Assembly (NCBI RefSeq): GCF_000305935.1
Contig: NC_018870.1
Location: forward strand, 79,942 to 143,941
Source of the DNA: Thermacetogenium phaeum DSM 12270
GTDB lineage: Bacteria > Bacillota > DSM-12270 > Thermacetogeniales > Thermacetogeniaceae
Reading direction: 5' to 3'
DNA: 64,000 bases
Shown: positions 1 to 64,000 of the stretch, piece after piece
Layout of the letters: the number at the start of each line of letters is the position of its first letter
How positions within the stretch are numbered: the first letter of the stretch is position 1
Program-made: the position numbers and the translations under genes
Notes under the pieces: generated by a model
What the model saw: only the letters and a program-made list of their open reading frames with translations
Databases searched by the model: none
Told to the model about the DNA's origin: nothing

Positions 1-1313
1 AGGGTGTCGGCGACCCGCGCCCACTTTTCGGCTGCCGGAGCCGTTTTCGCACAGAGCGTCTCCACATCCTCCGGTGCCTTCATATCGGTGGACTGCGCCC
101 CCGATTCCTTGACCATAGAGATCAAGGCCTCGGGATTGTCCAGCAGAGGACAGGGGCGCAGGTGGTTCTGGTTGAAGGGCTGGTTTCTCCGGTAGGCCAT
201 GAAGAGCGGAGAACGCAGCGCCTCCAGCAGCGAAACCTCGTGGATGTTGACGTTGGAGTAGTGGACGAAGGCGCAGGGCTCCACATCCCCCGCCGAGTTG
301 ATGTGCAGGTAGCGGCGCCCCCCGGCGATGCACCCGTTGGTAAACTCGCCGTCGTTCCAGAAATCCATGATGAAGATGGGCTTGGTTTGACGGATTTCCC
401 GGACGCGCCGGTACATGTAAGCCCGCTGTTCGGGGGTGGCGAGCAGATCGGTAACGGCGTCTTTGCCAACGGGGATGTAGGTGAAATTCCAGGAAAAGCG
501 GCACCCGTGCGCAATCATCTCATCGACGAATTCATCTGAGCCCACACTTTCCGTGTTGTAGCGGTGATAACAGGTTGAATAGCCGAAGAGAAGCTTGTGG
601 CGGCGCATGCGTTCCATGGCCTCAATGACCTTCTTGTAGGTGCCTTTGCCGCGGCGCATGTCTGTGGCTTCCTCATCCCCTTCGATGGAAAACGCCAGGG
701 CGAAGTTGCCCACGCGCAGCAGCTCCTCGCAGAACTCATCGTCTACCAGGGTTCCGTTGGTGAAGGCGGAAAAATAGCAGTCCTGATGCTCTTCGCAGAG
801 GCGGATGATGTCCCGCTTGCGCAGCAGGGGTTCGCCGCCGGAGAAGATGTAGAAGTAGATGCCCATTTCCTTCCCCTGACGGCAGATAGAGTCCAAATCT
901 TCGTAGGAGAGGCTGCTTTTGTTTCCGTACTGGGCGGCCCAGCATCCGGTGCAGGAGAGGTTGCAGGCGCTGGTGGGGTCCATCAGGATTGCCCAGGGAA
1001 CGTTGCAGTCGTAGCGGGCCTCCACCGCCCTGGCGCGGGCTGCCCCGTCGAGATAGCTGTTGATGAAGAAGTTTTCTACAAGCTTTACCAGAACCTTCCT
1101 GTCGACCTCCCGCAGCAGGTCCTCTACAAAGCGGCGCCAGAGACTGTTTTCATCCAGAAGGATATCCCGCACCGCGCGAATCTGAGGGGTGTGCAGATGC
1201 CCTCTGTCCAGTTTTTCGGCCAGATTGAAGGCCTTGGGCAGCTTTTTCAGGGAGTCGTTAACCAGATAACGCACCAGCAGGTGAACCGCAGCTTTTTGAA
1301 GTTTGTTCATCAT
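1..1313 (-). CDS. Radical SAM/SPASM-type protein, 3' end outside the window
   Basis: About 437 residues are visible, read leftwards off the window edge with no stop. The radical SAM cluster motif CxxxCxxC is Cys117, Cys121 and Cys124 (SACNLSCTGCW), followed by a GGEP SAM-binding motif. A C-terminal cysteine region (GCIAGG, VEPCAF, LRPCP) resembles SPASM/twitch auxiliary-cluster sites. The start is the first of two adjacent ATGs, behind an AAGGAGGG ribosome site. A TetR-type palindrome lies 84 bp upstream and is shared with the neighbouring regulator, so the gene is probably under its control. Substrate unknown; family members often act in peptide modification or cofactor assembly. Confidence 0.85.
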   Translation of the reverse strand, partial: MMNKLQKAAVHLLVRYLVNDSLKKLPKAFNLAEKLDRGHLHTPQIRAVRDILLDENSLWRRFVEDLLREVDRKVLVKLVENFFINSYLDGAARARAVEARYDCNVPWAILMDPTSACNLSCTGCWAAQYGNKSSLSYEDLDSICRQGKEMGIYFYIFSGGEPLLRKRDIIRLCEEHQDCYFSAFTNGTLVDDEFCEELLRVGNFALAFSIEGDEEATDMRRGKGTYKKVIEAMERMRRHKLLFGYSTCYHRYNTESVGSDEFVDEMIAHGCRFSWNFTYIPVGKDAVTDLLATPEQRAYMYRRVREIRQTKPIFIMDFWNDGEFTNGCIAGGRRYLHINSAGDVEPCAFVHYSNVNIHEVSLLEALRSPLFMAYRRNQPFNQNHLRPCPLLDNPEALISMVKESGAQSTDMKAPEDVETLCAKTAPAAEKWARVADT

Positions 1314-1396
1314 GCTCCCTCCTTGGTAAATATTGAAGAGGAATCTACGACAAGGGGGTTTCCCCATTGGTGCACGGCCACAGCAGAAGCCACCTG

Positions 1397-1416
1397 TTAA
1401 CTAACCGGTAGGTTAA
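1397..1416. promoter_or_regulatory. TetR-type operator, copy 1
   Basis: Palindrome TTAACTAACCGGTAGGTTAA with arms TTAAC/GTTAA around a central ACCGGT. It lies upstream of the radical SAM gene. The same layout recurs at 2196-2215 in front of the TetR gene, so both are read as sites for that regulator. Confidence 0.7.
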
Positions 1417-1454
1417 AAACCTGCAACAAAGGGCGACAGGGCTTGCCATTAAAA

Positions 1455-2192
1455 TTAAACACCCGTTGGAGGGCTTCTGAGCAAGATCTCTTTGTTGGAA
1501 ACCAGTGATGCGACGAGAATCTCGAAGGAACGCAGGAAAGCGCTGCGCAGCTCTTGATCGTTCAACAAACTGATCTCTTTGATGTCATCGTAATAAGCGG
1601 CAAAGCAGACGAGAGGGAAAAGTGAAAAAAATACCTGGAACAAGATCATGTCGTGGGAATAGCTGAAATCGCTGTCGGCGTCGGAGATGGTTCTGAAGAT
1701 AGAATTGTCATTGCTGCTTTTAGTCAAATCCACGAGTCTGAACAGAGCATTTTGATGTTTGCCGTTTTTCAGCGACTCGAGCATCAGAATGCGGATGATG
1801 GCTTTATTCTCAAGAGCATAATCGAGCAGCCTCTCGTAATAGATGTGAACATTTTGCAGAAAGCATTCTCTTGCTTCCTCATTGGCAAAGCGCAGGCGGT
1901 CAGGCTCGATATCCAAGTGCCCCTCTTTGATCATTTTGATAATGCTTACCTGAATAAAGTTCATAGTGATTGTGGTGACACTATCGAAAAGTGAATGCAC
2001 TAAATAATCCAAAATATCCTCTTTGTTTTTAAAGTAATAATAAATCAGCGCTTTGTTTACGTTTGCGGCGCGGGCAATTTCATTGACACGGGTGGCGTCA
2101 AAACCTTTCTCCGAGAATAACTGTATAGAGGCATTAACAATTCTTTCTCTTGTCTCATTATTGCCGTTGTTTTCCTTTTCCAAAGAAATCAT
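1455..2192 (-). CDS. TetR/AcrR-family transcriptional regulator
   Basis: 245 residues. The N-terminal ~60 residues form a TetR helix-turn-helix (RERIVNASIQLFSEKGF, then VNKALIYYYFKNKEDIL); the rest is an alpha-helical ligand domain with no assignable effector. The ATG at 2192 sits only 3 bp from an operator. A TTG at 2183 (codon 4) has AAGGG at better spacing and may be the true start. The operator covers the translation-start region, so autorepression is likely. The second operator, before the divergently spaced radical SAM gene on the same strand, points to that gene as the target. Confidence 0.88.
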   Translation of the reverse strand: MISLEKENNGNNETRERIVNASIQLFSEKGFDATRVNEIARAANVNKALIYYYFKNKEDILDYLVHSLFDSVTTITMNFIQVSIIKMIKEGHLDIEPDRLRFANEEARECFLQNVHIYYERLLDYALENKAIIRILMLESLKNGKHQNALFRLVDLTKSSNDNSIFRTISDADSDFSYSHDMILFQVFFSLFPLVCFAAYYDDIKEISLLNDQELRSAFLRSFEILVASLVSNKEILLRSPPTGV

Positions 2193-2195
2193 CCC

Positions 2196-2215
2196 TTAAC
2201 TAACCGGTTGTTTAA
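2196..2215. promoter_or_regulatory. TetR-type operator, copy 2
   Basis: TTAACTAACCGGTTGTTTAA, sharing TTAACTAACCGGT with copy 1. It ends 3 bp before the ATG of the TetR gene, where binding would block its own transcription. Confidence 0.7.
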
Positions 2216-2273
2216 CAACATTATAATTTTTTTTGTCCTGTTAGTAAACCCCAGGGAAGTAGTGTGGATTCGA

Positions 2274-2312
2274 ATGCTCCAACTCCCGCACATTTCCCGG
2301 CCAATTATATAA
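2274..2312 (-). pseudogene. Fragment of a sigma-54 activator (C-terminal AAA+ motif)
   Basis: The minus strand encodes LYNWPGNVRELEH, the highly conserved C-terminal AAA+ motif of NtrC-type activators. The surrounding reading frame has no other family similarity and ends soon after. It is a relic, not a gene. Confidence 0.5.
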
Positions 2313-2385
2313 ATCAAAGTGCCTACCGCCGGAAGAAGTTCGAGTTCTAGTTCTGCCTTTAGAGATAGCAGCCCCCCCTTTTTTG

Positions 2386-2414
2386 ATACCCCTTCTCACT
2401 ATGAGGAGGGGTAT
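2386..2414. repeat. Inverted repeat (hairpin) upstream of the flavoprotein
   Basis: A 13-bp stem (ATACCCCTTCTCA / TGAGGAGGGGTAT, one G-T pair) with a 3-nt loop. There is no T-run on either side, so it is not a clear terminator. It could be a protein-binding site or an mRNA structure. Confidence 0.4.
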
Positions 2415-2537
2415 TGTGTGAATGGCCGTCGTTGACACCCGCGGTGCCTTCTGCTAAGATGTAATTGCTTTGAAACAGGTTTTTTCAACGGCTTTACGCT
2501 TTTGCGATTTTGCCCGGTAAAAGGGGGATGCGCGTTT

Positions 2538-3935
2538 TTGTCGAAGTACGACTGCATCATCGTGGGCGCCGGCCCTGCTGGCATTTTCTGTGCTCTGGAG
2601 CTGGTGCGGAGCAATACCGGCATGAAGATCCTGATGCTGGAGAAGGGGCGTGATCTCCCGGAAAGGGTCTGTCCATCCCGGGAGAAGAAAGCCCCTTGTT
2701 TTGGTTGCAACTCCTGTGCCGTCGTCTCCGGATGGGGCGGCGCCGGCGCCTTCAGCGACGGCAAGTTGGCTTTATCCACAGATGTGGGGGGGATGCTCGG
2801 GGAGTATCTGGACCGGCGCTCCTTTGAAGAGGGCATTAAGTATGTCCACGACATCTACCTGGAGTTCGGTGCCCCGGAGAAGATCTACGGCCTGGAAAGG
2901 CAGGAGGAAATCGAGCTTCTGCAGAAGCGCGCCGCCCTGGCGGGCTTGAGGCTGGTTCCTGCTCCGGTAAGGCACATGGGAACGGGGCGAACCCAGAAGA
3001 TTCTCCAGAGGATGCAGGATTACCTGAAGGAGAAGGGTGTCACCGTCAAGACCAGGTCTCCGGTAGCCTCCATCCTGGTGGAAAGCGGGGCGGCCGCCGG
3101 TGTGGTTACCGAAGAAGGGGAGGAGATAGCCGCCCGTTATGTGGTCTGCGCGCCCGGGCGCCACGGGGCGGAATGGCTGGTCAAGGAGGCCCTGCGCCTG
3201 GGGCTGGAGACGACCATCAACCCGGTGGACATCGGACTGCGGGTGGAACTGCCGGCCGCGGTGCTGGAGCCGCTCACCGATATCACCTATGAGGCTAAAT
3301 TCCTCTTCACCTCCCCCACCTTCGAGGACAGGGTACGCACCTTCTGCATGAACCCGTACGGAGAAGTGGTAATGGAGAACACCGACGGGATCATTACGGT
3401 TAACGGGCATACCCACGCCGAGTACAAAACCGAGAACACCAACTTTGCTCTGCTGGTCAGCAAGACTTTCACAGAGCCCTTTAAAGAGCCGATCGCTTAC
3501 GGGAAGTACATCGCCAGCCTGGCCAATATGCTGGGAGGTGGGGTGATCGTCCAGAGGCTGGGCGACCTCATGCAGGGCCGCCGATCCACTGCCGAGCGCC
3601 TTGCCAAGGGGATGGTCGTTCCCACCCTCCAGGAGGCGACGCCGGGGGATCTCTCCCTGGTGCTTCCCTATCGCCACTTTCTGGCCATCATCGAGATGCT
3701 CCAGGCAATGGACCAGGTGGCGCCCGGTGTCTACTCCCGCCATACCCTGCTCTACGGAGTGGAGGTCAAATTCTACTCCTCCCGCCTCAAGGTCAGTGGA
3801 GATTTGGAAACGGGACTGCCCAAACTCTTTGTTGCCGGAGATGGTGCCGGGATTACCCGGGGTCTGTCGCAGGCCTCACTGAGCGGTGTCGTTGCCGGTC
3901 GGGCGATCGCCAGGCGTGTTGCCGGGGAGCTGTAG
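2538..3935 (+). CDS. FAD-dependent oxidoreductase, COG2509 type
   Basis: 465 residues from a TTG preceded by AAAGGGGG at good spacing; an in-frame TTG at 2502 would add 12 unlikely residues. The N-terminus has a dinucleotide-binding GAGPAG (YDCIIVGAGPAGIF). A cysteine-containing FGCNSC segment precedes SGWGGAGAFSDGKL, typical of this flavoprotein group. The C-terminus has the second FAD motif (FVAGDGAG, then GVVAGRAIARR). The family is widespread in Clostridia and has no settled reaction. The gene reads toward purA and is separated from it by the IS607 element. Confidence 0.85.
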   Translation: MSKYDCIIVGAGPAGIFCALELVRSNTGMKILMLEKGRDLPERVCPSREKKAPCFGCNSCAVVSGWGGAGAFSDGKLALSTDVGGMLGEYLDRRSFEEGIKYVHDIYLEFGAPEKIYGLERQEEIELLQKRAALAGLRLVPAPVRHMGTGRTQKILQRMQDYLKEKGVTVKTRSPVASILVESGAAAGVVTEEGEEIAARYVVCAPGRHGAEWLVKEALRLGLETTINPVDIGLRVELPAAVLEPLTDITYEAKFLFTSPTFEDRVRTFCMNPYGEVVMENTDGIITVNGHTHAEYKTENTNFALLVSKTFTEPFKEPIAYGKYIASLANMLGGGVIVQRLGDLMQGRRSTAERLAKGMVVPTLQEATPGDLSLVLPYRHFLAIIEMLQAMDQVAPGVYSRHTLLYGVEVKFYSSRLKVSGDLETGLPKLFVAGDGAGITRGLSQASLSGVVAGRAIARRVAGEL

Positions 3936-4016
3936 CTTATCTAAGGGAGGAATGTAACAGCTCCAAGAAACTGAACTATTCTTGACTATACTTGACTATA
4001 TTGTTACCATAGAATT

Positions 4017-4664
4017 ATGGAACTATTATCCATTGGAGAAGCAGCGAAGAGATTAGGCGTACACCCGAACAGGCTCCGGGCGTGGGAGAAACAGGGATTG
4101 ATCAAATCTATACGGCTTCCCAGCGGCCAGCGGAGGTACCCGGCGGAGGAAATCAACCGCATTTTAGGGACGGGGGGGATAAAAGCGGAGCAAGACGCGG
4201 TTGTCCTCTACGCCCGGGTGTCCACGAAGAAGCAGGCCGACGCAGGAAATTTGGAGCGGCAGATGGAAAGGCTGCGGGCCTACGCACAAGAAAAAGGCTA
4301 CCGGATCGTGGGAGAGCATTTAGATGTGGCTTCGGGTTTAAACCAGAACCGCAGGGGCCTAGAACGGGTGCTGAAAATGGCCGAGCGGGGCGAGTTCAAG
4401 AAGCTACTCATCGAGTACCCCGACCGGCTGGCGCGGTTTGGATACGCCTATCTGGAGCGGCATTTGAAGCACTGCGGCGTAGAAATAGAAGTCACGTCAC
4501 AAAGAGAGCCGGTGGACGCCCACACGGAACTGGTGCAGGACCTTTTGACCATCGTGACTTCTTTTTCGGCCCGGCTGTACGGAGCCAGGGGCGGCAGGAA
4601 GGTCCGGCAGGGTTTTCGGGAGCTGATTGAGGATGCGGAAAAGGCACAAAAGGGAGAAGTTTAG
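4017..4664 (+). CDS. tnpA: IS607-type serine recombinase (transposase TnpA)
   Basis: 215 residues. The N-terminal MerR-like helix-turn-helix (IGEAAKRLGVHPNRLRAWEK) is followed by a resolvase catalytic domain that starts VVLYARVSTKKQ, with the nucleophile Ser in YARVS, and continues with DVASGLNQNRRGL and the YPDRLARFG region. This order (DNA-binding domain first) and length are characteristic of IS607. It overlaps tnpB by 38 bp in another frame, as is common for these elements. It excises and inserts the element through a serine-recombinase mechanism. Confidence 0.92.
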   Translation: MELLSIGEAAKRLGVHPNRLRAWEKQGLIKSIRLPSGQRRYPAEEINRILGTGGIKAEQDAVVLYARVSTKKQADAGNLERQMERLRAYAQEKGYRIVGEHLDVASGLNQNRRGLERVLKMAERGEFKKLLIEYPDRLARFGYAYLERHLKHCGVEIEVTSQREPVDAHTELVQDLLTIVTSFSARLYGARGGRKVRQGFRELIEDAEKAQKGEV

Positions 4665-6321
4665 CGTGACGGTGTGCGGGGAGTTCTTCCCGGAGAGCTA
4701 TCCCGCTTTCCGGTCTCCCAGGCGGTCCCGCGGGGAGGAAGACCCCCTCGAGACCGAGCTGCGCCTCTTCTGTGCCTGCATGCGCTGGGCTTTCTGCCGG
4801 CTTTTGGAGGGCGCTTCCCGCGACGAGGTCAAGAGGAAAGGCCAGGAGCTCTTCGGCCTCAACTCGCGGTACGTAGACGACGCCAGGCTGAAGGCGCAGG
4901 CTGTGCTGGACTCCCAGAAGGAGCTTCTGGAGCTGGAGATTGAGGAGACGGAAAAGAAGCTGGGCCGGGCGAGAAAAAAGCTCGGCCTGGCTATGAAGAA
5001 GCCGGCGAAGGCAGAAGAAAAAGGTGCCCCTCCAGAAGTTATTGAAAAGCTTCACCTTACGGTCAAGGGGCGGAACAGCCGGGTAGCGTCTTTAGAGAAG
5101 AAGCTGGCCGAACTGGAGGCCCACCGGGAAAACGGCACCATACCCAAGGTCGTCTTCGGCGGCAGGAAGCTGTGGAAGAGGGTCTGCAAGGGCCGGGCTT
5201 CACGCGAAGAGTGGCGGGCTGCCCGCAGAAACCGAATCTTTTCCCGGGGAGACGAGACCAAGGGCGGCAACCCGAACGTTAAGGTGACCTACAGAGAGGG
5301 GGAGTTCCGCCTCGCGGTGACCATCTCCCACCTCTCGGAGAGAACGGGCGAAGACGCCCTCGGCCGCCCCAAGATGAGCCGCGCTCCCAGGGTGGAGGGC
5401 AGGCTCTGGCTGCCCGAAAAACACAGAGATTTGGTGCGGATATGGCTAGCCGTGGGGCTGCCCTACACAGCAGAGCTCATACGCACCTTGGAAGGCCGCT
5501 ATACAGTGCATCTGACGTTTGACCTCGGCGGGATACCGGAGCCCGACTTCAGCCGGGGCTGTCTTGCCCTGGACACCAATCCTGACGGAGTAACCTTGTG
5601 CAACGTAAGCGCTTCAGGCTATCCGGAGCCCTGGCCGGAAGGCTTCAGCATTCCCTACCCGAGCAACTTAGGGAAGTACGAAGGGGAGTTCCAGATCATT
5701 CCTTACCCGAACGGCTTCCTCTACATCAGGATACCCGAACTGGCCTACGCTTCCGGCTTCCGGCGTGACTACCTAGCAGGCGTCTTAGCCAAAGCAGTGG
5801 TGGACACAGCCCTCTCTTTGGGCAAGCCCATTGCCTTGGAGGATTTGGACTTCGGCAGAGACAGGCTGGGAACAAACAAGAAGTTCAACCGCATGGCTTC
5901 CAACTTCCCCTTTGCGAAGATGGTGGAAGCTGTATGCCGGAGGGCGGCCAAAGAGGGGTTATCTTTCAAGCTCGTGCCAGCCCGGCACACGTCCACCATA
6001 GGTTACTGGAAGTACGCCGAGCGCAATGCCGTTCCCGTGCACTGCGCGGCGGCACTGAGCATAGGCCGCCGGGCGATGGGCTTCAAGGAACGGGTGACGG
6101 AAGAGCTAAAACAAAGACTGGCCCAAATCAAGCGGGGCCTGGCCCAACAGGTCAGCCCTGATAGACCGAGGGAAGGAGAAGGGATGACCCGCAGGGTTAA
6201 GGCTATCCTCGAGCGGCTGGACGAGGAAATTCCTCTACACAACGGTCTCACTTTGAAGCGGCAGGAGGCGTTTTACTCCGTCTGGCACGACCTCAGGGAA
6301 CTGGCCCTAACCTTGCGGTGA
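4627..6321 (+). CDS. tnpB: TnpB-related RNA-guided nuclease relative
   Basis: 564 residues, long for TnpB. The N-terminal half has a helical/coiled region (about 75-165). The RuvC-like half has the first acidic site in LALDTNPDG and the second in IALEDLDF. The usual zinc-ribbon Cys pairs and the third-site DxNAA motif are absent; the equivalent stretch reads VHCAAALSIGRR. TnpB proteins cleave DNA at the donor site using a guide RNA made from the element's right end. Whether this version cuts DNA is open because the third acidic residue is not in its normal place. Confidence 0.85.
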   Translation: MRMRKRHKREKFSVTVCGEFFPESYPAFRSPRRSRGEEDPLETELRLFCACMRWAFCRLLEGASRDEVKRKGQELFGLNSRYVDDARLKAQAVLDSQKELLELEIEETEKKLGRARKKLGLAMKKPAKAEEKGAPPEVIEKLHLTVKGRNSRVASLEKKLAELEAHRENGTIPKVVFGGRKLWKRVCKGRASREEWRAARRNRIFSRGDETKGGNPNVKVTYREGEFRLAVTISHLSERTGEDALGRPKMSRAPRVEGRLWLPEKHRDLVRIWLAVGLPYTAELIRTLEGRYTVHLTFDLGGIPEPDFSRGCLALDTNPDGVTLCNVSASGYPEPWPEGFSIPYPSNLGKYEGEFQIIPYPNGFLYIRIPELAYASGFRRDYLAGVLAKAVVDTALSLGKPIALEDLDFGRDRLGTNKKFNRMASNFPFAKMVEAVCRRAAKEGLSFKLVPARHTSTIGYWKYAERNAVPVHCAAALSIGRRAMGFKERVTEELKQRLAQIKRGLAQQVSPDRPREGEGMTRRVKAILERLDEEIPLHNGLTLKRQEAFYSVWHDLRELALTLR

Positions 6322-6604
6322 CCCCGTTTAGCCGGTGTCGGACAAACCGGTAGGCGTCCTAACAGGACGCGGGAGGCGGGCTTGTCCCCCGCCGGGAGGC
6401 CAACACAATCCGTGCGGAAGCCGCGAGCTTCCCCGCCGCTAGGCGACCCGTGCCGATTGTGCCCTCCCGGCGCAGCACTCCCGTCCGGGTGGGACTCCCG
6501 GGCCGAGGCCCCCCTGTCGCCCTGCACCTCGGGGGCAAATCAAGTATCCGAAAGGAGGCGAAAGCCTGGTCTGGGGGCCGGCTTGGCTGGAAATAAAAAC
6601 AGTC
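6322..6604 (+). ncRNA. Candidate omega/reRNA region at the 3' end of the IS607 element
   Basis: Non-coding, very GC-rich and foldable. There is a tight hairpin at 6354-6370 (GCGTCCT-AAC-AGGACGC). A long-range stem pairs 6390-6410 with 6455-6472 (CGCCGGGAGG..CACAATC with its complement), enclosing a GCGGAAGCCGC hairpin. TnpB guide RNAs are normally encoded at this place, downstream of and overlapping tnpB. Assignment is by position and structure only. Confidence 0.45.
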
Positions 6605-6628
6605 ATGTTTTTTGAACCAGGAAAAAGA

Positions 6629-7918
6629 ATGTCTGGGGTTGTCATCGTCGGAGCGCAGTGGGGAGACGAGGGCAAGGGAAAGGTAACCGACTATCTGGCG
6701 TCCAGGGCGGATGTCGTCGTGCGCTACCAGGGGGGGAGCAACGCCGGCCATACCGTTGTCAAAGACGGGCAGGAGTACCGCCTCCACCTGGTGCCGTCGG
6801 GCATCCTTTACCCGGATAAAGTATGCGTGATCGGCAACGGCCTGGTCGTCGATCCGGTAGGGCTGTGCGAGGAGCTGGATGGCCTTCAAAGGCGGGGGTT
6901 GCCTCTCGCCCGCCTTTATGTCAGCGACCGGGCGCACATCCTGCTTCCCTGTCACATCAGGCTGGATGAAGCGGAGGAGCAAAATCGGGATAACGGCAGA
7001 ATAGGGACTACCGGGCGCGGCATCGGTCCTGCTTACACCGACAAGGTGGCCCGCATCGGGCTGCGGGCCGGGGAACTGATGGAGCCGGGATGGGAGGATC
7101 AGGTTGTCGCCCTTGTAGAGAAAAAGAACCGTGTTCTGAAGAAGCTTTACGGGATGGATGGGTTTCCACCCCAGGCGGTTGTGGAAAAGCTCCGCCCCTC
7201 TGTGGAGAGACTGCGACCCCTTATTACCGATACCTCCCTTTTGCTGAACAGCGCCCTGAAAGAGGGGAAGAACGTCCTTTTCGAGGGTGCCCAGGGGACG
7301 CTCCTCGACCTTGACCACGGCACTTACCCCTATGTGACCTCTTCCAGCCCAACGGCAGGCGGTGCCTGCACCGGCAGCGGTGTGGGGCCGACGGCCATCG
7401 ATGCCGTTTACGGGGTCTGCAAGGCCTATCTGACCAGGGTTGGAGAGGGGCCCTTCCCAACGGAACTCCACGGGGAAACCTGCCGGCAGATCCGGGACAG
7501 AGGGAAAGAGTACGGCACGACGACGGGGCGCCCCCGCCGCTGCGGCTGGCTGGATCTGGTGATGCTCCGCTATACCGCCCGGGTCAACGGCCTCACCGGC
7601 CTCCTTATCACCAGGCTGGACGTGCTCGATGAGCAGCCGCGGCTTCTGCTGTGCACGGGATACCGCTACCGTGGGGAGCTGCTCGAGGGATTTCCCGCCA
7701 GCCTGCGGGTTCTCCGGGAGTGCGAGCCCGTCTACGAGGAGATGGAAGGGTGGCAGCAGGACACCTCAGGAGCGAGACGGCTGGATGACCTGCCCCCGGC
7801 AGCCCGGCGTTACCTCGACCGGATCTCCGAAATTGTGGATGTCCCCGTGGCCATGGTTTCGGTGGGGCCCCAGCGGGAGCAGACCATCGTCGTCGAAGAG
7901 ATCTTCCCCGGCTCTTGA
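6629..7918 (+). CDS. purA: Adenylosuccinate synthetase
   Basis: 429 residues, the usual length. It converts IMP, aspartate and GTP to adenylosuccinate in AMP synthesis. Visible landmarks: WGDEGKGK with catalytic Asp13, NAGHT with His41, the GTTGRGIGPAY loop, and the C-terminal RPRRCGWLD region. The ATG at 6629 matches the conserved family start and has CAGGAAAAAG upstream; an in-frame ATG at 6605 would add 8 non-conserved residues. The gene begins directly after the IS607 element, so its original promoter may have been displaced. Confidence 0.97.
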   Translation: MSGVVIVGAQWGDEGKGKVTDYLASRADVVVRYQGGSNAGHTVVKDGQEYRLHLVPSGILYPDKVCVIGNGLVVDPVGLCEELDGLQRRGLPLARLYVSDRAHILLPCHIRLDEAEEQNRDNGRIGTTGRGIGPAYTDKVARIGLRAGELMEPGWEDQVVALVEKKNRVLKKLYGMDGFPPQAVVEKLRPSVERLRPLITDTSLLLNSALKEGKNVLFEGAQGTLLDLDHGTYPYVTSSSPTAGGACTGSGVGPTAIDAVYGVCKAYLTRVGEGPFPTELHGETCRQIRDRGKEYGTTTGRPRRCGWLDLVMLRYTARVNGLTGLLITRLDVLDEQPRLLLCTGYRYRGELLEGFPASLRVLRECEPVYEEMEGWQQDTSGARRLDDLPPAARRYLDRISEIVDVPVAMVSVGPQREQTIVVEEIFPGS

Positions 7919-8179
7919 TTGCCCGGCGTGTCCGGCCGTCTGCAATTGCTAAAACGACCCCCTCAAAGTGCAAGATGCCGGACGAAGCGGGGCCACAACA
8001 GGCCGGTCTCAACTCTTGGCGGCAACAGGATGCCTGCCGGATAATTCACTTTAAGGTAAATATTTGCTGAATAAGGGGAGGGGTGGCAGCCTTTCGGAAT
8101 TGCCGACCCGGGAGGGGCTTCTCCGCTCCAGCGGGTCTTCTGGACGGCTCCGCCGGCAGCGAGCCGCTTCGAAAGAGTG
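7919..8179. other. Intergenic region between purA and tRNA-Lys
   Basis: About 260 bp without a supported gene. It contains one long-range inverted repeat (GACCCG..CGGGTC near 8107-8140) but no T-run, so no confident terminator. Confidence 0.5.
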
Positions 8180-8208
8180 TTGACAGAAGCGCCTTTCTAT
8201 TGTAACAT
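8180..8208 (+). promoter_or_regulatory. Sigma-70-type promoter of tRNA-Lys
   Basis: TTGACA (8180-8185), 17-bp spacer, TAACAT (8203-8208), 18 bp before the tRNA. Perfect -35 and good spacing. Confidence 0.75.
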
Positions 8209-8225
8209 AGCAACTGACAAAGAGA

Positions 8226-8301
8226 GGGCCATTAGCTCAGTTGGTAGAGCACCTGACTTTTAATCAGGGTGTCGGAGGTTCGAATCCTCCATGGCTCACC
8301 A
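8226..8301 (+). tRNA. tRNA-Lys(TTT)
   Basis: 76 nt including an encoded CCA. The acceptor stem GGGCCAT pairs with ATGGCTC; D-loop AGTTGGTAGA; anticodon loop CTTTTAA (anticodon TTT); T-loop GTTCGAATC. Its 3' half is copied at 9130-9174 and 15080-15121, and partly at 14062-14076, showing that it is an integration hot spot. Confidence 0.97.
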
Positions 8302-8310
8302 GAGGGATCA

Positions 8311-8345
8311 AAGCACCGCAAAGTGGCTGCGGTGCTTGTATTTTT
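8311..8345 (+). terminator. Intrinsic terminator after tRNA-Lys
   Basis: Stem AAGCACCGCA / TGCGGTGCTT with a short loop, followed by GTATTTTT. Confidence 0.8.
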
Positions 8346-8523
8346 AGAGCACGGACGGGGAGCGTGCCCGGCTGTTATTTGCTACGGCCACCGTTGCGCG
8401 GCAGCCGCCGTCCGAAACAAATAACAAAAAACCGTTCTTTTTGTGTCAGCGGTCAACAAGCCTGTTGATTCAATTCAATCAAGGGTTAGAATATAATAAT
8501 TAACAGAAAGGAGGAACAAGGCC

Positions 8524-8751
8524 ATGCAGCGAAGGTTTAAGGTTATTTTAGAAAAAAATGACAGTAACGGCTATACTGTTACTGTTCCTGCTCTGCCTGG
8601 TTGCGTTACTCAAGGTAAAAATAAAAGTGAAGCCTTAGAAAGAATTCGGGAAGCCATCCAGGGATACCTGGAGGCACTGGAGATCGAAGGATTGCCTATG
8701 CCCGAGAGTGATATAGATGTTGCCGAGGTCGAGGTGGCTTACGGGGTATGA
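8524..8751 (+). CDS. hicB: HicB-type antitoxin (module 1)
   Basis: 75 residues with the HicB partial RNase-H-like fold: RFKVILEKNDSNGYTVTVP, then the hallmark ALPGCVTQG and a helix (EALERIREAIQGYLEALE). No separate DNA-binding tail is visible. The start has GAAAGGAGG upstream. Its stop overlaps the toxin start (ATGA), giving translational coupling, and the antitoxin is first, the less common order for hicAB. The upstream ~65 bp (TATAAT and AACAGAAAGGAG) is nearly the same as that before module 2 at 13337-13404, so the promoter belongs to the cassette. Confidence 0.88.
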   Translation: MQRRFKVILEKNDSNGYTVTVPALPGCVTQGKNKSEALERIREAIQGYLEALEIEGLPMPESDIDVAEVEVAYGV

Positions 8752-8972
8752 CCAAGCTGCCACGGGTCAGCGGCAAAGACGTGGTGAGAGCCCTTAAACG
8801 AGCGGGTTTCAGAGTAACCCATATCCGTGGTAGCCATTATTATTTACGGCGTTCCGGCGGCAGTCTTGTAACAGTACCCGTTCATCCGGATGAGATTCTC
8901 GATTTAAAGACTTTAAAGTCAATCCTTAAACAGGCAGGAATATCGATTGAGGAATTGATTGATTTGCTTTAA
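8748..8972 (+). CDS. hicA: HicA-type mRNA interferase toxin (module 1)
   Basis: 74 residues, a dsRBD-like HicA fold: LPRVSGKDVVRALKRAGF, then IRGSHYYLRR with the catalytic His30, and VPVHPDEILDLKTLKSILKQAGIS. It cleaves mRNA when free of HicB. It overlaps hicB by 4 bp. Its TAA stop lies at the first bases of the 204-bp repeat that ends in a tRNA-Lys 3' copy, so the coding sequence and the repeat abut with no gap. Confidence 0.9.
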   Translation: MTKLPRVSGKDVVRALKRAGFRVTHIRGSHYYLRRSGGSLVTVPVHPDEILDLKTLKSILKQAGISIEELIDLL

Positions 8973-9174
8973 AGAAACTAAAGTGATCACAATCTGATCA
9001 CAAACCAGGAATGACTGAATGAAATTAAAGAACTGGATGAAAGATACCTGTGCCGGTAAGCCATGATTTAACAAGATTTTTGTGAACTTAAGATAACCAG
9101 AAAAACCAGAAGAAACATGCTTTCCTGAACTTTTAATCAGGGTGTCGGAGGTTCGAGTCCCCGATGGCTCACCA
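8971..9174 (+). repeat. TA-cassette repeat, copy 1 (ends in tRNA-Lys 3' end)
   Basis: About 160 bp of non-coding sequence starting with the inverted repeat GTGATC-N7-GATCAC, then a 45-bp copy (9130-9174) of tRNA-Lys from the anticodon loop to CCA. Copies 2 and 3 are at 13913-14076 and 14921-15123. Copy 2 differs from copy 1 at only about 7 positions over their common length. Each copy directly follows a toxin-antitoxin module. Confidence 0.9.
9130..9174 (+). other. Attachment-site-like duplicate of the tRNA-Lys 3' end
   Basis: Matches tRNA positions 8257-8301 (CTTTTAATCAGGGTGTCGG.., ending ATGGCTCACCA) with a few changes in the T-arm. The 5' half of the tRNA is missing. This is the classical footprint of integration by a tyrosine recombinase into a tRNA 3' end, and an integrase arm-domain fragment lies just downstream. 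Confidence 0.8.
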
Positions 9175-9183
9175 TTGAAAATC

Positions 9184-9219
9184 AAGGCACCGCAAGAGAT
9201 AGCGGTGCTTTTCTTTTTT
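9184..9219 (+). terminator. Intrinsic terminator after tRNA-Lys duplicate 1
   Basis: Stem GCACCGC / GCGGTGC followed by TTTTCTTTTTT. The stem resembles the one behind the intact tRNA, so the 3' copy kept a terminator. Confidence 0.7.
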
Positions 9220-9443
9220 GCTTCCAGCTCAACCGGAGGGCCTTTTGCCGTCCAAATAATCTTCTCGATGTAGGTGCTTTTCTCAATTTCGGCGATGATG
9301 CGGGCCATTTCCTTTTCGGACTCTATTTTTGTTCCCTGGAAGGCGCGGTAGAGCCTCTTGCGCTTGCCGGTGGCAGGGTCGCGGCCGGTGTCGATGAGGA
9401 TCGTCCAGCTGTTCTTGCTCCGTTTCTCCAGATGCCCGGGCAC
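9220..9443 (-). pseudogene. N-terminal arm-binding domain of a tyrosine integrase (truncated)
   Basis: From an ATG at 9443 the minus strand encodes about 60 residues typical of the integrase Arm/AP2-like domain: KNSWTILIDTGRDPATGKRK, then an RIIAEIEKSTYIE helix. Similarity stops after ~75 residues, and the core-binding and catalytic domains are missing. It points toward the adjacent tRNA-Lys duplicate, so it is probably what is left of the enzyme that used this site. Confidence 0.7.
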
Positions 9444-9479
9444 TTTGTCACATTCTTTTCCAAAGGAGGCGTCCCGCCG

Positions 9480-9641
9480 GTGCCAGTTCTACAGACCTCC
9501 GGCCTCTGGCGCGTCCAGGTAGGGGCCTTTGTTAAAAAAGAGAAGGCAGAAGCTTTAGCCGAAAGGCTTAGGGCAGCCGGCTTTGATGCCTGGGTCGTAC
9601 TGCCGACAATGCCACAGGCAGATTCCAATGATTCCACTTGA
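9480..9641 (+). pseudogene. SPOR-domain C-terminal fragment
   Basis: About 50 residues with the SPOR pattern LWRVQVGAFVKKEKAEALAE, then LRAAGFDAWVV, and a normal stop. SPOR domains bind denuded peptidoglycan and usually end larger cell-wall proteins. The N-terminal part is missing, so this is a tail brought in or left behind by rearrangement. Confidence 0.55.
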
Positions 9642-9684
9642 GGTTGACAGCTATATCCTAGATTGAAGTTGGGGGGGAACTACC

Positions 9685-9911
9685 TTAGCCCAGTACGCCG
9701 GCTTGACTTGGTCGCACTGCCATTCAGGTAATTTTGCTGTTGAAGAAAAACGACTGACAATGACCGGCAACCGTTACCTCCGTTATTACCTTGTAGAACC
9801 AGCTAACTCATTGCGGGTACACAATGAAGAGTATAAGGTTTATACTAGGCTAAGTACATAGAAGTGACTAAGCACCAGCACAAACGTGCGTTGGAACTGA
9901 CTGCCCGTTAA
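9685..9911 (+). pseudogene. IS110-family transposase C-terminal remnant
   Basis: The translation has the IS110/Transposase_20 signature: LAQYAGLTWS, SGNFAVEEKRLTMTGNRYLR, YYLVEPANS, and after a frameshift EVTKHQHKRALELTAR, which ends at a stop. It lacks the N-terminal DEDD domain and carries an in-frame stop and a frameshift, so it is inactive. Confidence 0.7.
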
Positions 9912-9950
9912 TTTGTCCGCTTGGTCTTTACCCAGCCGCGTAAAGCCAAT

Positions 9951-10014
9951 CGGAAAATTCGCCTCTGGGCGCTGGCTTCCTGACTGGTTTCCACTTCGAG
10001 ATAAATCTACAAAA
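9951..10014 (+). repeat. Dispersed repeat A, copy 1
   Basis: About 64 bp (CGGAAAATTCGCCTCTGGGC..GATAAATCTACAAAA) nearly identical to 11141-11205; the first ~18 bp recur at 12701-12720. Copy 1 follows the IS110 remnant, so this may be an insertion-sequence end. Confidence 0.7.
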
Positions 10015-10132
10015 AATACCCGTTGCGTTTTATTGGAAGGAAGTGTTATATTCAGTAAAGAAAGTCGAAACTGGAAGCATATCGGAGAACAAAAGGATGG
10101 AGTGGGTTCTCCTCTGAGAGGCGGGTAGCATC

Positions 10133-10501
10133 TTGGACAAACATCAGGGCTTGGAGGAGCGCATTCAGAAGCTTGAGGAGCGGATTCGAGAGACGGAAAT
10201 TCGCCAGCGGCTCCTCGTGGATGCCATTGCCAGAGTCGCTGAACTGGTTGATCCCAACTTTCGCTCGTTTTCGCTGTTGGCTTTGATCTCTGGTTTCCGG
10301 GGCAAAGACATCGAAGAAATGCAACATTTCTTCGAGGAATGGGTCATCAACCACCTACCCGACGAGGAGAACGGGCGCGAAAAGTTTGTTCAAGAGTTTA
10401 CACGGCGTTTCCCACAGTATGCCCATATGCTGGAGGCGATAATGCAAGCCTACCAAGCAGATGGACTGCTTCCACAACTGACTCGCATTATCTTGGAATA
10501 G
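10133..10501 (+). CDS. Hypothetical protein with N-terminal coiled coil
   Basis: 122 residues from a TTG with GAGAGGCGGG upstream. Residues 1-30 are a charged heptad-like coil (LEERIQKLEERIRETEIRQ); the rest is predicted helical and acidic (FFEEWVINHLPDEENGREKF) and ends ADGLLPQLTRIILE. No signal peptide, membrane segment or recognised domain. It stands alone between mobile-element remnants. The intact frame and composition suggest a real gene, but function is unknown. Confidence 0.5.
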   Translation: MDKHQGLEERIQKLEERIRETEIRQRLLVDAIARVAELVDPNFRSFSLLALISGFRGKDIEEMQHFFEEWVINHLPDEENGREKFVQEFTRRFPQYAHMLEAIMQAYQADGLLPQLTRIILE

Positions 10502-10519
10502 CTCCAGACAAGCGTGGGA

Positions 10520-11055
10520 AACGCAAACAAGGGAGTGGAACAGAATAGCAGCCGCAAGCTTACAGCCTCAGCCTGCTCCTGGAAGCGGGGTATGCGGCGG
10601 TGCTCGCTGCGGGCGTGCGGATGGCGGCGGTGGGGTCGTGGGCGGGTGGCCGCGCCGTTTTGCGGACGGCGGGGCTGGCGCTCCTGGTGGCGGGGAGCGC
10701 CAGCGCCATGGCTGTCCCGCCTATGCTGGCAGGCCGGTTCCTGGATGCGCGGGAAGCCGTTGCCGCCGGCTCCGGGCGCGGTACGGGCTCGGGTTAACAG
10801 TCTACGGGGCGCAACATCTATTTCGTCATGCTGGCCCCGCTCGACCCGCCGATTTCCGCAGCGTGGCGGATTTTGTGCATCGGCTCGGGGCCGTAGGCCC
10901 GGGAACGGTTGCCGAGTATAAGGGTACTCCCAGGGAGAGGTGGTGATGCTCGAAGGACGTTATCCACCGCCTTTTGCAACGCCGCGTGATGAAACCGGTC
11001 ATTCCCGGCCTGGTTCTGTTTCTCCTTCTCGGTCTGGCGGCGAGATCCGGCGGAG
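10520..11055. other. GC-rich region without a supported gene
   Basis: Markedly higher GC than its surroundings. One frame (about 10560-10797) encodes an alanine-rich, membrane-like stretch, and another (10983-11060) a short hydrophobic stretch, but neither has a convincing start, ribosome site or family. Most likely decayed membrane-protein coding DNA. Confidence 0.4.
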
Positions 11056-11060
11056 TGGTC

Positions 11061-11157
11061 GAGGAAAGAGTGGCAGTGCCGTTGCCGGGGCTCCCGGCGG
11101 TTGGGACCGTTTGCCACTGCTTTCCTACATCAGCACATCTCGGACAATCCGCCTCTG
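11061..11157 (+). repeat. Dispersed hairpin repeat B, copy 1
   Basis: About 97 bp homologous to 12622-12717. Its ends can pair (GGAAAG-AGTGGCA with TGCCACT-GCTTTCC), giving a long stem. It runs directly into repeat A copy 2. Confidence 0.65.
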
Positions 11158-11205
11158 GGCGCTGGCTCCCTGACTAGTTTCCAGTTCGACATAAATATAC
11201 AAAAT
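11141..11205 (+). repeat. Dispersed repeat A, copy 2
   Basis: Nearly identical to 9951-10014. It ends just before the ribosome site of the gene at 11229, so it may carry that gene's promoter region. Confidence 0.7.
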
Positions 11206-11228
11206 TCTAGAATGAGGAGGTAAGCTTA

Positions 11229-11816
11229 ATGGTGCAATATTGGTACAGGCGGGTCGTTGCCGCGGCGGTGATGGTCAGCTTGTTGGTCGTTCAATCATTC
11301 CTAGGTATTTCTCAAGCCATGGCATCACCAAGTGCGGGTCTTGCCTGGGGTCCCGTTACCGTGGGTAACTTACAGTTCAAAGTCTCAAACGTTCACTACG
11401 GCTATGCTGGACCTAAGGTAGGAAATACAGACCACTTTAATATATACGTTGATAGGAAAGACAGCAGGGGACGGTACACCATCCCTGTAGCCAATTATCA
11501 TGTATCCACGTCGAACAGGGGCAATTCGTGGTGCGTCTATGTTTGGGACTCAGTCAGTGGGAAAACCATTCTTGATGCTTGCTCAAATGATCCTATGACG
11601 CTTGCTCAGCAAGCCGCTTCGGCTATTAAATCTTCCCTCAAGACTCTTCTGTCCAACGCAGATTGGATTGCAACGACAGCTATTATAGGAGTATTGACTC
11701 TCGTAATCATTGATCTGATCGTTCCTGGCGACCCCATACCGATCATCCCATTCAGTGTGCAAAAAACAAGTGTTTCTCCCCTCTCTGATTCCTTGACTCT
11801 ATTCAATGGGGAGTGA
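11229..11816 (+). CDS. Secreted or membrane-tethered hypothetical protein
   Basis: 195 residues with a clear Sec signal peptide (hydrophobic core VVAAAVMVSLLVVQSFLGIS, predicted cleavage after AMA near residue 34). The mature part begins as a beta-rich domain with NTDHFNIYVDRKD and two cysteines (Cys about 98 and 113). A strongly hydrophobic segment follows at about 145-175 (WIATTAIIGVLTLVIIDLIV). No family recognised. AGGAGG lies before the ATG. It overlaps the next gene by 4 bp, so the two are made together. A secreted protein with a hydrophobic helix next to a cytosolic partner could be an effector and its protector; this is inference. Confidence 0.65.
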   Translation: MVQYWYRRVVAAAVMVSLLVVQSFLGISQAMASPSAGLAWGPVTVGNLQFKVSNVHYGYAGPKVGNTDHFNIYVDRKDSRGRYTIPVANYHVSTSNRGNSWCVYVWDSVSGKTILDACSNDPMTLAQQAASAIKSSLKTLLSNADWIATTAIIGVLTLVIIDLIVPGDPIPIIPFSVQKTSVSPLSDSLTLFNGE

Positions 11817-12370
11817 TGACGATGTCTGGAGATCGAGAGTATTTTTACATTGGAGACAGGAATAAGAACACCAGCGGGATCAAGAGCATCGGCGGCATAT
11901 GGAAGTCTGTTCTTAAGTATGGTGTGCTCTCGGGTTCTCATTTTGAAGCTCGCTTTCCCGACGACCCTGCCCTGAGTGAGGGGAAAGATGAATTCCTCCA
12001 ACTGCCGAAGATTTCAGTAGAATCGTGGAGCGGGATGAAAGGAGCCATCGCTGTAAAAGGCGAGATGACCCCCGAAGCAAGAGCATTGTTTTCGCGAATC
12101 ATAGATAGCGAGGACATACGACTTTGGGATTTTGTAATCTTTAGGGATGGGAAAAAGCTTCTGTCAGTTTCGGATTACGATGATCGAATCGTGACTGAGC
12201 ATTTTGCCAAGGAGTTCATGGAGAAGCTCTTTCATAGCTGGTTTGAAGCCATACCGGAGCCGGAAATTAAACCCCAGGAGGGGGAAACGGGTGAATTCTT
12301 GGAGGTACTCCGCGAGATGACTCAAGAAATTGTATCAATGCTAGAAAGGGATAAGTCTGTACATGGATGA
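11813..12370 (+). CDS. Cytosolic partner of the secreted protein, unknown function
   Basis: 185 residues, acidic, soluble, without signal peptide or membrane segment. It overlaps the upstream gene by ATGA, giving translational coupling. Recognisable stretches are only compositional (EGKDEFLQLPKISVESW; PEIKPQEGETGEFLEVLREM), and no family is assigned. Tight coupling to a secreted product would suit an immunity, chaperone or regulatory role. The pair sits inside an island full of mobile-element pieces, so horizontal acquisition is likely. Confidence 0.6.
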   Translation: MMTMSGDREYFYIGDRNKNTSGIKSIGGIWKSVLKYGVLSGSHFEARFPDDPALSEGKDEFLQLPKISVESWSGMKGAIAVKGEMTPEARALFSRIIDSEDIRLWDFVIFRDGKKLLSVSDYDDRIVTEHFAKEFMEKLFHSWFEAIPEPEIKPQEGETGEFLEVLREMTQEIVSMLERDKSVHG

Positions 12371-12445
12371 CATCGGGATGACTGCTACATTGTTGCTTTT
12401 GGAACGGTGATCCGGCCAACCTGGTGCTTGACGAGTGTTTTGAAT

Positions 12446-12600
12446 TCAGGACAATTGTTCAATCTCCTCGCGCAGCCTCCGCTGTGCCACGTGGGCGTAG
12501 AACTGTGTGGTGGCCACGTTAGCATGGACGAGCAGGTCCTTGAGACCAGCAGGTCCACGCCCGCCTCGGCCAGCCGGAGGCTTTCCCGATGTAAGGAGGA
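12446..12600 (-). pseudogene. Tyrosine recombinase (XerC/D-like) C-terminal remnant
   Basis: The minus strand encodes LRLAEAGVDLL and, one frame over, LKDLLVHANVATTQFYAHVA followed by QRRLREEIEQLS and a stop. This is the end of a tyrosine recombinase, including the nucleophile Tyr (TTQFYAHV). The frameshift and missing N-terminus make it inactive. Confidence 0.65.
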
Positions 12601-12621
12601 GTTCTTACCTTGTGTAATTGG

Positions 12622-12717
12622 GGAAAGAGTTGAAGTGTCGTTGCCTAGGCACCCGGCGGTAGGGGCCGTTTGCCACTTCTTTCTCAACGTCAGAACATCT
12701 CGGACAATCCGCCTTAT
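12622..12717 (+). repeat. Dispersed hairpin repeat B, copy 2
   Basis: Homologous to 11061-11157 and followed by the first ~18 bp of repeat A. The shared core includes CGGCGGTNGG and the CCGTTTGCCACT arm. Confidence 0.6.
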
Positions 12718-12809
12718 GGCGTTGAATCCACTATTTAGCCCCCTAACGAGATTGGACAGTTAGACCACAATCTGTTACAGTTAAGTATAAGTAAGGGGGC
12801 ATGATTTAG

Positions 12810-12902
12810 TTGAACAGAAAACAATATTCACCAGAGATGAAAATGCAGATCGTGAAAGAAACCCTGGAAACGGGCAATGCCTCGATCGTGGCCAGAAGAC
12901 AT
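12810..12902 (+). pseudogene. IS3-type transposase OrfA N-terminal fragment
   Basis: KQYSPEMKMQIVKETLETGN then ASIVARRHD is the start of a Transposase_8 (IS3 OrfA) helix-turn-helix. The frame loses similarity after ~30 residues. Confidence 0.6.
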
Positions 12903-13006
12903 GATAGGGCAAAGACTAAAACGGCCAGTGTTTTAATTTGGGTCTTGAGAAATCCTTGGAGCCATGTTATAAAGAATTTAACAAAACTGCACAAGTTCAT
13001 ATTAGC

Positions 13007-13059
13007 GGATCCCCCCTTAGCTGGAAATGCTGTTTACAGCTAATTTCGCGGGGGGATCC
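13007..13059. repeat. Compound perfect inverted repeat
   Basis: Outer arms GGATCCCCCC (13007-13016) and GGGGGGATCC (13050-13059), inner arms TTAGCTG and CAGCTAA (13017-13023, 13037-13043). A T-rich stretch follows, so it could act as a terminator, or it may be a mobile-element end. Confidence 0.6.
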
Positions 13060-13122
13060 TTATTTTCCTGCTTTTTTCTCTTATTTTCTTCTTTTTGCTC
13101 CTGTTAAAAACTGGGGATCACT

Positions 13123-13326
13123 CAGGTAGAAGAGGGATACGAGTGGGCAGTCGACCTGGACATCGAGAAATTCTTTGACCGGGTCAACCACGACATCCTC
13201 ATGGCCCGGGTGGCCCGGAGAGTGACGGATAAGAGGGTACTCACACTCATTCGCCGCTATCTCCAAGCAGGCGTCATGGTAAACGGAGTGGTCATGGAAA
13301 CGGCAGAAGGGACGCCGCAGGGCGGT
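13123..13326 (+). pseudogene. Group II intron reverse transcriptase fragment
   Basis: About 68 residues matching the LtrA-type reverse transcriptase palm: WAVDLDIEKFFDRVNHDILM, then LIRRYLQAGVMVNG and EGTPQGG. It stops exactly at TPQGG, just before the region that would hold the YADD motif, where the HicAB cassette begins. Both ends of the intron protein are missing. Confidence 0.8.
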
Positions 13327-13451
13327 AGCGGTAAAAAAAGCTTGTTTATTCGATTCAATCATGGGTTTAGGGTATAATATTAACAGAAAGGAGAAACCAG
13401 CTTATGCGGCAGTTATAATGACTACTAAACTGGAAAGAGGCATCAATCCGG

Positions 13452-13712
13452 ATGGCAAAGTATAAAAAGCTGTTAATGCGTATAATGAGCGGTCAGTCAG
13501 ATGCAAACATACCTTTTGTAGAACTTTGCAATCTTCTTCTTGCGCTGGGATTTAAGGAGCGTGTAAAGGGCGATCACCACATTTTCTACCAGGACGGTAT
13601 CGAAGAGATTCTTAATTTGCAGCCCAAGGGAACACTTGCAAAAGCTTATCAAGTTAAGCAAGTAAGAGCCGTTATCCTCAAATACCGGATGGGGGGTATA
13701 AATAATGTATAA
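13452..13712 (+). CDS. hicA: HicA-type toxin (module 2)
   Basis: 86 residues. HicA-like: LCNLLLALGFKERVKGDHHI has the GF..GDHH motif with the catalytic His (42/43), followed by the LNLQPKGTLAKAYQVKQVRA segment that replaces the usual proline-histidine loop. The order here is toxin first, opposite to module 1. It overlaps the antitoxin by 8 bp. The upstream 13337-13404 region is a near copy of the module 1 promoter region. Confidence 0.8.
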   Translation: MAKYKKLLMRIMSGQSDANIPFVELCNLLLALGFKERVKGDHHIFYQDGIEEILNLQPKGTLAKAYQVKQVRAVILKYRMGGINNV

Positions 13713-13914
13713 GTACGAGATCATCATTTACTGGAGCGAAGAGGACGAAGCCTTTATCGCCGAGGTTCCGGAGTTGCCGGGATGCGCCGCTGATGGCGCC
13801 AGTTATCAGGAGGTTCTGGCCAATGTTGAAAAAGTGATAGAGGAGTGGATCGAAACGGCCACCGAATTGGGTCGTCCCATTCCCAAGCCGAAAGGAAGAC
13901 TGAGATACGCTTAA
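13705..13914 (+). CDS. hicB: HicB-type antitoxin (module 2)
   Basis: 69 residues: YEIIIYWSEEDEAFIAEVPE then LPGCAADGASYQEVLAN, the HicB hallmark, and an EEWIETATELGRPIPKPKGR tail that replaces a DNA-binding domain. Its TAA stop is the first bases of repeat copy 2, as for module 1. Confidence 0.88.
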   Translation: MYKYEIIIYWSEEDEAFIAEVPELPGCAADGASYQEVLANVEKVIEEWIETATELGRPIPKPKGRLRYA

Positions 13915-14076
13915 GTGATCACAATCTGATCACAAACCAGGAATAACTGAATGAAATTAAAGAACTGGATGAAAGATACCTGTGCCGGGAAGCCATGATT
14001 TAACAGGATTTTTGTGAACTGGAGATAACCAGAAAAACCAGAAGAAACATGCTTTCCCGAACTTTTAATCAGGGTG
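13913..14076 (+). repeat. TA-cassette repeat, copy 2
   Basis: Same sequence as copy 1 from the GTGATC-N7-GATCAC start to CTTTTAATCAGGGTG of the tRNA-Lys copy, where homology ends (14076). The tRNA part is therefore truncated after 15 bp. Confidence 0.88.
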
Positions 14077-14201
14077 CTGGACTAATCATCCTTATCACCT
14101 CCAGAAATAAGAAAAAAACCGCCATAAAAGCGGTTCTAACAATGGCTATGTATTTCTATAAGATATTGGGATATAATTACAGTTAAAGGAGGCGAAGTTT
14201 T

Positions 14202-14417
14202 ATGTCGATTGAGCGCTTAGAAAATGAAATAAGAAAATTAAAACCACATGAGAGAGAAGAACTTTTCCGGCGATTGGGTATCCTCAAAGGAAAAGAAGAG
14301 AAACGCCGCGGCGGGCCTGACGATCCTTTAGCAAAATTGATTGGAATAGTTGAAATTTCATCTGATAGCTCAAAAAGATACAAGGAGGACCTCTATGGAG
14401 GCCGTACACCTCTCTAA
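14202..14417 (+). CDS. vapB: VapB-like antitoxin (module 3)
   Basis: 71 residues, charged and helical: IERLENEIRKLKPHEREELF, then RRLGILKGKEEKRRGGPDDP and a short tail. No clear DNA-binding fold is visible. Identification rests on size, charge and a 23-bp overlap with the PIN toxin gene. AAAGGAGG precedes the ATG. Confidence 0.6.
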   Translation: MSIERLENEIRKLKPHEREELFRRLGILKGKEEKRRGGPDDPLAKLIGIVEISSDSSKRYKEDLYGGRTPL

Positions 14418-14835
14418 GCTATTCATTGATACAAGCGCTTTTGTTGCCTTGGTAGATAAAAAAGACGATTTACACAGACCTGCCGTTAACTTTTACCAAT
14501 CACTCGATGAAAAAATAATACTGATCACTTCTATCTTTATAGTTTCTGAAACCTATACATGGCTTCGATACAAGAGAGATTTTAAGGCTGCGAAACTGTT
14601 CTTGAATATTATTGGCGAGGCATTTAAAACAGATTTCATTAAGATAGTGTATCCTGATCAAGTTATGTGTGAAAAAATACCAGGGATTCTTGAAAAATAC
14701 CAGGATCAAGATTTATCTTATACTGATGCTTTCAGTTTTTTGGTAATAGAAAATATGGGCATAAAAGATGTATTCGGTTTTGATTGTCATTTTTATTCAG
14801 CCAAATGCATTTTATGGCCTGTGGTAAAGAAATAA
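14395..14835 (+). CDS. vapC: PIN-domain ribonuclease toxin, VapC-like (module 3)
   Basis: 146 residues from the ATG behind AAGGAGG. The acidic PIN residues are all present: Asp12 (FIDTSAF), Glu52 (VSETYT), Asp111 (SYTDAFSF) and Asp130 (GFDCHF). It probably cleaves RNA and is neutralised by the overlapping upstream protein. The third repeat copy starts 85 bp after its stop. Confidence 0.88.
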   Translation: MEAVHLSKLFIDTSAFVALVDKKDDLHRPAVNFYQSLDEKIILITSIFIVSETYTWLRYKRDFKAAKLFLNIIGEAFKTDFIKIVYPDQVMCEKIPGILEKYQDQDLSYTDAFSFLVIENMGIKDVFGFDCHFYSAKCILWPVVKK

Positions 14836-14920
14836 AACACCGTGCAGAGCACTGGCGGAAGGAAAGAGTAGGAATAGATGTGGGGCAATCTTAATATTCG
14901 CATTCTGGTGGCATAGCCAA

Positions 14921-15123
14921 AAAGAAACTAAAATGATCACAATCTGATCATAAACTCGACGTAACTAAATGAAATTAATAAACTGGGTGAAAGACGGCTG
15001 TGCCGGGAAGCCTTGATTTAACAGGATTTTTGTGAACTACAGATAATCAGAAAAACCAGAAGAAACATGCTTTCCCGAACTTTTAATCAGGGTGTCGGAG
15101 TTTCGAGTCCTCCATGGCTCAGC
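14921..15123 (+). repeat. TA-cassette repeat, copy 3 (ends in tRNA-Lys 3' end)
   Basis: Same block as copy 1 including the leading AAAGAAACTAAA, more diverged in the middle, and ending in a 42-bp tRNA-Lys 3' copy (15080-15121) that lacks CCA. Confidence 0.88.
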
Positions 15124-15132
15124 GGAAAAATT

Positions 15133-15158
15133 AAGGCTTCCGGGGTTGGAAGCCTTTT
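15133..15158 (+). terminator. Intrinsic terminator after tRNA-Lys duplicate 3
   Basis: Stem AAGGCTTCC / GGAAGCCTT with a 6-nt loop, then TTCC. Every near-full tRNA 3' copy here is followed by its own hairpin. Confidence 0.65.
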
Positions 15159-15182
15159 CCTTTACCTGTTTCTACTGCAATT

Positions 15183-15216
15183 ATACTGCAACCGTCTTTG
15201 GATTGCAGTATTTTTA
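15183..15216 (+). terminator. Second hairpin terminator
   Basis: Stem ATACTGCAA / TTGCAGTAT followed by TTTT. Confidence 0.6.
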
Positions 15217-15714
15217 CTTGGGAGCTAGAATTTTAAAATCACGCCCTATTCTTCCTGCCGGAAACAGCCGCATTTACACCGTCTTTCCGATGAAGTTTGA
15301 AACAGAAACGGGAGTCGATTTTTCAGGCCTGTTGCTAGAAAATTTTTGGGGCTCGCGAGACCTGCGATTACCGCACCCCAGAAGGACCGGCTTCCTCCAT
15401 CCTCTTGTCATTTTTGGGGAAAATGATAAAATAGAAAACAATAAGGGCATATGCCCATAATGCACAACTCCGGGCATCGATAAATTGATGAGAAGGGATG
15501 TATCAAGTATTGATAAGGGAGGTGACGGCATTGCCGCGTGGAAGAGAGGAATTGCTGAAAACAAAGGCTGGTCAGGTGATAAGTGAGATCTGAGGAACCG
15601 TCAGGATGCGCATCCAGGCTCCCGCCCACTTCGAGTCTGAGAGCTGCTTTGTGGGGTCACAGGAAGCAGGTTGTTACCATTATTATAAATTAAAAATTTG
15701 GGAGGAATGAATGC
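15217..15714. other. Intergenic region before the NifX-like gene
   Basis: No supported full gene. A short open frame near 15522-15591 has GGGAGG upstream and begins LPRGREELLKTKAGQVISE, then stops; it may be the start of a lost gene. Confidence 0.4.
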
Positions 15715-16089
15715 ATGAAGATCGCTATTCCTTATGAGAACGGAAAGGTAAACCCTCACTTCGGCCAGAGCAGAGAGTTTGTGATCTTTGAAACAGACGG
15801 CAAGGAGATAAAAGGCCAGAAGGTGATCGACGGTCGGTCTTTCTGCCACAACCACGAGGGGCTGGCTGGGACCCTGAAGGCCGAAGGGGTCGAAGTGGTC
15901 ATTGCCGGCGGCATCGGCTATGGGATGGTCGGCGCCCTTCGGGGGGCTGGTCTCAAGGTTGTGAGCGGAGCCTCCGGGGATGCCAGAATGGTGGCCGAAG
16001 ACTACCTGAACGGCACGCTGGTAGCTGATGGTTCGGTTTGCGGCTGCGGCGGCCACGAGCACGGCCATGGGCATTTCCACCACAGGTAG
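15715..16089 (+). CDS. NifX/NifB-type dinitrogenase cofactor-like protein
   Basis: 124 residues of the small family that binds iron-molybdenum cofactor intermediates. Starts MKIAIPYENGKVNPHFGQSR, with the hallmark HFGQ, then GGIGYGMVGALRGAGLKVV. The C-terminus is an unusual metal-binding tail, CGCGGHEHGHGHFHHR. Stand-alone members in non-fixing anaerobes have no settled job; binding or shuttling of Fe-S or Mo-type clusters is likely. It has GGGAGG upstream and precedes the metal-uptake operon. Confidence 0.88.
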   Translation: MKIAIPYENGKVNPHFGQSREFVIFETDGKEIKGQKVIDGRSFCHNHEGLAGTLKAEGVEVVIAGGIGYGMVGALRGAGLKVVSGASGDARMVAEDYLNGTLVADGSVCGCGGHEHGHGHFHHR

Positions 16090-16139
16090 GGCAATTTCAG
16101 GGGCGAGAAGAGGAAATGAGGAAATTCCCCCCAGAGTCG

Positions 16140-16453
16140 ATCCTGATCTGAAACAGAAGGTCAGGTGGGTGCAATAACAAAAAGGATTTTTTTAAGAAGG
16201 AATTTTTCGGGTATGTGTCGAAGAAAAATCCCTGTTCGAGGAAGGTGATGGCTGAAGCCATCGGGAAGGGATGCAAAGAAGCAGTTCCCGGGTTCCACCT
16301 TTGAATAAGGTGGAAGGTTAAAGAAACCTCTTTCTCCAAACGATCGCTCGCAGAAGCAGACCATGAAGGTCTGGTGCCTTTTGGAAAGGGCAGGGCTTTC
16401 ATGGTTTGTTTGTTTTTCTGCGGGAACTGACTGTTAAGAAGGGATGTGGGAGT
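16140..16453 (+). promoter_or_regulatory. Structured leader before the metal-uptake operon
   Basis: A gene-free stretch able to fold into several hairpins: CCTGA/TCAGG at 16143-16166, GATGGCTGAAGCCATC near 16246, CGGGAA/TTCCCG near 16261-16291, TTCCACCTT/AAGGTGGAA near 16290-16312, and the attenuator-like hairpin at 16360-16417. This resembles a riboswitch-type leader; no known class was recognised. Confidence 0.45.
16360..16417 (+). terminator. Attenuator-like terminator in the leader
   Basis: ACCATGAA (16360-16367) pairs with TTCATGGT (16398-16405) around an inner GCCTTT..AAAGGGC hairpin, followed by TTGTTTGTTTTT. It lies 36 bp before the first gene of the operon, so readthrough would decide expression. 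Confidence 0.5.
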
Positions 16454-16915
16454 TTGAACCTGATGCCTGTTGGAATGATCCACAGCCCCTATCGCACACT
16501 TAAGGACGCTCCCCGGCAGGGGCGGCTGGCTGGGGGTACGGCGGAACTGGAGGTCTTCCCGGAGTTTGCGGAAGGGCTGAAGGATGTAGAGAAGGCTAGC
16601 CACCTCATCGTCCTCTACTGGTGCCACCTTAGCAGCCGCGACACTCTCCAGACGAAGACGCCTTTCGGGCCGGAGCTGCGCGGCGTTTTTGCCTGCAGGT
16701 CTCCGGCGCGGCCCAACCCGATCGCCTTTTGCGTTGCGGAACTGCTGGAGGTAAAGGGGAACCGGCTGTTGGTGTGCGGGCTTGACGCCGTCGACGGGAG
16801 TCCACTTCTCGACATCAAACCCTATTCTTCGGAGGTGGACGCTGTCCCTGGGGCAAGGATCGGCTGGTTTGAAAAGCCGGGAAAAGGGTCATCGTGCGCA
16901 ATTTCCAAGGAGTAA
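16454..16915 (+). CDS. TrmO/TsaA-like tRNA methyltransferase-family protein
   Basis: 153 residues from a TTG (an ATG 9 bp later is possible). Family signatures: PVGMIHSPYRTLKDAPRQGR, then FACRSPARPNPIAFCVAELL and DGSPLLDIKPY. TrmO methylates N6-threonylcarbamoyladenosine in tRNA using SAM, but short homologues beside metal transporters and CooC-type ATPases are common in anaerobes and methanogens and may do something else. It is 12 bp upstream of the CooC-like gene and first in the operon. Confidence 0.82.
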   Translation: MNLMPVGMIHSPYRTLKDAPRQGRLAGGTAELEVFPEFAEGLKDVEKASHLIVLYWCHLSSRDTLQTKTPFGPELRGVFACRSPARPNPIAFCVAELLEVKGNRLLVCGLDAVDGSPLLDIKPYSSEVDAVPGARIGWFEKPGKGSSCAISKE

Positions 16916-16927
16916 AAGGAGGCTGGT

Positions 16928-17719
16928 ATGATGCCTAAGCTGTTGGTTTGTGGCCGGGGCGGCAGCGGCAAGAGCACACTCGTTGCCCTGCTGGCACAGT
17001 GCTTGGGAGAGGAAGGAAAGGTATTGGTGGTCGATGCCGATGAGTCGAATCTGGGGCTAGGAACGATGTTGAGACTACAGCCACCGGAAAAGACGCTGAT
17101 GGACTACCTGGGTGGCAAGCCGGCGGTCAGAGAGAAGCTGATGGCTGCTCTGCGGGGCAGTGGCGATGAGAAGGTGCAGATGTTTGCCGAAAAGACCACC
17201 ATCGACGACCTTCCTCCGGAGTGCATGTACGGGAATGGGCAGGTGGCCTGGGTGCGGATCGGGAAGATCGAGCATGTGATGGAGGGGTGTGCCTGCCCGA
17301 TGGGCGCCCTGGCCAGGTCATTTTTGAACAACCTGATTGTCGGAAAGGATGAGTGGGTCCTGGTCGATACCGAGGCCGGGGTGGAGCACTTCGGGCGGGG
17401 GGTCTTGGAAGGGGTGGATGCCGTTTTGCTGGTGGCAGAGCCATCCCATGAGTCTGTTGTCCTCGTTGATAAGGCGATCAGCCTGTGTCGCGAGGCTGGC
17501 AAGAGACATGCAGTTGTTTTGAACAAGGTTGTTGAGGAAGCGGAGCCTGTGCTGAAGAAAATGCTCGCAGAGCGGGGGGTTGAAGCCTCCGGTGTTCTCC
17601 CCTATTCGCCCGCTATCTCTTGGGCAAACCTGTGGGGTGAGCCGCTGGAAGGCGGGTTGATGGGAAGTGAAATTAACGCTCTGGTGGGCAAGATCAAAGG
17701 ATTGGTCGGCTTAATTTAA
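16928..17719 (+). CDS. CooC-type P-loop ATPase
   Basis: 263 residues of the MinD/CooC family. The Walker A is GRGGSGKST (residues 9-17); DADESNLGLG follows at 36-45. The CxC motif CACPMG (Cys121, Cys123) is the metal-binding dimer site of CooC proteins. CooC inserts nickel into carbon monoxide dehydrogenase, and relatives mature other nickel or corrinoid enzymes. It lies between the TrmO-like gene and an Fe/B12/metal-type ABC transporter, which suggests that the transporter carries the metal or cofactor this ATPase handles (nickel, cobalt or a corrinoid). Confidence 0.88.
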   Translation: MMPKLLVCGRGGSGKSTLVALLAQCLGEEGKVLVVDADESNLGLGTMLRLQPPEKTLMDYLGGKPAVREKLMAALRGSGDEKVQMFAEKTTIDDLPPECMYGNGQVAWVRIGKIEHVMEGCACPMGALARSFLNNLIVGKDEWVLVDTEAGVEHFGRGVLEGVDAVLLVAEPSHESVVLVDKAISLCREAGKRHAVVLNKVVEEAEPVLKKMLAERGVEASGVLPYSPAISWANLWGEPLEGGLMGSEINALVGKIKGLVGLI

Positions 17720-17738
17720 GAGTTGGGGGAGTGAGAAC

Positions 17739-18866
17739 ATGCTTTTTAAGCATTTGAGAGTAGGGGCGGCTCTTGTTGCCCTGATGTTGCTCATTGCTCT
17801 ATTGAGCGGGTGCGGCTCTGTTGGGACGAGCCAGGGGAAGAGCACAGGTCAGGCAGAGAAGGCGGTGATCACCGACCTGGCAGGAAGGCAGGTCGAGGTT
17901 TCCATCCCGGCCAAAAAGGTTGTGGCGATCGGCCCTGGTGCCCTGCGGCTGGTCTGCTATGCAGGCGGTGCCGGCAAAGTCGTCGGTGTGGAGAACCTGG
18001 AGAAGCAGCAGTCTACAGGGAGGCCGTATATTTTGGCCTACCCCGAACTCAAAGAACTGCCGACAATCGGGCAGGGTGGCCCTGACTCCACGCCGGATGC
18101 CGAGAAGCTGGTCAGCGTAAAACCTGACGTGATCTTCGTCGCCTATCTTGTGGATAGGGCAAAGGCAGATGAGCTACAGGCACAGACGAACATCCCGGTG
18201 GTGGTTCTGGGCTACGGGGATCAGGTGCCGTTCGACGAAGATGTTTATAAATCCATAAGCCTGATCGGGAAGGTCATTGGGGAAGAGCAGAGGGCAGAGG
18301 ATGTAGTCAACTACCTAAAGGAGTGCCAGGCGGACCTGCAAGAGAGGACGAAGGGAATCCCTGAAAATGAAAAGCCGGCGGTCTATGTCGGCGCCTTGGG
18401 GATGAAAGGGGTTCACGGGATTGAGAGCACTTCGGCGAAGTACGGCCCCTTCGTTGCCATCGGTGCCCGCAATGTAGTGGATGAGACAGGCATGCAGGGG
18501 AGCCTGATGATCGAAAAGGAAAAGCTCCTGGCCTGGGACCCCGAGATCATCTTCATCGACGAGAGTGGACTGAGCCTGGTGCGGGACGACTACAGAAAGA
18601 ACAAAAACTTTTATCTCTCCCTGAAGGCGTTTAAGAACGGCAATGTTTATGGCCAGATGCCTTTTAACTATTACACGACGAACATCGACACCGCGATCGC
18701 CGATGCCTACTACGCAGGGAAGGTGATCTTCCCGGAGCAGTTTAAGGATGTGGATCCGGCCAAAAAGGCTGATGAGATCTACAACTTCCTCTTGGGGAAG
18801 CCGCTCTACCAGCAGATGGCGAAAGACTACGGCGGCTTTATCAAGCTGGATCTGGCTAAGCTTTGA
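17739..18866 (+). CDS. Metal or corrinoid ABC transporter, substrate-binding lipoprotein
   Basis: 375 residues. It has a lipoprotein signal with lipobox LLSGC (Cys about 25), then a TroA-like periplasmic-binding fold: ITDLAGRQVEV, VVAIGPGALRLVCYAG, VKPDVIFV. It belongs to the FepB/BtuF-type group of class III binding proteins that bind iron chelates, B12 or heme; the ligand is not evident. Extracellular and membrane-anchored. Its stop overlaps the permease start by 4 bp. Confidence 0.87.
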   Translation: MLFKHLRVGAALVALMLLIALLSGCGSVGTSQGKSTGQAEKAVITDLAGRQVEVSIPAKKVVAIGPGALRLVCYAGGAGKVVGVENLEKQQSTGRPYILAYPELKELPTIGQGGPDSTPDAEKLVSVKPDVIFVAYLVDRAKADELQAQTNIPVVVLGYGDQVPFDEDVYKSISLIGKVIGEEQRAEDVVNYLKECQADLQERTKGIPENEKPAVYVGALGMKGVHGIESTSAKYGPFVAIGARNVVDETGMQGSLMIEKEKLLAWDPEIIFIDESGLSLVRDDYRKNKNFYLSLKAFKNGNVYGQMPFNYYTTNIDTAIADAYYAGKVIFPEQFKDVDPAKKADEIYNFLLGKPLYQQMAKDYGGFIKLDLAKL

Positions 18867-19960
18867 TGACCGAGGTGGAAGAGTTGCGAGAAACGGCAGT
18901 GGCGGAAAGCATACCTGAAAGCTACCTGAGGTATACCGGGAGAAAGGCACTGATCATCTGTCTGGTTTTGCTGTTCACGCTTCTTTTGGCAGTATACGCC
19001 ATCAACGCCGGGTCGGCTGGCCTTACCCCGCTTGAGGTGTTGTCGACCTTGCTGGGGATGGGGGACAGCCGCCTGCAGATCATCGTCTGGAACATCCGGC
19101 TGCCGCGGGTGCTGGCGGCGGTAGCCGCCGGAGTGGGGCTTTCCGTTGCCGGGTGTGTGATGCAAAACCTCCTGCGAAACCCCCTTGCTTCTCCCTCCAC
19201 ACTGGGGGTTTCGCAGGGGGCAGCCTTTGGCGCTGCTCTGGCGATCATCGCCATGGGAGCCGGGAGCATTCAGAGCACAAGCGCTGATGCGGTGATCATC
19301 AACAACCCGTATCTGGTCACTGTTTCAGCTTTTGTGGGTGCGATGCTGACGACGGTTGTGGTGCTCTTCCTGGCCCAGATCCGGGGTGTCACGCCAGAGG
19401 CGATGGTGCTGGCAGGTGTTGCCTTGAGCTCCCTTTTTACAGCAGCCACAACGGTTATCCAGTATTTTGCCAGTGATGTCCAGGTCGCTTCGATCGTCTT
19501 CTGGACATTTGGGGACATCAGCCGGGCATCGTGGCGGGATCTGGGAATAATGGCGGCGGTTGTCGGGGCATCCTTTGTTTACTTTTTGTACAACCGCTGG
19601 AACTACAACGCTATCGACGGTGGTGAGGAGACCGCCAAAGGGCTCGGCGTGAATGTCGAAAGGGTTCGGCTGGTCGGGATGTTTGTTGCCTCTCTGATCA
19701 CAGCGGTGCTCGTCTCCTTTCTGGGGGTGATCGCCTTCGTTGGCCTGCTCGGCCCGCACATCATGCGCCGCTTCTTGGGCGGCGACCACCGCTTCCTGAT
19801 CCCGGCATCTGCCGCAATGGGAGGGTTTTTGCTGCTGGCATCTGACACACTGGCCAGAACGCTGATCGCCCCGGTTGTCTTGCCTGTTGGGGCGATCACC
19901 TCCTTTATGGGGGCGCCCCTTTTTCTCTATCTTCTGGCAAGGGGGTATAACAGAAGATGA
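18863..19960 (+). CDS. FecCD-type ABC transporter permease
   Basis: 365 residues, about 10 membrane helices. FecCD hallmarks: RLPRVLAAVAAGVGLSVAGC, RNPLASPSTLGVSQGAAFGA, and the cytoplasmic coupling region ending FVGLLGPHIMRRFLGGDHR. It overlaps both neighbours by 4 bp, fixing its place in the binding protein/permease/ATPase order. Confidence 0.93.
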   Translation: MMTEVEELRETAVAESIPESYLRYTGRKALIICLVLLFTLLLAVYAINAGSAGLTPLEVLSTLLGMGDSRLQIIVWNIRLPRVLAAVAAGVGLSVAGCVMQNLLRNPLASPSTLGVSQGAAFGAALAIIAMGAGSIQSTSADAVIINNPYLVTVSAFVGAMLTTVVVLFLAQIRGVTPEAMVLAGVALSSLFTAATTVIQYFASDVQVASIVFWTFGDISRASWRDLGIMAAVVGASFVYFLYNRWNYNAIDGGEETAKGLGVNVERVRLVGMFVASLITAVLVSFLGVIAFVGLLGPHIMRRFLGGDHRFLIPASAAMGGFLLLASDTLARTLIAPVVLPVGAITSFMGAPLFLYLLARGYNRR

Positions 19961-20709
19961 TCCTCTCGGTAGAGGGTGTGGAGTTCAGCTACAACAGCCA
20001 CCCTGTTTTGAAGGATGTCAGGTTTGAGGTCGAAAGAGGAGAGCTCTTTTCCATCCTGGGGAACAACGGCGCAGGCAAGTCCACCCTGCTCAGGTGCCTG
20101 AACAGGATCATCAGGCCACGGACGGGGTCGATCCTGATCGATGGTGTTAAGCTTTCGGATCTCAGCCGTCTGGAGGTGGCGCGCCGGGTGGGGTATGTCG
20201 CCCAGAGGCATGAAGGCTCCAGGGTCACCGTCTTCGATGCCGTCCTCTTGGGGAGGCGCCCGCACATCAGGTGGGATGCCACGGAGAAAGACATGGCCAT
20301 CGTCAGGGAGGTTTTGGCCGCCCTCAGGCTGGAAGAGTTTTCCCTGCGCTACCTCGACGAGTTGAGCGGCGGTGAGCTGCAGAAGGTGATCATCGCCAGG
20401 GCTCTGGCGCAGGAACCGCGGCTGCTCTTGCTTGACGAACCGACCAGCAACCTCGACCTTAAGAATCAGTATGAGGTCTTGCGAATAGTGAAGGATGTTG
20501 CCCGCGAGCGCCGGATAGCAGTGGTCGTCGTCATGCACGACATCAACCTCGCCCTGCGCTTTGCGGACAGGTTCCTGCTCTTGAGGAACGGGGAGATCTA
20601 CGCCTGCGGCGGGAGGGAGGTCATCACGCCGGAGAACATCGCCGGTGTTTACGGGATCCCGGTAAGGGTTGAGCAGCTGGGTGGTGTTCCGGTGGTCGTG
20701 CCTGTGTAA
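19957..20709 (+). CDS. FepC/BtuD-type ABC transporter ATPase
   Basis: 250 residues. Walker [10 protein letters not shown] (35-43), signature ELSGGELQK, Walker [13 protein letters not shown], switch His in [10 protein letters not shown]. It powers the FecCD permease. It is last in the operon 16454-20709, all genes overlapping or within 20 bp. Confidence 0.95.
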
Positions 20710-20781
20710 TTTGTCGTGGAACCCACATTTCGCAAAATCACCTAATAATTTATGATGGCTAAAAAAGGCAGCTAATAAGAG

Positions 20782-20943
20782 CTAGTTGTAAGGAGACCTT
20801 CCATAATTCGTACCGGAGTAAATATCTTCACTGAACCCGGCCAGATGCAAAAACCGGCGCACGTCTTCTGTCCACCGGTTCTCCGGAACCTGGTGGATAA
20901 AATCGGAATCGGTTTCAATAGTGGCTATGGTAAGAGGTTTCAT
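20782..20943 (-). CDS. Possible small protein (53 aa)
   Basis: MKPLTIATIETDSDF, then PENRWTEDVRRFLHLAGF and a TAG stop. It has protein-like composition but a weak ribosome site and no family. It may be real or the remains of a larger gene. Confidence 0.3.
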   Translation of the reverse strand: MKPLTIATIETDSDFIHQVPENRWTEDVRRFLHLAGFSEDIYSGTNYGRSPYN

Positions 20944-20959
20944 GTTCTCTGATGCCAGG

Positions 20960-20978
20960 TGCCCACGAGTAGTGGGCA
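20960..20978. terminator. Short hairpin, possible terminator
   Basis: TGCCCAC-GAGTA-GTGGGCA, followed by GTGTTTTCTGCCTTTT. Confidence 0.4.
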
Positions 20979-21003
20979 GTGTTTTCTGCCTTTTAAGCGA
21001 TGA

Positions 21004-21240
21004 AGCGGCTCCCTACCCATATCTATAAGAAAAAAGCTGAATATCCGGGAGGGAGACTACCTGCAGGTATATCTCGAAAATAACGAAATCCGTCTGAGAA
21101 AGATTGAGCCCGTCCGCCCCCTCAGCGCTGAAGACCCCATCTGGCGGCTTATTGGAGCAGGAGAAAGCGGGAAGGCAGATGTCTCCGAACACCATGACCG
21201 CTACCTCGCCGAAGGAGAAATCAGGCGATGGAAAAAATAA
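21004..21240 (+). pseudogene. AbrB/MazE-like antitoxin, N-terminus damaged
   Basis: The frame reads LPISIRKKLNIREGDYLQVY, an AbrB swapped-hairpin core, then a VapB-like linker and a tail ending EIRRWKK. A TGA stop lies just upstream and no ATG/GTG/TTG is found before the domain, while an ATG in another frame lies at the right place. A frameshift or truncation has probably inactivated it. Its 3' end overlaps the PIN toxin start. Confidence 0.6.
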
Positions 21241-21632
21241 TGGTGGATACCAGCGCAATCTACGCACTCCTAGACAGATTCGACAACCTGCACCAAAAAG
21301 CAGTATCTCTTCTCCGGGAGATAAGCCGAAAGCAGCTGATGGTGATGCTGACTGACTTCATTGTAGCGGAATGCCATGCCCTGCTCTCCAGCCGGTTAGG
21401 GCCGGAAATAGCCCGCGCCTGGTTAAAGGGATTATGCTGGCCGGTCGAACGGGTAACGGAAAAGGATGAGCAACGCGCCAAAGAGATTATCTTCACCTAC
21501 GTCGACAAGGCTTTTTCTTATACCGATGCCATCACCTTCGCCGTCATGGAAAGGTTGGGCATCAGCACAGCCCTGGCTTTCGACCAACACTTTTCTCAGT
21601 ACGGATTTGTTTTGTACAACATAGATAAGTAG
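21228..21632 (+). CDS. PIN-domain ribonuclease toxin with damaged antitoxin
   Basis: 134 residues. PIN acidic residues are intact: Asp7 (MVDTSAIY), Glu48 (IVAECHAL), Asp100 (SYTDAITF), Asp119 (AFDQHF). It is a VapC-type RNase by family. The overlapping upstream antitoxin lacks a usable start, so either another antitoxin protects the cell or the toxin is silent. It is not followed by the tRNA-Lys repeat, unlike the three modules at 8524-15123. Confidence 0.85.
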   Translation: MEKIMVDTSAIYALLDRFDNLHQKAVSLLREISRKQLMVMLTDFIVAECHALLSSRLGPEIARAWLKGLCWPVERVTEKDEQRAKEIIFTYVDKAFSYTDAITFAVMERLGISTALAFDQHFSQYGFVLYNIDK

Positions 21633-21878
21633 CTCAACAGCAGACGAAAAAGTAAACATCCCCACAAGAAGAGAAACGAACAAAGTTAGAGGTTAAAAAG
21701 CGCACAATGATTACCTTCATTGGGGGCAGAAACTCCGCACCTGATCTCTGAACCCTTGCAGCGCAAGAATGCTGGTATCATGGCAAAACTCCCCCTTTAC
21801 GCTTTGAAGAAGGAGATCGCCGTCTATGCCAAAGGTGCCGATGAGGAGATAAAAAGGTACTCGATCAGGCTCAGGGGG

Positions 21879-22184
21879 TCAGCCGGTAAAGGGGTGAAGT
21901 TCTTCGGCTTCGGCAGGCGCAGGGGCGGCTGAACTGTCATCATCGGAAGCATTGTCTAAAAGTCCGTTTATCCTCAAGAGTTCATATAAATTTACGGCGA
22001 CAAAGAGGTTGATTTTTTCTTCCATTCTTTCCAGCTTCATGCCGGTAAGCTCCTCGATCTTTTTGATGCGATAGCGCAGCGTGTTGGGGTGAACGTAAAC
22101 CTCCTGCGGCCGAGTCACCCGCGGTGCCCCGGAGGCCCGGCTATTCAAGGGTTTGCCTTCAATTTGAGAACTATCATCTATCAT
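21879..22184 (-). CDS. PucR-type helix-turn-helix tail as a stand-alone small protein
   Basis: 101 residues from an ATG that overlaps the stop of ccsA (ATGA). The only recognisable domain is the C-terminal HTH_30 of PucR/CdaR regulators: VHPNTLRYRIKKIEELTGMK, then RMEEKINLFVAVNLYELLRI. It resembles the tail of the full regulator at 24600-25883. The N-terminal sensor half is missing, so it is either a truncated pseudogene or a DNA-binding-only protein coupled to ccsA. Confidence 0.55.
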   Translation of the reverse strand: MIDDSSQIEGKPLNSRASGAPRVTRPQEVYVHPNTLRYRIKKIEELTGMKLERMEEKINLFVAVNLYELLRINGLLDNASDDDSSAAPAPAEAEELHPFTG

Positions 22185-22963
22185 CCGTAACTGTGCAGGC
22201 CGCTCATGAGGTAGTTGACGCCGAAGAAGGTAAACAGGACGATGATAAAGCCGGCAATTACCATGTAGCAGGCACCGCTTCCGCTCAACAGCCTCTGCCT
22301 GTGCAAATGCAGGTAGATGGCATAGATGATCCAGGTAATGAGCGCCCAGATCTCCTTGGGATCCCAGCTCCAGTAACTGCCCCAGGCCTGTTCCGCCCAG
22401 ATCGCCCCCAGTACTATCGATAGGGACAGCATGGCAAACCCTGCTGCCGTGATCTTGTAGATGGCGTTTTCCGTATCCGGCAAGCCCTTCTGCCTGAGCT
22501 GCATCACCGCCAGCCCCGCAGCAAACGCAAACCCGCCGTAGGCGATCACCGCGGTAGACACATGGGCCGTCAGCCAGGGGCTTTTCAAGGCCGGCATCAG
22601 CGGGGTCACAACGTAAAACTGCTCGGGCATGAAAATCACTATTACCGCCAGCAGCAGTGCCGCTATCAGCATTACCGGCCCACCGGCATTTTTCATCTTG
22701 CTCCTGATTTCGTAGACCAGGTACAGAAAAGCGGTTATCAGAGTAAAACACAGCAGAAATTCGTACCCGGTGGCCAGCGGCAGCCTCCCACTGGCAACGC
22801 TGCGATTGATCAAAGCGATCAGGTTGGCGGCCAGACCGCCTGCGGCCAGCAGAAGGGCCGGGCGCAGTGTTTTGTTTGTTTTAAGTCCTGCGAAATAGCA
22901 ACAGGAAGCCGCTGCATAGAACATCAGTGCGGCAATCACGAATGCCTTCTCGATCGCTGCCAC
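22181..22963 (-). CDS. ccsA: Cytochrome c biogenesis protein CcsA/ResC
   Basis: 260 residues, about 8 membrane helices. The tryptophan-rich heme-handling motif WGSYWSWDPKEIWALITW is present, with conserved His residues in helices on either side (LTAHVSTAVIAYGG and a late HLHRQR). With ResB it delivers heme to apocytochromes c outside the membrane (system II). GTG start behind GGAGGG; 52 bp downstream of resB. It would mature the pentaheme cytochrome at 30215. Confidence 0.93.
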   Translation of the reverse strand: MAAIEKAFVIAALMFYAAASCCYFAGLKTNKTLRPALLLAAGGLAANLIALINRSVASGRLPLATGYEFLLCFTLITAFLYLVYEIRSKMKNAGGPVMLIAALLLAVIVIFMPEQFYVVTPLMPALKSPWLTAHVSTAVIAYGGFAFAAGLAVMQLRQKGLPDTENAIYKITAAGFAMLSLSIVLGAIWAEQAWGSYWSWDPKEIWALITWIIYAIYLHLHRQRLLSGSGACYMVIAGFIIVLFTFFGVNYLMSGLHSYG

Positions 22964-23015
22964 GGAAACCCTCCCTCCAGTTTCGAGTTGTTGGCGCTTT
23001 TGGCGGCGTTCGCCG

Positions 23016-24071
23016 TTAACTCCCGGGAACGGCCGCGTTTCCGCCGTTCCCCGCTCCCGGCCCGGCAGGGCCGCCGTTGGCGGTCATCGTCCGCCTTTTC
23101 CTGTTGGCGGGGCTGAGAAAGACAGTAATAACGACTCCGGCCATCAGCATCAGCCCCCCGGCGGCTGCCAGAGAGAGCCCGGGATCCGACTTCACCTTCA
23201 GCACCGTGTACATCCGGACGTCCCTGAAATGCACTGCGCAGCCGTCGGCGATCACTACACTCTCACCGGGGGACGCCGCTCCGACTCCCAGCAAGTGTCC
23301 CTTTTCGTAAACGGAATAGATTATTTTGGGGTTGTCGGGCCTGAGTGTTTTGGAGTTCATCCCGTACCTGGGGTCGAAGTTGGGAATATACCTGTAGGCC
23401 TTAACTTTTCTCTCCGTGCCGGGTACGTCGATCATCTCCCCTTCTCTCAGGGTTCTTGACACCCTCTCTCCGTTGACGCCGGAGCCCTCGGCCTCGATCA
23501 GATAGCCGAAGCTCTGCTGGTAGGCTTTGATTCCCTCATATTGCAGGGGGCTGTTGACGCCGATCCGGTACTCTGTCTCCTTCCCGCCGTCGAGGATGCT
23601 GACGTAAGAATAATACTGAGAAGGTGAGCCGTCGGGGTTGAACTCGATCGTGAACTTATCCAGCCTCAGGGTAAAGGGGTTGTCCGTTTTCAGGTAATCG
23701 GATATGGCGGCGGTTTCTCCCTCCGCCAGGCTGATCATCCCGGTCTGCCCGTAGCCGGCATAGACGGCTCCTCCGATCAGAACCAGCACTATGCCTGCGT
23801 GAAGCAGAAGAATTCCCAGCTCCCTGAAGCGGAGGCGGCTCTTCGTCCCGCTTCTACCGCTCCTTTTCAGGTAACCGGCGAGGCGGTTGCAGGTGCATAA
23901 GGCCATGTTGAGGAGCAGGAGCATGAGGAGAAGCTTAAACAGACCGGTACGGAAAAAAGAATCGGGCCTAATCACAGAACCGGCTGCGGACGCCAGCCCG
24001 ATTAAGCCCAACAGCACCAGCCCGGTTTTCATCGAGGACAGAAAGCGATAGGCATCTGTTACTGTGATCAT
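23016..24071 (-). CDS. resB: Cytochrome c biogenesis protein ResB
   Basis: 351 residues from the ATG behind GGAGAAGGAG; an in-frame start further upstream is less likely. Membrane helices near the N-terminus (SMKTGLVLLGLIGLASAAGS; LFKLLLMLLLLNMALCTCNR) and at the C-terminus flank a large external domain that starts TDNPFTLRLDKFTIEF. It partners CcsA in system II maturation. The Cys pair CTCNR in helix 2 fits a thiol or heme role. Confidence 0.9.
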   Translation of the reverse strand: MITVTDAYRFLSSMKTGLVLLGLIGLASAAGSVIRPDSFFRTGLFKLLLMLLLLNMALCTCNRLAGYLKRSGRSGTKSRLRFRELGILLLHAGIVLVLIGGAVYAGYGQTGMISLAEGETAAISDYLKTDNPFTLRLDKFTIEFNPDGSPSQYYSYVSILDGGKETEYRIGVNSPLQYEGIKAYQQSFGYLIEAEGSGVNGERVSRTLREGEMIDVPGTERKVKAYRYIPNFDPRYGMNSKTLRPDNPKIIYSVYEKGHLLGVGAASPGESVVIADGCAVHFRDVRMYTVLKVKSDPGLSLAAAGGLMLMAGVVITVFLSPANRKRRTMTANGGPAGPGAGNGGNAAVPGS

Positions 24072-24599
24072 GGCATCTCCTTCTCCGGTTATTGGTCTGT
24101 TACCTGCCACGAAAATACATCAAGTTCCCCGCCGGTCTACCGCTCGACTCCCGATTCCAGGCCGGACAGGACGACGGCTCGCTTCGGGACAGCTCTGGGA
24201 TGCTGCGTAACAAGTTGCCTGTCCTGTTACCCGGCCTTCCATAGGTCGCTCGCCGGCAGGCCCGTCGGGTATTTTCATGCTTTGTTGGTGCCGCCGCTGG
24301 CGGCATGGTGGTCTGCTGAGAAATATTATAGTATATCGACCGGAAATGTTTCTAAAGTAAATAATGTTAGCCGTTAAATTGTCTGCCAGCGCTCAATTAC
24401 ACGGCCGTTTTCTTTCGTTTCTTCACCTTACCCCGGTAAGACCCTCGGTAAAGCGGGTTGCGGGGGCATTTTGATAAAACGGCGTTGTGCGAGGTCGCAA
24501 GGGCGAAACCAGGTTATAATTTGCCTTTCAGCGCCGGATAACCTTTGTCGTGATCGATAAAGAAAAAGGGGGATTTTTGTCGGATATCACTACGAGAAA
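24072..24599. other. Intergenic region upstream of resB
   Basis: About 530 bp. On the minus strand a TATACTATAAT-like -10 region occurs near 24326-24336. No convincing gene; a 68-codon open frame at 24100-24306 has neither ribosome site nor family. Confidence 0.4.
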
Positions 24600-25883
24600 C
24601 TACAGGCAGCTTCTTCTCCTCATCAGTTGTGCGGCAGGGTTATTTGCAGTCGAATCTGCTGCCTCCTTTTCAGCGCTGCCCGGCTCCCCGAGAAGGCCGT
24701 TTAACAGCAAAAGGTCGTGCAGCTTAACGGCTACGAAGAGATTGAGTCTGTCCAGAATTCGATCCAGCTGCCTACCCGTCAGTTCCTCGATTTTCTTGAT
24801 CCGGTATCTCAAGGTATTGAAATGCAGAAACATCTTTTGAGCTGCGGCATTGACGTCGAAGTCGGTATCACAGAGCACCCTGAGGGTCTGCAGCAACTCC
24901 CCTTTGGTGGTCCTGTCGTGCTCCAGCAGCCTTCCGAGATTCTCGGCGCAGAACTGCCTGAGCATTGCCGTCTCCTGCAGGTTGATCAATTTAAAAACGC
25001 CGAGGTTGAGGTAGTGGGTGACGCTGTTTTTCTTGCCGGTCAGCTTGGAGATATTAAGCGCGGTGAGGGCTTCCTGATAGCTCTTGTGCAGTTCTGTGAT
25101 TAAATATTTTCTTCCGATTCCGAAGTAAGTAGGTATGTTGAAGCGCTTGGCGATGTCTTTTTGGTGCTTTCTGATATAGCTGAGATAATTGTCCCAGTTG
25201 TCGTCGGATTCGAGGGTTTGCAGGTCATACTTATTGGGACAGATGAAAATGATGTATTTCTCGTTCCAGACCGAGCAGATGACTACATCCTCATGGTATT
25301 TCAACCACTCTAAAGTATGCTTGTAGAGTGTCTCCATATCTGTCTTGGAATCAAGGACCGGCTCCATAATGGACACAAAGTACAGCTTGTCCAGGTCCAG
25401 GCAGTACTTGTTTTGCCGGATCAGCTCCTTGATCTCGCTGGCATTCCAGAGCAGTATGTCTTCGATGAGTTTTTTCTTAAACTGGTGCTCCATATTCTCT
25501 TTTTCATGTGCTATGAAGATGCAGATTTTAACCGCTGTTGCGACTTCTTCCAGATAGGGCAGCCAGGCCGGATACTCTGCTTCACCGGTGTTGCCGATGA
25601 TAATCCAGGCCTCTCCGTCTGAAGAATCGGCGCGGTAATACAGATCTCTCTGCGCGGGATCATAGATAAGTATGCTGTTGCCATTCTGGGGTATGTCGAC
25701 GAAGTGATCGTCCGCTGAAGCCATTTTCACCCCTTCGCTGCAGGCGTAAACCTTGCCGGTGCGGTCGGTGATCCTGACAGGTTTTCCGGTAATGTTGTGA
25801 AGAAAGTTTATCACTGCATCCAGGTTCTTTTTTTCAAGCACCGCTTCGATCCAGTAATTCTCCCCCTGCTTAAGGGCGCTCAA
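24600..25883 (-). CDS. PucR/CdaR-type transcriptional regulator
   Basis: 427 residues from a TTG behind AAAGGGGG; an open frame extends to a GTG at 26015. The N-terminus is a sensor-like domain (NYWIEAVLEKKNLDAVINFL, then ITGKPVRITDRTGKVYA), the middle a GGDEF-like domain (YFGIGRKYLITELHKSYQEA), and the C-terminus the HTH_30 (HFNTLRYRIKKIEELTGRQL). It faces away from the flavoprotein reductase gene at 26444, so it is probably the regulator of that respiratory cluster; the signal may be the reductase substrate. Confidence 0.87.
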   Translation of the reverse strand: MSALKQGENYWIEAVLEKKNLDAVINFLHNITGKPVRITDRTGKVYACSEGVKMASADDHFVDIPQNGNSILIYDPAQRDLYYRADSSDGEAWIIIGNTGEAEYPAWLPYLEEVATAVKICIFIAHEKENMEHQFKKKLIEDILLWNASEIKELIRQNKYCLDLDKLYFVSIMEPVLDSKTDMETLYKHTLEWLKYHEDVVICSVWNEKYIIFICPNKYDLQTLESDDNWDNYLSYIRKHQKDIAKRFNIPTYFGIGRKYLITELHKSYQEALTALNISKLTGKKNSVTHYLNLGVFKLINLQETAMLRQFCAENLGRLLEHDRTTKGELLQTLRVLCDTDFDVNAAAQKMFLHFNTLRYRIKKIEELTGRQLDRILDRLNLFVAVKLHDLLLLNGLLGEPGSAEKEAADSTANNPAAQLMRRRSCL

Positions 25884-26176
25884 TAATCCATACCCCCTTT
25901 CCTGAGAGGTGCCCGTCAACTGACGCCTCCGATTTGCCGGCACCCATTTCGTGACCTGTTGGAAAGAGTTTATCGACATAAGACGACAAATTTTGTGCCT
26001 ATCTACAATATACACCTCAATTTTTTATCGGACAAGACAAATAGCGGGATCGAGGCTCGGATTTTCGAAAAAAGTAAAGGGTCCAACAAGGATGATGATC
26101 TGGAAGCGCTGCGGCGGGGTGCTTGTGGGTGATAACAACGCTATAGAGATGCCCGCACCACCTTGTTGAATATAAC

Positions 26177-26191
26177 AAAAGCGCCGCTTTT
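26177..26191. promoter_or_regulatory. Palindromic operator candidate
   Basis: AAAAGC-GCC-GCTTTT lies between the PucR regulator and the flavoprotein operon. ATAACAAA direct repeats flank it (26172 and 26205). Confidence 0.4.
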
Positions 26192-26443
26192 ATCTTTATT
26201 AAACATAACAAAGGTTAGAGGGTGCGGAGGAGAGAAATGTACATACAACATAGAGACGGCCGTACCGAGCTGTTTCAAGGTATGACTGGAGCGTGGGTTA
26301 TGTCGGTGCAGCAAACCTGTCCAGCGGCCACTTGTTTGCCGCAAAAGCTGATGAAGGAGGGGTGGTTTGTTCTAGCAATCACAGCAGGGAGGTCTAACTT
26401 CGATGTCAGGTGTCAATTAAATTCCTTGGGTAGGTGAAAGTGA

Positions 26444-28102
26444 ATGGAGGAAGCCAAAAAGGGTATTTCGCGGAGAAGTTTTCTTAAAGGCGTGGCGGTC
26501 GGCGCTGCGGGGATAGCTGCGGCCGGAGCCTTGGCCGGGTGCGGAGAGGAGACCGGTACGAAGACACCTCCGAAAGAGGGGGAAGAGCCGAAGAAGCTCA
26601 GCTTTGAGGTGCCGCCGGAGCCGATTCCGGAGAAGGACATCAAGGAAACGGTAACGGCGGATGTGGTGGTGGTCGGAGCCGGTTTGGCAGGGTTGTGTGC
26701 GGCTCTCTCGGCCGCCGAGGCGGGAGCCAAGACCGTCGTCGTTGAAAAGAGGGAAACTTTTACCGCCAGAGGGATGCATAACGCTGCCGTCGGCAGCAGG
26801 GTTCAGAAAAAACTGGGGATTGAGATCGACAAAAGGCAGGCCGTCAGAGATATAGTCAAATGGTGCGGGAACAGGGTCAAAGAAGAGCTCCATTGGTTGT
26901 TCGTTAATAAGAGCGGGGAGTGCATGAACTGGCTGCTCGACATGACGGAAGCTGAGGGCATTACCGCCGAAATGTGGGCGGCTCATTACAAGGGACCCGA
27001 CTACTATGAATATCCGGTCACCCACATCTTCGTCGGAGGCCCCAATGCAGCGAAATTTGCCCATAATGTCGATGTGGCCACCGTTTTGGAGAAGAACGCC
27101 AAGAAGAAAGGTGTAGATTTTTATTACAAGACTCCGGCAGAACAGCTGATCAGGCCGGATAACGGTCGCGTTGGAGGAGTCATTGCCAAGAACGAAAAGG
27201 GAGAGTACATCCGCTTTGAGGCGAAGAAGGCCGTTATTCTGTGCGCCGGGGATTATTCCGGGGACAAGGAGATGCTGGAGTACTACTCCCCGATGGCGCT
27301 GCGGGCGGATGCCTATGTCTATACCCCTGTTGGGGTAAACACCGGAGACGGGCACAAAATGGGGATGTGGATAGGTGCCGCTATGCAGCAGGATTATCCT
27401 CATCCGGCTATGATCCACACTCAGGCGGGTGCCTGGAGTTACTGCTTCCTTCACGTCAACAAGCACGGCTACCGCTACGAAAATGAGGATAAAACGGCTC
27501 AGGCCGTATGCATGTCCAAAATGATGCAGCCGGATAACATCGGTTGGGCGGTATATGACAGCAAGTTCCTGGATCTGCTTCCCGAGACGATAAAAATAGG
27601 CGGCGGGATGTTCTGGGATCAGGTCAACCGTACCTGGGGTAAGCCCTTTAATAAAGAAGCCGAACGGGCGATGCTGGAAAGGCACATTAAGCAGGGGCTG
27701 GTGGTTACGGCAGACACCATCGAAGAACTGGCACAGAAGATGAAGGTGCCATCTGAAAACCTGAAGGCTACGGTGGAGAGGTACAATCAGCTGGCGGTCA
27801 TGAAAGACGATGTCGATTTTGGCAAGAGATCTGAGTTGCTCTTCCCGATCGATAAGCCGCCGTTCTACGCCGGGCTGATGAAGAGCGCTCTTCTTGTGGT
27901 GGTAGGCGGCTTGTGCGTCAATGCCAAGATGCAGGTGCTCGACAAGAAGGGGAATGTCATTCCCGGGCTCTACGCTGCGGGGAACAACGCCGGCAGTTTC
28001 TTTGCTCAGGATTATCCCACCATCTTCCCAGGCCACAGCCATGGAAGATGCATTACCTTCGGTCGCCTTGCCGGACAGTACGCTGCAGCGGAAAGGGTTT
28101 AG
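26444..28102 (+). CDS. Tat-exported lipoprotein flavin reductase, FAD_binding_2 family (paralogue 1)
   Basis: 552 residues. Twin-arginine signal SRRSFLKG followed by lipobox LAGC, so it is folded, FAD-loaded and anchored outside. FAD-binding VVVVGAGLAGLCAALSAAEA and C-terminal YAAGNNAGSFF. Such proteins use FAD to reduce unsaturated acids or similar acceptors with electrons from cytochromes. The usual fumarate-reductase motif GxNRxGG is replaced by AQDYPTIFPGHSHG, so fumarate is unlikely; the acceptor is unknown. First of a cluster with a paralogue and a pentaheme cytochrome. Confidence 0.88.
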   Translation: MEEAKKGISRRSFLKGVAVGAAGIAAAGALAGCGEETGTKTPPKEGEEPKKLSFEVPPEPIPEKDIKETVTADVVVVGAGLAGLCAALSAAEAGAKTVVVEKRETFTARGMHNAAVGSRVQKKLGIEIDKRQAVRDIVKWCGNRVKEELHWLFVNKSGECMNWLLDMTEAEGITAEMWAAHYKGPDYYEYPVTHIFVGGPNAAKFAHNVDVATVLEKNAKKKGVDFYYKTPAEQLIRPDNGRVGGVIAKNEKGEYIRFEAKKAVILCAGDYSGDKEMLEYYSPMALRADAYVYTPVGVNTGDGHKMGMWIGAAMQQDYPHPAMIHTQAGAWSYCFLHVNKHGYRYENEDKTAQAVCMSKMMQPDNIGWAVYDSKFLDLLPETIKIGGGMFWDQVNRTWGKPFNKEAERAMLERHIKQGLVVTADTIEELAQKMKVPSENLKATVERYNQLAVMKDDVDFGKRSELLFPIDKPPFYAGLMKSALLVVVGGLCVNAKMQVLDKKGNVIPGLYAAGNNAGSFFAQDYPTIFPGHSHGRCITFGRLAGQYAAAERV

Positions 28103-28118
28103 ATTCATTGATATCAAG

Positions 28119-28157
28119 AGCTCTCACCCCCTTCGTGGGATGGAGGGGGTGAGAGCT
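28119..28157 (+). terminator. Strong hairpin after flavin reductase 1
   Basis: AGCTCTCACCCCC / GGGGGTGAGAGCT, 13 bp, 13-nt loop, then TTGCTTTCGCTTTC. It may terminate or stabilise the upstream mRNA. Confidence 0.6.
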
Positions 28158-28428
28158 TGCTTTCGCTTTCGGGGCAGGTAATGGTTAATACCTTCAAAAA
28201 GCGGTCGGGCTTCTGGAGCGGTGTTCTCGCTTGCCGTTAGCGGTTTCTAGCGGCTGTTTGCCCAGAGTATCGAGAGGATGTGGATTGAGGTTCTGGGGGG
28301 CGATCTTCAGACCTTAGACGAACTTCTTTATTGATTTTTGCAAGTTATCGCCCTTGTTGTTGCAGCCAATACGCAATCGGGTTCTCCTTACTTGCTATTA
28401 CAACTTAAGTATTCGAGGGGGAGGAAAG
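28158..28428. other. Intergenic region between the two flavin reductases
   Basis: About 270 bp. No gene and no confident promoter seen. The long spacing suggests that paralogue 2 has separate control. Confidence 0.35.
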
Positions 28429-30090
28429 ATGGAAAAGGAGAACAAAAAGGGGATTTCGAGGAGGACTTTCATCAAGAGCATGGCTGTTGGCGCTGCTGGC
28501 GTAGCTGCGGCCGGAGCCTTGGCTGGGTGCGGAGAGAAAGAGCCTTCAACTTCCGGCGGTGCGAAAGCCGAAAAGGAGGCCAGATACAGCTTTGAAGTTC
28601 CGCCGGAACCGATTCCGGCAAAGAACATCAAAAAGACTTTAGAGGCCGATGTCGTTGTTGTCGGTGCCGGACTGTCCGGTCTGTCGGCCGCCGTCCGCGC
28701 CAGGGAAAAGGGGGCGAAAGTCATCGTAATCGAGAAGGGCTCGAGCTGGACCGGTCGCGGCGGCCATTTCGGGGTCGCTGAATCCCGGGTTATGAAAAAG
28801 ATGGGGATCGTCAATGACAAAAAAGAGATCGCCAGGGCTTGGATCGCCCAGTGCGGCAACAGGGCCAACGAAGAGCTGGTCTGGCTTTTTCTCAACAGGA
28901 GCGGCGAAGCCATGGACTGGCTGCTTGACAAAGCCGAGGCGGCGAATCTGACAGTAGGTATTCTGGACGCCTATTACAAAGGGCCGACGTATAGGGAATA
29001 CCCCGGTACCCATATGTTCCTCGGCGGGCCGATGATGAAAGAAGGCAAAGAGCCGGGGCAGGACGTCAGCCTGCTCCTCTACAATGAAGCCAAGAGGCTA
29101 GGTGTTGAGTTCTACTTCAAGACACCCGGTGAGCAGCTGGTGAAAGAAGGCAATCGGGTGGTAGGAGTTATTGCCAAAGCTGAGGACGGCTACTACCGTT
29201 TCAACGCCTCTAAGGGGGTAGTCCTGGCAACCGGAGATATCGGTGGCGACAAGGAGATGTGTGAGGCTCTTGCGCCATTGGCCCTCAAGGCCAACGGATC
29301 TCAGTATTACCCGGTCGGACAAAACACGGGGGACGGGCACAAAATGGGTCTCTGGGTAGGCGGCACCTTTGAGGACCCGCCATTCGCAGCCGTGATCCAT
29401 CCTCAGGCGTTCTCCTGGCTGAGCTATTTCTTCCTCTTTGTGAACCAGCAGGGGAAGCGCTTTATGAACGAAGATACCTGGGTGCAGGCCAAGTCGCTGG
29501 GTGCCATGAGGCAGCCGGGAAAAGGCCCGTGGGCATTCGTCATCTTCGATTCCAAGTGGCCGGAAGAGGTTGCGGCGAGTCTCCCGATAGGGGGCGGCAT
29601 GTTCTGGGATTCCATGGGCCGGCTCGTCGGCCAGAAGTGGACACCGGATGCCGACCGCAAGACCATTGAGGGCTATATCGAAGGGGGCAAGATCGGCTGG
29701 ATGGCCGATACTATTGAGGAGCTTGCCGGGAAGATCGGGGTTCCTGCTGAGAATCTCAAAGCCACCGTGGAGCGCTACAATGAGCTTGCCAGAGCTAAAA
29801 ACGACGTCGACTTCGGCAAGCGCTCCGAGCTGTTGACGACGATCGAAAAGCCGCCTTATTATGCCCTCAAATTCGGAGGCGCCCTCCTGGTGGTTACGGG
29901 AGGCCTGAACGTGGACGTCAAGTTGCGGGTCCTAGATAAAGATCATAACCCGATTCCCGGGCTTTACGCAGTCGGCAACGTTTCAGGTGGTCTATACGGT
30001 GTAGACTATCCGACCACGATCCCCGGCAACAGCCATGGGAGAGCGCTCACCTGGGGTTATTTGGTCGGATCTACGGTGATGGAAGGGTAA
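28429..30090 (+). CDS. Tat-exported lipoprotein flavin reductase, FAD_binding_2 family (paralogue 2)
   Basis: 553 residues; ATG behind GGGGAGGAAAG. Same design as paralogue 1: SRRTFIKS twin-arginine signal, LAGC lipobox, VVVVGAGLSGLSAAVRAREK, and C-terminal YAVGNVSGGLYGVDYPTTIP then GNSHGRALTWG. Again no GxNRxGG. The conserved tail is closer to ketosteroid-dehydrogenase-like members than to fumarate reductase. The two paralogues differ through the substrate domain, so they may accept different compounds. The pentaheme cytochrome gene follows at 124 bp. Confidence 0.88.
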   Translation: MEKENKKGISRRTFIKSMAVGAAGVAAAGALAGCGEKEPSTSGGAKAEKEARYSFEVPPEPIPAKNIKKTLEADVVVVGAGLSGLSAAVRAREKGAKVIVIEKGSSWTGRGGHFGVAESRVMKKMGIVNDKKEIARAWIAQCGNRANEELVWLFLNRSGEAMDWLLDKAEAANLTVGILDAYYKGPTYREYPGTHMFLGGPMMKEGKEPGQDVSLLLYNEAKRLGVEFYFKTPGEQLVKEGNRVVGVIAKAEDGYYRFNASKGVVLATGDIGGDKEMCEALAPLALKANGSQYYPVGQNTGDGHKMGLWVGGTFEDPPFAAVIHPQAFSWLSYFFLFVNQQGKRFMNEDTWVQAKSLGAMRQPGKGPWAFVIFDSKWPEEVAASLPIGGGMFWDSMGRLVGQKWTPDADRKTIEGYIEGGKIGWMADTIEELAGKIGVPAENLKATVERYNELARAKNDVDFGKRSELLTTIEKPPYYALKFGGALLVVTGGLNVDVKLRVLDKDHNPIPGLYAVGNVSGGLYGVDYPTTIPGNSHGRALTWGYLVGSTVMEG

Positions 30091-30214
30091 AAATGAGAGC
30101 AGCCCGCTTTAAAGAATAGAGGAAGTCTTTAAAAGCGACGCCGATCTGGCGAAAATAACTTCGAAATAAACAGAAAGGTGGCTTTCGGCCATCCTTGTTG
30201 GAAGGGGATGTAGA

Positions 30215-30769
30215 TTGGCTGTGGAAGTGAAAAATAGCGAAAGTCAGGCAAAGAAAAGAGCATTTCTAACGCCGAAAAGGATCCTGATAGTTGTTGGTGT
30301 AGTGCTGGCTTTGGGTGTGGTCGGAGCGATCGCCTTGAATCAGCTCAGCAAAAACCCGGCATTTTGCGGCACCTGCCATATCATCAAGCCGTACTATGAG
30401 AGCTGGAAGAACAGCAACCTGCTCGCCAACAAACACGCCGCTCAGGGTGTCGAGTGTCTGGACTGCCACCACAAGAGCTATCTGGAAAAAGCCCAGGAGG
30501 GCATCAACTACATAACGGGCAACTACTCGGAGCCGCTGGAGAAGTTGACGTTCACGAGGGAGCAGTGCCTGGAGTGCCACGAAGAGGATTATGAGCAGGC
30601 GGTGGCTGCCACCGAATTTGAGGAATCAAACCCTCACGATTCTCACATGGGCGAGATAGAGTGCACCCAGTGCCATCAGATGCACGACAAATCCAAGGTG
30701 ATGTGCTCCCAGTGCCACACCTTTAGCTGGTTCGAAGAACTCGATGACAGCTGGGAGATTGAAAGCTGA
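30215..30769 (+). CDS. Membrane-anchored pentaheme cytochrome c, NapC/NirT type
   Basis: 184 residues, TTG start behind GGAAGGGG. One N-terminal membrane anchor (about 22-43), then five CxxCH heme sites: CGTCH, CLDCH, CLECH, CTQCH, CSQCH. NapC-type cytochromes pass electrons from menaquinol to exported reductases. Position right after the two Tat flavoproteins makes it their likely electron donor; ccsA/resB nearby would attach the hemes. Confidence 0.93.
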   Translation: MAVEVKNSESQAKKRAFLTPKRILIVVGVVLALGVVGAIALNQLSKNPAFCGTCHIIKPYYESWKNSNLLANKHAAQGVECLDCHHKSYLEKAQEGINYITGNYSEPLEKLTFTREQCLECHEEDYEQAVAATEFEESNPHDSHMGEIECTQCHQMHDKSKVMCSQCHTFSWFEELDDSWEIES

Positions 30770-30823
30770 GGCAGGGCGTCAAAGCCGGAGCTCAAGCCCT
30801 CCAAAACCAGAAGTCTAAAATTT

Positions 30824-30857
30824 AAAAGCCAGTCTCTTTTTGGGCTGGCTTTTTTTA
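30824..30857 (+). terminator. Intrinsic terminator after the cytochrome gene
   Basis: AAAAGCCAG / CTGGCTTTT followed by a T-run. Confidence 0.85.
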
Positions 30858-30866
30858 TTTTGAAAC
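30857..30866. promoter_or_regulatory. Half copy of the putative sigma-54 activator site
   Basis: ATTTTGAAAC matches one half of the 16-bp sites at 34818-34833 and 38367-38382. It lies 89 bp before the -24 element at 30955, like the 91 bp at 34833-34924. It overlaps the terminator tail, so it may be chance. Confidence 0.35.
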
Positions 30867-30954
30867 ACCCCCTTAACTCTCGTAGCCGCGCCTTAAACCG
30901 CCGGAATCCGGTTGATATCAGGTTTTTTCGAGAGAGGGTGGAGACCATCCTGGC

Positions 30955-30970
30955 TGGCATGTTTATTGCT
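30955..30970 (+). promoter_or_regulatory. Sigma-54 promoter (-24/-12) of the second metal-transporter operon
   Basis: TGGCATG-TTTA-TTGCT, fitting TGGCACR-N4-TTGCW with the invariant GG and GC 10 bp apart. It implies a ~275-nt leader that contains the attenuator at 31180-31237. Confidence 0.75.
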
Positions 30971-31089
30971 ATAAATAATAGGCGATTGAAGGTGTTGCTC
31001 CGGCGGAAGATTACCGGCGAGTGGCGGTTTGCTGGTAAGTAAAGATCTCTGACATTGATAATTTCATAATGATACTGTATCTCCGAGTC

Positions 31090-31179
31090 GTTATTGCCTA
31101 AAGACGCGCCGGCGTCCATGGCATTTCGACCTGGGCAACCACGGGGTATATTGAGAAATCGATATGCCTACCATGTTTG
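31090..31179 (+). promoter_or_regulatory. Putative sensor (aptamer-like) part of a leader RNA
   Basis: Foldable region: GACGC-GCCG-GCGTC hairpin near 31104-31117, then GGCAACC, and a 9-bp stem GGTATATTG / CGATATGCC with a 6-nt loop at 31145-31168. It lies directly before an antiterminator/terminator pair. The class was not recognised; a metal or cofactor ligand fits the downstream transporter. Confidence 0.45.
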
Positions 31180-31237
31180 TAAAGGAGATTCAGGGATTTG
31201 GGAAGATATCCTGGTGTCCTTTACACCAGGATTTTTT
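31180..31237 (+). terminator. Mutually exclusive antiterminator/terminator
   Basis: Terminator: ATCCTGGTGT (31208-31217), loop CCTTT, ACACCAGGAT (31223-31232), TTTTT. Antiterminator: TAAAGGA (31180-31186) can pair with TCCTTTA (31217-31223), and CAGGGAT (31191-31197) with ATCCTG (31208-31213), which would dismantle the terminator. It ends 20 bp before the permease start. Confidence 0.8.
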
Positions 31238-31257
31238 GTTCCAGGAGGCTTTTTTGA

Positions 31258-32307
31258 ATGCAACCTGTCCTTTTGTGCAGAATAATGCGGCTCAAGACGA
31301 CAACCGTCTGGTGGAATTATTTGCTGCTGTTCATAACGCTGCTGGCACTGATATTTATTTCACTGCTTTTAGGAAGATATCCGATTACACCCGAACAGAT
31401 CGTAGGGATTCTGAAAGCCGAACTGTTTTTTAGCGATCGGGCTGTACCTGATACGGTGAGCACCGTCTTTATGGAGATACGCCTGCCGCGGATTATAGCT
31501 GCCCTGCTGATTGGAGCGGCATTATCCGTTTCGGGAGCTGTCTACCAGGGGACCTTTAAGAACCCGATGGTATCCCCGGACATACTGGGGGCGTCGGCGG
31601 GAGCGGGTTTTGGGGCTGCCCTGGCGATCCTTTGCTCATGGGGCATGAAAGGAATTCACATTGCCTCCTTCGTCTGCGGACTGCTGGCCGTATTCCTGAC
31701 CTATTTTATAAGCACCCGGATCAAGAGCGGGGATTCGAGTCTGATACTGGTGCTCACAGGAATTTTTGTGGGGACGGTTTTCTCCTCCCTGATCTCCTTG
31801 TTCAAAGCCGTAGCCGACCCCTACAATAAGCTCCCTGCAATCACATACTGGCTGATGGGAAGCCTGGTATCGATAAAGTGGAGCAGCATAAAACTGATGA
31901 TCTTACCCGTACTCACAAGCTCCATAGTGCTGTACCTGGTCCGCTGGCACTTAAACATAATCTCTTTTGGGGACGAAGAGGCACAGGCGCTGGGAGTGGA
32001 CACGGGCAAGTTAAGGATAATCGTTATCCTGTGCGCCACCCTGTTAACCACCTCGGCGGTTTCGGTCAGCGGGATGATCGGCTGGGTGGGACTGGTCATA
32101 CCCCATCTGGCCAGAGCCCTTATAGGGCCGGACTACCAGAACCTGTTGCCGGTCTCAATCTTAGTAGGGGGCTCCTTTCTCCTGCTGGTGGACACCATGG
32201 CTCGCTCCTTACTGCCGATGGAAATACCCTTGGGCATCTTAACCTCATTAATAGGAGCGCCATTTTTCCTATACCTATTAACAAAAACAAGGAAGGGTTG
32301 GAGATGA
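31258..32307 (+). CDS. FecCD-type ABC transporter permease (second system)
   Basis: 349 residues, about 10 membrane helices. Hallmarks: RLPRIIAALLIGAALSVSGA, KNPMVSPDILGASAGAGFGA, GWVGLVIPHLARALIGPDY. AGGAGG precedes the ATG by 9 bp. It overlaps the ATPase gene by ATGA. It is controlled from a sigma-54 promoter and an attenuating leader. Gene order here is permease-ATPase-binding protein, unlike the first system, so the two operons are not simple duplicates. Confidence 0.93.
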   Translation: MQPVLLCRIMRLKTTTVWWNYLLLFITLLALIFISLLLGRYPITPEQIVGILKAELFFSDRAVPDTVSTVFMEIRLPRIIAALLIGAALSVSGAVYQGTFKNPMVSPDILGASAGAGFGAALAILCSWGMKGIHIASFVCGLLAVFLTYFISTRIKSGDSSLILVLTGIFVGTVFSSLISLFKAVADPYNKLPAITYWLMGSLVSIKWSSIKLMILPVLTSSIVLYLVRWHLNIISFGDEEAQALGVDTGKLRIIVILCATLLTTSAVSVSGMIGWVGLVIPHLARALIGPDYQNLLPVSILVGGSFLLLVDTMARSLLPMEIPLGILTSLIGAPFFLYLLTKTRKGWR

Positions 32308-33086
32308 AACTAAAACTGCAGGACCTTGCCTTTGCGTATGAAAAGAACAACGAAGTGCTGCGCGGCGTGACCCTGGAAGTAGAATCAGGAGAAGTCCTCT
32401 GTCTGTTAGGTCCAAACGGAGCCGGGAAGACGACCCTCTTTAAAAGCATCTTGGGCTTACTGAAGCCGTCGAAGGGGAAAGTACTCATTGACGGCAAAGA
32501 CGTTCGCGATTACCCCCGAAAAGAACTGGCGCATTACCTGGGCTATGTACCGCAGAACCACATACCGCCGTTCCCCTTCCGGGTGCTCGAAGTGGTACTC
32601 ATGGGGAGGACGGCCCACATCAACAACTTTGCCGTGCCTTCGACCGTAGACGTCGAAATCGCCCGGGAAGCCATGAGGCGCTTGAACATCGGCCACCTGG
32701 AAAACAGAAACTACGCTGAAATAAGCGGAGGCGAGAGGCAGTTGGTCCTGATTGCCCGTGCTTTGGCCCAAAAGCCGGGGATTCTGGTTTTGGACGAACC
32801 CACATCCAACCTGGATTTCGGAAATCAGCTGCGCATCCTAAGACACATCAAAAGATTGGCCGAAAGCGGACTGACCGTAGTGATGTCCTCCCACTTTCCC
32901 GAACACGCCTTCTATTGCGGCAGCAAAGTGGCGGTAATGCAAAAGGGGCGGATTATCCATGTGGGCAGGCCGGAGGAGGTGATCACCGGACAAAATCTAA
33001 AGGAAATTTACGGAGTCGAGGTTGAGGTTGCCGAAATAGAAAGGAAAGGGATCAACTACCGGGTATGCATTCCTTCGGTTGTCTAA
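32304..33086 (+). CDS. FepC-type ABC transporter ATPase (second system)
   Basis: 260 residues. Walker A GPNGAGKTT (36-44), Q-loop VPQNH, signature ISGGERQ, Walker [13 protein letters not shown], switch His in SSHFPEHAF. It energises the permease encoded just upstream. Confidence 0.95.
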   Translation: MKLKLQDLAFAYEKNNEVLRGVTLEVESGEVLCLLGPNGAGKTTLFKSILGLLKPSKGKVLIDGKDVRDYPRKELAHYLGYVPQNHIPPFPFRVLEVVLMGRTAHINNFAVPSTVDVEIAREAMRRLNIGHLENRNYAEISGGERQLVLIARALAQKPGILVLDEPTSNLDFGNQLRILRHIKRLAESGLTVVMSSHFPEHAFYCGSKVAVMQKGRIIHVGRPEEVITGQNLKEIYGVEVEVAEIERKGINYRVCIPSVV

Positions 33087-33172
33087 AGCCCCGAGCAGGC
33101 GCAAGCGCAGCAGGATTGCGTCTGGCGGCCGGACGAACTTTTGAGAATTAATTGCAAGGGATGTGAGATCGA

Positions 33173-34264
33173 ATGATGAAAAAGATAATTGCCGTTCTTT
33201 GCTGTCTGGTTATTATCTTATCGGCCGCAGGATGCGGTGAAAAGACAGGAAACGGGAACAGCAGTGCCGGCAGCGAGGAAAATGTCAGTGTGGTTGACAT
33301 GGCCGGGCGAACGGTAACTGTTCCCAAGAAAATAAACAAGGTGTTTTCGACTTCTGCAGCCGGCGCTATTTTTATCTATTCTCTGGCACCGGAGAAGCTG
33401 GCAGGATGGAATAACGAACTGCGTGAGGTCGAAAAAAAGTACATCCTTCCTGAGTACCGGGAGCTGCCGGTGTTAGGGACGTGGAAAGGAACCAATTTTA
33501 CCGGGAGCATAGAGGAACTGATGAAGGTTGCCCCTGATGTCATCATCAGTATGGGCGATGTGAGCCCCAAGTATACAGCAGATGCTGAAGAAATAGAAAA
33601 ACGCTTGGGGATACCGGTAATAATGGTTGACGGGAGCCTCAAGAACCTGGATCAAGCGTACGAATTTGTAGGAAAACTGCTGGGTGAAGAAAGCAGGGCT
33701 CAAAAGCTGGCGGAATACTGCAGCCACACCTATGCGGAAATCGATCGCTGGCTTCAAAAGCTGCCCGAAAACGAACGCGTGCGCCTCTATTATGCCGAAG
33801 GGCCGACCGGATTGGAGACCGACATCAAAGGGACGGTCAATTCAGAGGCCATTGACCTCGCCGGAGCGGTTAACGTGGCTACTTCCGGCTTAGATGAAAA
33901 CGTCCGCCGGATCCAGGTTTCTATCGAACAAATATTGACGTGGGATCCAGAAGTGATCATCATCAGCACCGATGCCGATGCCAAGCACGAAGTTTATAAT
34001 ACCATTCTCACGAGCGGCGAATGGAAAGGTGTCAGGGCGGTGCAAAACCAAAAGGTCTACGAAATTCCCTGCGAACCCTACGACTGGATCAGCCGGCCTC
34101 CCTCAATATTTAGAATACTCGGCGTGAAGTGGCTGGCGAACCTCTTGTACCCTGATCTGTACGAAGTAGACCTGATCGAAGAAACCAAACAATTCTATAA
34201 GGAGTTTTTCCATTATGAACTGACCGACCAAGAGGCGGCAAAACTGCTGAATCCGGTTGTTTAG
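33173..34264 (+). CDS. ABC transporter substrate-binding lipoprotein (second system)
   Basis: 363 residues. Lipoprotein signal with lipobox SAAGC (Cys about 22). TroA-like class III fold: VVDMAGRTVTVP, STSAAGAIFIYSLAPEKLAG, VAPDVIISMGDVS. The C-terminal DWISRPPSIFRILGVKWLAN stretch is typical of binding proteins found with molybdoenzyme and corrinoid genes. The ligand may be tungstate/molybdate-chelate, iron or a corrinoid. Confidence 0.87.
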   Translation: MMKKIIAVLCCLVIILSAAGCGEKTGNGNSSAGSEENVSVVDMAGRTVTVPKKINKVFSTSAAGAIFIYSLAPEKLAGWNNELREVEKKYILPEYRELPVLGTWKGTNFTGSIEELMKVAPDVIISMGDVSPKYTADAEEIEKRLGIPVIMVDGSLKNLDQAYEFVGKLLGEESRAQKLAEYCSHTYAEIDRWLQKLPENERVRLYYAEGPTGLETDIKGTVNSEAIDLAGAVNVATSGLDENVRRIQVSIEQILTWDPEVIIISTDADAKHEVYNTILTSGEWKGVRAVQNQKVYEIPCEPYDWISRPPSIFRILGVKWLANLLYPDLYEVDLIEETKQFYKEFFHYELTDQEAAKLLNPVV

Positions 34265-34291
34265 AACTGCGGCTTGTGTGGTGGCAGTGCT

Positions 34292-34807
34292 ATGAAAAAT
34301 GTGTTTTTGACCGGAGAGAGGAAAATCGGCAAGAGCACCATCATCAAGAAAGCGCTGGAGGCCTTTAAGGGATCTCTGGGTGGGTTCAAAACAGCACCCT
34401 GCTTCCTGGGAGACGGGTCAAAAAGGTATACCATTGAAGGCTTGAACCCGATTTTCCGGGGAGAAGCCCGGTGGATCTGCGTTGATAACGGTGAAGGCAG
34501 AATGATCGGCCTGGCCGGGACTTTTGAAGATTATGGTGTTCGCATCCTAAAGCACAGCCTGAAAGAAAGGCCTGACCTGGTCATCATGGACGAACTCGGC
34601 TTGTTTGAATCGGAAGCCATTAATTTCCAAGAGCATGTTTTCGACCTGCTGGGATCGCCGCTTCCTGTGCTGGGAGTGCTCAAAGCCGCAAGCAGCTCCT
34701 TCCTGAACGAAATCAGAAACAGGCGGGATGTGATCATTCTTCCTGTCACCGGGGAAAATCGTGACCTACTGGCCGAGAAAGTGGCGGGGTGGCTGCAGGA
34801 CTTATAA
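34292..34807 (+). CDS. THEP1-type P-loop nucleoside triphosphatase
   Basis: 171 residues from the ATG; an in-frame GTG at 34274 is possible. Walker A GERKIGKSTI (8-17), Walker B PDLVIMDELGLFE, and C-terminal VITGEN-like LPVTGENRDLL. The COG1618 family hydrolyses NTPs in vitro and its biological role is unsettled. It recurs with Fe-type transporters and molybdoenzymes in anaerobes, so a role in cofactor or metal handling is plausible. It closes the transporter operon. Confidence 0.82.
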   Translation: MKNVFLTGERKIGKSTIIKKALEAFKGSLGGFKTAPCFLGDGSKRYTIEGLNPIFRGEARWICVDNGEGRMIGLAGTFEDYGVRILKHSLKERPDLVIMDELGLFESEAINFQEHVFDLLGSPLPVLGVLKAASSSFLNEIRNRRDVIILPVTGENRDLLAEKVAGWLQDL

Positions 34808-34817
34808 AGAGAAGACG

Positions 34818-34833
34818 AGTCTCATTTTGAAAC
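34818..34833. promoter_or_regulatory. Putative sigma-54 activator binding site, copy 1
   Basis: AGTCTCATTTTGAAAC is the exact reverse complement of 38367-38382. Near-palindrome GTYTCA-N3-TGARAC, 91 bp before the -24 element at 34924. Confidence 0.65.
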
Positions 34834-34923
34834 CGGGTGTTGCAGACCGGGCCGGCACCTGTAAACTGAACGCCGGTGTGATCTTGTTAGCGGTGTTGTG
34901 GCGTTGAGGATTTCACCGTCGGA

Positions 34924-34939
34924 TGGCATGATATTTGCT
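34924..34939 (+). promoter_or_regulatory. Sigma-54 promoter of the radical SAM/molybdoenzyme operon
   Basis: TGGCATG-ATAT-TTGCT with exact GG-N10-GC spacing, 61 bp before the TTG start at 35000. Confidence 0.8.
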
Positions 34940-34999
34940 ATACTACTTTTTTAACTTCAGAGAGATCAGATCAGCTCAACGGAAAGGGGCGCAGATAAG

Positions 35000-36001
35000 T
35001 TGTTAGCAAGCGATATCAGGCGAATCGTGGATAGGGCAAGGGCAGGAAAGCAGCTTGGTCCCGATGAAATCGGAGAATTGTTTTCTGTCCCCCTGGTTTC
35101 AGAGGAAGCGTATTATATACAGTATGTCGGTCGTGAAATGAGCCGGGAGGCTTCCGGCGGTAAGGCGGAAATCCACGCCCAGATCGGCATAGATAATCAG
35201 GCCTGTCCGAATAACTGTGAGTTTTGCTCATTTGCCGCCTGTAACGGCGTTTTTAAAAAGCCCAGCATTGCCTCCCTGGAAGAAATACTGGAAAGGGCAC
35301 GGGATTTTGAAAAAAACGGAGCCAATGCCATCCTCTTGATGACTACCGTTGCCTTTCCCTTTGAAGACTTTATAGTAATAGCCAGGGAAGTAAAAAGACA
35401 CCTTCAGGAGGACACCGTTCTTATAGCTAACCTGCCGGATTTTGGCTATCAGGAGGCCATGGCCCTTAAAGATGCCGGTGTCAATGGGATCTACCATGCG
35501 GTCAGACTGGGGGAAGGAGAAGTCACCCGGATTGAGCCGGCGAAAAGATTGAATACGATCAAGGCGGCAAAGCAGGCTGGTCTTAAGGTATGTACCTGTC
35601 TGGAGCCTGTTGGCCCGGAGCATACGATTGAAGAGCTGGTGGAAAAAACCTTGATCTGCAGGGATATTGAGCCTGTATTTTCCGGGGCGGGCCGGCGTAT
35701 AAGTGTCCCCGGCTCCAGGCTGGAGCGCTTCGGAATGGTGAGTGAGGCGCGGATGGCGCTGTATGTTGCCGTGGTGCGGCTGGCGATGGGTTACGGTGCC
35801 CCCTTGAACTGTACGCATGAGCCCAATGTGCCCGCTGCCATCGCCGGAGCCGATATCATCTGGGCTGAAGCCGGGACCAACCCCCGCGATACGGACCAGA
35901 AGACAGAAAAGAGCAGGGGATTTAACGTCCAGAGGTGCCGCCAGATTTTTAAAGAGGCGGAATGGGAAGTGTATGAAGGGCCCTCACAGTATTTCCTATA
36001 A
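35000..36001 (+). CDS. BioB/HmdB-like radical SAM enzyme
   Basis: 333 residues, TTG start behind AAAGGGG. The radical SAM cluster is Cys69, Cys73 and Cys76 (ACPNNCEFC). It has a BioB-like layout with GVNGIYHAVRLGEGEVTRIE and CTCLEPVGPEHTIEELVE. It is too short and lacks the biotin-synthase auxiliary-cluster residues, so sulfur insertion into biotin is unlikely. It is 39 bp upstream of a molybdopterin oxidoreductase under the same sigma-54 promoter, which suggests synthesis or modification of a cofactor or substrate used by that enzyme. Confidence 0.85.
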   Translation: MLASDIRRIVDRARAGKQLGPDEIGELFSVPLVSEEAYYIQYVGREMSREASGGKAEIHAQIGIDNQACPNNCEFCSFAACNGVFKKPSIASLEEILERARDFEKNGANAILLMTTVAFPFEDFIVIAREVKRHLQEDTVLIANLPDFGYQEAMALKDAGVNGIYHAVRLGEGEVTRIEPAKRLNTIKAAKQAGLKVCTCLEPVGPEHTIEELVEKTLICRDIEPVFSGAGRRISVPGSRLERFGMVSEARMALYVAVVRLAMGYGAPLNCTHEPNVPAAIAGADIIWAEAGTNPRDTDQKTEKSRGFNVQRCRQIFKEAEWEVYEGPSQYFL

Positions 36002-36040
36002 TCCGGGTAGCGAATATCAACAAAGGGAAAGGGTTTGTTG

Positions 36041-38227
36041 ATGGGGGAAGTCAAAAAGGTGGCTTGCAACTTATGCCACAAGAGCTGCGGAATGCTCGCC
36101 TGCTTGGAGAACGGCGCAATCGTGGAGATCGCCGACGATCCCGACTACCCTTTTAATAAAGGAGCGCAGTGCTCAAAAGGAGCTTCGGCCCTGGAAGAAT
36201 TAGACCACCCGAACCGCATCAACTACCCCTTGAAAAGGGTAGGGGAGAGGGGCTCGGGTGAATTCACAAGGGTGAGCTGGGAAGAAGCCCTTGACGATAT
36301 CGCCGGGAAGCTGGAGCGGCTCAAGAAGGAGTACGGTGCCGAAGCGATATCGACGATAGGTGGAACCAACCGGACCGATGACTTTGCCAGGAGGCGCTTC
36401 TTCAACCTGCTGGGCAGCCCCAACGTTGCCCATACTGTTCCGGCCTGCTGGATACCCAATTTCCTGATCGAAGCGGCGTCCTACGGTTGGGGCGCCTGTG
36501 ACAATAATGTTGCGGGGGGAGCCAGGTGCGCCGTCATCTGGGGTTACAATCCGGGAGCCACCTATGTCAATGAGATGGAAAAAATCCTCCGGGCCAGGGA
36601 GACCTTCGGCACCAAGATCATCGTTATTGATCCTCGCTTCAGCGAGACTGCGGCGAAAGCGGATTTATGGTTACCGATCAGGCCGAACAGCGACAACGCC
36701 TTAGCGTTGGCGTGGCTCAACGTTATCATCAACGAAGGTCTGTACGATGCGGAATTCGTGAGCGAATGGACGGTAGGCTTTGGGGAGCTGGCGGAGCGGG
36801 TAGAGGAATACACTCCGGAATGGGCAGCGGAGAAGACGGGGGTATCGGCGGAACTGATAGCGGAAGCGGCGAGGATGTACGCCACATCGAAGCCGGCCTG
36901 TCTCATGTGGGGAGTAGCCACCGACCAGCTGGGTAGGGGGAGCACGGCTGGGGCGCAGGCGAGGGTAGCGCTGCGGGCGATCTGCGGCAACCTGGACGTA
37001 CCGGGAGGGGACGTCATGCCGGGGCCGCACCCCACCTTCATCACCGACTGGGAAATGGAACTCAACGAAAAGCTGCCGGAAGAACAGAGGGCGAAGCAGT
37101 TGGGGTCGGACCGGTTCAAACTCAACAGCTGGCCGGGGTACCGGCTGATCAGCGAGAACCTGGAGCGGGTGTGGGGGAAGAGCATACCGGCCGAATGGTT
37201 CTGCGAAGCGAATCCTCCGGTACTGTTTCGGGCGATGGCGACGGGGGAACCGTATCCGGTCAAAGCGGCGATAGTTTTGGCGGACAACCCGTTGGTATCC
37301 TACGCCAACACGAAATTAGTCTATCAAGCCTTAAAGAGCTTAGAGCTGCTGGTAGTCATGGAATACTGGATGACGCCGACGGCGGTGCTGGCGGACTACG
37401 TCCTGCCTGCGGCCTCCTGGCTGGAGAGGCCGGTGCTGACGACCACCTACGGGGTATCGGACTGGCTGATAGCGTCGGAGCGGGCGATTGAACCCTTATA
37501 CGAACGGAAAACGGACTACGAACTCTGGAGGGAACTTGGGCTGCGGCTGGGGCAGGGGGAATACTGGCCGTGGGAGAGGGAGGAAGAAGTCTTCAAGCAC
37601 CGGCTGGAGAAGCTGGGCTATGAAATTGAGAGCTACGAAGAATTCGTTCACAACTACCGGTACGACTTTGCGCCCAGGGAATACAGGAAGTATCTGGAGC
37701 GGGGTTTTGCGACGCCGTCGGGGAAGGTGGAGCTGAAGAACTCCATACTGGAGAAGCTGGGATACGACCCGCTGCCGCACTATGTGGAGCCGCCGTTCAG
37801 TCCCGAAGCCAGGCCGGAGCTGGCCGAAGACTACCCGCTCGTCTTAATCACCGGCGGCAGCTTTCAGGGCGGCAAAAAGAGAAATGAAAAAAAGGCATTG
37901 CCGGAGGAGCCGACGGTCGCCATTAATCCGCAGCTGGCAAAGGCGCTGGCCGCGCAGGAGGGTGACTGGATCTGGATTGAAACGCCCGTCGGAAAGGTCA
38001 GGCAAAGGGTTATGATCACCGATGCCGTAGCGCCGGGTGTAATTCAGGCACCAAGGGGGCGGTGGTTTTCTGAAAGAAAGGCGGATGCGGACGACATAGC
38101 CAGGATCTTTGAGTTCAACATCAACGTCTGTCTGGATGACGACCCCGATACCTGCGACGAGGCCTGCGGCAGCTGGTGTACGCGCGGGGTCCTCTGCCGG
38201 GCCGAGAAGGTTAATAAAGAGGAGTAG
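36041..38227 (+). CDS. Molybdopterin oxidoreductase, DMSO-reductase family (paralogue A)
   Basis: 728 residues. The N-terminal [4Fe-4S] site is Cys9, Cys12, Cys16 and Cys44. Cys136 in VPACWIPN is in the place of the Mo/W ligand, as in thiosulfate/polysulfide-type enzymes. The MGD-binding RFSETAAKADLWLPIRPNSD and the C-terminal tail with five cysteines (NVCLDDDPDTCDEACGSW, then RGVLC) are present. No Tat signal, so it is cytoplasmic. The ATG aligns exactly with that of paralogue B (offset 5570). Residues ~189-600 are almost identical in DNA to paralogue B while both ends differ: a conversion tract. The redox substrate is unknown. Confidence 0.92.
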   Translation: MGEVKKVACNLCHKSCGMLACLENGAIVEIADDPDYPFNKGAQCSKGASALEELDHPNRINYPLKRVGERGSGEFTRVSWEEALDDIAGKLERLKKEYGAEAISTIGGTNRTDDFARRRFFNLLGSPNVAHTVPACWIPNFLIEAASYGWGACDNNVAGGARCAVIWGYNPGATYVNEMEKILRARETFGTKIIVIDPRFSETAAKADLWLPIRPNSDNALALAWLNVIINEGLYDAEFVSEWTVGFGELAERVEEYTPEWAAEKTGVSAELIAEAARMYATSKPACLMWGVATDQLGRGSTAGAQARVALRAICGNLDVPGGDVMPGPHPTFITDWEMELNEKLPEEQRAKQLGSDRFKLNSWPGYRLISENLERVWGKSIPAEWFCEANPPVLFRAMATGEPYPVKAAIVLADNPLVSYANTKLVYQALKSLELLVVMEYWMTPTAVLADYVLPAASWLERPVLTTTYGVSDWLIASERAIEPLYERKTDYELWRELGLRLGQGEYWPWEREEEVFKHRLEKLGYEIESYEEFVHNYRYDFAPREYRKYLERGFATPSGKVELKNSILEKLGYDPLPHYVEPPFSPEARPELAEDYPLVLITGGSFQGGKKRNEKKALPEEPTVAINPQLAKALAAQEGDWIWIETPVGKVRQRVMITDAVAPGVIQAPRGRWFSERKADADDIARIFEFNINVCLDDDPDTCDEACGSWCTRGVLCRAEKVNKEE

Positions 38228-38275
38228 GCTTCTATTGATAAAATAATGCCCCCCTTAACCTTTATAGATATATAA

Positions 38276-38316
38276 ACAGAAAAAGCTGCCGGTATGACCT
38301 GCCGGTGGCTTTTTCT
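38276..38316. terminator. Bidirectional-looking terminator
   Basis: CAGAAAAAGC..CCGG / CCGG..GCTTTTTCTG with A- and T-runs on either arm. It ends the 35000-38227 operon. Confidence 0.8.
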
Positions 38317-38366
38317 GTTCGGAAGTCGAGCGTCATATTACAAAAAAGAAAAAAGTTTGGTTGGCA

Positions 38367-38382
38367 GTTTCAAAATGAGACT
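38367..38382. promoter_or_regulatory. Putative sigma-54 activator binding site, copy 2
   Basis: GTTTCAAAATGAGACT, exact reverse complement of the site at 34818-34833. It lies 76 bp before the -24 element at 38458. Confidence 0.65.
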
Positions 38383-38457
38383 GAAGCGAGCCGGAGGGTT
38401 ATGAGGAGGCATCCGGATTTGGTTGGAGTAAAGGGGAATTCCTGCGATAAAAAAGTT

Positions 38458-38473
38458 TGGTATGGTTTTTGCT
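38458..38473 (+). promoter_or_regulatory. Sigma-54 promoter of the nine-gene molybdoenzyme operon
   Basis: TGGTATG-GTTT-TTGCT with GG-N10-GC spacing, 96 bp before the start at 38569. Confidence 0.7.
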
Positions 38474-38568
38474 AAGGATTATGAAGTGATCCAAATTATC
38501 CGCCTATAACCCGTACGCTACCGAGAGGAAGGGTGCCGGTGCTGGACTTTGAATAGGAGGAAGCCGGG

Positions 38569-39417
38569 TTGCAGAACGCCATTGTTGTTTTTACGAAAGT
38601 GCCGAGAGCAGGGGATATCAAAACGAGGCTGACAACGGAGAGGGGAGGCATTCTGACACCAGAGGAAGCAAAACAATTCTATGAGGCCTGTCTGCTGGAC
38701 GTGATCGACTGCTGCATCGCTTCCAATAGTGGAGACCTTTACATCTGTTATAACCTAAATGGCGACCGTGATTACTTGGAGAAGATGCTGGCGTCGGTAT
38801 CCGATCGGCGGGCGATCAAAGGTGTGTATGCCGATCGGGGCGGTACTTTCGACCGGTGCATGCAGTATGCGGCCGATTACATCTTAAAGGGTGAAAACGG
38901 CGGCAGGCTGGCCGACAGCGTAATCATCGTAGGCGGAGATCTGCCGACTCTCCAGCCAGCTACTCTAAGAGAAGCTGTGAGTAGAATGGAGAGGTTGGCG
39001 GCAAGCGATTCCGGCAAAAAGGCTGCCAAGAACGCCCAGGGGAGCGGTGCCGCCATTGGTGCTGCCATTGTGGAGGGCGCCTGCCAGGAGGGCGGTTTTT
39101 CTCTTGTAGGTTATACCTGCAATACCCCGTTTGAATTCGAAGGGGTATTTTACAACAAGGATGGCGTTACTGCTCTGGATATGCTCGTTTATAAGGCAAC
39201 TGAACAGGGTATTCCCTTCGGCATGGTCGAAATGATCCCGGATGTGGACATCCCGCTGGACCTGGCGAGCATGCTTTCTTCGTTAAACGCTCTTCAGCTG
39301 GCAGCGCGTTTCGATGGCGGGGTCTTCATCCCAAAAAGGACGATTCAAATGATCCGGGAAATGGGGTTGGAGGCTTCAGCAGCGCCTTCCCTGATGGAAG
39401 GGAGCAGGGAGAGATGA
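38569..39417 (+). CDS. DUF2064/TIGR04282-type nucleotidyl- or glycosyltransferase
   Basis: 282 residues. N-terminal IVVFTKVPRAGDIKTRL is the family signature (FxKxPxxGxxKTRL), followed by VIIVGGDLPTLQPATLREAV, the metal-binding region of GT-A folds. The long C-terminus (about 220-282) is extra. The fold is shared with MobA and CofC, which attach nucleotides to cofactors. As first gene of a molybdoenzyme operon a role in making or modifying a nucleotide-linked cofactor is attractive, but this is inference. TTG start behind AGGAGG. Confidence 0.8.
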   Translation: MQNAIVVFTKVPRAGDIKTRLTTERGGILTPEEAKQFYEACLLDVIDCCIASNSGDLYICYNLNGDRDYLEKMLASVSDRRAIKGVYADRGGTFDRCMQYAADYILKGENGGRLADSVIIVGGDLPTLQPATLREAVSRMERLAASDSGKKAAKNAQGSGAAIGAAIVEGACQEGGFSLVGYTCNTPFEFEGVFYNKDGVTALDMLVYKATEQGIPFGMVEMIPDVDIPLDLASMLSSLNALQLAARFDGGVFIPKRTIQMIREMGLEASAAPSLMEGSRER

Positions 39418-40493
39418 GAGATGGCATCAAAAGCGCACTTTCCCAGCTGGAGCAGGAATGCCTGGATTGTGGGGCGTGTGCTGAAGTGTGTGATTTGCTG
39501 GCTGAGTTGACGGACTCGCCGGGTGAGCTGGCGAGAAGGGGAATAGACGTTTATCTGGCTTACAGCTGTTTTTTATGCGACAGGTGTGCTGCTGCCTGTC
39601 CCCTTGAGTTGAGGCCGTCCGCTCTGTTTGCAGCAAGGAGAATGGCTGCGGTTGAGAAAGGGGAAATAGACCCGGAAGAGTATAACTATCTGCTTCCGGA
39701 TAGAAAAGAGCACGTCATGCAGCTGTACCGCAGTTATTGCGGGATCGACTACGGCGATCTGGAAGCGGAGAAAGGCGCAGAAATCTGTTTTTTCCCGGGT
39801 TGTACCCTGATGACCTATTCACCGGTTTTGACCAGAGAGGTTTTTAAGAGGCTTGAGGACGAATGCGGATGTCGGGGGATGCTGACGGACTGCTGCGGGA
39901 AACCGCTGAGCCAGATGGGCCTGGAAGAGAGAGCTGCTGAATCGTCCCGCAATCTGGTAGATAAGGTGAAATGCCTAGGTGTCAAGAGAATCGTGGTTGC
40001 CTGTCCCGGGTGTTATTATTATTTGTACGAGATTCTGGGGCAGGAAGAAATAGAAATATTAACGGTTTATGAGGTTCTGGATTTTACAGAAATAACTGCT
40101 GAAAATGCGCCTCTCTGCACGGTGCACGACTCGTGCCCCGACAGATTTAAGGGGGTCTTCTCCAAGGGCGTGCGAGCGGCTCTGAAAAAAAGCGGATTTA
40201 GCGTCGTTGAAATGACTGCCAACAGAGGTGATACGCCGTGTTGCGGGAGCGGCGGGCAGGTATCGCATTTCAGGCCGGAACTGGCAGAAAAGCTCATCGA
40301 AGTGAGGCTGCGGGAGGCCGAAAAGAGCGGCGCAAGGGTTCTGCTTGCTTACTGTCTCAGCTGTGTGCTCAATTTTGCGACGAGGCCTTCTGGGGTTAAG
40401 GTAAGGCATGTTCTCAACCTGCTGCTCGGACTAGACGAAGACTATTCTGATGTTAAAACAAAGGTTTTGAAAATCCTCGAAAATGCGGGATGA
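39414..40493 (+). CDS. CCG-domain Fe-S oxidoreductase (HdrD/GlpC-like)
   Basis: 359 residues. Two N-terminal [4Fe-4S] motifs (CLDCGACAEVC; CFLCDRCAAACP) are followed by two CCG domains (FFPGCTLMTYSP..TDCCGKP..ACPGCYYY and HDSCPDRFKG..TPCCGSGG..AYCLSC), the heterodisulfide-reductase-type noncubane cluster ligands. It probably carries electrons to or from a thiol/disulfide or quinone partner. It overlaps the upstream gene by ATGA. Confidence 0.9.
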   Translation: MRDGIKSALSQLEQECLDCGACAEVCDLLAELTDSPGELARRGIDVYLAYSCFLCDRCAAACPLELRPSALFAARRMAAVEKGEIDPEEYNYLLPDRKEHVMQLYRSYCGIDYGDLEAEKGAEICFFPGCTLMTYSPVLTREVFKRLEDECGCRGMLTDCCGKPLSQMGLEERAAESSRNLVDKVKCLGVKRIVVACPGCYYYLYEILGQEEIEILTVYEVLDFTEITAENAPLCTVHDSCPDRFKGVFSKGVRAALKKSGFSVVEMTANRGDTPCCGSGGQVSHFRPELAEKLIEVRLREAEKSGARVLLAYCLSCVLNFATRPSGVKVRHVLNLLLGLDEDYSDVKTKVLKILENAG

Positions 40494-40540
40494 GACCGGA
40501 GAGCAGGAGTGGTAGGGGAGAGTGGAAGGGGTTTGCTGAA

Positions 40541-41497
40541 ATGGACAACCAACGAATGGCAGAAGCGCTGCGGCGGACACTCGGACTGCGCTGGTCCCCT
40601 GTAGCCTTGCGACTGCTGAAAAGGGGTGAAGAGATACCGAAAGGACTGGTAGAGCCACCTATGCCCCTTCGCCACTGCCAGTCGATTATCGTGGCGAGGC
40701 GCGGGAACTCCCTCTACCTCCCCCCTCGGAAGCACGCCTGCCCCGATGGTGCGGGAATCCTGGGGCTGGTAGAAATGTCGCCGAAGCTGAGATCGGGGGA
40801 ACTCTATCTTCTCTTCAAGAAGCTGCCGAACCTGGAGTGCGCCAGGAAAATGATCGCCGGAAGGCCGGAGTTTGCCCCCGGAAGTTATGCAGCAACGGCG
40901 TTGGCCCCGCTGGAAACGGCCGCTTTTGTCCCCGATGTGGTTATCTTTACGCTGTGGCCGGAACAGGCGATGTGGCTGTGTTGTGCCCAGACCTATACGA
41001 GCGGGGAAAGGCAGGTCTTTTATACATCCGGCTACAATTCTACCTGCGCCGATCTTACGGTTAAGGTGATGCAGAGCGGCAAGATGAACATATCCTTCGG
41101 CTGTTATGGGGCAAGGGCCTCCAGCGAAATAGACGACTTTGAGCTTTACGTTTCGGTTCCTTACGGGATGCTGCCATTGCTGGTCGAAGCGCTGGAAAAG
41201 TTGGCCCTTAAAAGCATACCCGAGGAGAGGAACAAGATCTACATCCATCCTGTTATGGATAACGTCTCCAAGCCCTCTGAAGAGGCGAGCGGCGCCGTTG
41301 AATTGGAGGTCAACTGGGAAGCCTGTGATGGCTGCGGTTTGTGCCAGGCTTTCTGTCCGGGAAACGTCTTTGAAATGAAGACTGTAAACAGGGCGAAAAA
41401 AGCCTACCCTGCTTTTGTGGAGCGCTGCAGTGCCTGTTACACCTGCGTCGGTCAGTGCCCCCACAAGGCCATTCAATTAAGGCACAGAGGGGTATAA
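40541..41497 (+). CDS. DUF169 protein fused to a 2[4Fe-4S] ferredoxin
   Basis: 318 residues from the ATG behind GGAAGGGG; an ATG at 40490 overlapping the previous stop has no ribosome site. Residues 1-240 are a DUF169 domain (LGLRWSPVALRLLKRGEEIP; CAQTYTSGERQVFYTSGY). The C-terminus has CDGCGLCQAFCPG and CSACYTCVGQCPH. DUF169 proteins are widespread in anaerobes and have no known reaction. The fusion ties DUF169 directly to electron transfer. Confidence 0.88.
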   Translation: MDNQRMAEALRRTLGLRWSPVALRLLKRGEEIPKGLVEPPMPLRHCQSIIVARRGNSLYLPPRKHACPDGAGILGLVEMSPKLRSGELYLLFKKLPNLECARKMIAGRPEFAPGSYAATALAPLETAAFVPDVVIFTLWPEQAMWLCCAQTYTSGERQVFYTSGYNSTCADLTVKVMQSGKMNISFGCYGARASSEIDDFELYVSVPYGMLPLLVEALEKLALKSIPEERNKIYIHPVMDNVSKPSEEASGAVELEVNWEACDGCGLCQAFCPGNVFEMKTVNRAKKAYPAFVERCSACYTCVGQCPHKAIQLRHRGV

Positions 41498-41610
41498 GAA
41501 ATTATTTAAAAAGCGAAAAAGTTAGAGAGGTGAGTTAAAGCAAAGGTGTTTAATTTGAGTAAGAGAAGAAAAACAGGATTGGCCTGGAGAGAGAGAAAGG
41601 GGATTCATAA
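41498..41610. other. Gap before paralogue B
   Basis: 113 bp, AT-rich, with GAGAGAGAAAGGGG as ribosome site for 41611. No promoter recognised. Confidence 0.4.
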
Positions 41611-43809
41611 ATGAGTCAGGTTAAGAAGGTTGCCTGTCACTTTTGCCATATGAATTGCGGCATGCTGGCCCACGTAGAGGATGGGGTTGTCGTTAAAGTA
41701 ACAGGAGATCCGGAGCACCCCACCAACGCCGGGACTCAGTGCGCGAGGGGGGTATCCGCCCTTGACCACTTATACCACCCGAACCGCATCAACTACCCCC
41801 TGAAAAGGGTAGGGGAGAGGGGTTCGGGCAAGTTTGTTAGAGTCAGCTGGGATGAGGCTCTGGATGACATATCTGCACGGATCAAAAGGTTGATCTCTGA
41901 ATACGGTGCTGAGACTATTTCCACTATCGGCGGAACCAACCGGACCGATGATTTTGCCAGGAGACGCTTCTTCAACCTGCTGGGCAGCCCCAATGTGACT
42001 CATACGGCTCCGGTCTGCTGGATACCCAATTTTTTGGCGGAAACTATTTCTTATGGATGGGGTTCCTTTGATGCCGAAGTAATGAACGGCTCTCGCTGCG
42101 TGGTGGTGTGGGGCCACAATCCGGGAGCATCTTATCTGCCGGAGATGCGCGGCCTGCTTCTGGCTCGTGAGATGTTCGGCACCAAGATCATCGTTATTGA
42201 TCCTCGCTTCAGCGAGACTGCGGCGAAAGCGGATTTATGGTTACCGATCAGGCCGAACAGCGACAATGCCTTAGCCTTGGCGTGGCTCAACGTTATCATC
42301 AACGAAGGTCTGTACGATGCGGAATTCGTGAGCGAATGGACGGTAGGCTTTGGGGAGCTGGCTGAGCGGGTAGAGGAATACACTCCGGAATGGGCAGCGG
42401 AGAAGACGGGGGTATCGGCGGAACTGATAGCGGAAGCGGCGAGGATGTACGCCACATCGAAGCCGGCCTGTCTCATGTGGGGAGTAGCCACCGACCAGCT
42501 GGGTAGGGGGAGCACGGCTGGGGCGCAGGCGAGGGTAGCGCTGCGGGCGATCTGCGGCAACCTGGACGTACCGGGAGGGGACGTCATGCCGGGGCCGCAC
42601 CCCACCTTCATCACCGACTGGGAAATGGAACTCAACGAAAAGCTGCCGGAAGAACAGAGGGCGAAGCAGTTGGGGTCGGACCGGTTCAAACTCAACAGCT
42701 GGCCGGGGTACCGGCTGATCAGCGAGAACCTGGAGCGGGTGTGGGGGAAGAGCATACCGGCCGAATGGTTCTGCGAAGCGAATCCTCCGGTACTGTTTCG
42801 GGCGATGGCGACGGGGGAACCGTATCCGGTCAAAGCGGCGATAGTTTTGGCGGACAACCCGTTGGTATCCTACGCCAACACGAAATTAGTCTATCAAGCC
42901 TTAAAGAGCTTAGAGCTGCTGGTAGTCATGGAATACTGGATGACGCCGACGGCGGTGCTGGCGGACTACGTCCTGCCTGCGGCCTCCTGGCTGGAGAGGC
43001 CGGTGCTGACGACCACCTACGGGGTATCGGACTGGCTGATAGCGTCGGAGCGGGCGATTGAACCCTTATACGAACGGAAAACGGACTACGAACTCTGGAG
43101 GGAACTTGGGCTGCGGCTGGGGCAGGGGGAATACTGGCCGTGGGAGAGGGAGGAAGAAGTCTTCAAGCACCGGCTGGAGAAGCTGGGCTATGAAATTGAG
43201 AGCTACGAAGAATTCGTTCACAACTACCGGTACGACTTTGCGCCCAGGGAATACAGGAAGTATCTGGAGCGGGGTTTTGCGACGCCGTCGGGGAAGGTGG
43301 AGCTGAAGAACTCCATACTGGAGAAGCTGGGATACGACCCGCTGCCGCACTATGTGGAGCCGCCGTTCAGTCCCGAAGCCAGGCCGGAGCTGGCCGAAGA
43401 CTATCCGCTCACCCTGATCGCCGGGGGCGGCTTCAATCCCTTCTTCCATTCGGAGCACCGCGAAATTACAAGATTAAGGCTTGTGAGTCCCTACCCCAGA
43501 CTTGCCATTAATCCGAGCTTAGCCGAGCGATATGGAATTAAGGACGGTGACTGGGTCTGGATCGAAACGCCAACAGGGAAAGTGAAACAGAGGGCGGTTT
43601 TGACCGAAGCAGTAGCCCCGGATACCGTTCAGGCGGAGAGGGGATGGTGGTATCCGGAAAAGGAGATCAGCGACCCCGAGCTGATGGGGGTATTTGAATC
43701 CAATATCAACGTCTGTCTGGATGACGACCCCGATACCTGCGACGAGGCCTGCGGCAGCTGGTGTACCAGGGGTGTCAGATGCCGGATCTCGAAAGTGGAG
43801 GGTAGCTAA
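41611..43809 (+). CDS. Molybdopterin oxidoreductase, DMSO-reductase family (paralogue B)
   Basis: 732 residues. The same Cys9/12/16/44 cluster site and VCWIPN cysteine as paralogue A, and the same five-Cys tail. DNA at 42177-43412 matches 36607-37842 with only about three or four differences, whereas the first ~550 bp and the last ~400 bp diverge, with short identical patches (for example 43697-43770 with 38112-38185). It overlaps the four-cluster ferredoxin gene by 1 bp and sits with an NrfD-like anchor, so it forms a membrane-bound complex; paralogue A lacks such partners. Confidence 0.93.
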   Translation: MSQVKKVACHFCHMNCGMLAHVEDGVVVKVTGDPEHPTNAGTQCARGVSALDHLYHPNRINYPLKRVGERGSGKFVRVSWDEALDDISARIKRLISEYGAETISTIGGTNRTDDFARRRFFNLLGSPNVTHTAPVCWIPNFLAETISYGWGSFDAEVMNGSRCVVVWGHNPGASYLPEMRGLLLAREMFGTKIIVIDPRFSETAAKADLWLPIRPNSDNALALAWLNVIINEGLYDAEFVSEWTVGFGELAERVEEYTPEWAAEKTGVSAELIAEAARMYATSKPACLMWGVATDQLGRGSTAGAQARVALRAICGNLDVPGGDVMPGPHPTFITDWEMELNEKLPEEQRAKQLGSDRFKLNSWPGYRLISENLERVWGKSIPAEWFCEANPPVLFRAMATGEPYPVKAAIVLADNPLVSYANTKLVYQALKSLELLVVMEYWMTPTAVLADYVLPAASWLERPVLTTTYGVSDWLIASERAIEPLYERKTDYELWRELGLRLGQGEYWPWEREEEVFKHRLEKLGYEIESYEEFVHNYRYDFAPREYRKYLERGFATPSGKVELKNSILEKLGYDPLPHYVEPPFSPEARPELAEDYPLTLIAGGGFNPFFHSEHREITRLRLVSPYPRLAINPSLAERYGIKDGDWVWIETPTGKVKQRAVLTEAVAPDTVQAERGWWYPEKEISDPELMGVFESNINVCLDDDPDTCDEACGSWCTRGVRCRISKVEGS

Positions 43810-44351
43810 TGCGCTGGGGAATGTTGATAGATCTCAATAAATGTGTCGGTTGTTATGCCTGCACGGTGGCCTGCCAGCAGGAGCACAGACTGTCCTTAGG
43901 GGAAAAGTGGAATCGGGTGCTCAGAGTTGGACCTGATGGGAAATTTCCCAATCTAACGGCCTATTTTTTGCCTGTGCCCTGCATGCACTGCGAAGAAGCG
44001 CCTTGCGTCGACGGCTGCCCTACGGGAGCCAGTTTCAGGCGTGAAGATGGAATTGTCGTAGTTGACGAAAAAAAGTGCGTCGGCTGTAAATTCTGTATGG
44101 TTGCCTGCCCTTACGGGGTAAGGTTTTACAGTGAAGAAAAAGGCATCGTGGAGAAGTGCACTATGTGTTTCGAAAGACTGGATAAAGGGGAAGTACCGAG
44201 GTGTGTCGAAACTTGTCCGGTAAAAGCGCGCTACTTCGGTGATCTCGATGACCCCAATAGCGAGATCGCGCAGTTGATAAGGAAGAAGAATGCGCATCCG
44301 CTGCACGAAGAATTGGGGACGAAACCGGCTGTGTACTACATTTTCCCGTAA
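43809..44351 (+). CDS. Four-cluster ferredoxin subunit (DmsB/PsrB-like)
   Basis: 180 residues. Four [4Fe-4S] motifs: CVGCYACTVACQ, CMHCEEAPCVDGCPTGA, CVGCKFCMVACPYG, and CTMC..CVETCPVKA. It wires the molybdopterin subunit to the membrane anchor. Its ATG overlaps the end of paralogue B; the anchor gene follows after 12 bp. Confidence 0.94.
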   Translation: MRWGMLIDLNKCVGCYACTVACQQEHRLSLGEKWNRVLRVGPDGKFPNLTAYFLPVPCMHCEEAPCVDGCPTGASFRREDGIVVVDEKKCVGCKFCMVACPYGVRFYSEEKGIVEKCTMCFERLDKGEVPRCVETCPVKARYFGDLDDPNSEIAQLIRKKNAHPLHEELGTKPAVYYIFP

Positions 44352-44363
44352 GAGGTGAGATCG

Positions 44364-45332
44364 GTGGAGAACAAACAGGAGTATTGGGGGGCACTTGCGG
44401 CCGGTAACTTCTTCCTGGCTGCACTGGGAGCTATGATGTTTATCATTGCTGGGGTTTTAGATCTGGCCGGCACTGCGGTGGCACAGCTGATAAATGGATG
44501 GGTATCTCTGGCGGCTGTGGTTGTTGCAGGTATAGGAGCCATGTTGCTGACGGTAGAGTTGGGGAATAAAATGAAGTTCTATCTCGTAATGACAAAGCCC
44601 TCATCCATAATGAGCCTTGGCTCAATTGCTATGAGCGCCTTTATGGTCATCGCTTTCGTCTACGCCACGACCTTCTTTGAGTTTATCCCCTGGTACCCTG
44701 CGTACGGGCTGCGGGAGGTTCTTGCGGTGCTGGGCATTGTGGCGGCGGCGGTTCTGGTGGCCTATCCCGGGCTGGAGCTTGGGGAGGCTAGAGGCAGGTC
44801 CTTCTGGAACGGAAGCGGGCTTGTGCCGCTGTTTCTGGTCTATGGTGCCGCGAGCGGCATAGCCGGTGTGCTCCTCATCTCGATGATCCTCGGGCAGGCT
44901 CAGGACCCGGCAATCCTGCGACTTAACGGCGGCGTCTTATTCGGCTTCATAGCGGCTCAAGCGGTCTTGCTGGCGGGGTACCTGATGGGCGTCAGCAATA
45001 CCGGAGCTGAAGAGGCCAAAAGGGCGGTTGCTGCAATTTTGCGGGGCTCCTTGAGGACGAAGTTCTGGTGGGGGGTCGTTGCGGCGGGATTGGCAGTGCC
45101 GCTGATCATTTACCTCTGCGGCAACAACCCGGCCCTCACGGCGGTCAAAGCCGTTCTGATCCTCGTCGGTTGCGCCTGTTTCCGGTGTGTCTTCTTGCAG
45201 GCGGCGGTGAGAAGGAGCCTTCCTGGCGAAGAGAACGAGTGGATGAACGTACAGGAAGAAGCCGAACTGGGGCTGCGCCTTGAGCAGCGCTGGAAAGAGA
45301 AGGAGGCCTGGCTGTACGGGGGAGACAGGTGA
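44364..45332 (+). CDS. NrfD/PsrC-like membrane anchor
   Basis: 322 residues from a GTG behind GAGGTGAG. About 8-9 membrane helices, starting EYWGALAAGNFFLAALGAMM and including a conserved acidic residue in helix 3 (LLTVELGNKM). It has a soluble C-terminal tail. It would exchange electrons with menaquinone for the enzyme formed with 41611 and 43809. Confidence 0.88.
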   Translation: MENKQEYWGALAAGNFFLAALGAMMFIIAGVLDLAGTAVAQLINGWVSLAAVVVAGIGAMLLTVELGNKMKFYLVMTKPSSIMSLGSIAMSAFMVIAFVYATTFFEFIPWYPAYGLREVLAVLGIVAAAVLVAYPGLELGEARGRSFWNGSGLVPLFLVYGAASGIAGVLLISMILGQAQDPAILRLNGGVLFGFIAAQAVLLAGYLMGVSNTGAEEAKRAVAAILRGSLRTKFWWGVVAAGLAVPLIIYLCGNNPALTAVKAVLILVGCACFRCVFLQAAVRRSLPGEENEWMNVQEEAELGLRLEQRWKEKEAWLYGGDR

Positions 45333-45814
45333 GAGGTTTGAAGGGCAAGACTGAGGTGGCGTTATCCGGTAAGATTGATGAAGCTGATCTGAAAGAAATA
45401 TTGGCCGAGCACGATCTTGCAGTGCGCGGGGATGTGAGCGATTACGTTGTGCTGAAGATAGATGGACGCCTGTGTGCTGCGGGAAGACTTGTGCTCAGCG
45501 GCAGAAACTGCTTCCATCTTGAGGTTTTCGGGGTCAGGGGTGAGCTGCGGGGGAGAGGAATAGGGGGACTCCTCCTTTCGGAGATCATCAAAAGACCCTG
45601 GAAGTACTGCAGAGAAGCAGAGGGGGGCGGAGATTATAAGTCATACCGGCTAACAACTGTGGCCAGGGGAGGCGCGGCGGGCTTTTATGAAAAACATGGT
45701 TTTCGAGCATTTAGTTTTGCTGCCCTCCCCCCTCCTTACAACACTCAATGCGATGACTGTCCAGATCGGGAAACATGCAGACCCCTTCCGATGGTTCTGG
45801 AAAAAGAAAGGTAG
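45329..45814 (+). CDS. GNAT acetyltransferase with C-terminal cysteine tail
   Basis: 161 residues; GTG overlapping the previous stop. The acetyl-CoA loop is in VRGELRGRGIGGLLLSEI; TTVARGGAAGFYEKHGFRA is the C-terminal GNAT motif. The tail CDDCPDRETCRP could bind a metal. Substrate unknown; operon membership suggests modification of a molecule or protein in this pathway. Confidence 0.82.
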   Translation: MRGLKGKTEVALSGKIDEADLKEILAEHDLAVRGDVSDYVVLKIDGRLCAAGRLVLSGRNCFHLEVFGVRGELRGRGIGGLLLSEIIKRPWKYCREAEGGGDYKSYRLTTVARGGAAGFYEKHGFRAFSFAALPPPYNTQCDDCPDRETCRPLPMVLEKER

Positions 45815-45824
45815 GTTTTAAGGC

Positions 45825-46613
45825 ATGCCGGAGCTTATCCTTCTGGGGACAGGGGCGGGCCCCGGTGTTCCCTCTTTCTTCTGTAGCTGCCCGGGCTGCC
45901 GGGAAGCATGGCAGAAAAATGAGTACAGCAGGACGCGCAGCGGCGCCGCGTTAAAAACAGGGAAACGAACACTGCTGATCGATGCCTCACCGGATCTGAG
46001 GGCACAGCTGGTGAGAGAGAAAATATCAGTTGTTGACGGCGTCTTCCTGACCCACTGGCACTACGATCACTACGCCGGACTCGGAGAGCTCGAATATTAT
46101 GTTAAGCTGGAGCGCAGGGAGAGGCTGCCCCTTTACCTGCCCCCCAGTGCAGTGCAGCAGTTCAACGGTGCCTTCCCCAATCTGGCGGAGGTGTTTAGCC
46201 TTACTCCCTGGCGGTTCTTCAATGGTTATGATTTTGACGGGATCACCCTCACCCCGCTGCCGGCCAACCACGGCGTCGAAACCGCAGGTCTTCTGGTGGA
46301 ATCGGGTGGAAGCAGGGTTGCCTATTTTACCGACACAGCAGGCCTGCCGGAAAGCAGTGCCGAAAAGGTGCGCGGTGTGGATCTGCTGATCTGCGACGCC
46401 ACCTTTTACGGTGAGAACTGGTTCCCGGAGTCCCACATGTCGGTCGATGAAGCGATTGAACTCGGAAAAAAGGTGGAGGCAAAAAGGACGATTCTGACTC
46501 ATCTTTCCATCCACTACAGCCGGGCGGTGACCTCGGAAGAGCTTGAGGAAGAACTGGCGGAGCACCCGGATGTCGATGTGGCCCGGGATGGCCTGAGGCT
46601 GGAGCTCTTATAA
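45825..46613 (+). CDS. Metallo-beta-lactamase-fold hydrolase, PhnP-like
   Basis: 262 residues. Metal motif THWHYDHYAG (HxHxDH) and further ligands in PANHG, FTDTAGLP and LTHLSIHYS. The early cysteine group CSCPGC is the structural zinc site of PhnP-type cyclic phosphodiesterases. It probably hydrolyses a phosphodiester or cyclic phosphate, and may act on the same nucleotide-type compound as the DUF2064 protein; this is inference. Confidence 0.88.
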   Translation: MPELILLGTGAGPGVPSFFCSCPGCREAWQKNEYSRTRSGAALKTGKRTLLIDASPDLRAQLVREKISVVDGVFLTHWHYDHYAGLGELEYYVKLERRERLPLYLPPSAVQQFNGAFPNLAEVFSLTPWRFFNGYDFDGITLTPLPANHGVETAGLLVESGGSRVAYFTDTAGLPESSAEKVRGVDLLICDATFYGENWFPESHMSVDEAIELGKKVEAKRTILTHLSIHYSRAVTSEELEEELAEHPDVDVARDGLRLELL

Positions 46614-46748
46614 GAGGTCGGGTGGAAAACGAGGTTTTCGTGGAAAGGGGGGATTTCGAAAATTCCCGGAAGTTTTTGGCTGCGTCGACGCGAAAGGGCT
46701 TTTGTAGCGCCAGAGATGTGAAATATATAACAAGAGGGATGAGTTGGA

Positions 46749-47327
46749 ATGAAAAGATCGTTAGGATCCCGGTCAATAGCTTATCCGGTTCCCGTATGGG
46801 TGATCGGCACTTATGATCGGGAGGGTAAGCCGAATGTGGCCACTGCCGCATGGGTGGGTATTTGTGCATCCGAGCCGCCGGCAGTCTGTGTTTCCTTGAG
46901 GAAAGAAAGGTACACCCACGCAAACATCCTGGACAGAAAGGCCTTTACCGTAAACATTCCTTCAGAAGACTACCTTAAGGAGACGGATTATTTCGGGCTG
47001 ACATCCGGGTTCAGGCACAATAAGACGGCGGAAACCGGGCTCACACCGGTGAAGGGCGATCTTGTGGATGCTCCCTATTTAAAGGAGTTTCCTTGCGTGA
47101 TCGAATGCAAACTGCTCGGCCATACCGATGTGGGCTCGCATACTGCCTTCATAGGAGAGATCCTCGACGTAAAGATGGATGAGGAGATGCTGAAAGAGGA
47201 CGGCACCCCCGATGTGGAAAAACTGAAACCCCTGGTCTTGATACCGGGCAGCGCTTCTTATTACGGAGTAGGTAAATATCTCGGCAAGGCCTATTCAGTA
47301 GGGAAGTATTGTTGCTCGGTGACATAG
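46749..47327 (+). CDS. Flavin-reductase-like FMN protein (flavoredoxin type)
   Basis: 192 residues of the split-barrel flavin_reduct family: YPVPVWVIGTYDREGKPNVA, then KAFTVNIPSEDYL and GSHTAFIGEILDV. Flavoredoxins transfer electrons among anaerobic redox proteins. Last gene of the operon. A decayed second copy of its 5' part lies at 48283-48550. Confidence 0.87.
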   Translation: MKRSLGSRSIAYPVPVWVIGTYDREGKPNVATAAWVGICASEPPAVCVSLRKERYTHANILDRKAFTVNIPSEDYLKETDYFGLTSGFRHNKTAETGLTPVKGDLVDAPYLKEFPCVIECKLLGHTDVGSHTAFIGEILDVKMDEEMLKEDGTPDVEKLKPLVLIPGSASYYGVGKYLGKAYSVGKYCCSVT

Positions 47328-47710
47328 GTTTGTGCCTGATGAACAAAAAATAAGAGGAATATTGGCGAACTATATCGAATAAATGTATCGAATGTCGAGA
47401 TTGCGGTTAGTACGGGTAAATGTCTGATCTTAGATGGAAATTAAATAGTCATCAAAATGAAGGTTCGGATTGGTGGGGATGAACGAATAGGGCAGAGGAG
47501 GGATGTACTCTAACAGAAAATGGCTATAACGGTAATAATTAGCATTTGCTGATACAATGAAATGGGTCTAAGTTTGATTATGGGAACGAAAACTATTCAC
47601 TCTTAACAGGGGACCCTGATGGAAAGGGGAATAGCAAAGTAAGCCTCCTGTCCTAAGTGGCTTGGAGCCTGTTTATACAGCTAAACTGTAGGGCTAGAAG
47701 TTCTTTTTAT
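47328..47710. other. Gene-free region after the molybdoenzyme operon
   Basis: About 380 bp, AT-rich, no gene or clear terminator seen. Confidence 0.4.
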
Positions 47711-48225
47711 TTAAGCTAAAGCTTCATATAGGTACCGCAAAGCTGGATACCATGGGCTGTGCCTTCCAAACCGTAATTTTACCTGCCGGGCATGGTTAAC
47801 CAACCGGGAAGCTATGGTAATCAGGTTTTGAATGACGGTGCGCAACCGGCGGCGTTGGGCCTTCTTCCCCAGAGGCACTACCTTTAGCGGCAGGCTAAAT
47901 AAACTGCCATAACAGCCGCAAGATATTATAGGCCAAAACGCCCAGGTGCAGCAACAGGTCATCGGTGGCAAACTTGCCGCTGGGCAGCCGTTCCAGCTCT
48001 AAATCGTTTTTGATTTCACTGTGGAATTGCTCAGCTTTTTGCTGTGGTCGTGGTAGTGGACAGGGGTATCAGCACCATCGATTTTCACCATCTGGTGCCT
48101 CCGATAGACGGTTTTTCCCTCCCGTCCTACAATGGCAGTACCGTTTTCCTTGGCAATGGCCAGCCAGGCTTCCGGCGTTTCCTTGCGCAAATTTCGCTTG
48201 ATGATAAAATCAGCTTCTGGGTCTA
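47711..48225 (-). pseudogene. IS1380-type transposase remnant
   Basis: Minus-strand pieces in several frames: KETPEAWLAIAKENGTAIVG, then IKNDLELERLPSGKFATDDL, LLLHLGVLAYNILRLLWQF, and RRRLRTVIQNLITIASRLV followed by KLRFGRHSPWYPALR and a stop. This is the C-terminal half of an IS1380 transposase broken by at least two frameshifts. Confidence 0.7.
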
Positions 48226-48282
48226 AACAGATGGTAAAAGGGTGATTGGATTAAAAGTTTAACTAAGAGAATGATCATCAAG

Positions 48283-48550
48283 ATGAAAAGATCGTTAGAT
48301 ATCATGCCGTTTGCCAACCCATTTCTGTGCGGGTTGTTGGGACTTATTATTGTAACGGGAAGTTGAATTTGGCTACTGCTGCATGGGTGGGAATTTGCGC
48401 ATTCGAATCGCTAATTGTGATTGTTTCATCGCGCAAAACAAGACGAACCCACTAAAACATTTAGAAGAGGAAGGCATTAACTGTAAATTATCCCTCAAAG
48501 AAATACCTAAAAAGACATATTATTTTCGGTATGGAATTTCTTTCTGAAAA
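48283..48550 (+). pseudogene. Decayed partial copy of the flavoredoxin-like gene
   Basis: The DNA begins ATGAAAAGATCGTTAG as at 46749 and keeps recognisable stretches (GCATGGGTGGG.ATTTG.GCAT) with stops and frameshifts throughout. It is a dead duplicate of the 5' ~270 bp of 46749-47327, separated from it by the IS1380 remnant. Confidence 0.7.
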
Positions 48551-48751
48551 ATGGTTTATCAGCTTTTGCTGTAATTTCTTTTAAGGTTTCTTATTTTCTT
48601 ATTAGATGAGTGGGATTTGGTCAAAGCTCATTATTATATGAGTGCTCAAATCGATAATTCTTTTTTGAACTGTAGGCTAGCAAAAATCGTGCCATATCTA
48701 GTGTGGCTTTAAGTAAAAAGTCTAATCTAAAGTTCAGAAGGGGGATTTAAC

Positions 48752-50863
48752 ATGCCTTTCTCGTCTGTGAACTATTCATTAGTGGATAAAGCAACTCATA
48801 AAAGAATAGAAATTAGGAAAATGACAAAAGAGCGATGGGAAGGAATATTAGAGGTCAAGGAAAAATTTTTACAAAATGAAATTGGCGAAGACGAGTTGCT
48901 TTCTTGTTCATATTTGGAACCTGAGGTAGCGAAGTCATGGATTAGATCGCGTAATTATGGGGTTGATCATAAGAGAGTCATTTTGCGATGTGAAGCAAAA
49001 TCGAAATTTAAAGAAAAATTAAAGAGAAATGAAGCACTTATTAAAATCGTAAAACCATTACGGGAAATTTTCAAAAACTTTGTTGAAGCATCTGGTTACG
49101 GATTTCAGTTGTACGACAAGAATGGGTTAATTCTTCTTGGTGACGGAGAGGTTATAAAGGTAAAAAATAATGTAACAAAGGGTTTGTGTTTAAAAGAAGG
49201 CATTATCCTAAATGAAAAAAACATTGGTACAAATTCGCATTCTTTGTGCGCACTTTTAAGGCGTCCTGTACAATTAATAGGAATAGAAAATTATTGGGAT
49301 GAATTAGCAAATACTATGGCTTCAGCAGCACCAATAATAGGAGAAGACGGGGAAGTTGGAGGAGTGCTGTTACTATGGCAGTGGCTGGTTTGTGAGCCAT
49401 GGAATGAGAATTTTCAGCGTCTTTTTTCCCACATGCTAGGTTTGGTTACGTCTATTGCGGTGGCAATAGAAACCCAATTAAGGCTTTTAAAGAGTTATGA
49501 AGAGCTGAAAATAGCAAATGATAGTCTTGCAATGACCAATAGAATGTTGGAAACTACATTATCATTGATTGATGATGGAATAATAACTGTTGATCGCAAT
49601 GGGAAAATAACATGCGTTAATCAAGAGGGAGCTCAAATACTAAATCTGAAACCAGATGACATAGGGAGAAGAAATATCACTGAATTCGTGGAAAACACCT
49701 CTTCCTTTATGGATTTACTTAAAAAAGGCGAAAGTGCAGCTATTGAAGAAGTAGTTAAAAATAAGGATGAAAATTATATAATAAGTATTCGTCCAGTTTA
49801 TACCAATGACAAGAACAAGCAAATAAATGCCGCTGTTCTCGAGTTTTCCCGTGCTAAAAAAGTTAATGCCTTGGTTACAAGCCGTTCTGGGGCTGCAGCG
49901 AGTTTTTCCTTTGATGATATTGTTGGCGTGAGTGAGGCAATTACTAGAGCAAAAGAAAAAGCAAAACGCTTTGCTGGCTGCAAAGAAAACATTTTGATAA
50001 TTGGGGAAAGTGGCACTGGAAAGGAGCTCTTTGCCCAGGCAATCCATAATTGGTATTGTCCTGAGGGGCCTTTTGTGGCTGTCAATTGTGCTGCATTGCC
50101 TAGGGAACTCATCGAGAGCGAGCTATTCGGCTACGAGGGTGGCAGCTTTACCGGTGCTGACCGTCACGGTAGGCCGGGTAAAATCGAATTAGCCGAAGGA
50201 GGCACGCTTTTTCTTGATGAAATAGGTGATATGCCAATTGAACTTCAAGCAGTGTTGTTGAGGGTACTTGAAGACAAAAAAGTTATGCGTGTAGGCGGAA
50301 GACGTTTCAAGAAGGTTGATTTTAGGGTAATTGCAGCAACAAATAGTGATCTCAATAAAATGGTAAGAGAGAAACTTTTTAGGGAGGATCTTTACTATCG
50401 CTTATCAGTTTTAAGGGTTGATATACCTCCTCTACGTGATAGAGGTAAAGATAAAGAGATCTTAGCGCGTTATTTTATCGAAAAATATTGTAAAAAGATT
50501 GGAAGGAAAACTCCTCAAATAAGTCCTACTGTGCGTAAGTTGATCTATGAGTATAAATGGCCCGGCAATGTGCGTCAGTTGGAAAACGCTGTGATTTTTG
50601 CAATTAATGTTTCAAAAGGTGATGTTATTGAAGTCAGAGATCTACCTGATGAGATCCGAAGTGATTTTTCATCTGATCATCTCAGAATATGCAATCATAA
50701 TCAGAGCAATAAACGAGTGTTATTGTTAACGGAGATGGAAAAGAATGCAATAGTAGAAGCTCTTTCAGAGACCAAAGGCAATATTCCTCGTGCAGCAGAG
50801 TTGCTTGGAATAAGTAAATCAACTGTTTATAGAAAACTAAAAGAGTATAATATTTCAGTCTAA
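48752..50863 (+). CDS. Sigma-54-dependent transcriptional activator (GAF-PAS-AAA+-Fis HTH)
   Basis: 703 residues of AcoR-like layout: N-terminal GAF-type sensor (about 85-250), PAS (about 260-355, LSLIDDGIITVDRNGKITCV), AAA+ (about 390-610) with Walker A GESGTGKE and Walker B GGTLFLDEIGD, then a Fis-type HTH (IPRAAELLGISKSTVYRKLK). The sigma-54 contact loop reads GSFTGA instead of GAFTGA. No receiver domain, so it probably senses a small molecule directly. Four sigma-54 promoters occur in this window; athLS at 58788 or the molybdoenzyme operons are candidate targets. Confidence 0.93.
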   Translation: MPFSSVNYSLVDKATHKRIEIRKMTKERWEGILEVKEKFLQNEIGEDELLSCSYLEPEVAKSWIRSRNYGVDHKRVILRCEAKSKFKEKLKRNEALIKIVKPLREIFKNFVEASGYGFQLYDKNGLILLGDGEVIKVKNNVTKGLCLKEGIILNEKNIGTNSHSLCALLRRPVQLIGIENYWDELANTMASAAPIIGEDGEVGGVLLLWQWLVCEPWNENFQRLFSHMLGLVTSIAVAIETQLRLLKSYEELKIANDSLAMTNRMLETTLSLIDDGIITVDRNGKITCVNQEGAQILNLKPDDIGRRNITEFVENTSSFMDLLKKGESAAIEEVVKNKDENYIISIRPVYTNDKNKQINAAVLEFSRAKKVNALVTSRSGAAASFSFDDIVGVSEAITRAKEKAKRFAGCKENILIIGESGTGKELFAQAIHNWYCPEGPFVAVNCAALPRELIESELFGYEGGSFTGADRHGRPGKIELAEGGTLFLDEIGDMPIELQAVLLRVLEDKKVMRVGGRRFKKVDFRVIAATNSDLNKMVREKLFREDLYYRLSVLRVDIPPLRDRGKDKEILARYFIEKYCKKIGRKTPQISPTVRKLIYEYKWPGNVRQLENAVIFAINVSKGDVIEVRDLPDEIRSDFSSDHLRICNHNQSNKRVLLLTEMEKNAIVEALSETKGNIPRAAELLGISKSTVYRKLKEYNISV

Positions 50864-51037
50864 CTTAGTTAAATTGTTAAAAGATGTAGCTGTGTTTCTT
50901 ATCGATATTGTCCAGATATATTCTGGACATTTTGATTTTGAAATTGAAAGTGTGGTGTTCAGATTAGTTATCTTATTACCGATATTCCGCGTGCCAGAAT
51001 ATTCCATTTCTTATTATTTATCGACGACAATTAAAAC

Positions 51038-51215
51038 TCATTTATCACGCTCCGGATACCAGGGCAGTGGCTTAAGGTAGACATCCACAGGATCATATCC
51101 GGCCCACCTCAGCATGTTTAAAGCCTGCTCATTTTGATTACGTGGGAAATAGCGTTTACCGTTGACGATAACCACCACGATAAGGCTTAAGATCTCCATA
51201 ATAGTCTTGATTGAA
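51038..51215 (-). pseudogene. Truncated gene remnant next to the IS1634-type element
   Basis: About 55 codons (VNGKRYFPRNQNEQALNML; VDVYLKPLPWYPERDK, stop) run up to the IS left end, where the 5' part is lost. Family not recognised. Confidence 0.35.
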
Positions 51216-53122
51216 CCGGAGTTCGACACTACCGAGGCATTCAGAGCGAAATTTTTGAAGGATGATCCTTTAATATCAAGGGTTAGCAAGTTTGGGACTG
51301 AAGAAAAAACGAAAAAAGCATAGGCACACGATTTGTGTTATATCTCTTGTTGTATGGATGGTACATGTGGTATAATGTGGGCATGTACATCCGAACCATC
51401 CAGCGCAAGAACAAAGACGGTTCCGTCGTCCGCTACATCCAGCTCGCCCATAATCAGTGGGACCCCCAGGCCAGGTGCGCCAAGGCCAAAGTGCTCTTCA
51501 ACTTCGGGCGTGAAGAGGAGGTCGACCGGGAGGCATTAAAGCGTCTGGTAAAGAGCATCAACCGGTTCCTGGGGCCCGAGGAGACCCTGCGTTATGAAGC
51601 GGAAAGAACTGCAGCACCCCTCAAATTTATCACCAGCCGCCCACTGGGAGGAGCCTGGGTCCTGGACAGGCTCTGGGAAGAGCTGGGGATCAAAGGCGTA
51701 CTTGAAAGCCTGCTCAAGAAGCGGCAGTACAAGACCCCGGTAGAAAGAGCCATCTTTGCCATGGCAGCGAACCGCGCCCTTGATCCCATGTCCAAGCGCG
51801 GAGTGGAAGAATGGGTGAAAGAGGACGCCGTGATCCCGGGCGTAGAGGAAATACCCCTGCAGCAGCTCTACCGGGCGATGGACTTTCTTCTGGAGAACGA
51901 AGCCGAACTGCAGAAGCAGGTTTATTACTCCGTGGCCAACCTGCTCAACCTGGAAGTAGACATCCTTTACTTCGACACCACCTCCACCTACTTTGAGATC
52001 GAGGACGAAGATGGGGATGGTGGACTGCGGCGCCGGGGGCACTCCAAGGACCGCCGGCCGGACCTGCCGCAGGCCGTGATCGGCCTGGCCGTCACCAGGG
52101 ACGGCATCCCGGTGCGCTGCTGGGTGTGGCCGGGCAACACCGCCGACATCTCGGTGGTCGAACAGGTAAAGAAAGACCTCATAGGCTGGAAGCTGGGTCG
52201 GGTCATCACCGTGCTGGACCGGGGGTTCAACTCCGAGGACAACCTGCGCTGTCTGCAGCGGGCGGGCGGCCACTACATAGCCGGAGAGAAGCTGCGCAGC
52301 GGCAAGGAAAATACCGTGCAAGCCTTAAAGCGGGCAGGCCGCTACCAGACGGTGCGGGACAACCTGGAAGTCAAGGAGATCGTCGTCGGAAACGGCGAGG
52401 CCAGGGAGCGCTACATCCTGGTGCGCAACCCCGAAGAGGCTGCCCGGGACAAAGCCAGGCGGGAAAAAATTATCAAGGAACTGGAGGAACAGCTTCCCCT
52501 TATCAAAACCCATGCCAAAGCAGTCTGCGAACTCATGGCCCACCCGGTCTACGGCCGCTACCTGAAGGTGGACTCCCGCAGCCTGCCGAAGATCGACCGG
52601 GCCAAGATCAGGGAAGAAGAAAAACTCGACGGCAAATACCTGCTGCGCACCTCGGACGACACCCTCTCCGCCGAAGATGTCGCCCTGGGCTACAAACAGC
52701 TGCTGCTGGTGGAAGACGCCTTTCGTACCCTAAAGTCCCGGTTGGAGCTGCGCCCGGTCTACCACCGCCTGGAAGACCGCATCCGCGCCCATGTGCTCCT
52801 CTGCTGGCTGGCGCTCTTGCTGATCAGGATTGCCGAGAACAGGACGGGGCAAACCTGGTGCAGCCTCAGGGCCACCCTGCAGAGGATGCATCTGGGAGAG
52901 TTCAGCGGAACAGCCGGTCAGGTAAGGCAGAGGACCGAAACCACCCCTGCTCAGAAGCAAATATTCAAGGCGTTAGCCGTCAAAGAACCGCCACTTCTCT
53001 TCTCCATTAACCCCACAGCTAAGAAAAACGCCTAGTAACACGCCTTTAAAAACGCCAATCCTGAAACCCTTGCTCCGTACGGCTTCCGGCCTTCTGTTTG
53101 TCTATGGACTGTCGAACTCCGG
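51216..53122 (+). mobile_element. IS1634-type insertion sequence with 13-bp inverted repeats
   Basis: 1,907 bp bounded by perfect inverted repeats CCGGAGTTCGACA (51216-51228) and TGTCGAACTCCGG (53110-53122), with one intact transposase gene. No obvious target-site duplication. The left-end ~55 bp recur in inverse orientation at 57783-57840. Confidence 0.85.
51383..53035 (+). CDS. IS1634-family transposase
   Basis: 550 residues from the ATG starting MYIRTIQRKNKDGSVVRY. DDE residues: first Asp in LYFDTTSTYFE, second in VITVLDRGFNS, Glu in LVEDAFRTLKSRLELRPVYH. The GHSKDRRPDLPQ motif is typical of this family. A TATAAT at 51371-51376 lies only 6 bp before the ATG and no ribosome site is seen, so translation is probably leaderless. 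Confidence 0.92.
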   Translation: MYIRTIQRKNKDGSVVRYIQLAHNQWDPQARCAKAKVLFNFGREEEVDREALKRLVKSINRFLGPEETLRYEAERTAAPLKFITSRPLGGAWVLDRLWEELGIKGVLESLLKKRQYKTPVERAIFAMAANRALDPMSKRGVEEWVKEDAVIPGVEEIPLQQLYRAMDFLLENEAELQKQVYYSVANLLNLEVDILYFDTTSTYFEIEDEDGDGGLRRRGHSKDRRPDLPQAVIGLAVTRDGIPVRCWVWPGNTADISVVEQVKKDLIGWKLGRVITVLDRGFNSEDNLRCLQRAGGHYIAGEKLRSGKENTVQALKRAGRYQTVRDNLEVKEIVVGNGEARERYILVRNPEEAARDKARREKIIKELEEQLPLIKTHAKAVCELMAHPVYGRYLKVDSRSLPKIDRAKIREEEKLDGKYLLRTSDDTLSAEDVALGYKQLLLVEDAFRTLKSRLELRPVYHRLEDRIRAHVLLCWLALLLIRIAENRTGQTWCSLRATLQRMHLGEFSGTAGQVRQRTETTPAQKQIFKALAVKEPPLLFSINPTAKKNA

Positions 53123-53177
53123 ATAGCTGTGATATGGTATGATAAGCCCAAGAACTGGATAGTATCCAGAAAAGGAG

Positions 53178-54778
53178 TTGGGACTGATGGGGCGACTTCG
53201 CCGGTACCGAGAACGAATTGAATACGAAATGCAGTCCGTCAAGTTGAAAAGCGTGCACGGCATAATCATGCATACCCTGCAGCAGGAATTCGGCCGTAGC
53301 AGGCTGGAATCAGAGGTTCTGGCCAGCCGCAGTATTGACTGGTTAAACGCCCTGGACGTCCCGGTGGTACCCGGGCAGATGCGCCTCTCGGTCCCCTCAA
53401 CGATATCACGAAGGTATGCCTTATCGCACCGGTGCGAGGTTACCATCACCGCTGTCAATGCGGGGGAGGATACCGAGGTCTGGCAAGAGTTTGGGCTCGC
53501 TGCCATGCAGCGCCGCCGGCTTTTGCGCTGGTTATACGAGATCCACCGCCAGGGCGGGTGGGCCGGCCTCACCGAACTGGCCGCCTGGGCGAACCTGACC
53601 CCGACCGCTCTCGGTAACCGCCTGGCACCCGTGCGTAAGCTGGGGATCTGGCTGCCTCACGTAGGCGGCCCCCCACCCACGAGGACCACCTGGCCCTGGA
53701 GCCATGGCTTGTAAAGTCCTACTTTCAAGAAGGCGGTATAGAACCTTGGCGGGCCGTGTTAGGCCTCACGACAGGCTCCTGGGAGGCTGTCTTACGCCGG
53801 TTTGCCCAGTTGGTTACGGAAGCCGAGACGCCTAGTGGAGAAGCCCACCTGGCAAAAAAATTCGGATTGAGCTGCCTGGAAGTATGCCAGTTTCTCCAGA
53901 TGGCCCGGCAATACCGCAAGCACCGGTTATTCCGGGAACTCCAGGCCTGCTACGGTAGACCCGAAGGAGTAAACACCCTACCACCATCGGAGATCGAAGC
54001 CGAACTGGTGCGGCATTATGGCTTCTCGCCCGTGGCCGCCCGCCTCTACCACCGGTGGCTGGTAGAATTCGCGGCACGCATAGGGAAGAGCCCCCTGGCG
54101 CCTGGAGAGATAATTTTCCTGGCCATCTCTGCCGACGAGGGGGCCAGGGCCAAGCTGGCTGAGGCACAACACATCCCACTGCGCCTCCGGTACTTCACGA
54201 CGGAAGACGCCTTGGAGGGGCCCTACGGGGGCTCCCGCCACCGGGTAGCCGGTTTGAAGTTCGGCCGCATCCTGCGCTTTGCCACCGAGGCCCGGGCTCA
54301 GGGAGCGCTATTGACCCTGCCTGACCTGGCGGTGCTGATGGGGATCCACGTCGACGCCATCCGGCGGCAACTCTTAGCCCATCCCGAGGTGGTCGTGCCC
54401 ACCCGGGGAAGGGTCAAGGACATTGGCCGGGGAGTTACCCACAAGACCAAGATCGTGGAACTGTACCTCGAGATGCACACAGAGACGGAAATCGTCGAGC
54501 GTACCGATCACACCTACGAGAGCGTAGAGGCTTACCTGAAGGAGTTTGCTCGGGTGGTCACCCTGGCCGACCAGGGGCTGAAACCGGTGATGATCCGGCG
54601 CGTAACGGGACGGTCTATGGCCCTGGTACAAGCGTACCTCGACCTTTACCGCCGCTATAACCAGCCCGACTACTACTTCCGCCTGGCTCAATTGCGAAAC
54701 GTGTTTGCCCGGGACGAGACGCCGGGGCAAAAAAAGGGGCGGCTTTTCCGTTCCCCTACCGGGGGTGCCGGACTGTGA
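53178..54778 (+). pseudogene. DUF1670-type gene A, split by a -1 frameshift
   Basis: Two frames join into one ~530-residue protein: 53178-53714 (GRLRRYRERIEYEMQSVKLK..) and the frame continuing to 54778. The second part has the DUF1670 pattern (GALLTLPDLAVLMGI, VVVPTRGRVKDIGRGVTHKT, then a helix-turn-helix-like EMHTETEIVERTDHTYESV). The join lies at 53669-53675, C CCC CCA, a textbook X-XXY-YYZ slippery heptamer in the right frame, with the zero-frame stop 39 bp on. It is either a decayed gene or programmed frameshifting. Probable DNA-binding protein of unknown role. Confidence 0.6.
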
Positions 54779-55965
54779 ACTGGCAGGAAGGTGTCTTCGG
54801 CCCCTTGCTGGCGCACACCCTGGAAAACGCCCAGGTCCGCCACCTGGCAGAACACTACGACTTTTCCCGGGACTCCCGGCTGGCCCAGGCCATCGTCAAG
54901 CATACCAACCAGGTCCTGGATGCCGAAGAGAAACGCCGTCAGGTTCTCAGGGTACGGCCGGGGGAGTTGTTGCTAAGAACCTGGCGAGGCCTGCTTATCT
55001 TGCCTCTTCGTACCCCGGAAGACGTCTCCCGCGTTGTGGCCGGTGAACGGTGGGACGTGGTACGCCGTGATATCCTTGACCGCTGCGCGGCGAAATACCG
55101 GGAACTGTTCCCGGAAGCTTCCCCTGCGTCGGTAACCCGTTTCCTGCGCTCCATCTGGCAAGGCCGGGTACCCCCGGGAACGGCCCCCAGTCCTCTCCAC
55201 GGTCCGCGCCGGCAGCGCCCCTGGGGTACAAACCTAAGTGACGGCAAACCTCTGACAGAGCTGGATGCCGCCCGAGGCCGCCTCCGGCTGAACAGTGGCC
55301 CACCCCGTCCGGGGCACTTGCCGGAAACTTTCAGACAACTGGCCCACTTTCTGGGAACCCAGGCTGGAATCCCCCCTGCAGTGCAGGAACCCCTCATCTT
55401 GGACCTTATGGCCTTCAGGGCAAGGTTTTGCCCCCGGGCCTCCATGCTGGCCACAGGCCAGATGCCCCTGGCGGCAATGCATGTAAGCTCCGGCCGGACG
55501 CTCTGGCAGCCAACCCGCTATCAGCCCATGGCCCCTGTGGTGATAAGCATCTTGGCCGGCGATGAGGCTCGTGTCCTGCGATACAGTCCACCCGGCTCCT
55601 ATGAGGAGTTCCTCGAATTCCACGGGCAGCGCATAGCCCGGGTTCTGACCGAAGCATACCGCCAGGATGGGCTGTTATCCTTTGCGGTACTGCAGTGGAT
55701 CTTCCTGGCCTCAACAGGTACGGTTTCCCGGACTGTAGATTACTACCAACGGCGGCACCATGTCATCCTGCCCTGTCCCGGTACAGTACTGGACATGGGT
55801 CGCATGCTCACCCACAAGGACATGGTAGTTCGCCTCCACCTTCAAGGTTTATCCGTCTTGGAGATCGCCCGACAGACCTGCCATAACCCCAGGTCCGTTG
55901 ACGCTTCCTTAAGACCTTTGACTCGGTTCTTATTCTATACCTTTACGGGCTTTCCCCCAAACTGA
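54775..55965 (+). pseudogene. DUF1670-type gene B, frameshifted near its 3' end
   Basis: 396 residues before a premature stop; GTG start overlaps the end of gene A (GTGA). DUF1670 core: DGLLSFAVLQWIFLASTGTV, VILPCPGTVLDMGRMLTHKD, LHLQGLSVLEIARQTCHNPR. At 55901-55903 one base appears lost: the next frame continues RFLKTFDSVLILYLYGLSPK up to about 56113, matching gene C. In that frame the protein would be about 445 residues. Confidence 0.65.
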
Positions 55966-56089
55966 TGGCCAGCGTCCTCGGCCGCGGTGAGTCCTTGATC
56001 GACGAATACCTGGATCTTATCGCTACACTCCTCAAGGATGTTAACACCATGCGCGATCACCTGCGTAAAGGAGGTGTAAAATTGCCTGC

Positions 56090-57644
56090 TAATATACCAA
56101 ATAGCGGTTGACAAGGTTGAAGGCCGGTCGGTTTTCTTCTTGCCCGGCAGCAGCACGTATTGGTTGTTCTTTTTCAAACTTTTGCGCACCCGGTACTCCA
56201 GATAGGAAGCAATTAGAAGCACCAGGATAAAAACATAACCGAGAGCCTGAACACGGTTGGTTTTTCCAGGTAGACATGGGCCGAGGTAGACCGGGCTCTT
56301 AAAGAACCGGAACTTACTCTCTATCGAAGTCTGGTTTTTGTATTCCTGGAGAATCCTGCGGTCATCCCAATTTTGCTTATCCCTGACATTGGCAATCAGG
56401 ACAAAGGTTGACTCTTTTTGGCGGAGATGCTCATAACACTCCTGTTTCATCTCTCCAATTTGGCATTGACACCGGTAAGCAACAGAGACTTCCGGTTGTT
56501 CCCCCTTCGGGGGGCGGCCCTTGCCGGAATAGGAACGTTTTCTTCAAGTTTTATTTCGTCCTGAGTTGCAAACCCCATTGCTTCGGCCTTTTCCTGCAGA
56601 CTTTTGAGGGCTCTTTCGGCATCGGGTATACAGGCAAACCTTTGCCGGGCCAGTTCTTTTGCAGACTTTTCCAGTTCTTCTTTTTGTTTGGCAATGCGCT
56701 TTTTCAGTGTTTTTTCCTTCTTCACCTCCAGTACCGAGGAGTGCACCACCACAAAGTCATATTTCTTGCCGTCAAGCTCCCGGCGCTTAGGATCAAGGTT
56801 TTGTAGTTTGCTGCTTTCCCGGCATCGCTTAAGGGACCAATCTCATTCCAGTTATCGGTTTGCCAAGCCAGGTCTTTGAGTTCCTGGGCAAGGGTGAAGG
56901 TTTCCGGGAGCCGGGAGATGAACTGGATGTGTTTCCCGGCCAGCTTACTTAAGGAATCTGTTGATACGATGGCGCAGTCGGAGACAAAGACGACATCTTT
57001 GAATCCCTTTTTATCGAAGAACTCAAAACTTTAAGCGCTGCTTCCGGGTTCCATTCTTTATCCGATTTGTTGCCTGAGAGGATCTGGCCCATGACAGGCT
57101 GGCCGTCTTCCTGGACTGCGGCCCCGATCTTGAACTGTTTAAGGTCAGGGCGCCGGTCTTTGCTGTGGCCGTAGGTGATCAGGAAGTCGCCAAAGGCGCC
57201 GTTTTCATAAACACCCTGGACTGATTTGGAGGTGGTGTCGAAATGGACGGTTGAGATCTTCAGGTCATGGGCTGCAAGCATGACCAGGGAGCAGCGGCTG
57301 ACCAGTTCTTCCATCTTTACTTCGGATAGTTTGTCCAGGGCACGCCCGTAGGCGTCATCATTGAGTTGGTCTAAAGTAATGTCTGTCCCGTCAAAAAGCA
57401 GCTTCAGGTCCTGTTTCGCCCAAAACTCTTCCACCTTCCAGAGCGGTTTGCGGCCGCAGATGATGCAGACGATCAGGCTTTCGATGGGCAAACCCGGCGT
57501 GATTTTGGAGTTGTTCTCGTTCCACTGGACCATCTGGTTGATGATTTCGCCGATCTTCGCTGTGCGGCAGAGCATGGTGATCACCGGAACGGCTCCCGGA
57601 CTGACTGCTGTGATATCAGGCATAACATATGGGTTATTCGACAT
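56090..57644 (-). pseudogene. IS1634-type transposase, frameshifted and 3' truncated
   Basis: N-terminal part from ATG 57644 (IGEIINQMVQWNENNSKITP; STVHFDTTSKSVQGVY; GHSKDRRPDLKQFKIG), then pieces in other frames (KKRIAKQKEELEKSAKELAR; RILQEYKNQTSIESKFRFFK; GYVFILVLLIASYLEYRVRK). At least two frameshifts. The C-terminal end is replaced by DUF1670 sequence. Confidence 0.8.
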
Positions 57645-57840
57645 CCTGTTTACCTCCAGTATTTGTATCTAGAGGTAAATTCGCGCTTTATCTTAAAACC
57701 CCTCCTTCTTCCTTAAAAAATTTTAGCTTTTACCTAAAGATTTTTAATCCCAATAACCAGTTATTGACATGCGGAGAGCGGGTTAAAGGATCGCTCTTCA
57801 AAAATTTCGCTCTGAATGCCTTGGTAGTGTCGGACTCCGG
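56090..57840 (-). mobile_element. Partial IS1634-type element, one end preserved
   Basis: The end at 57828-57840 (TGTCGGACTCCGG) is a one-mismatch copy of the inverted repeat of 51216-53122, and the adjoining ~55 bp match that element's left end. The other end is missing. It sits between DUF1670 genes B and C. Confidence 0.7.
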
Positions 57841-57845
57841 TCATC

Positions 57846-58448
57846 GTGACCCATGTCAGCGCCCGCCTCTTGGAAGATATCAGTACCCGCTTCAGGCAGT
57901 TGACGCCGGTGATTATCACCGTCTGGAAGCCCGAGGAGCTTGAGCAGCAGCCGGATACCGTGCCGGGATTCCTGGAGCAACTTAAGAGGCGTATCGTGCG
58001 GGTCTGCTTCGAGGCCTACCGCCAGAACGGCCTCTTGACTCTGATGGAGTTGCAGTGGATCTTCCAGTTAAGTTCTGCCCGCATCTCGGAATTGATTCGC
58101 AGCGTGCAGCGGGAACATAACCTGGTAGTGCCCACCCCGGGGACTATCCTTGATGCCGGGAGAAGTATGACACACAAGGATGTGATCGTCAGCCTGCATC
58201 TACAGGGCTACACGGTTAAAGACATTGCCCGGATGACTCATCACTCACCACGGGCGGTGGATAACTACATCGGAACCTTCGAAGCAGTCCTGATTTTGTA
58301 TTTGTTCGGTGTTCCACCTGAGCTTATGGCACGCCTCTTGAAAAGGTGGATCTCTTTGATAAATGAGCATCTGAAACTGGTCCGGGAACACTACCGGGAT
58401 CATCAGGAGATCAAGGAATATCTAGCTTCCAAGGGGGTGAAAATTTAA
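57846..58448 (+). pseudogene. DUF1670-type gene C, 5' truncated
   Basis: 200 residues corresponding to the C-terminal half of gene B: NGLLTLMELQWIFQLSSARI, LVVPTPGTILDAGRSMTHKD, VSLHLQGYTVKDIARMTHHS, ending KEYLASKGVKI. It begins right at the IS inverted repeat, so the 5' half is gone. It shows what the intact end of gene B should look like. A GTG could still start a short protein. Confidence 0.65.
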
Positions 58449-58639
58449 TCCATCATATCTTGACAATCCAGTGTTCGACATCCTGACCACATCTGATAAT
58501 TTGTAAGTTTTTTTTTGAGATTTTTAGGCCTATTTTGGGACGTCTGTTTAGTGTGATTTATTCTTATTTTTCACTAGAAAAACCATGGTTTCATTGAGGT
58601 TAAAGGTTATTTAAGACTTATGAGAAACCAATACGAGAT
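58449..58639. other. Upstream region of the athLS promoter
   Basis: About 190 bp, AT-rich. It holds an inverted repeat TAGTG..CACTA near 58549-58577, a candidate activator site. No gene. Confidence 0.4.
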
Positions 58640-58655
58640 TGGCATAGATTTTGCG
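58640..58655 (+). promoter_or_regulatory. Sigma-54 promoter of athLS
   Basis: TGGCATA-GATT-TTGCG with GG-N10-GC spacing, about 133 bp before the athL start. The 16-bp site of the two molybdoenzyme promoters is not found here. Confidence 0.72.
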
Positions 58656-58787
58656 TATTCAACATTATTAGTGAGGCATTAAGGATAAGAGTGGAGGTGG
58701 AATTAGCGAAAAGAAACGCTATCGTTTTTGTTTTGTTAAGAATGTAGAAAATTACGCAAAATTCCTGTGAATATGAGGAGGGGTACG

Positions 58788-61385
58788 ATGTCTGATAAGG
58801 AGCGTAGCTCTCAAAGTAACGTAAAGAAGTATTATAAAAGTACAGGCTTTTGTTCCTTTGGAATAGGTTCCGAAGCGGCAGAAGTTGAGGTAAAGGATGG
58901 AAAGATTCTTCGTATTCGTCCGTTGCGTTACGATAGTAAATACGATACTGGAAAAATAAGAAAATGGAAGATTACAGCTCGGGGGAAAACATTTGAGCCG
59001 TGCAAGAAGACTCCGCTGGGTCCTTTTTCTTATGTCTATGAAAACAGAGTGTATTCTCCCAATCGCATTCTTTATCCCTTGAAGAGGGTGGACTGGGATC
59101 CGGACGGTGAGCGCAACCCACAAAACCGTGGGAAGAGTAAGTTTGTGCGGATAAGTTGGGATGAGGCCGCTGAACTGATAGCTAAAGAGATAAAGCGAGT
59201 ATGTGAAAAGTATGGCCCGACTGCGGTTTTGGTGCAAGGAGATGGTCATGGAGAGACTAAAGCGGTACACGGGCCTCATGGTTGCCATTTGGCTTTGATG
59301 AATCTACTTGGAGGCTGCACTGTGCAGGCTCGCCAGCCAGACAGCTGGGAGGGCTGGTATTGGGGAGCCAAGCATGCTTGGGGACAGGATCCAGTAGGCC
59401 AAGGAAGACAGGCTAATTTAATAAAAGATATTTCTGAGCATACAACTATGATGCTTTTCTGGGGCTGTGATCCAGAAACAACTCCGTTAGGTTGGGGAGG
59501 GATGTCGGCAAGTCGGTTGTGCTTCTGGTTTAGGGAATTAGGCATCAAAATAATATCCATCTGTCCTGATCTCAACTATGCAGCAGCCGTGCATGCTGAT
59601 AAGTGGATCCCCGTTCTGCCCAACACTGATGCGGCGTTGCAATTAGCAATTGCCTATACTTGGATAACCGAAGATATTTATGATAAGGAGTACGTTGCTA
59701 CCCATACCTACGGATTTGAGGAGTTTAAGAAGTATGTCCTCGGTGAGGAGGACGGCGTTGCTAAGACGCCGAAGTGGGCAGAAAAGCTTTGCGGAGTGCC
59801 GGCGAGGATCATAAAGGCTTTGGCAAGAAAATGGGCGAAAGAAGCTGTAACTATAGCTCACTGCAATGGTGGATCATATATAAGATCCTGTTACTCTACA
59901 GAGCCAGGGCGCCTCGAGGTACTGCTTCTTGCTATGCAGGGGCTGGGCAAGCCAGGCACCGGCCAGCTCAAGTTCTTCGAGTGGCAGCTATTTGGCTTGC
60001 ACGATCAGAACCCACTGCCTCGCAGTGAAGTTCTGCCTAGCGTCGAGGGTGCATATCGCGGTGCCGTTTTAGAACCTCCCGAGAAGGGGCAATTCATACC
60101 TAAGACGCTCATCCCCAAAGCTATCCTGAGTGATGAACCGATTAGTTGGTATGGCGTAACGCTGGCAGGGATGCCTAAGGAAGACCAGTTTAATGAATAC
60201 AGATATCCTGAGGTTGGCTGTTCAGAAGTTCATATGATTTGGAGTGACACCCCATGCTGGACCGTTTGCTGGAACGGTGGCAATAAGTGGATAGAAGCCC
60301 TGCGCAGCCCGAAAATTGAGTGTGTGGTAGTACAGCATCCTTGGTTTGAGAATGACTGCCTGTTTGCTGACATTATACTGCCTATTAACACCAAGTTTGA
60401 GGAAGAAGACATCAGTGTTGATATATTAAACGGCAACTACAACCTGGTACTGTATGAAGGACAGTGCGTTGAGCCGCTTGGCGAATCTAAGAGCGATTAT
60501 GAAGCCGTAGCAGAAGTCGCCAAGAAACTGGGGCTATATGAGCAGTATACTCAAAGTAAGACCGTAAAAGAATGGATCAAGACCGGGTTCGAGAAATCAG
60601 GCATAAGCGACAGAATAAGTTACGAGGAGTGGCTTGAAAAAGGGTACTATATCATTCCTCCTGCAGAAGATTGGGAAAATGACGAACCAGGCTTTAGTCC
60701 GTTCTACAAGGATCCAGAAAATAAACCACTCGACACGCCAACTGGAAAGATTGAGTTTTATGCAACGGGGCTGGCAGAACACTTCCCAGATGATAAAGAG
60801 CGTCCGCCGGTACCGCATTGGATACCTTATGGGGAAAGCCATCAGGAGAGTCTGCAGCATCCGCGGTCTGAGAAATATCCGTTCCTTATCGTTTCCAATC
60901 ACCCTCGCTGGCGGGTGCATGCCCAGTTAGACGACGTTCCTTGGCTGAGGGAAATCCCCACCTGCAAAGTTAAGGGACCGGATGGGTATTTATATGAACC
61001 GCTTTGGATTAATCCTGTGGATGCAAAGGCTTTAGGGGTTAAAACCGGAGATGTAGTGAAAATATACAACGATCGTGGTTGGGTACTCGGTGGGGCATAC
61101 GTTACGGAGCGCATAATGCCGGGAGTAGTTTATCAGGATCACGGTGCAAGATTGGATTTGATTGTGCCTGGAGAAAGCGACCGCAGCGGCTCGAATAACT
61201 TGATTTGCCCTACAAATACAACCTCTAAAAACTGTGCCGGAGAAGTTACAAGTGGCTATCTTGTAGGTGTAGAAAAAGTTGACGTGGAAGCTCTCAAGAA
61301 ACAGTATCCGGAGGTATTCAATCGCCCGTATGATGCCAGATATGGTGTAGATCAGGCTGCATGGATTATTGGGGGTGATGAGTAA
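58788..61385 (+). CDS. athL: Pyrogallol-phloroglucinol transhydroxylase-like large (Mo) subunit
   Basis: 865 residues; ATG behind AGGAGGGG. DMSO-reductase-family molybdopterin subunit that lacks the N-terminal Fe-S cysteine pattern, as in Pelobacter transhydroxylase. His154 and Asp185-Ser186 (QPDSWEGWYWG) match in spacing the active-site His144 and Asp174-Ser175 recalled for that enzyme, with Ser as Mo ligand. The enzyme moves a hydroxyl group between trihydroxybenzenes without net redox change. The neighbouring small subunit with its unusual C-terminal domain supports the call. Another aromatic hydroxyl-transfer or dehydroxylation substrate is possible. Confidence 0.85.
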   Translation: MSDKERSSQSNVKKYYKSTGFCSFGIGSEAAEVEVKDGKILRIRPLRYDSKYDTGKIRKWKITARGKTFEPCKKTPLGPFSYVYENRVYSPNRILYPLKRVDWDPDGERNPQNRGKSKFVRISWDEAAELIAKEIKRVCEKYGPTAVLVQGDGHGETKAVHGPHGCHLALMNLLGGCTVQARQPDSWEGWYWGAKHAWGQDPVGQGRQANLIKDISEHTTMMLFWGCDPETTPLGWGGMSASRLCFWFRELGIKIISICPDLNYAAAVHADKWIPVLPNTDAALQLAIAYTWITEDIYDKEYVATHTYGFEEFKKYVLGEEDGVAKTPKWAEKLCGVPARIIKALARKWAKEAVTIAHCNGGSYIRSCYSTEPGRLEVLLLAMQGLGKPGTGQLKFFEWQLFGLHDQNPLPRSEVLPSVEGAYRGAVLEPPEKGQFIPKTLIPKAILSDEPISWYGVTLAGMPKEDQFNEYRYPEVGCSEVHMIWSDTPCWTVCWNGGNKWIEALRSPKIECVVVQHPWFENDCLFADIILPINTKFEEEDISVDILNGNYNLVLYEGQCVEPLGESKSDYEAVAEVAKKLGLYEQYTQSKTVKEWIKTGFEKSGISDRISYEEWLEKGYYIIPPAEDWENDEPGFSPFYKDPENKPLDTPTGKIEFYATGLAEHFPDDKERPPVPHWIPYGESHQESLQHPRSEKYPFLIVSNHPRWRVHAQLDDVPWLREIPTCKVKGPDGYLYEPLWINPVDAKALGVKTGDVVKIYNDRGWVLGGAYVTERIMPGVVYQDHGARLDLIVPGESDRSGSNNLICPTNTTSKNCAGEVTSGYLVGVEKVDVEALKKQYPEVFNRPYDARYGVDQAAWIIGGDE

Positions 61386-62197
61386 TGAAAGTTTTTGTCA
61401 TTGATGTTGCTAAGTGTTCCGGTTGTTATTCTTGCCAACTGGCGTGTAAAAATGAACATGTAGGTAAAGACTGGACACCATATGCTAAACCTCAGCCGCA
61501 GACAGGACACTTTTGGATGAAAATAAAGGAAACGGAGCACGGTAGCATACCTAAAGTTAAAGTGGAATATCGCCCGACGCTCTGCATGCATTGTGACGAT
61601 GCCAGCTGTATAAAAGCTGCTAAGGATGGAGCTGTATATAGGAGAAAAGATGGCTTAGTAATTATTGATCCTGAAAAAGCGAAAGGGCAAAAGCAACTGG
61701 TAGAGGCCTGCCCATATGGTGCGATATATTGGAACGAGGAATTAAACATTCCACAGAAATGCACTGGTTGTGCGCATTTAGTAGATGAAGGAGAAGTGCC
61801 GCGCTGTGTAGATGCATGTGCACATGAGGCGATTAAGTTCGGAGAAGAAGAGGAACTGGCCGATCTAATTGCTAAAGCTGAGGTTATGCAGCCTGAACTG
61901 GGACTGAGACCAAGAGTATATTATCTTAACCTACCGGGCTTCTTTGTGGCGGGTGATGTGTATGATCCAGTAAGCGATGAAATAATTGAAGGCGCAGAGA
62001 TAACCCTTAATAACAAACAGACTGGGGAGAGTTGGACGACGAAATCTGATGACTTTGGGGACTTTTGGTTCAAGCGCTTAAAATCCGGCCAGTATTCACT
62101 GGACATTAAGATGAGCGGATATAAACCCATCCAAATCAGCGATATCGCCGTGGATAAAAGCGTTAACCTCGGCAGTCTATCCCTTGAGCGGGAGTAG
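61385..62197 (+). CDS. athS: Transhydroxylase-like small (Fe-S) subunit with C-terminal beta domain
   Basis: 270 residues, start overlapping the athL stop (TAATG). Cysteine clusters CSGCYSCQLACKNEH, CMHCDDASCIKAA, CPYGAIYW and CTGCAHLVDEGEVPRC..CAHEAIK support three [4Fe-4S] centres. Residues ~185-270 form a carboxypeptidase-regulatory/Cna-B-like beta domain (GDVYDPVSDEIIEGAEITLN; FWFKRLKSGQYSLDIKMSGY). Fusion of this domain to a ferredoxin subunit is a hallmark of transhydroxylase AthS. Confidence 0.88.
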   Translation: MKVFVIDVAKCSGCYSCQLACKNEHVGKDWTPYAKPQPQTGHFWMKIKETEHGSIPKVKVEYRPTLCMHCDDASCIKAAKDGAVYRRKDGLVIIDPEKAKGQKQLVEACPYGAIYWNEELNIPQKCTGCAHLVDEGEVPRCVDACAHEAIKFGEEEELADLIAKAEVMQPELGLRPRVYYLNLPGFFVAGDVYDPVSDEIIEGAEITLNNKQTGESWTTKSDDFGDFWFKRLKSGQYSLDIKMSGYKPIQISDIAVDKSVNLGSLSLERE

Positions 62198-62264
62198 AAT
62201 TTGCTACGTAACCATTGATATAAAACTGTTATGGTACTTAAATAAAGGCTGCTTATGCTGCATG

Positions 62265-62306
62265 TGCTGGTGGCAGCAGCTGCGGCTTCTGCCACCAGCA
62301 GTTTTT
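62265..62306 (+). terminator. Intrinsic terminator between athS and the MFS gene
   Basis: TGCTGGTGGCAG / CTGCCACCAGCA, 12 perfect pairs, then GTTTTT. It may lower expression of the transporter relative to athLS. Confidence 0.88.
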
Positions 62307-62351
62307 ATAACTCGGATAGAATTTGCGGAAGATTCGACAGGGGGTGTTATT

Positions 62352-63533
62352 GTGAAAAGAAAGGCCTGGGCAGTAATGTGGGTCGCTTACCTCGCCGGGG
62401 TGGCCATAGCTTTGAACCAGTTTAAAGTCCCCCCGGTTATGCAGGTATTGCTCGATAGCTTACAAGTGAGCATGGCAACTGGCGGTTGGCTGATGTCTGT
62501 TTTTTCTGTGGCGGGTGTAATGTTTGCGCTTCCCGCTGCTTTCCTTTTAGGTCGAGTTGGCCCCAAAGCGAGCGGACTTGTAGCTCTGGGGTGCACCATC
62601 GTAGGTTCTGTCATAGGTGCTTTAGCTCAGGGAGCAGGTGTGCTGTTGGTCGGAAGGATTATTGAGGGTATAGGATTGGCTCTGATTGCAGTCGTGGCCC
62701 CGGCGGTCATCAGTATGTGGTTTGAGCCTCAAGAAAGAGGGCTGCCGATGGGCATCTGGTCATCTTGGGTGCCGGTGGCAACTTTTGTTATGTATAACAT
62801 AGCCGATGCAATACAAAAATCTTTTGGCTGGCAGGGAATCTGGTGGTTAGGGACCGCAGTAGCCTTAGTTGCATTTGTAGCGTACGCAGCGGTAGTTGAT
62901 GTGCCTGATAAAGGGGCAGCCGGAGAAGAGAAACAGAAAGGGGCGCCTGTTTCGATGGGTGAAGGGCTGTTAAGCCTTAATACTTGGCTGTTGGCACTTG
63001 CCTTCTGTGGTTTTAACTTCGCTTTAATCGGATATAGCACCTGGGCGCCGTCTTACCTGAGTGAATTCCCAGGAGTAGGGACAGCAGCGGCCAATTTCTA
63101 TGCTAGTTTGCCTTCCCTTGTGCTTATACCTGGGGGGATATTTGCCGGTTGGGTGCTCGATCGCACGAGGAACCGTAAGGCAGTTTTAACAATAGCTTTG
63201 GCTGCGGTCACTGTTGTGCTTATTTGGTGCTTTAAGTTAGATACTTTTATTGTTGTTCCCTACATGATTGGTATTGGCTTAATTTCGAGCTTCGTTCCTA
63301 GCAGCACCTTTACATTGGCACCTGAGACAGCTCCGCGCCCTGAACTGGCTGGGGTGGCTTTAGGAGTAGTAAGTATAGGTCAGAACTTTGGTATGCTCGT
63401 GGGGCCGCCGGTAATTGCCAAAGCTGCAGCTGGTGGAGCATGGGTTATGGGGACTTATCCGGTAGTTATAGGGTGTGCGGTGGCAATAGTGGCTGCTTTG
63501 TTAATGAGGATTAGAGCTGGAGCGTCTGCATAA
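62352..63533 (+). CDS. Major facilitator superfamily transporter
   Basis: 393 residues from a GTG behind AGGGGGTG; 12 predicted helices. The first half has LGRVGPKASGLVALGCTIVG and GRIIEGIGLALIAVVAPAVI; the middle loop is charged, and RTRNRKAVLTIALAAVTVVL follows in the second half. Its place behind athLS suggests uptake of the aromatic substrate (such as gallate or a trihydroxybenzene), which is inference. The terminator at 62265-62306 separates it from athS. Confidence 0.9.
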   Translation: MKRKAWAVMWVAYLAGVAIALNQFKVPPVMQVLLDSLQVSMATGGWLMSVFSVAGVMFALPAAFLLGRVGPKASGLVALGCTIVGSVIGALAQGAGVLLVGRIIEGIGLALIAVVAPAVISMWFEPQERGLPMGIWSSWVPVATFVMYNIADAIQKSFGWQGIWWLGTAVALVAFVAYAAVVDVPDKGAAGEEKQKGAPVSMGEGLLSLNTWLLALAFCGFNFALIGYSTWAPSYLSEFPGVGTAAANFYASLPSLVLIPGGIFAGWVLDRTRNRKAVLTIALAAVTVVLIWCFKLDTFIVVPYMIGIGLISSFVPSSTFTLAPETAPRPELAGVALGVVSIGQNFGMLVGPPVIAKAAAGGAWVMGTYPVVIGCAVAIVAALLMRIRAGASA

Positions 63534-63580
63534 TAATTTTTTTGGATAGATATTTTTAAATAGCTTCTCCTTAAATTACC

Positions 63581-63636
63581 TGGCAGTGGGAAAATGAGTT
63601 CTTTTGTTTCATGCATTTATCAATTTTCCACTGCCA
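63581..63636 (+). terminator. Hairpin after the MFS gene
   Basis: TGGCAGTGGGAAAAT / ATTTTCCACTGCCA with one bulge and a 27-nt loop. No T-run follows, so terminator function is uncertain. Confidence 0.45.
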
Positions 63637-63922
63637 GTGTTCATCAATGTATAAGTTAAGGATTGGAATGTGTCATAATTCAAGTTTAATTGGGGTTTGC
63701 TGATGGCGCTTCATTGTGTTTTGAATCCTTTTGCGTCATCAATGGTTTATTTCAGAAAGGTTTTATATGCTGCACGATTGCCTTTTCATGAAAGTGAGAA
63801 GGGATGATGTAAAATATGATGTAATAATATGATGGAGTAAAAAGAAATAAAAAGATGAATAAGATTTTTAGAAACAAATTCAATAAGATCAATACAGCAC
63901 AAATGGAAAGGAGCGATTGCTT
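63637..63922. other. Intergenic region before the right-edge gene
   Basis: About 285 bp, strongly AT-rich. No gene seen; AAAGGAG before 63923 is the ribosome site of the next gene. Confidence 0.4.
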
Positions 63923-64000
63923 ATGTGCTTTCGGCCACCACAAGTAAAAAAGAGAGTTAGGTGTCCTAAATGCGGATTCTTAACTAATGAGGGGGATAAA
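63923..64000 (+). CDS. Zinc-ribbon protein, start only
   Basis: The first 26 codons are visible before the window ends: MCFRPPQVKKRVRCPKCGFL, then TNEGDK. The CPKCG knuckle suggests a small zinc-ribbon protein. AAAGGAG lies 8-9 bp before the ATG. Confidence 0.6.
   Translation, partial: MCFRPPQVKKRVRCPKCGFLTNEGDK

Follow-up and report, generated by a model that had tools for sequence, protein, structure and literature searches.

In the 64,000-nucleotide stretch of the Thermacetogenium phaeum DSM 12270 genome analyzed here (the window), the leader RNA ahead of a FecCD-type ABC importer is, with a probability of about 0.86, a P3-bearing molybdenum cofactor (Moco) riboswitch that would act by transcription termination, Moco turning off the genes of a MolBC-A-like molybdate importer in end-product feedback. 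An Rfam scan of the whole window returned two matches, a tRNA and the Moco/Tuco riboswitch family RF01055, the latter on the forward strand at 31069-31203 with a score of 72.1 bits, twice the gathering cut-off of 36 bits (E 1.9e-15; cmscan, all 135 model positions); the leader was also recovered, as L006, in an RF01055 search of its own genome. The original prediction had matched the leader to no known class and had proposed a covariance-model search against Rfam as a check, and it is this search that supplies the class. The foldable region of about 90 nt that it described is indeed foldable but longer, with the 5' strand of P1 lying outside the interval first considered (31090-31257), and its sensor of the imported metal or cofactor survives as a cofactor-sensing, riboswitch-type leader before an importer, the predicted ligand being the molybdenum cofactor and not a metal ion. 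The elements of the aptamer are as follows.

31069-31203 (+), Moco riboswitch aptamer (RF01055), P3-bearing form; cmscan, full model 1-135
31079-31084 (+), P1 5' strand (AUCUCC), partner 31184-31189; RF01055 alignment, MFE fold, covariation in 15 leaders
31087-31130 (+), P2 and tetraloop-receptor-like internal loop (CCUAA...AUGG); RF01055 alignment, covariation
31132-31141 (+), P3, a 3-bp stem (UGG-GCAA-CCA), marker of the Moco-type subgroup; RF01055 alignment, changes in relatives
31144-31169 (+), P4 with GAAA tetraloop (31155-31158); RF01055 alignment, fold, covariation
31170-31180 (+), P5, outer pair A31170-U31180; paired in 14 of 15 leaders, with all four Watson-Crick types

Alignment and covariation place P1, P2, P4 and P5 around the conserved junction in the RF01055 layout, and the leader fold lies at z = -4.7 relative to shuffled sequences. 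Both the GNRA tetraloop on P4 and its receptor in P2 are present, the receptor having A/C where the closing G/U is expected. As the class is described in the main text of its founding paper (PMC2408646), the leader shares with it the P1-P5 architecture, the GAAA tetraloop on P4, the conserved junction, the position before a molybdenum gene and, with some of the published cases, a terminator-type platform; it differs in its minimal, 3-bp P3, in the outer pair of P5 (A-U instead of C-G), in the receptor (CCUAAA/CAUGG instead of CCUAAG/UAUGG) and in the controlled transporter, which is modABC there and a FecCD-type importer here. According to the same text, direct binding of Moco was not shown, the cofactor being unstable (PMC2408646). 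Judged by its sequence, the leader is a well-supported, ordinary member of this known class.

Comparison of 15 FecCD-associated leaders provides additional evidence. In the aptamer helices P1-P5, 26 of 37 pairs are changed on both sides, the pairs being those of the Rfam model as transferred to the sequence of the window, a procedure toward which the percentage of paired cells leans but from which the double changes do not follow. The covariation score over the same leaders, 0.564 compared with 0.204 for shuffled alignments (0 of 500 as high), is far above that of any slid register. The outer pair of P5 is C-G, G-C or U-A in relatives, with a single mismatch among the 15 (in L094), and P3 shows U-A/C-G/G-U changes, with UGGG/CCCA or CGGG/CCCG stems in some relatives. 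The nearest orthologue (L093/L055, permease 88% identical) keeps both aptamer and platform, and a P3-bearing RF01055 element lies directly upstream of the orthologous permeases in L093-L098 and L155. The original prediction had made covariation in homologues its own test, and the covariation found supports an RNA structure. A leader bound by a protein, either an antiterminator protein or an attenuator, and having no aptamer is extremely improbable; a terminator with an alternative hairpin would, taken alone, fit such a leader, and we rejected it on the full-length RF01055 match, with its conserved junction, GAAA tetraloop and five covarying helices.

Downstream of the aptamer, and partly overlapping it, lies the expression platform.

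31178-31199 (+), antiterminator 5' half, overlapping the P5 3' strand and the P1 3' strand (31184-31189); growing-transcript folding, covariation with the terminator loop
31204-31225 (+), antiterminator 3' half, drawing on the 5' arm of the terminator, its loop and the start of its 3' arm; growing-transcript folding, permutation test
31208-31232 (+), intrinsic terminator hairpin, its 10-bp stem free of mismatches and its loop 5 nt long, followed by a T-run; scan, conserved in L093/L055

The T-run stops 20 nt short of the permease ATG at 31258, and in L093/L055 a G-C pair of the terminator stem has become A-U, a compensatory change. In the predicted fold of the antiterminator, 31178-31186 pairs with 31217-31225 over 9 bp (UGUAAAGGA/UCCUUUACA), and a second pairing joins about 31188-31199 to 31204-31215; this structure alone is predicted at -20.6 kcal/mol for an RNA ending at 31226. 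When the growing transcript was folded, using predicted energies that are ligand-free and exclude kinetics, the aptamer with P1 was the best fold up to about 31214, other folds won at about 31218-31230, with the antiterminator best from about 31222, and the terminator together with the restored aptamer was best from about 31234. Bases 31184-31186 are common to P1 and the antiterminator, and 31179-31180 to P5 and the antiterminator, so that the platform is coupled to P1; the antiterminator also competes with the terminator through overlapping segments. A promoter scan gave matches no better than shuffled sequences give.

The coupling can be followed in other leaders at base 31180, whose changes are matched by its partner in P5 and, in the terminator loop, by its partner in the antiterminator: the two pairs are U-A in the window and in L093, C-G in L098 and L130, A-U in L159 and L170 and G-C in many others, and in L094 the U-A pair is kept for the antiterminator only. 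In a set of 22 non-redundant leaders whose terminators could be detected, pairing of the aptamer 3' segment is on average stronger with the terminator of the same leader than with those of other leaders (mean -12.6 versus -9.5 kcal/mol), and none of 20,000 permutations gave a value as low as the true pairing, some of the detected hairpins being false. It should be noted that the detector demands at least six uninterrupted pairs, that it missed the mismatch-bearing terminators of L095-L097 and that in L094 it settled on a spurious hairpin within coding sequence; such misses and false hairpins weaken the permutation test and do not favour it. The platform had been anticipated: the original prediction had a 10-bp terminator stem with a T-run 20 bp before the permease, borne out at 31208-31232, and a competing antiterminator made by 31180-31186 and 31191-31197, both of which fall inside the predicted 31178-31199 segment. 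Folding and the permutation test likewise support its proposal that antiterminator and terminator are mutually exclusive.

We propose that, when Moco is scarce, RNA polymerase would complete 31178-31225 before P1 is locked, and the antiterminator would form and block the terminator, allowing the permease, ATPase, binding protein and NTPase genes to be transcribed. Bound Moco, the predicted ligand, would stabilize P1 and P5, which would then hold 31179-31189; the antiterminator could not form, the terminator at 31208-31232 would fold, and transcription would stop. Since aptamer and antiterminator share 31179-31180 and 31184-31186, a ligand that stabilizes the aptamer should favour the terminator, and we infer an OFF switch. 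The same shared bases make an ON switch, in which the ligand favours readthrough, very unlikely; nothing positive speaks for it, the direction being deduced from structure, and shut-off of an importer by its end product fits OFF. With the importer off when cofactor suffices, and with a likely MolBC-A-like molybdate importer downstream, the OFF switch would amount to end-product feedback on metal uptake.

The genes downstream of the leader are the following, the last of them probably on the importer transcript.

31258-32307 (+), FecCD-type ABC importer permease, MolB-like; Pfam FecCD 3.9e-90, HI1471/MolB 2nq2, E 2e-71
32304-33086 (+), importer ABC ATPase; Pfam ABC_tran 1.2e-33
33173-34264 (+), importer substrate-binding lipoprotein; Pfam Peripla_BP_2, HI_1472/MolA among solved relatives, E 4e-15
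34289-34807 (+), THEP1-type NTPase (NTPase_1); Pfam PF03266 1.7e-24

As in MolBC-A of Haemophilus influenzae (HI1470-HI1472), the permease has the FecCD fold, with HI1471 its closest relative in sequence, and an ABC ATPase and a Peripla_BP_2 binding protein lie in the same cluster. MolBC-A takes up molybdate, MolA binds both molybdate and tungstate, and molB is repressed by molybdate via a factor reported as unknown (PMC4031551), whereas here there is a riboswitch leader. Unlike its counterpart, the binding protein is only distantly MolA-like: HI_1472/MolA comes fifth among its solved relatives, behind two unnamed proteins at the top, which leaves room for tungstate, a different oxyanion or a chelate as the substrate. 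The proximity of the permease to MolB nevertheless makes molybdate the most likely imported metal, and sequence comparison thus points to a MolBC-A-like importer. We regard as improbable an importer of a corrinoid, of haem or of an iron chelate that the riboswitch merely ties to cofactor demand. Importers of these kinds do belong to the FecCD family, and the BtuC and FhuB models give the permease its best NCBIfam scores, but among solved permeases HI1471, which serves molybdate, is nearest (244 bits, compared with 179 for FhuB and 127 for BtuC), and in many Firmicutes RF01055 elements are found repeatedly ahead of permeases of this group. The NCBIfam names BtuC and FhuB were rejected for the permease, every score being below the curated cut-off.

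Further downstream, a BioB-like radical-SAM gene (35000-36001) precedes a molybdopterin oxidoreductase gene (36035-38227) whose best solved relative, over the full length, is acetylene hydratase (2e7z, E 1.1e-133), a tungsten enzyme; the protein has His after the second CxxC cysteine, a position occupied by Asp in acetylene hydratase. The acetylene-hydratase-like gene is set apart from the importer genes by a gap of 193 nt that contains a possible promoter (TGCTATACT); despite this gap, the radical-SAM and acetylene-hydratase-like genes may share the importer transcript. Directly upstream of the leader, 26444-30769 encodes two flavocytochrome-type FAD reductases and a NapC/NirT-type multihaem cytochrome; these genes are preceded by a PucR-type regulator (24600-26015, reverse strand) and end in a terminator at 30824-30853.

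In the main text of the founding paper, P3-bearing RNAs are tied to Moco and P3-lacking RNAs to the tungsten cofactor (PMC2408646), and the window leader has the P3 mark in its minimal form. The T. phaeum genome (2,939,057 bp, single contig) holds 12 RF01055 copies, four with P3 and eight without, the P3 status outside the window being a visual judgement based on sequence and length. The P3-bearing copies precede MobA/MoeA, XdhC-DUF364-FecCD, MoeA/MoaA and the importer described here; those lacking P3 precede TupA-like, TupBC-like, ModAB, NADH-type formate dehydrogenase, aldehyde dehydrogenase, sigma-54 regulator and NiFe hydrogenase genes, and one has no sense gene. With ModABC behind a P3-lacking copy, the P3 split is imperfect, unless that importer serves tungstate. 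RF01055 was found in all 20 family genomes, in up to 16 copies, many of them followed by FecCD permeases. On a tree of 41 FecCD permeases, built by a quick method and including some long branches, the P3 label needs 7 changes compared with 14 after shuffling (0 of 500), and all eight rows of the window permease clade are P3-bearing; the P3 state is thus clustered on the permease tree but has switched several times.

These data bear on whether the same RNA class and platform might instead sense the tungsten cofactor and control tungstate import, which is unlikely given that the aptamer carries P3, the mark tied to Moco in the main text of PMC2408646, that its permease clade is uniformly P3-bearing and that the P3-bearing copies in T. 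phaeum precede Moco-biosynthesis and XdhC genes, even though the organism, with its eight P3-lacking copies and Tup-type transporters, probably uses tungsten, MolA binds both oxyanions (PMC4031551) and an acetylene-hydratase-like gene lies nearby. In L149 (6695-6811), a P3-lacking switch precedes a permease nested among those of the P3-bearing L135, L153, L157 and L159; this is a recent loss of P3 and a natural pair for Mo/W specificity.

Several other copies show unusual contexts. Two divergent P3-lacking copies, L078 (G000 C1:2190463-2190580, forward) and L077 (C1:2190043-2190162, reverse), precede, one each, an NAD-type aldehyde dehydrogenase (PF00171), a type of enzyme without a Mo/W cofactor, and a sigma-54 PAS/GAF regulator; in the aldehyde dehydrogenase copy, the terminator pairs with the 3' end of the aptamer. 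A tungsten-cofactor switch on a tungsten-free aldehyde dehydrogenase would resemble B12 switches on metE. The P3-lacking L080 (G000 C1:658206-658324, forward) lies 322 nt before the small subunit gene of a NiFe hydrogenase, which needs neither Mo nor W. This is probably the periplasmic hydrogenase Tph_c06350-06370, reported to be constitutively present (PMC6895022). L082 (G000 C1:341221-341344, reverse), also lacking P3, has its own terminator and no gene in the sense direction, pointing instead at the 3' end of an opposite-strand, 1086-aa helicase-like ORF; we propose that it is an orphan or antisense-acting switch. Tandem P3-bearing Moco riboswitches occur in L098 (23-160 and 312-446), L109 (5285-5419 and 5580-5718) and L086 (G003:C15:175129 and 175439), and in L098 both switches, each with its own terminator, precede one FecCD permease.

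The founding paper of 2008 already described the class, its terminator-type platform and its connection with molybdenum transport, and also made the P3 proposal, which it based on gene context (main text of PMC2408646). Control of a FecCD-type importer is not named in that main text, and a search of the open literature gave no other report of RF01055 control of FecCD-type importers; we therefore claim a new member of RF01055 and no new variant. A leader first read as unmatched becomes a named sensor, and a likely substrate, molybdate, is assigned to an importer that would pass in annotation for a permease of iron complexes or B12. It is possible, and we suggest it only tentatively, that the FecCD-type (MolBC-like) importers of Syntrophomonadaceae and mostly Firmicute relatives form a large and so far unremarked Moco/Tuco-riboswitch regulon in which the presence or absence of P3 tells molybdate from tungstate paralogues. 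If so, paralogues of opposite P3 state, for example G007:C157, which has P3, and G007:C44, which lacks it, would test whether P3 sets Mo/W specificity, sister importers with and without P3 serving as matched pairs for discrimination between Moco and the tungsten cofactor.
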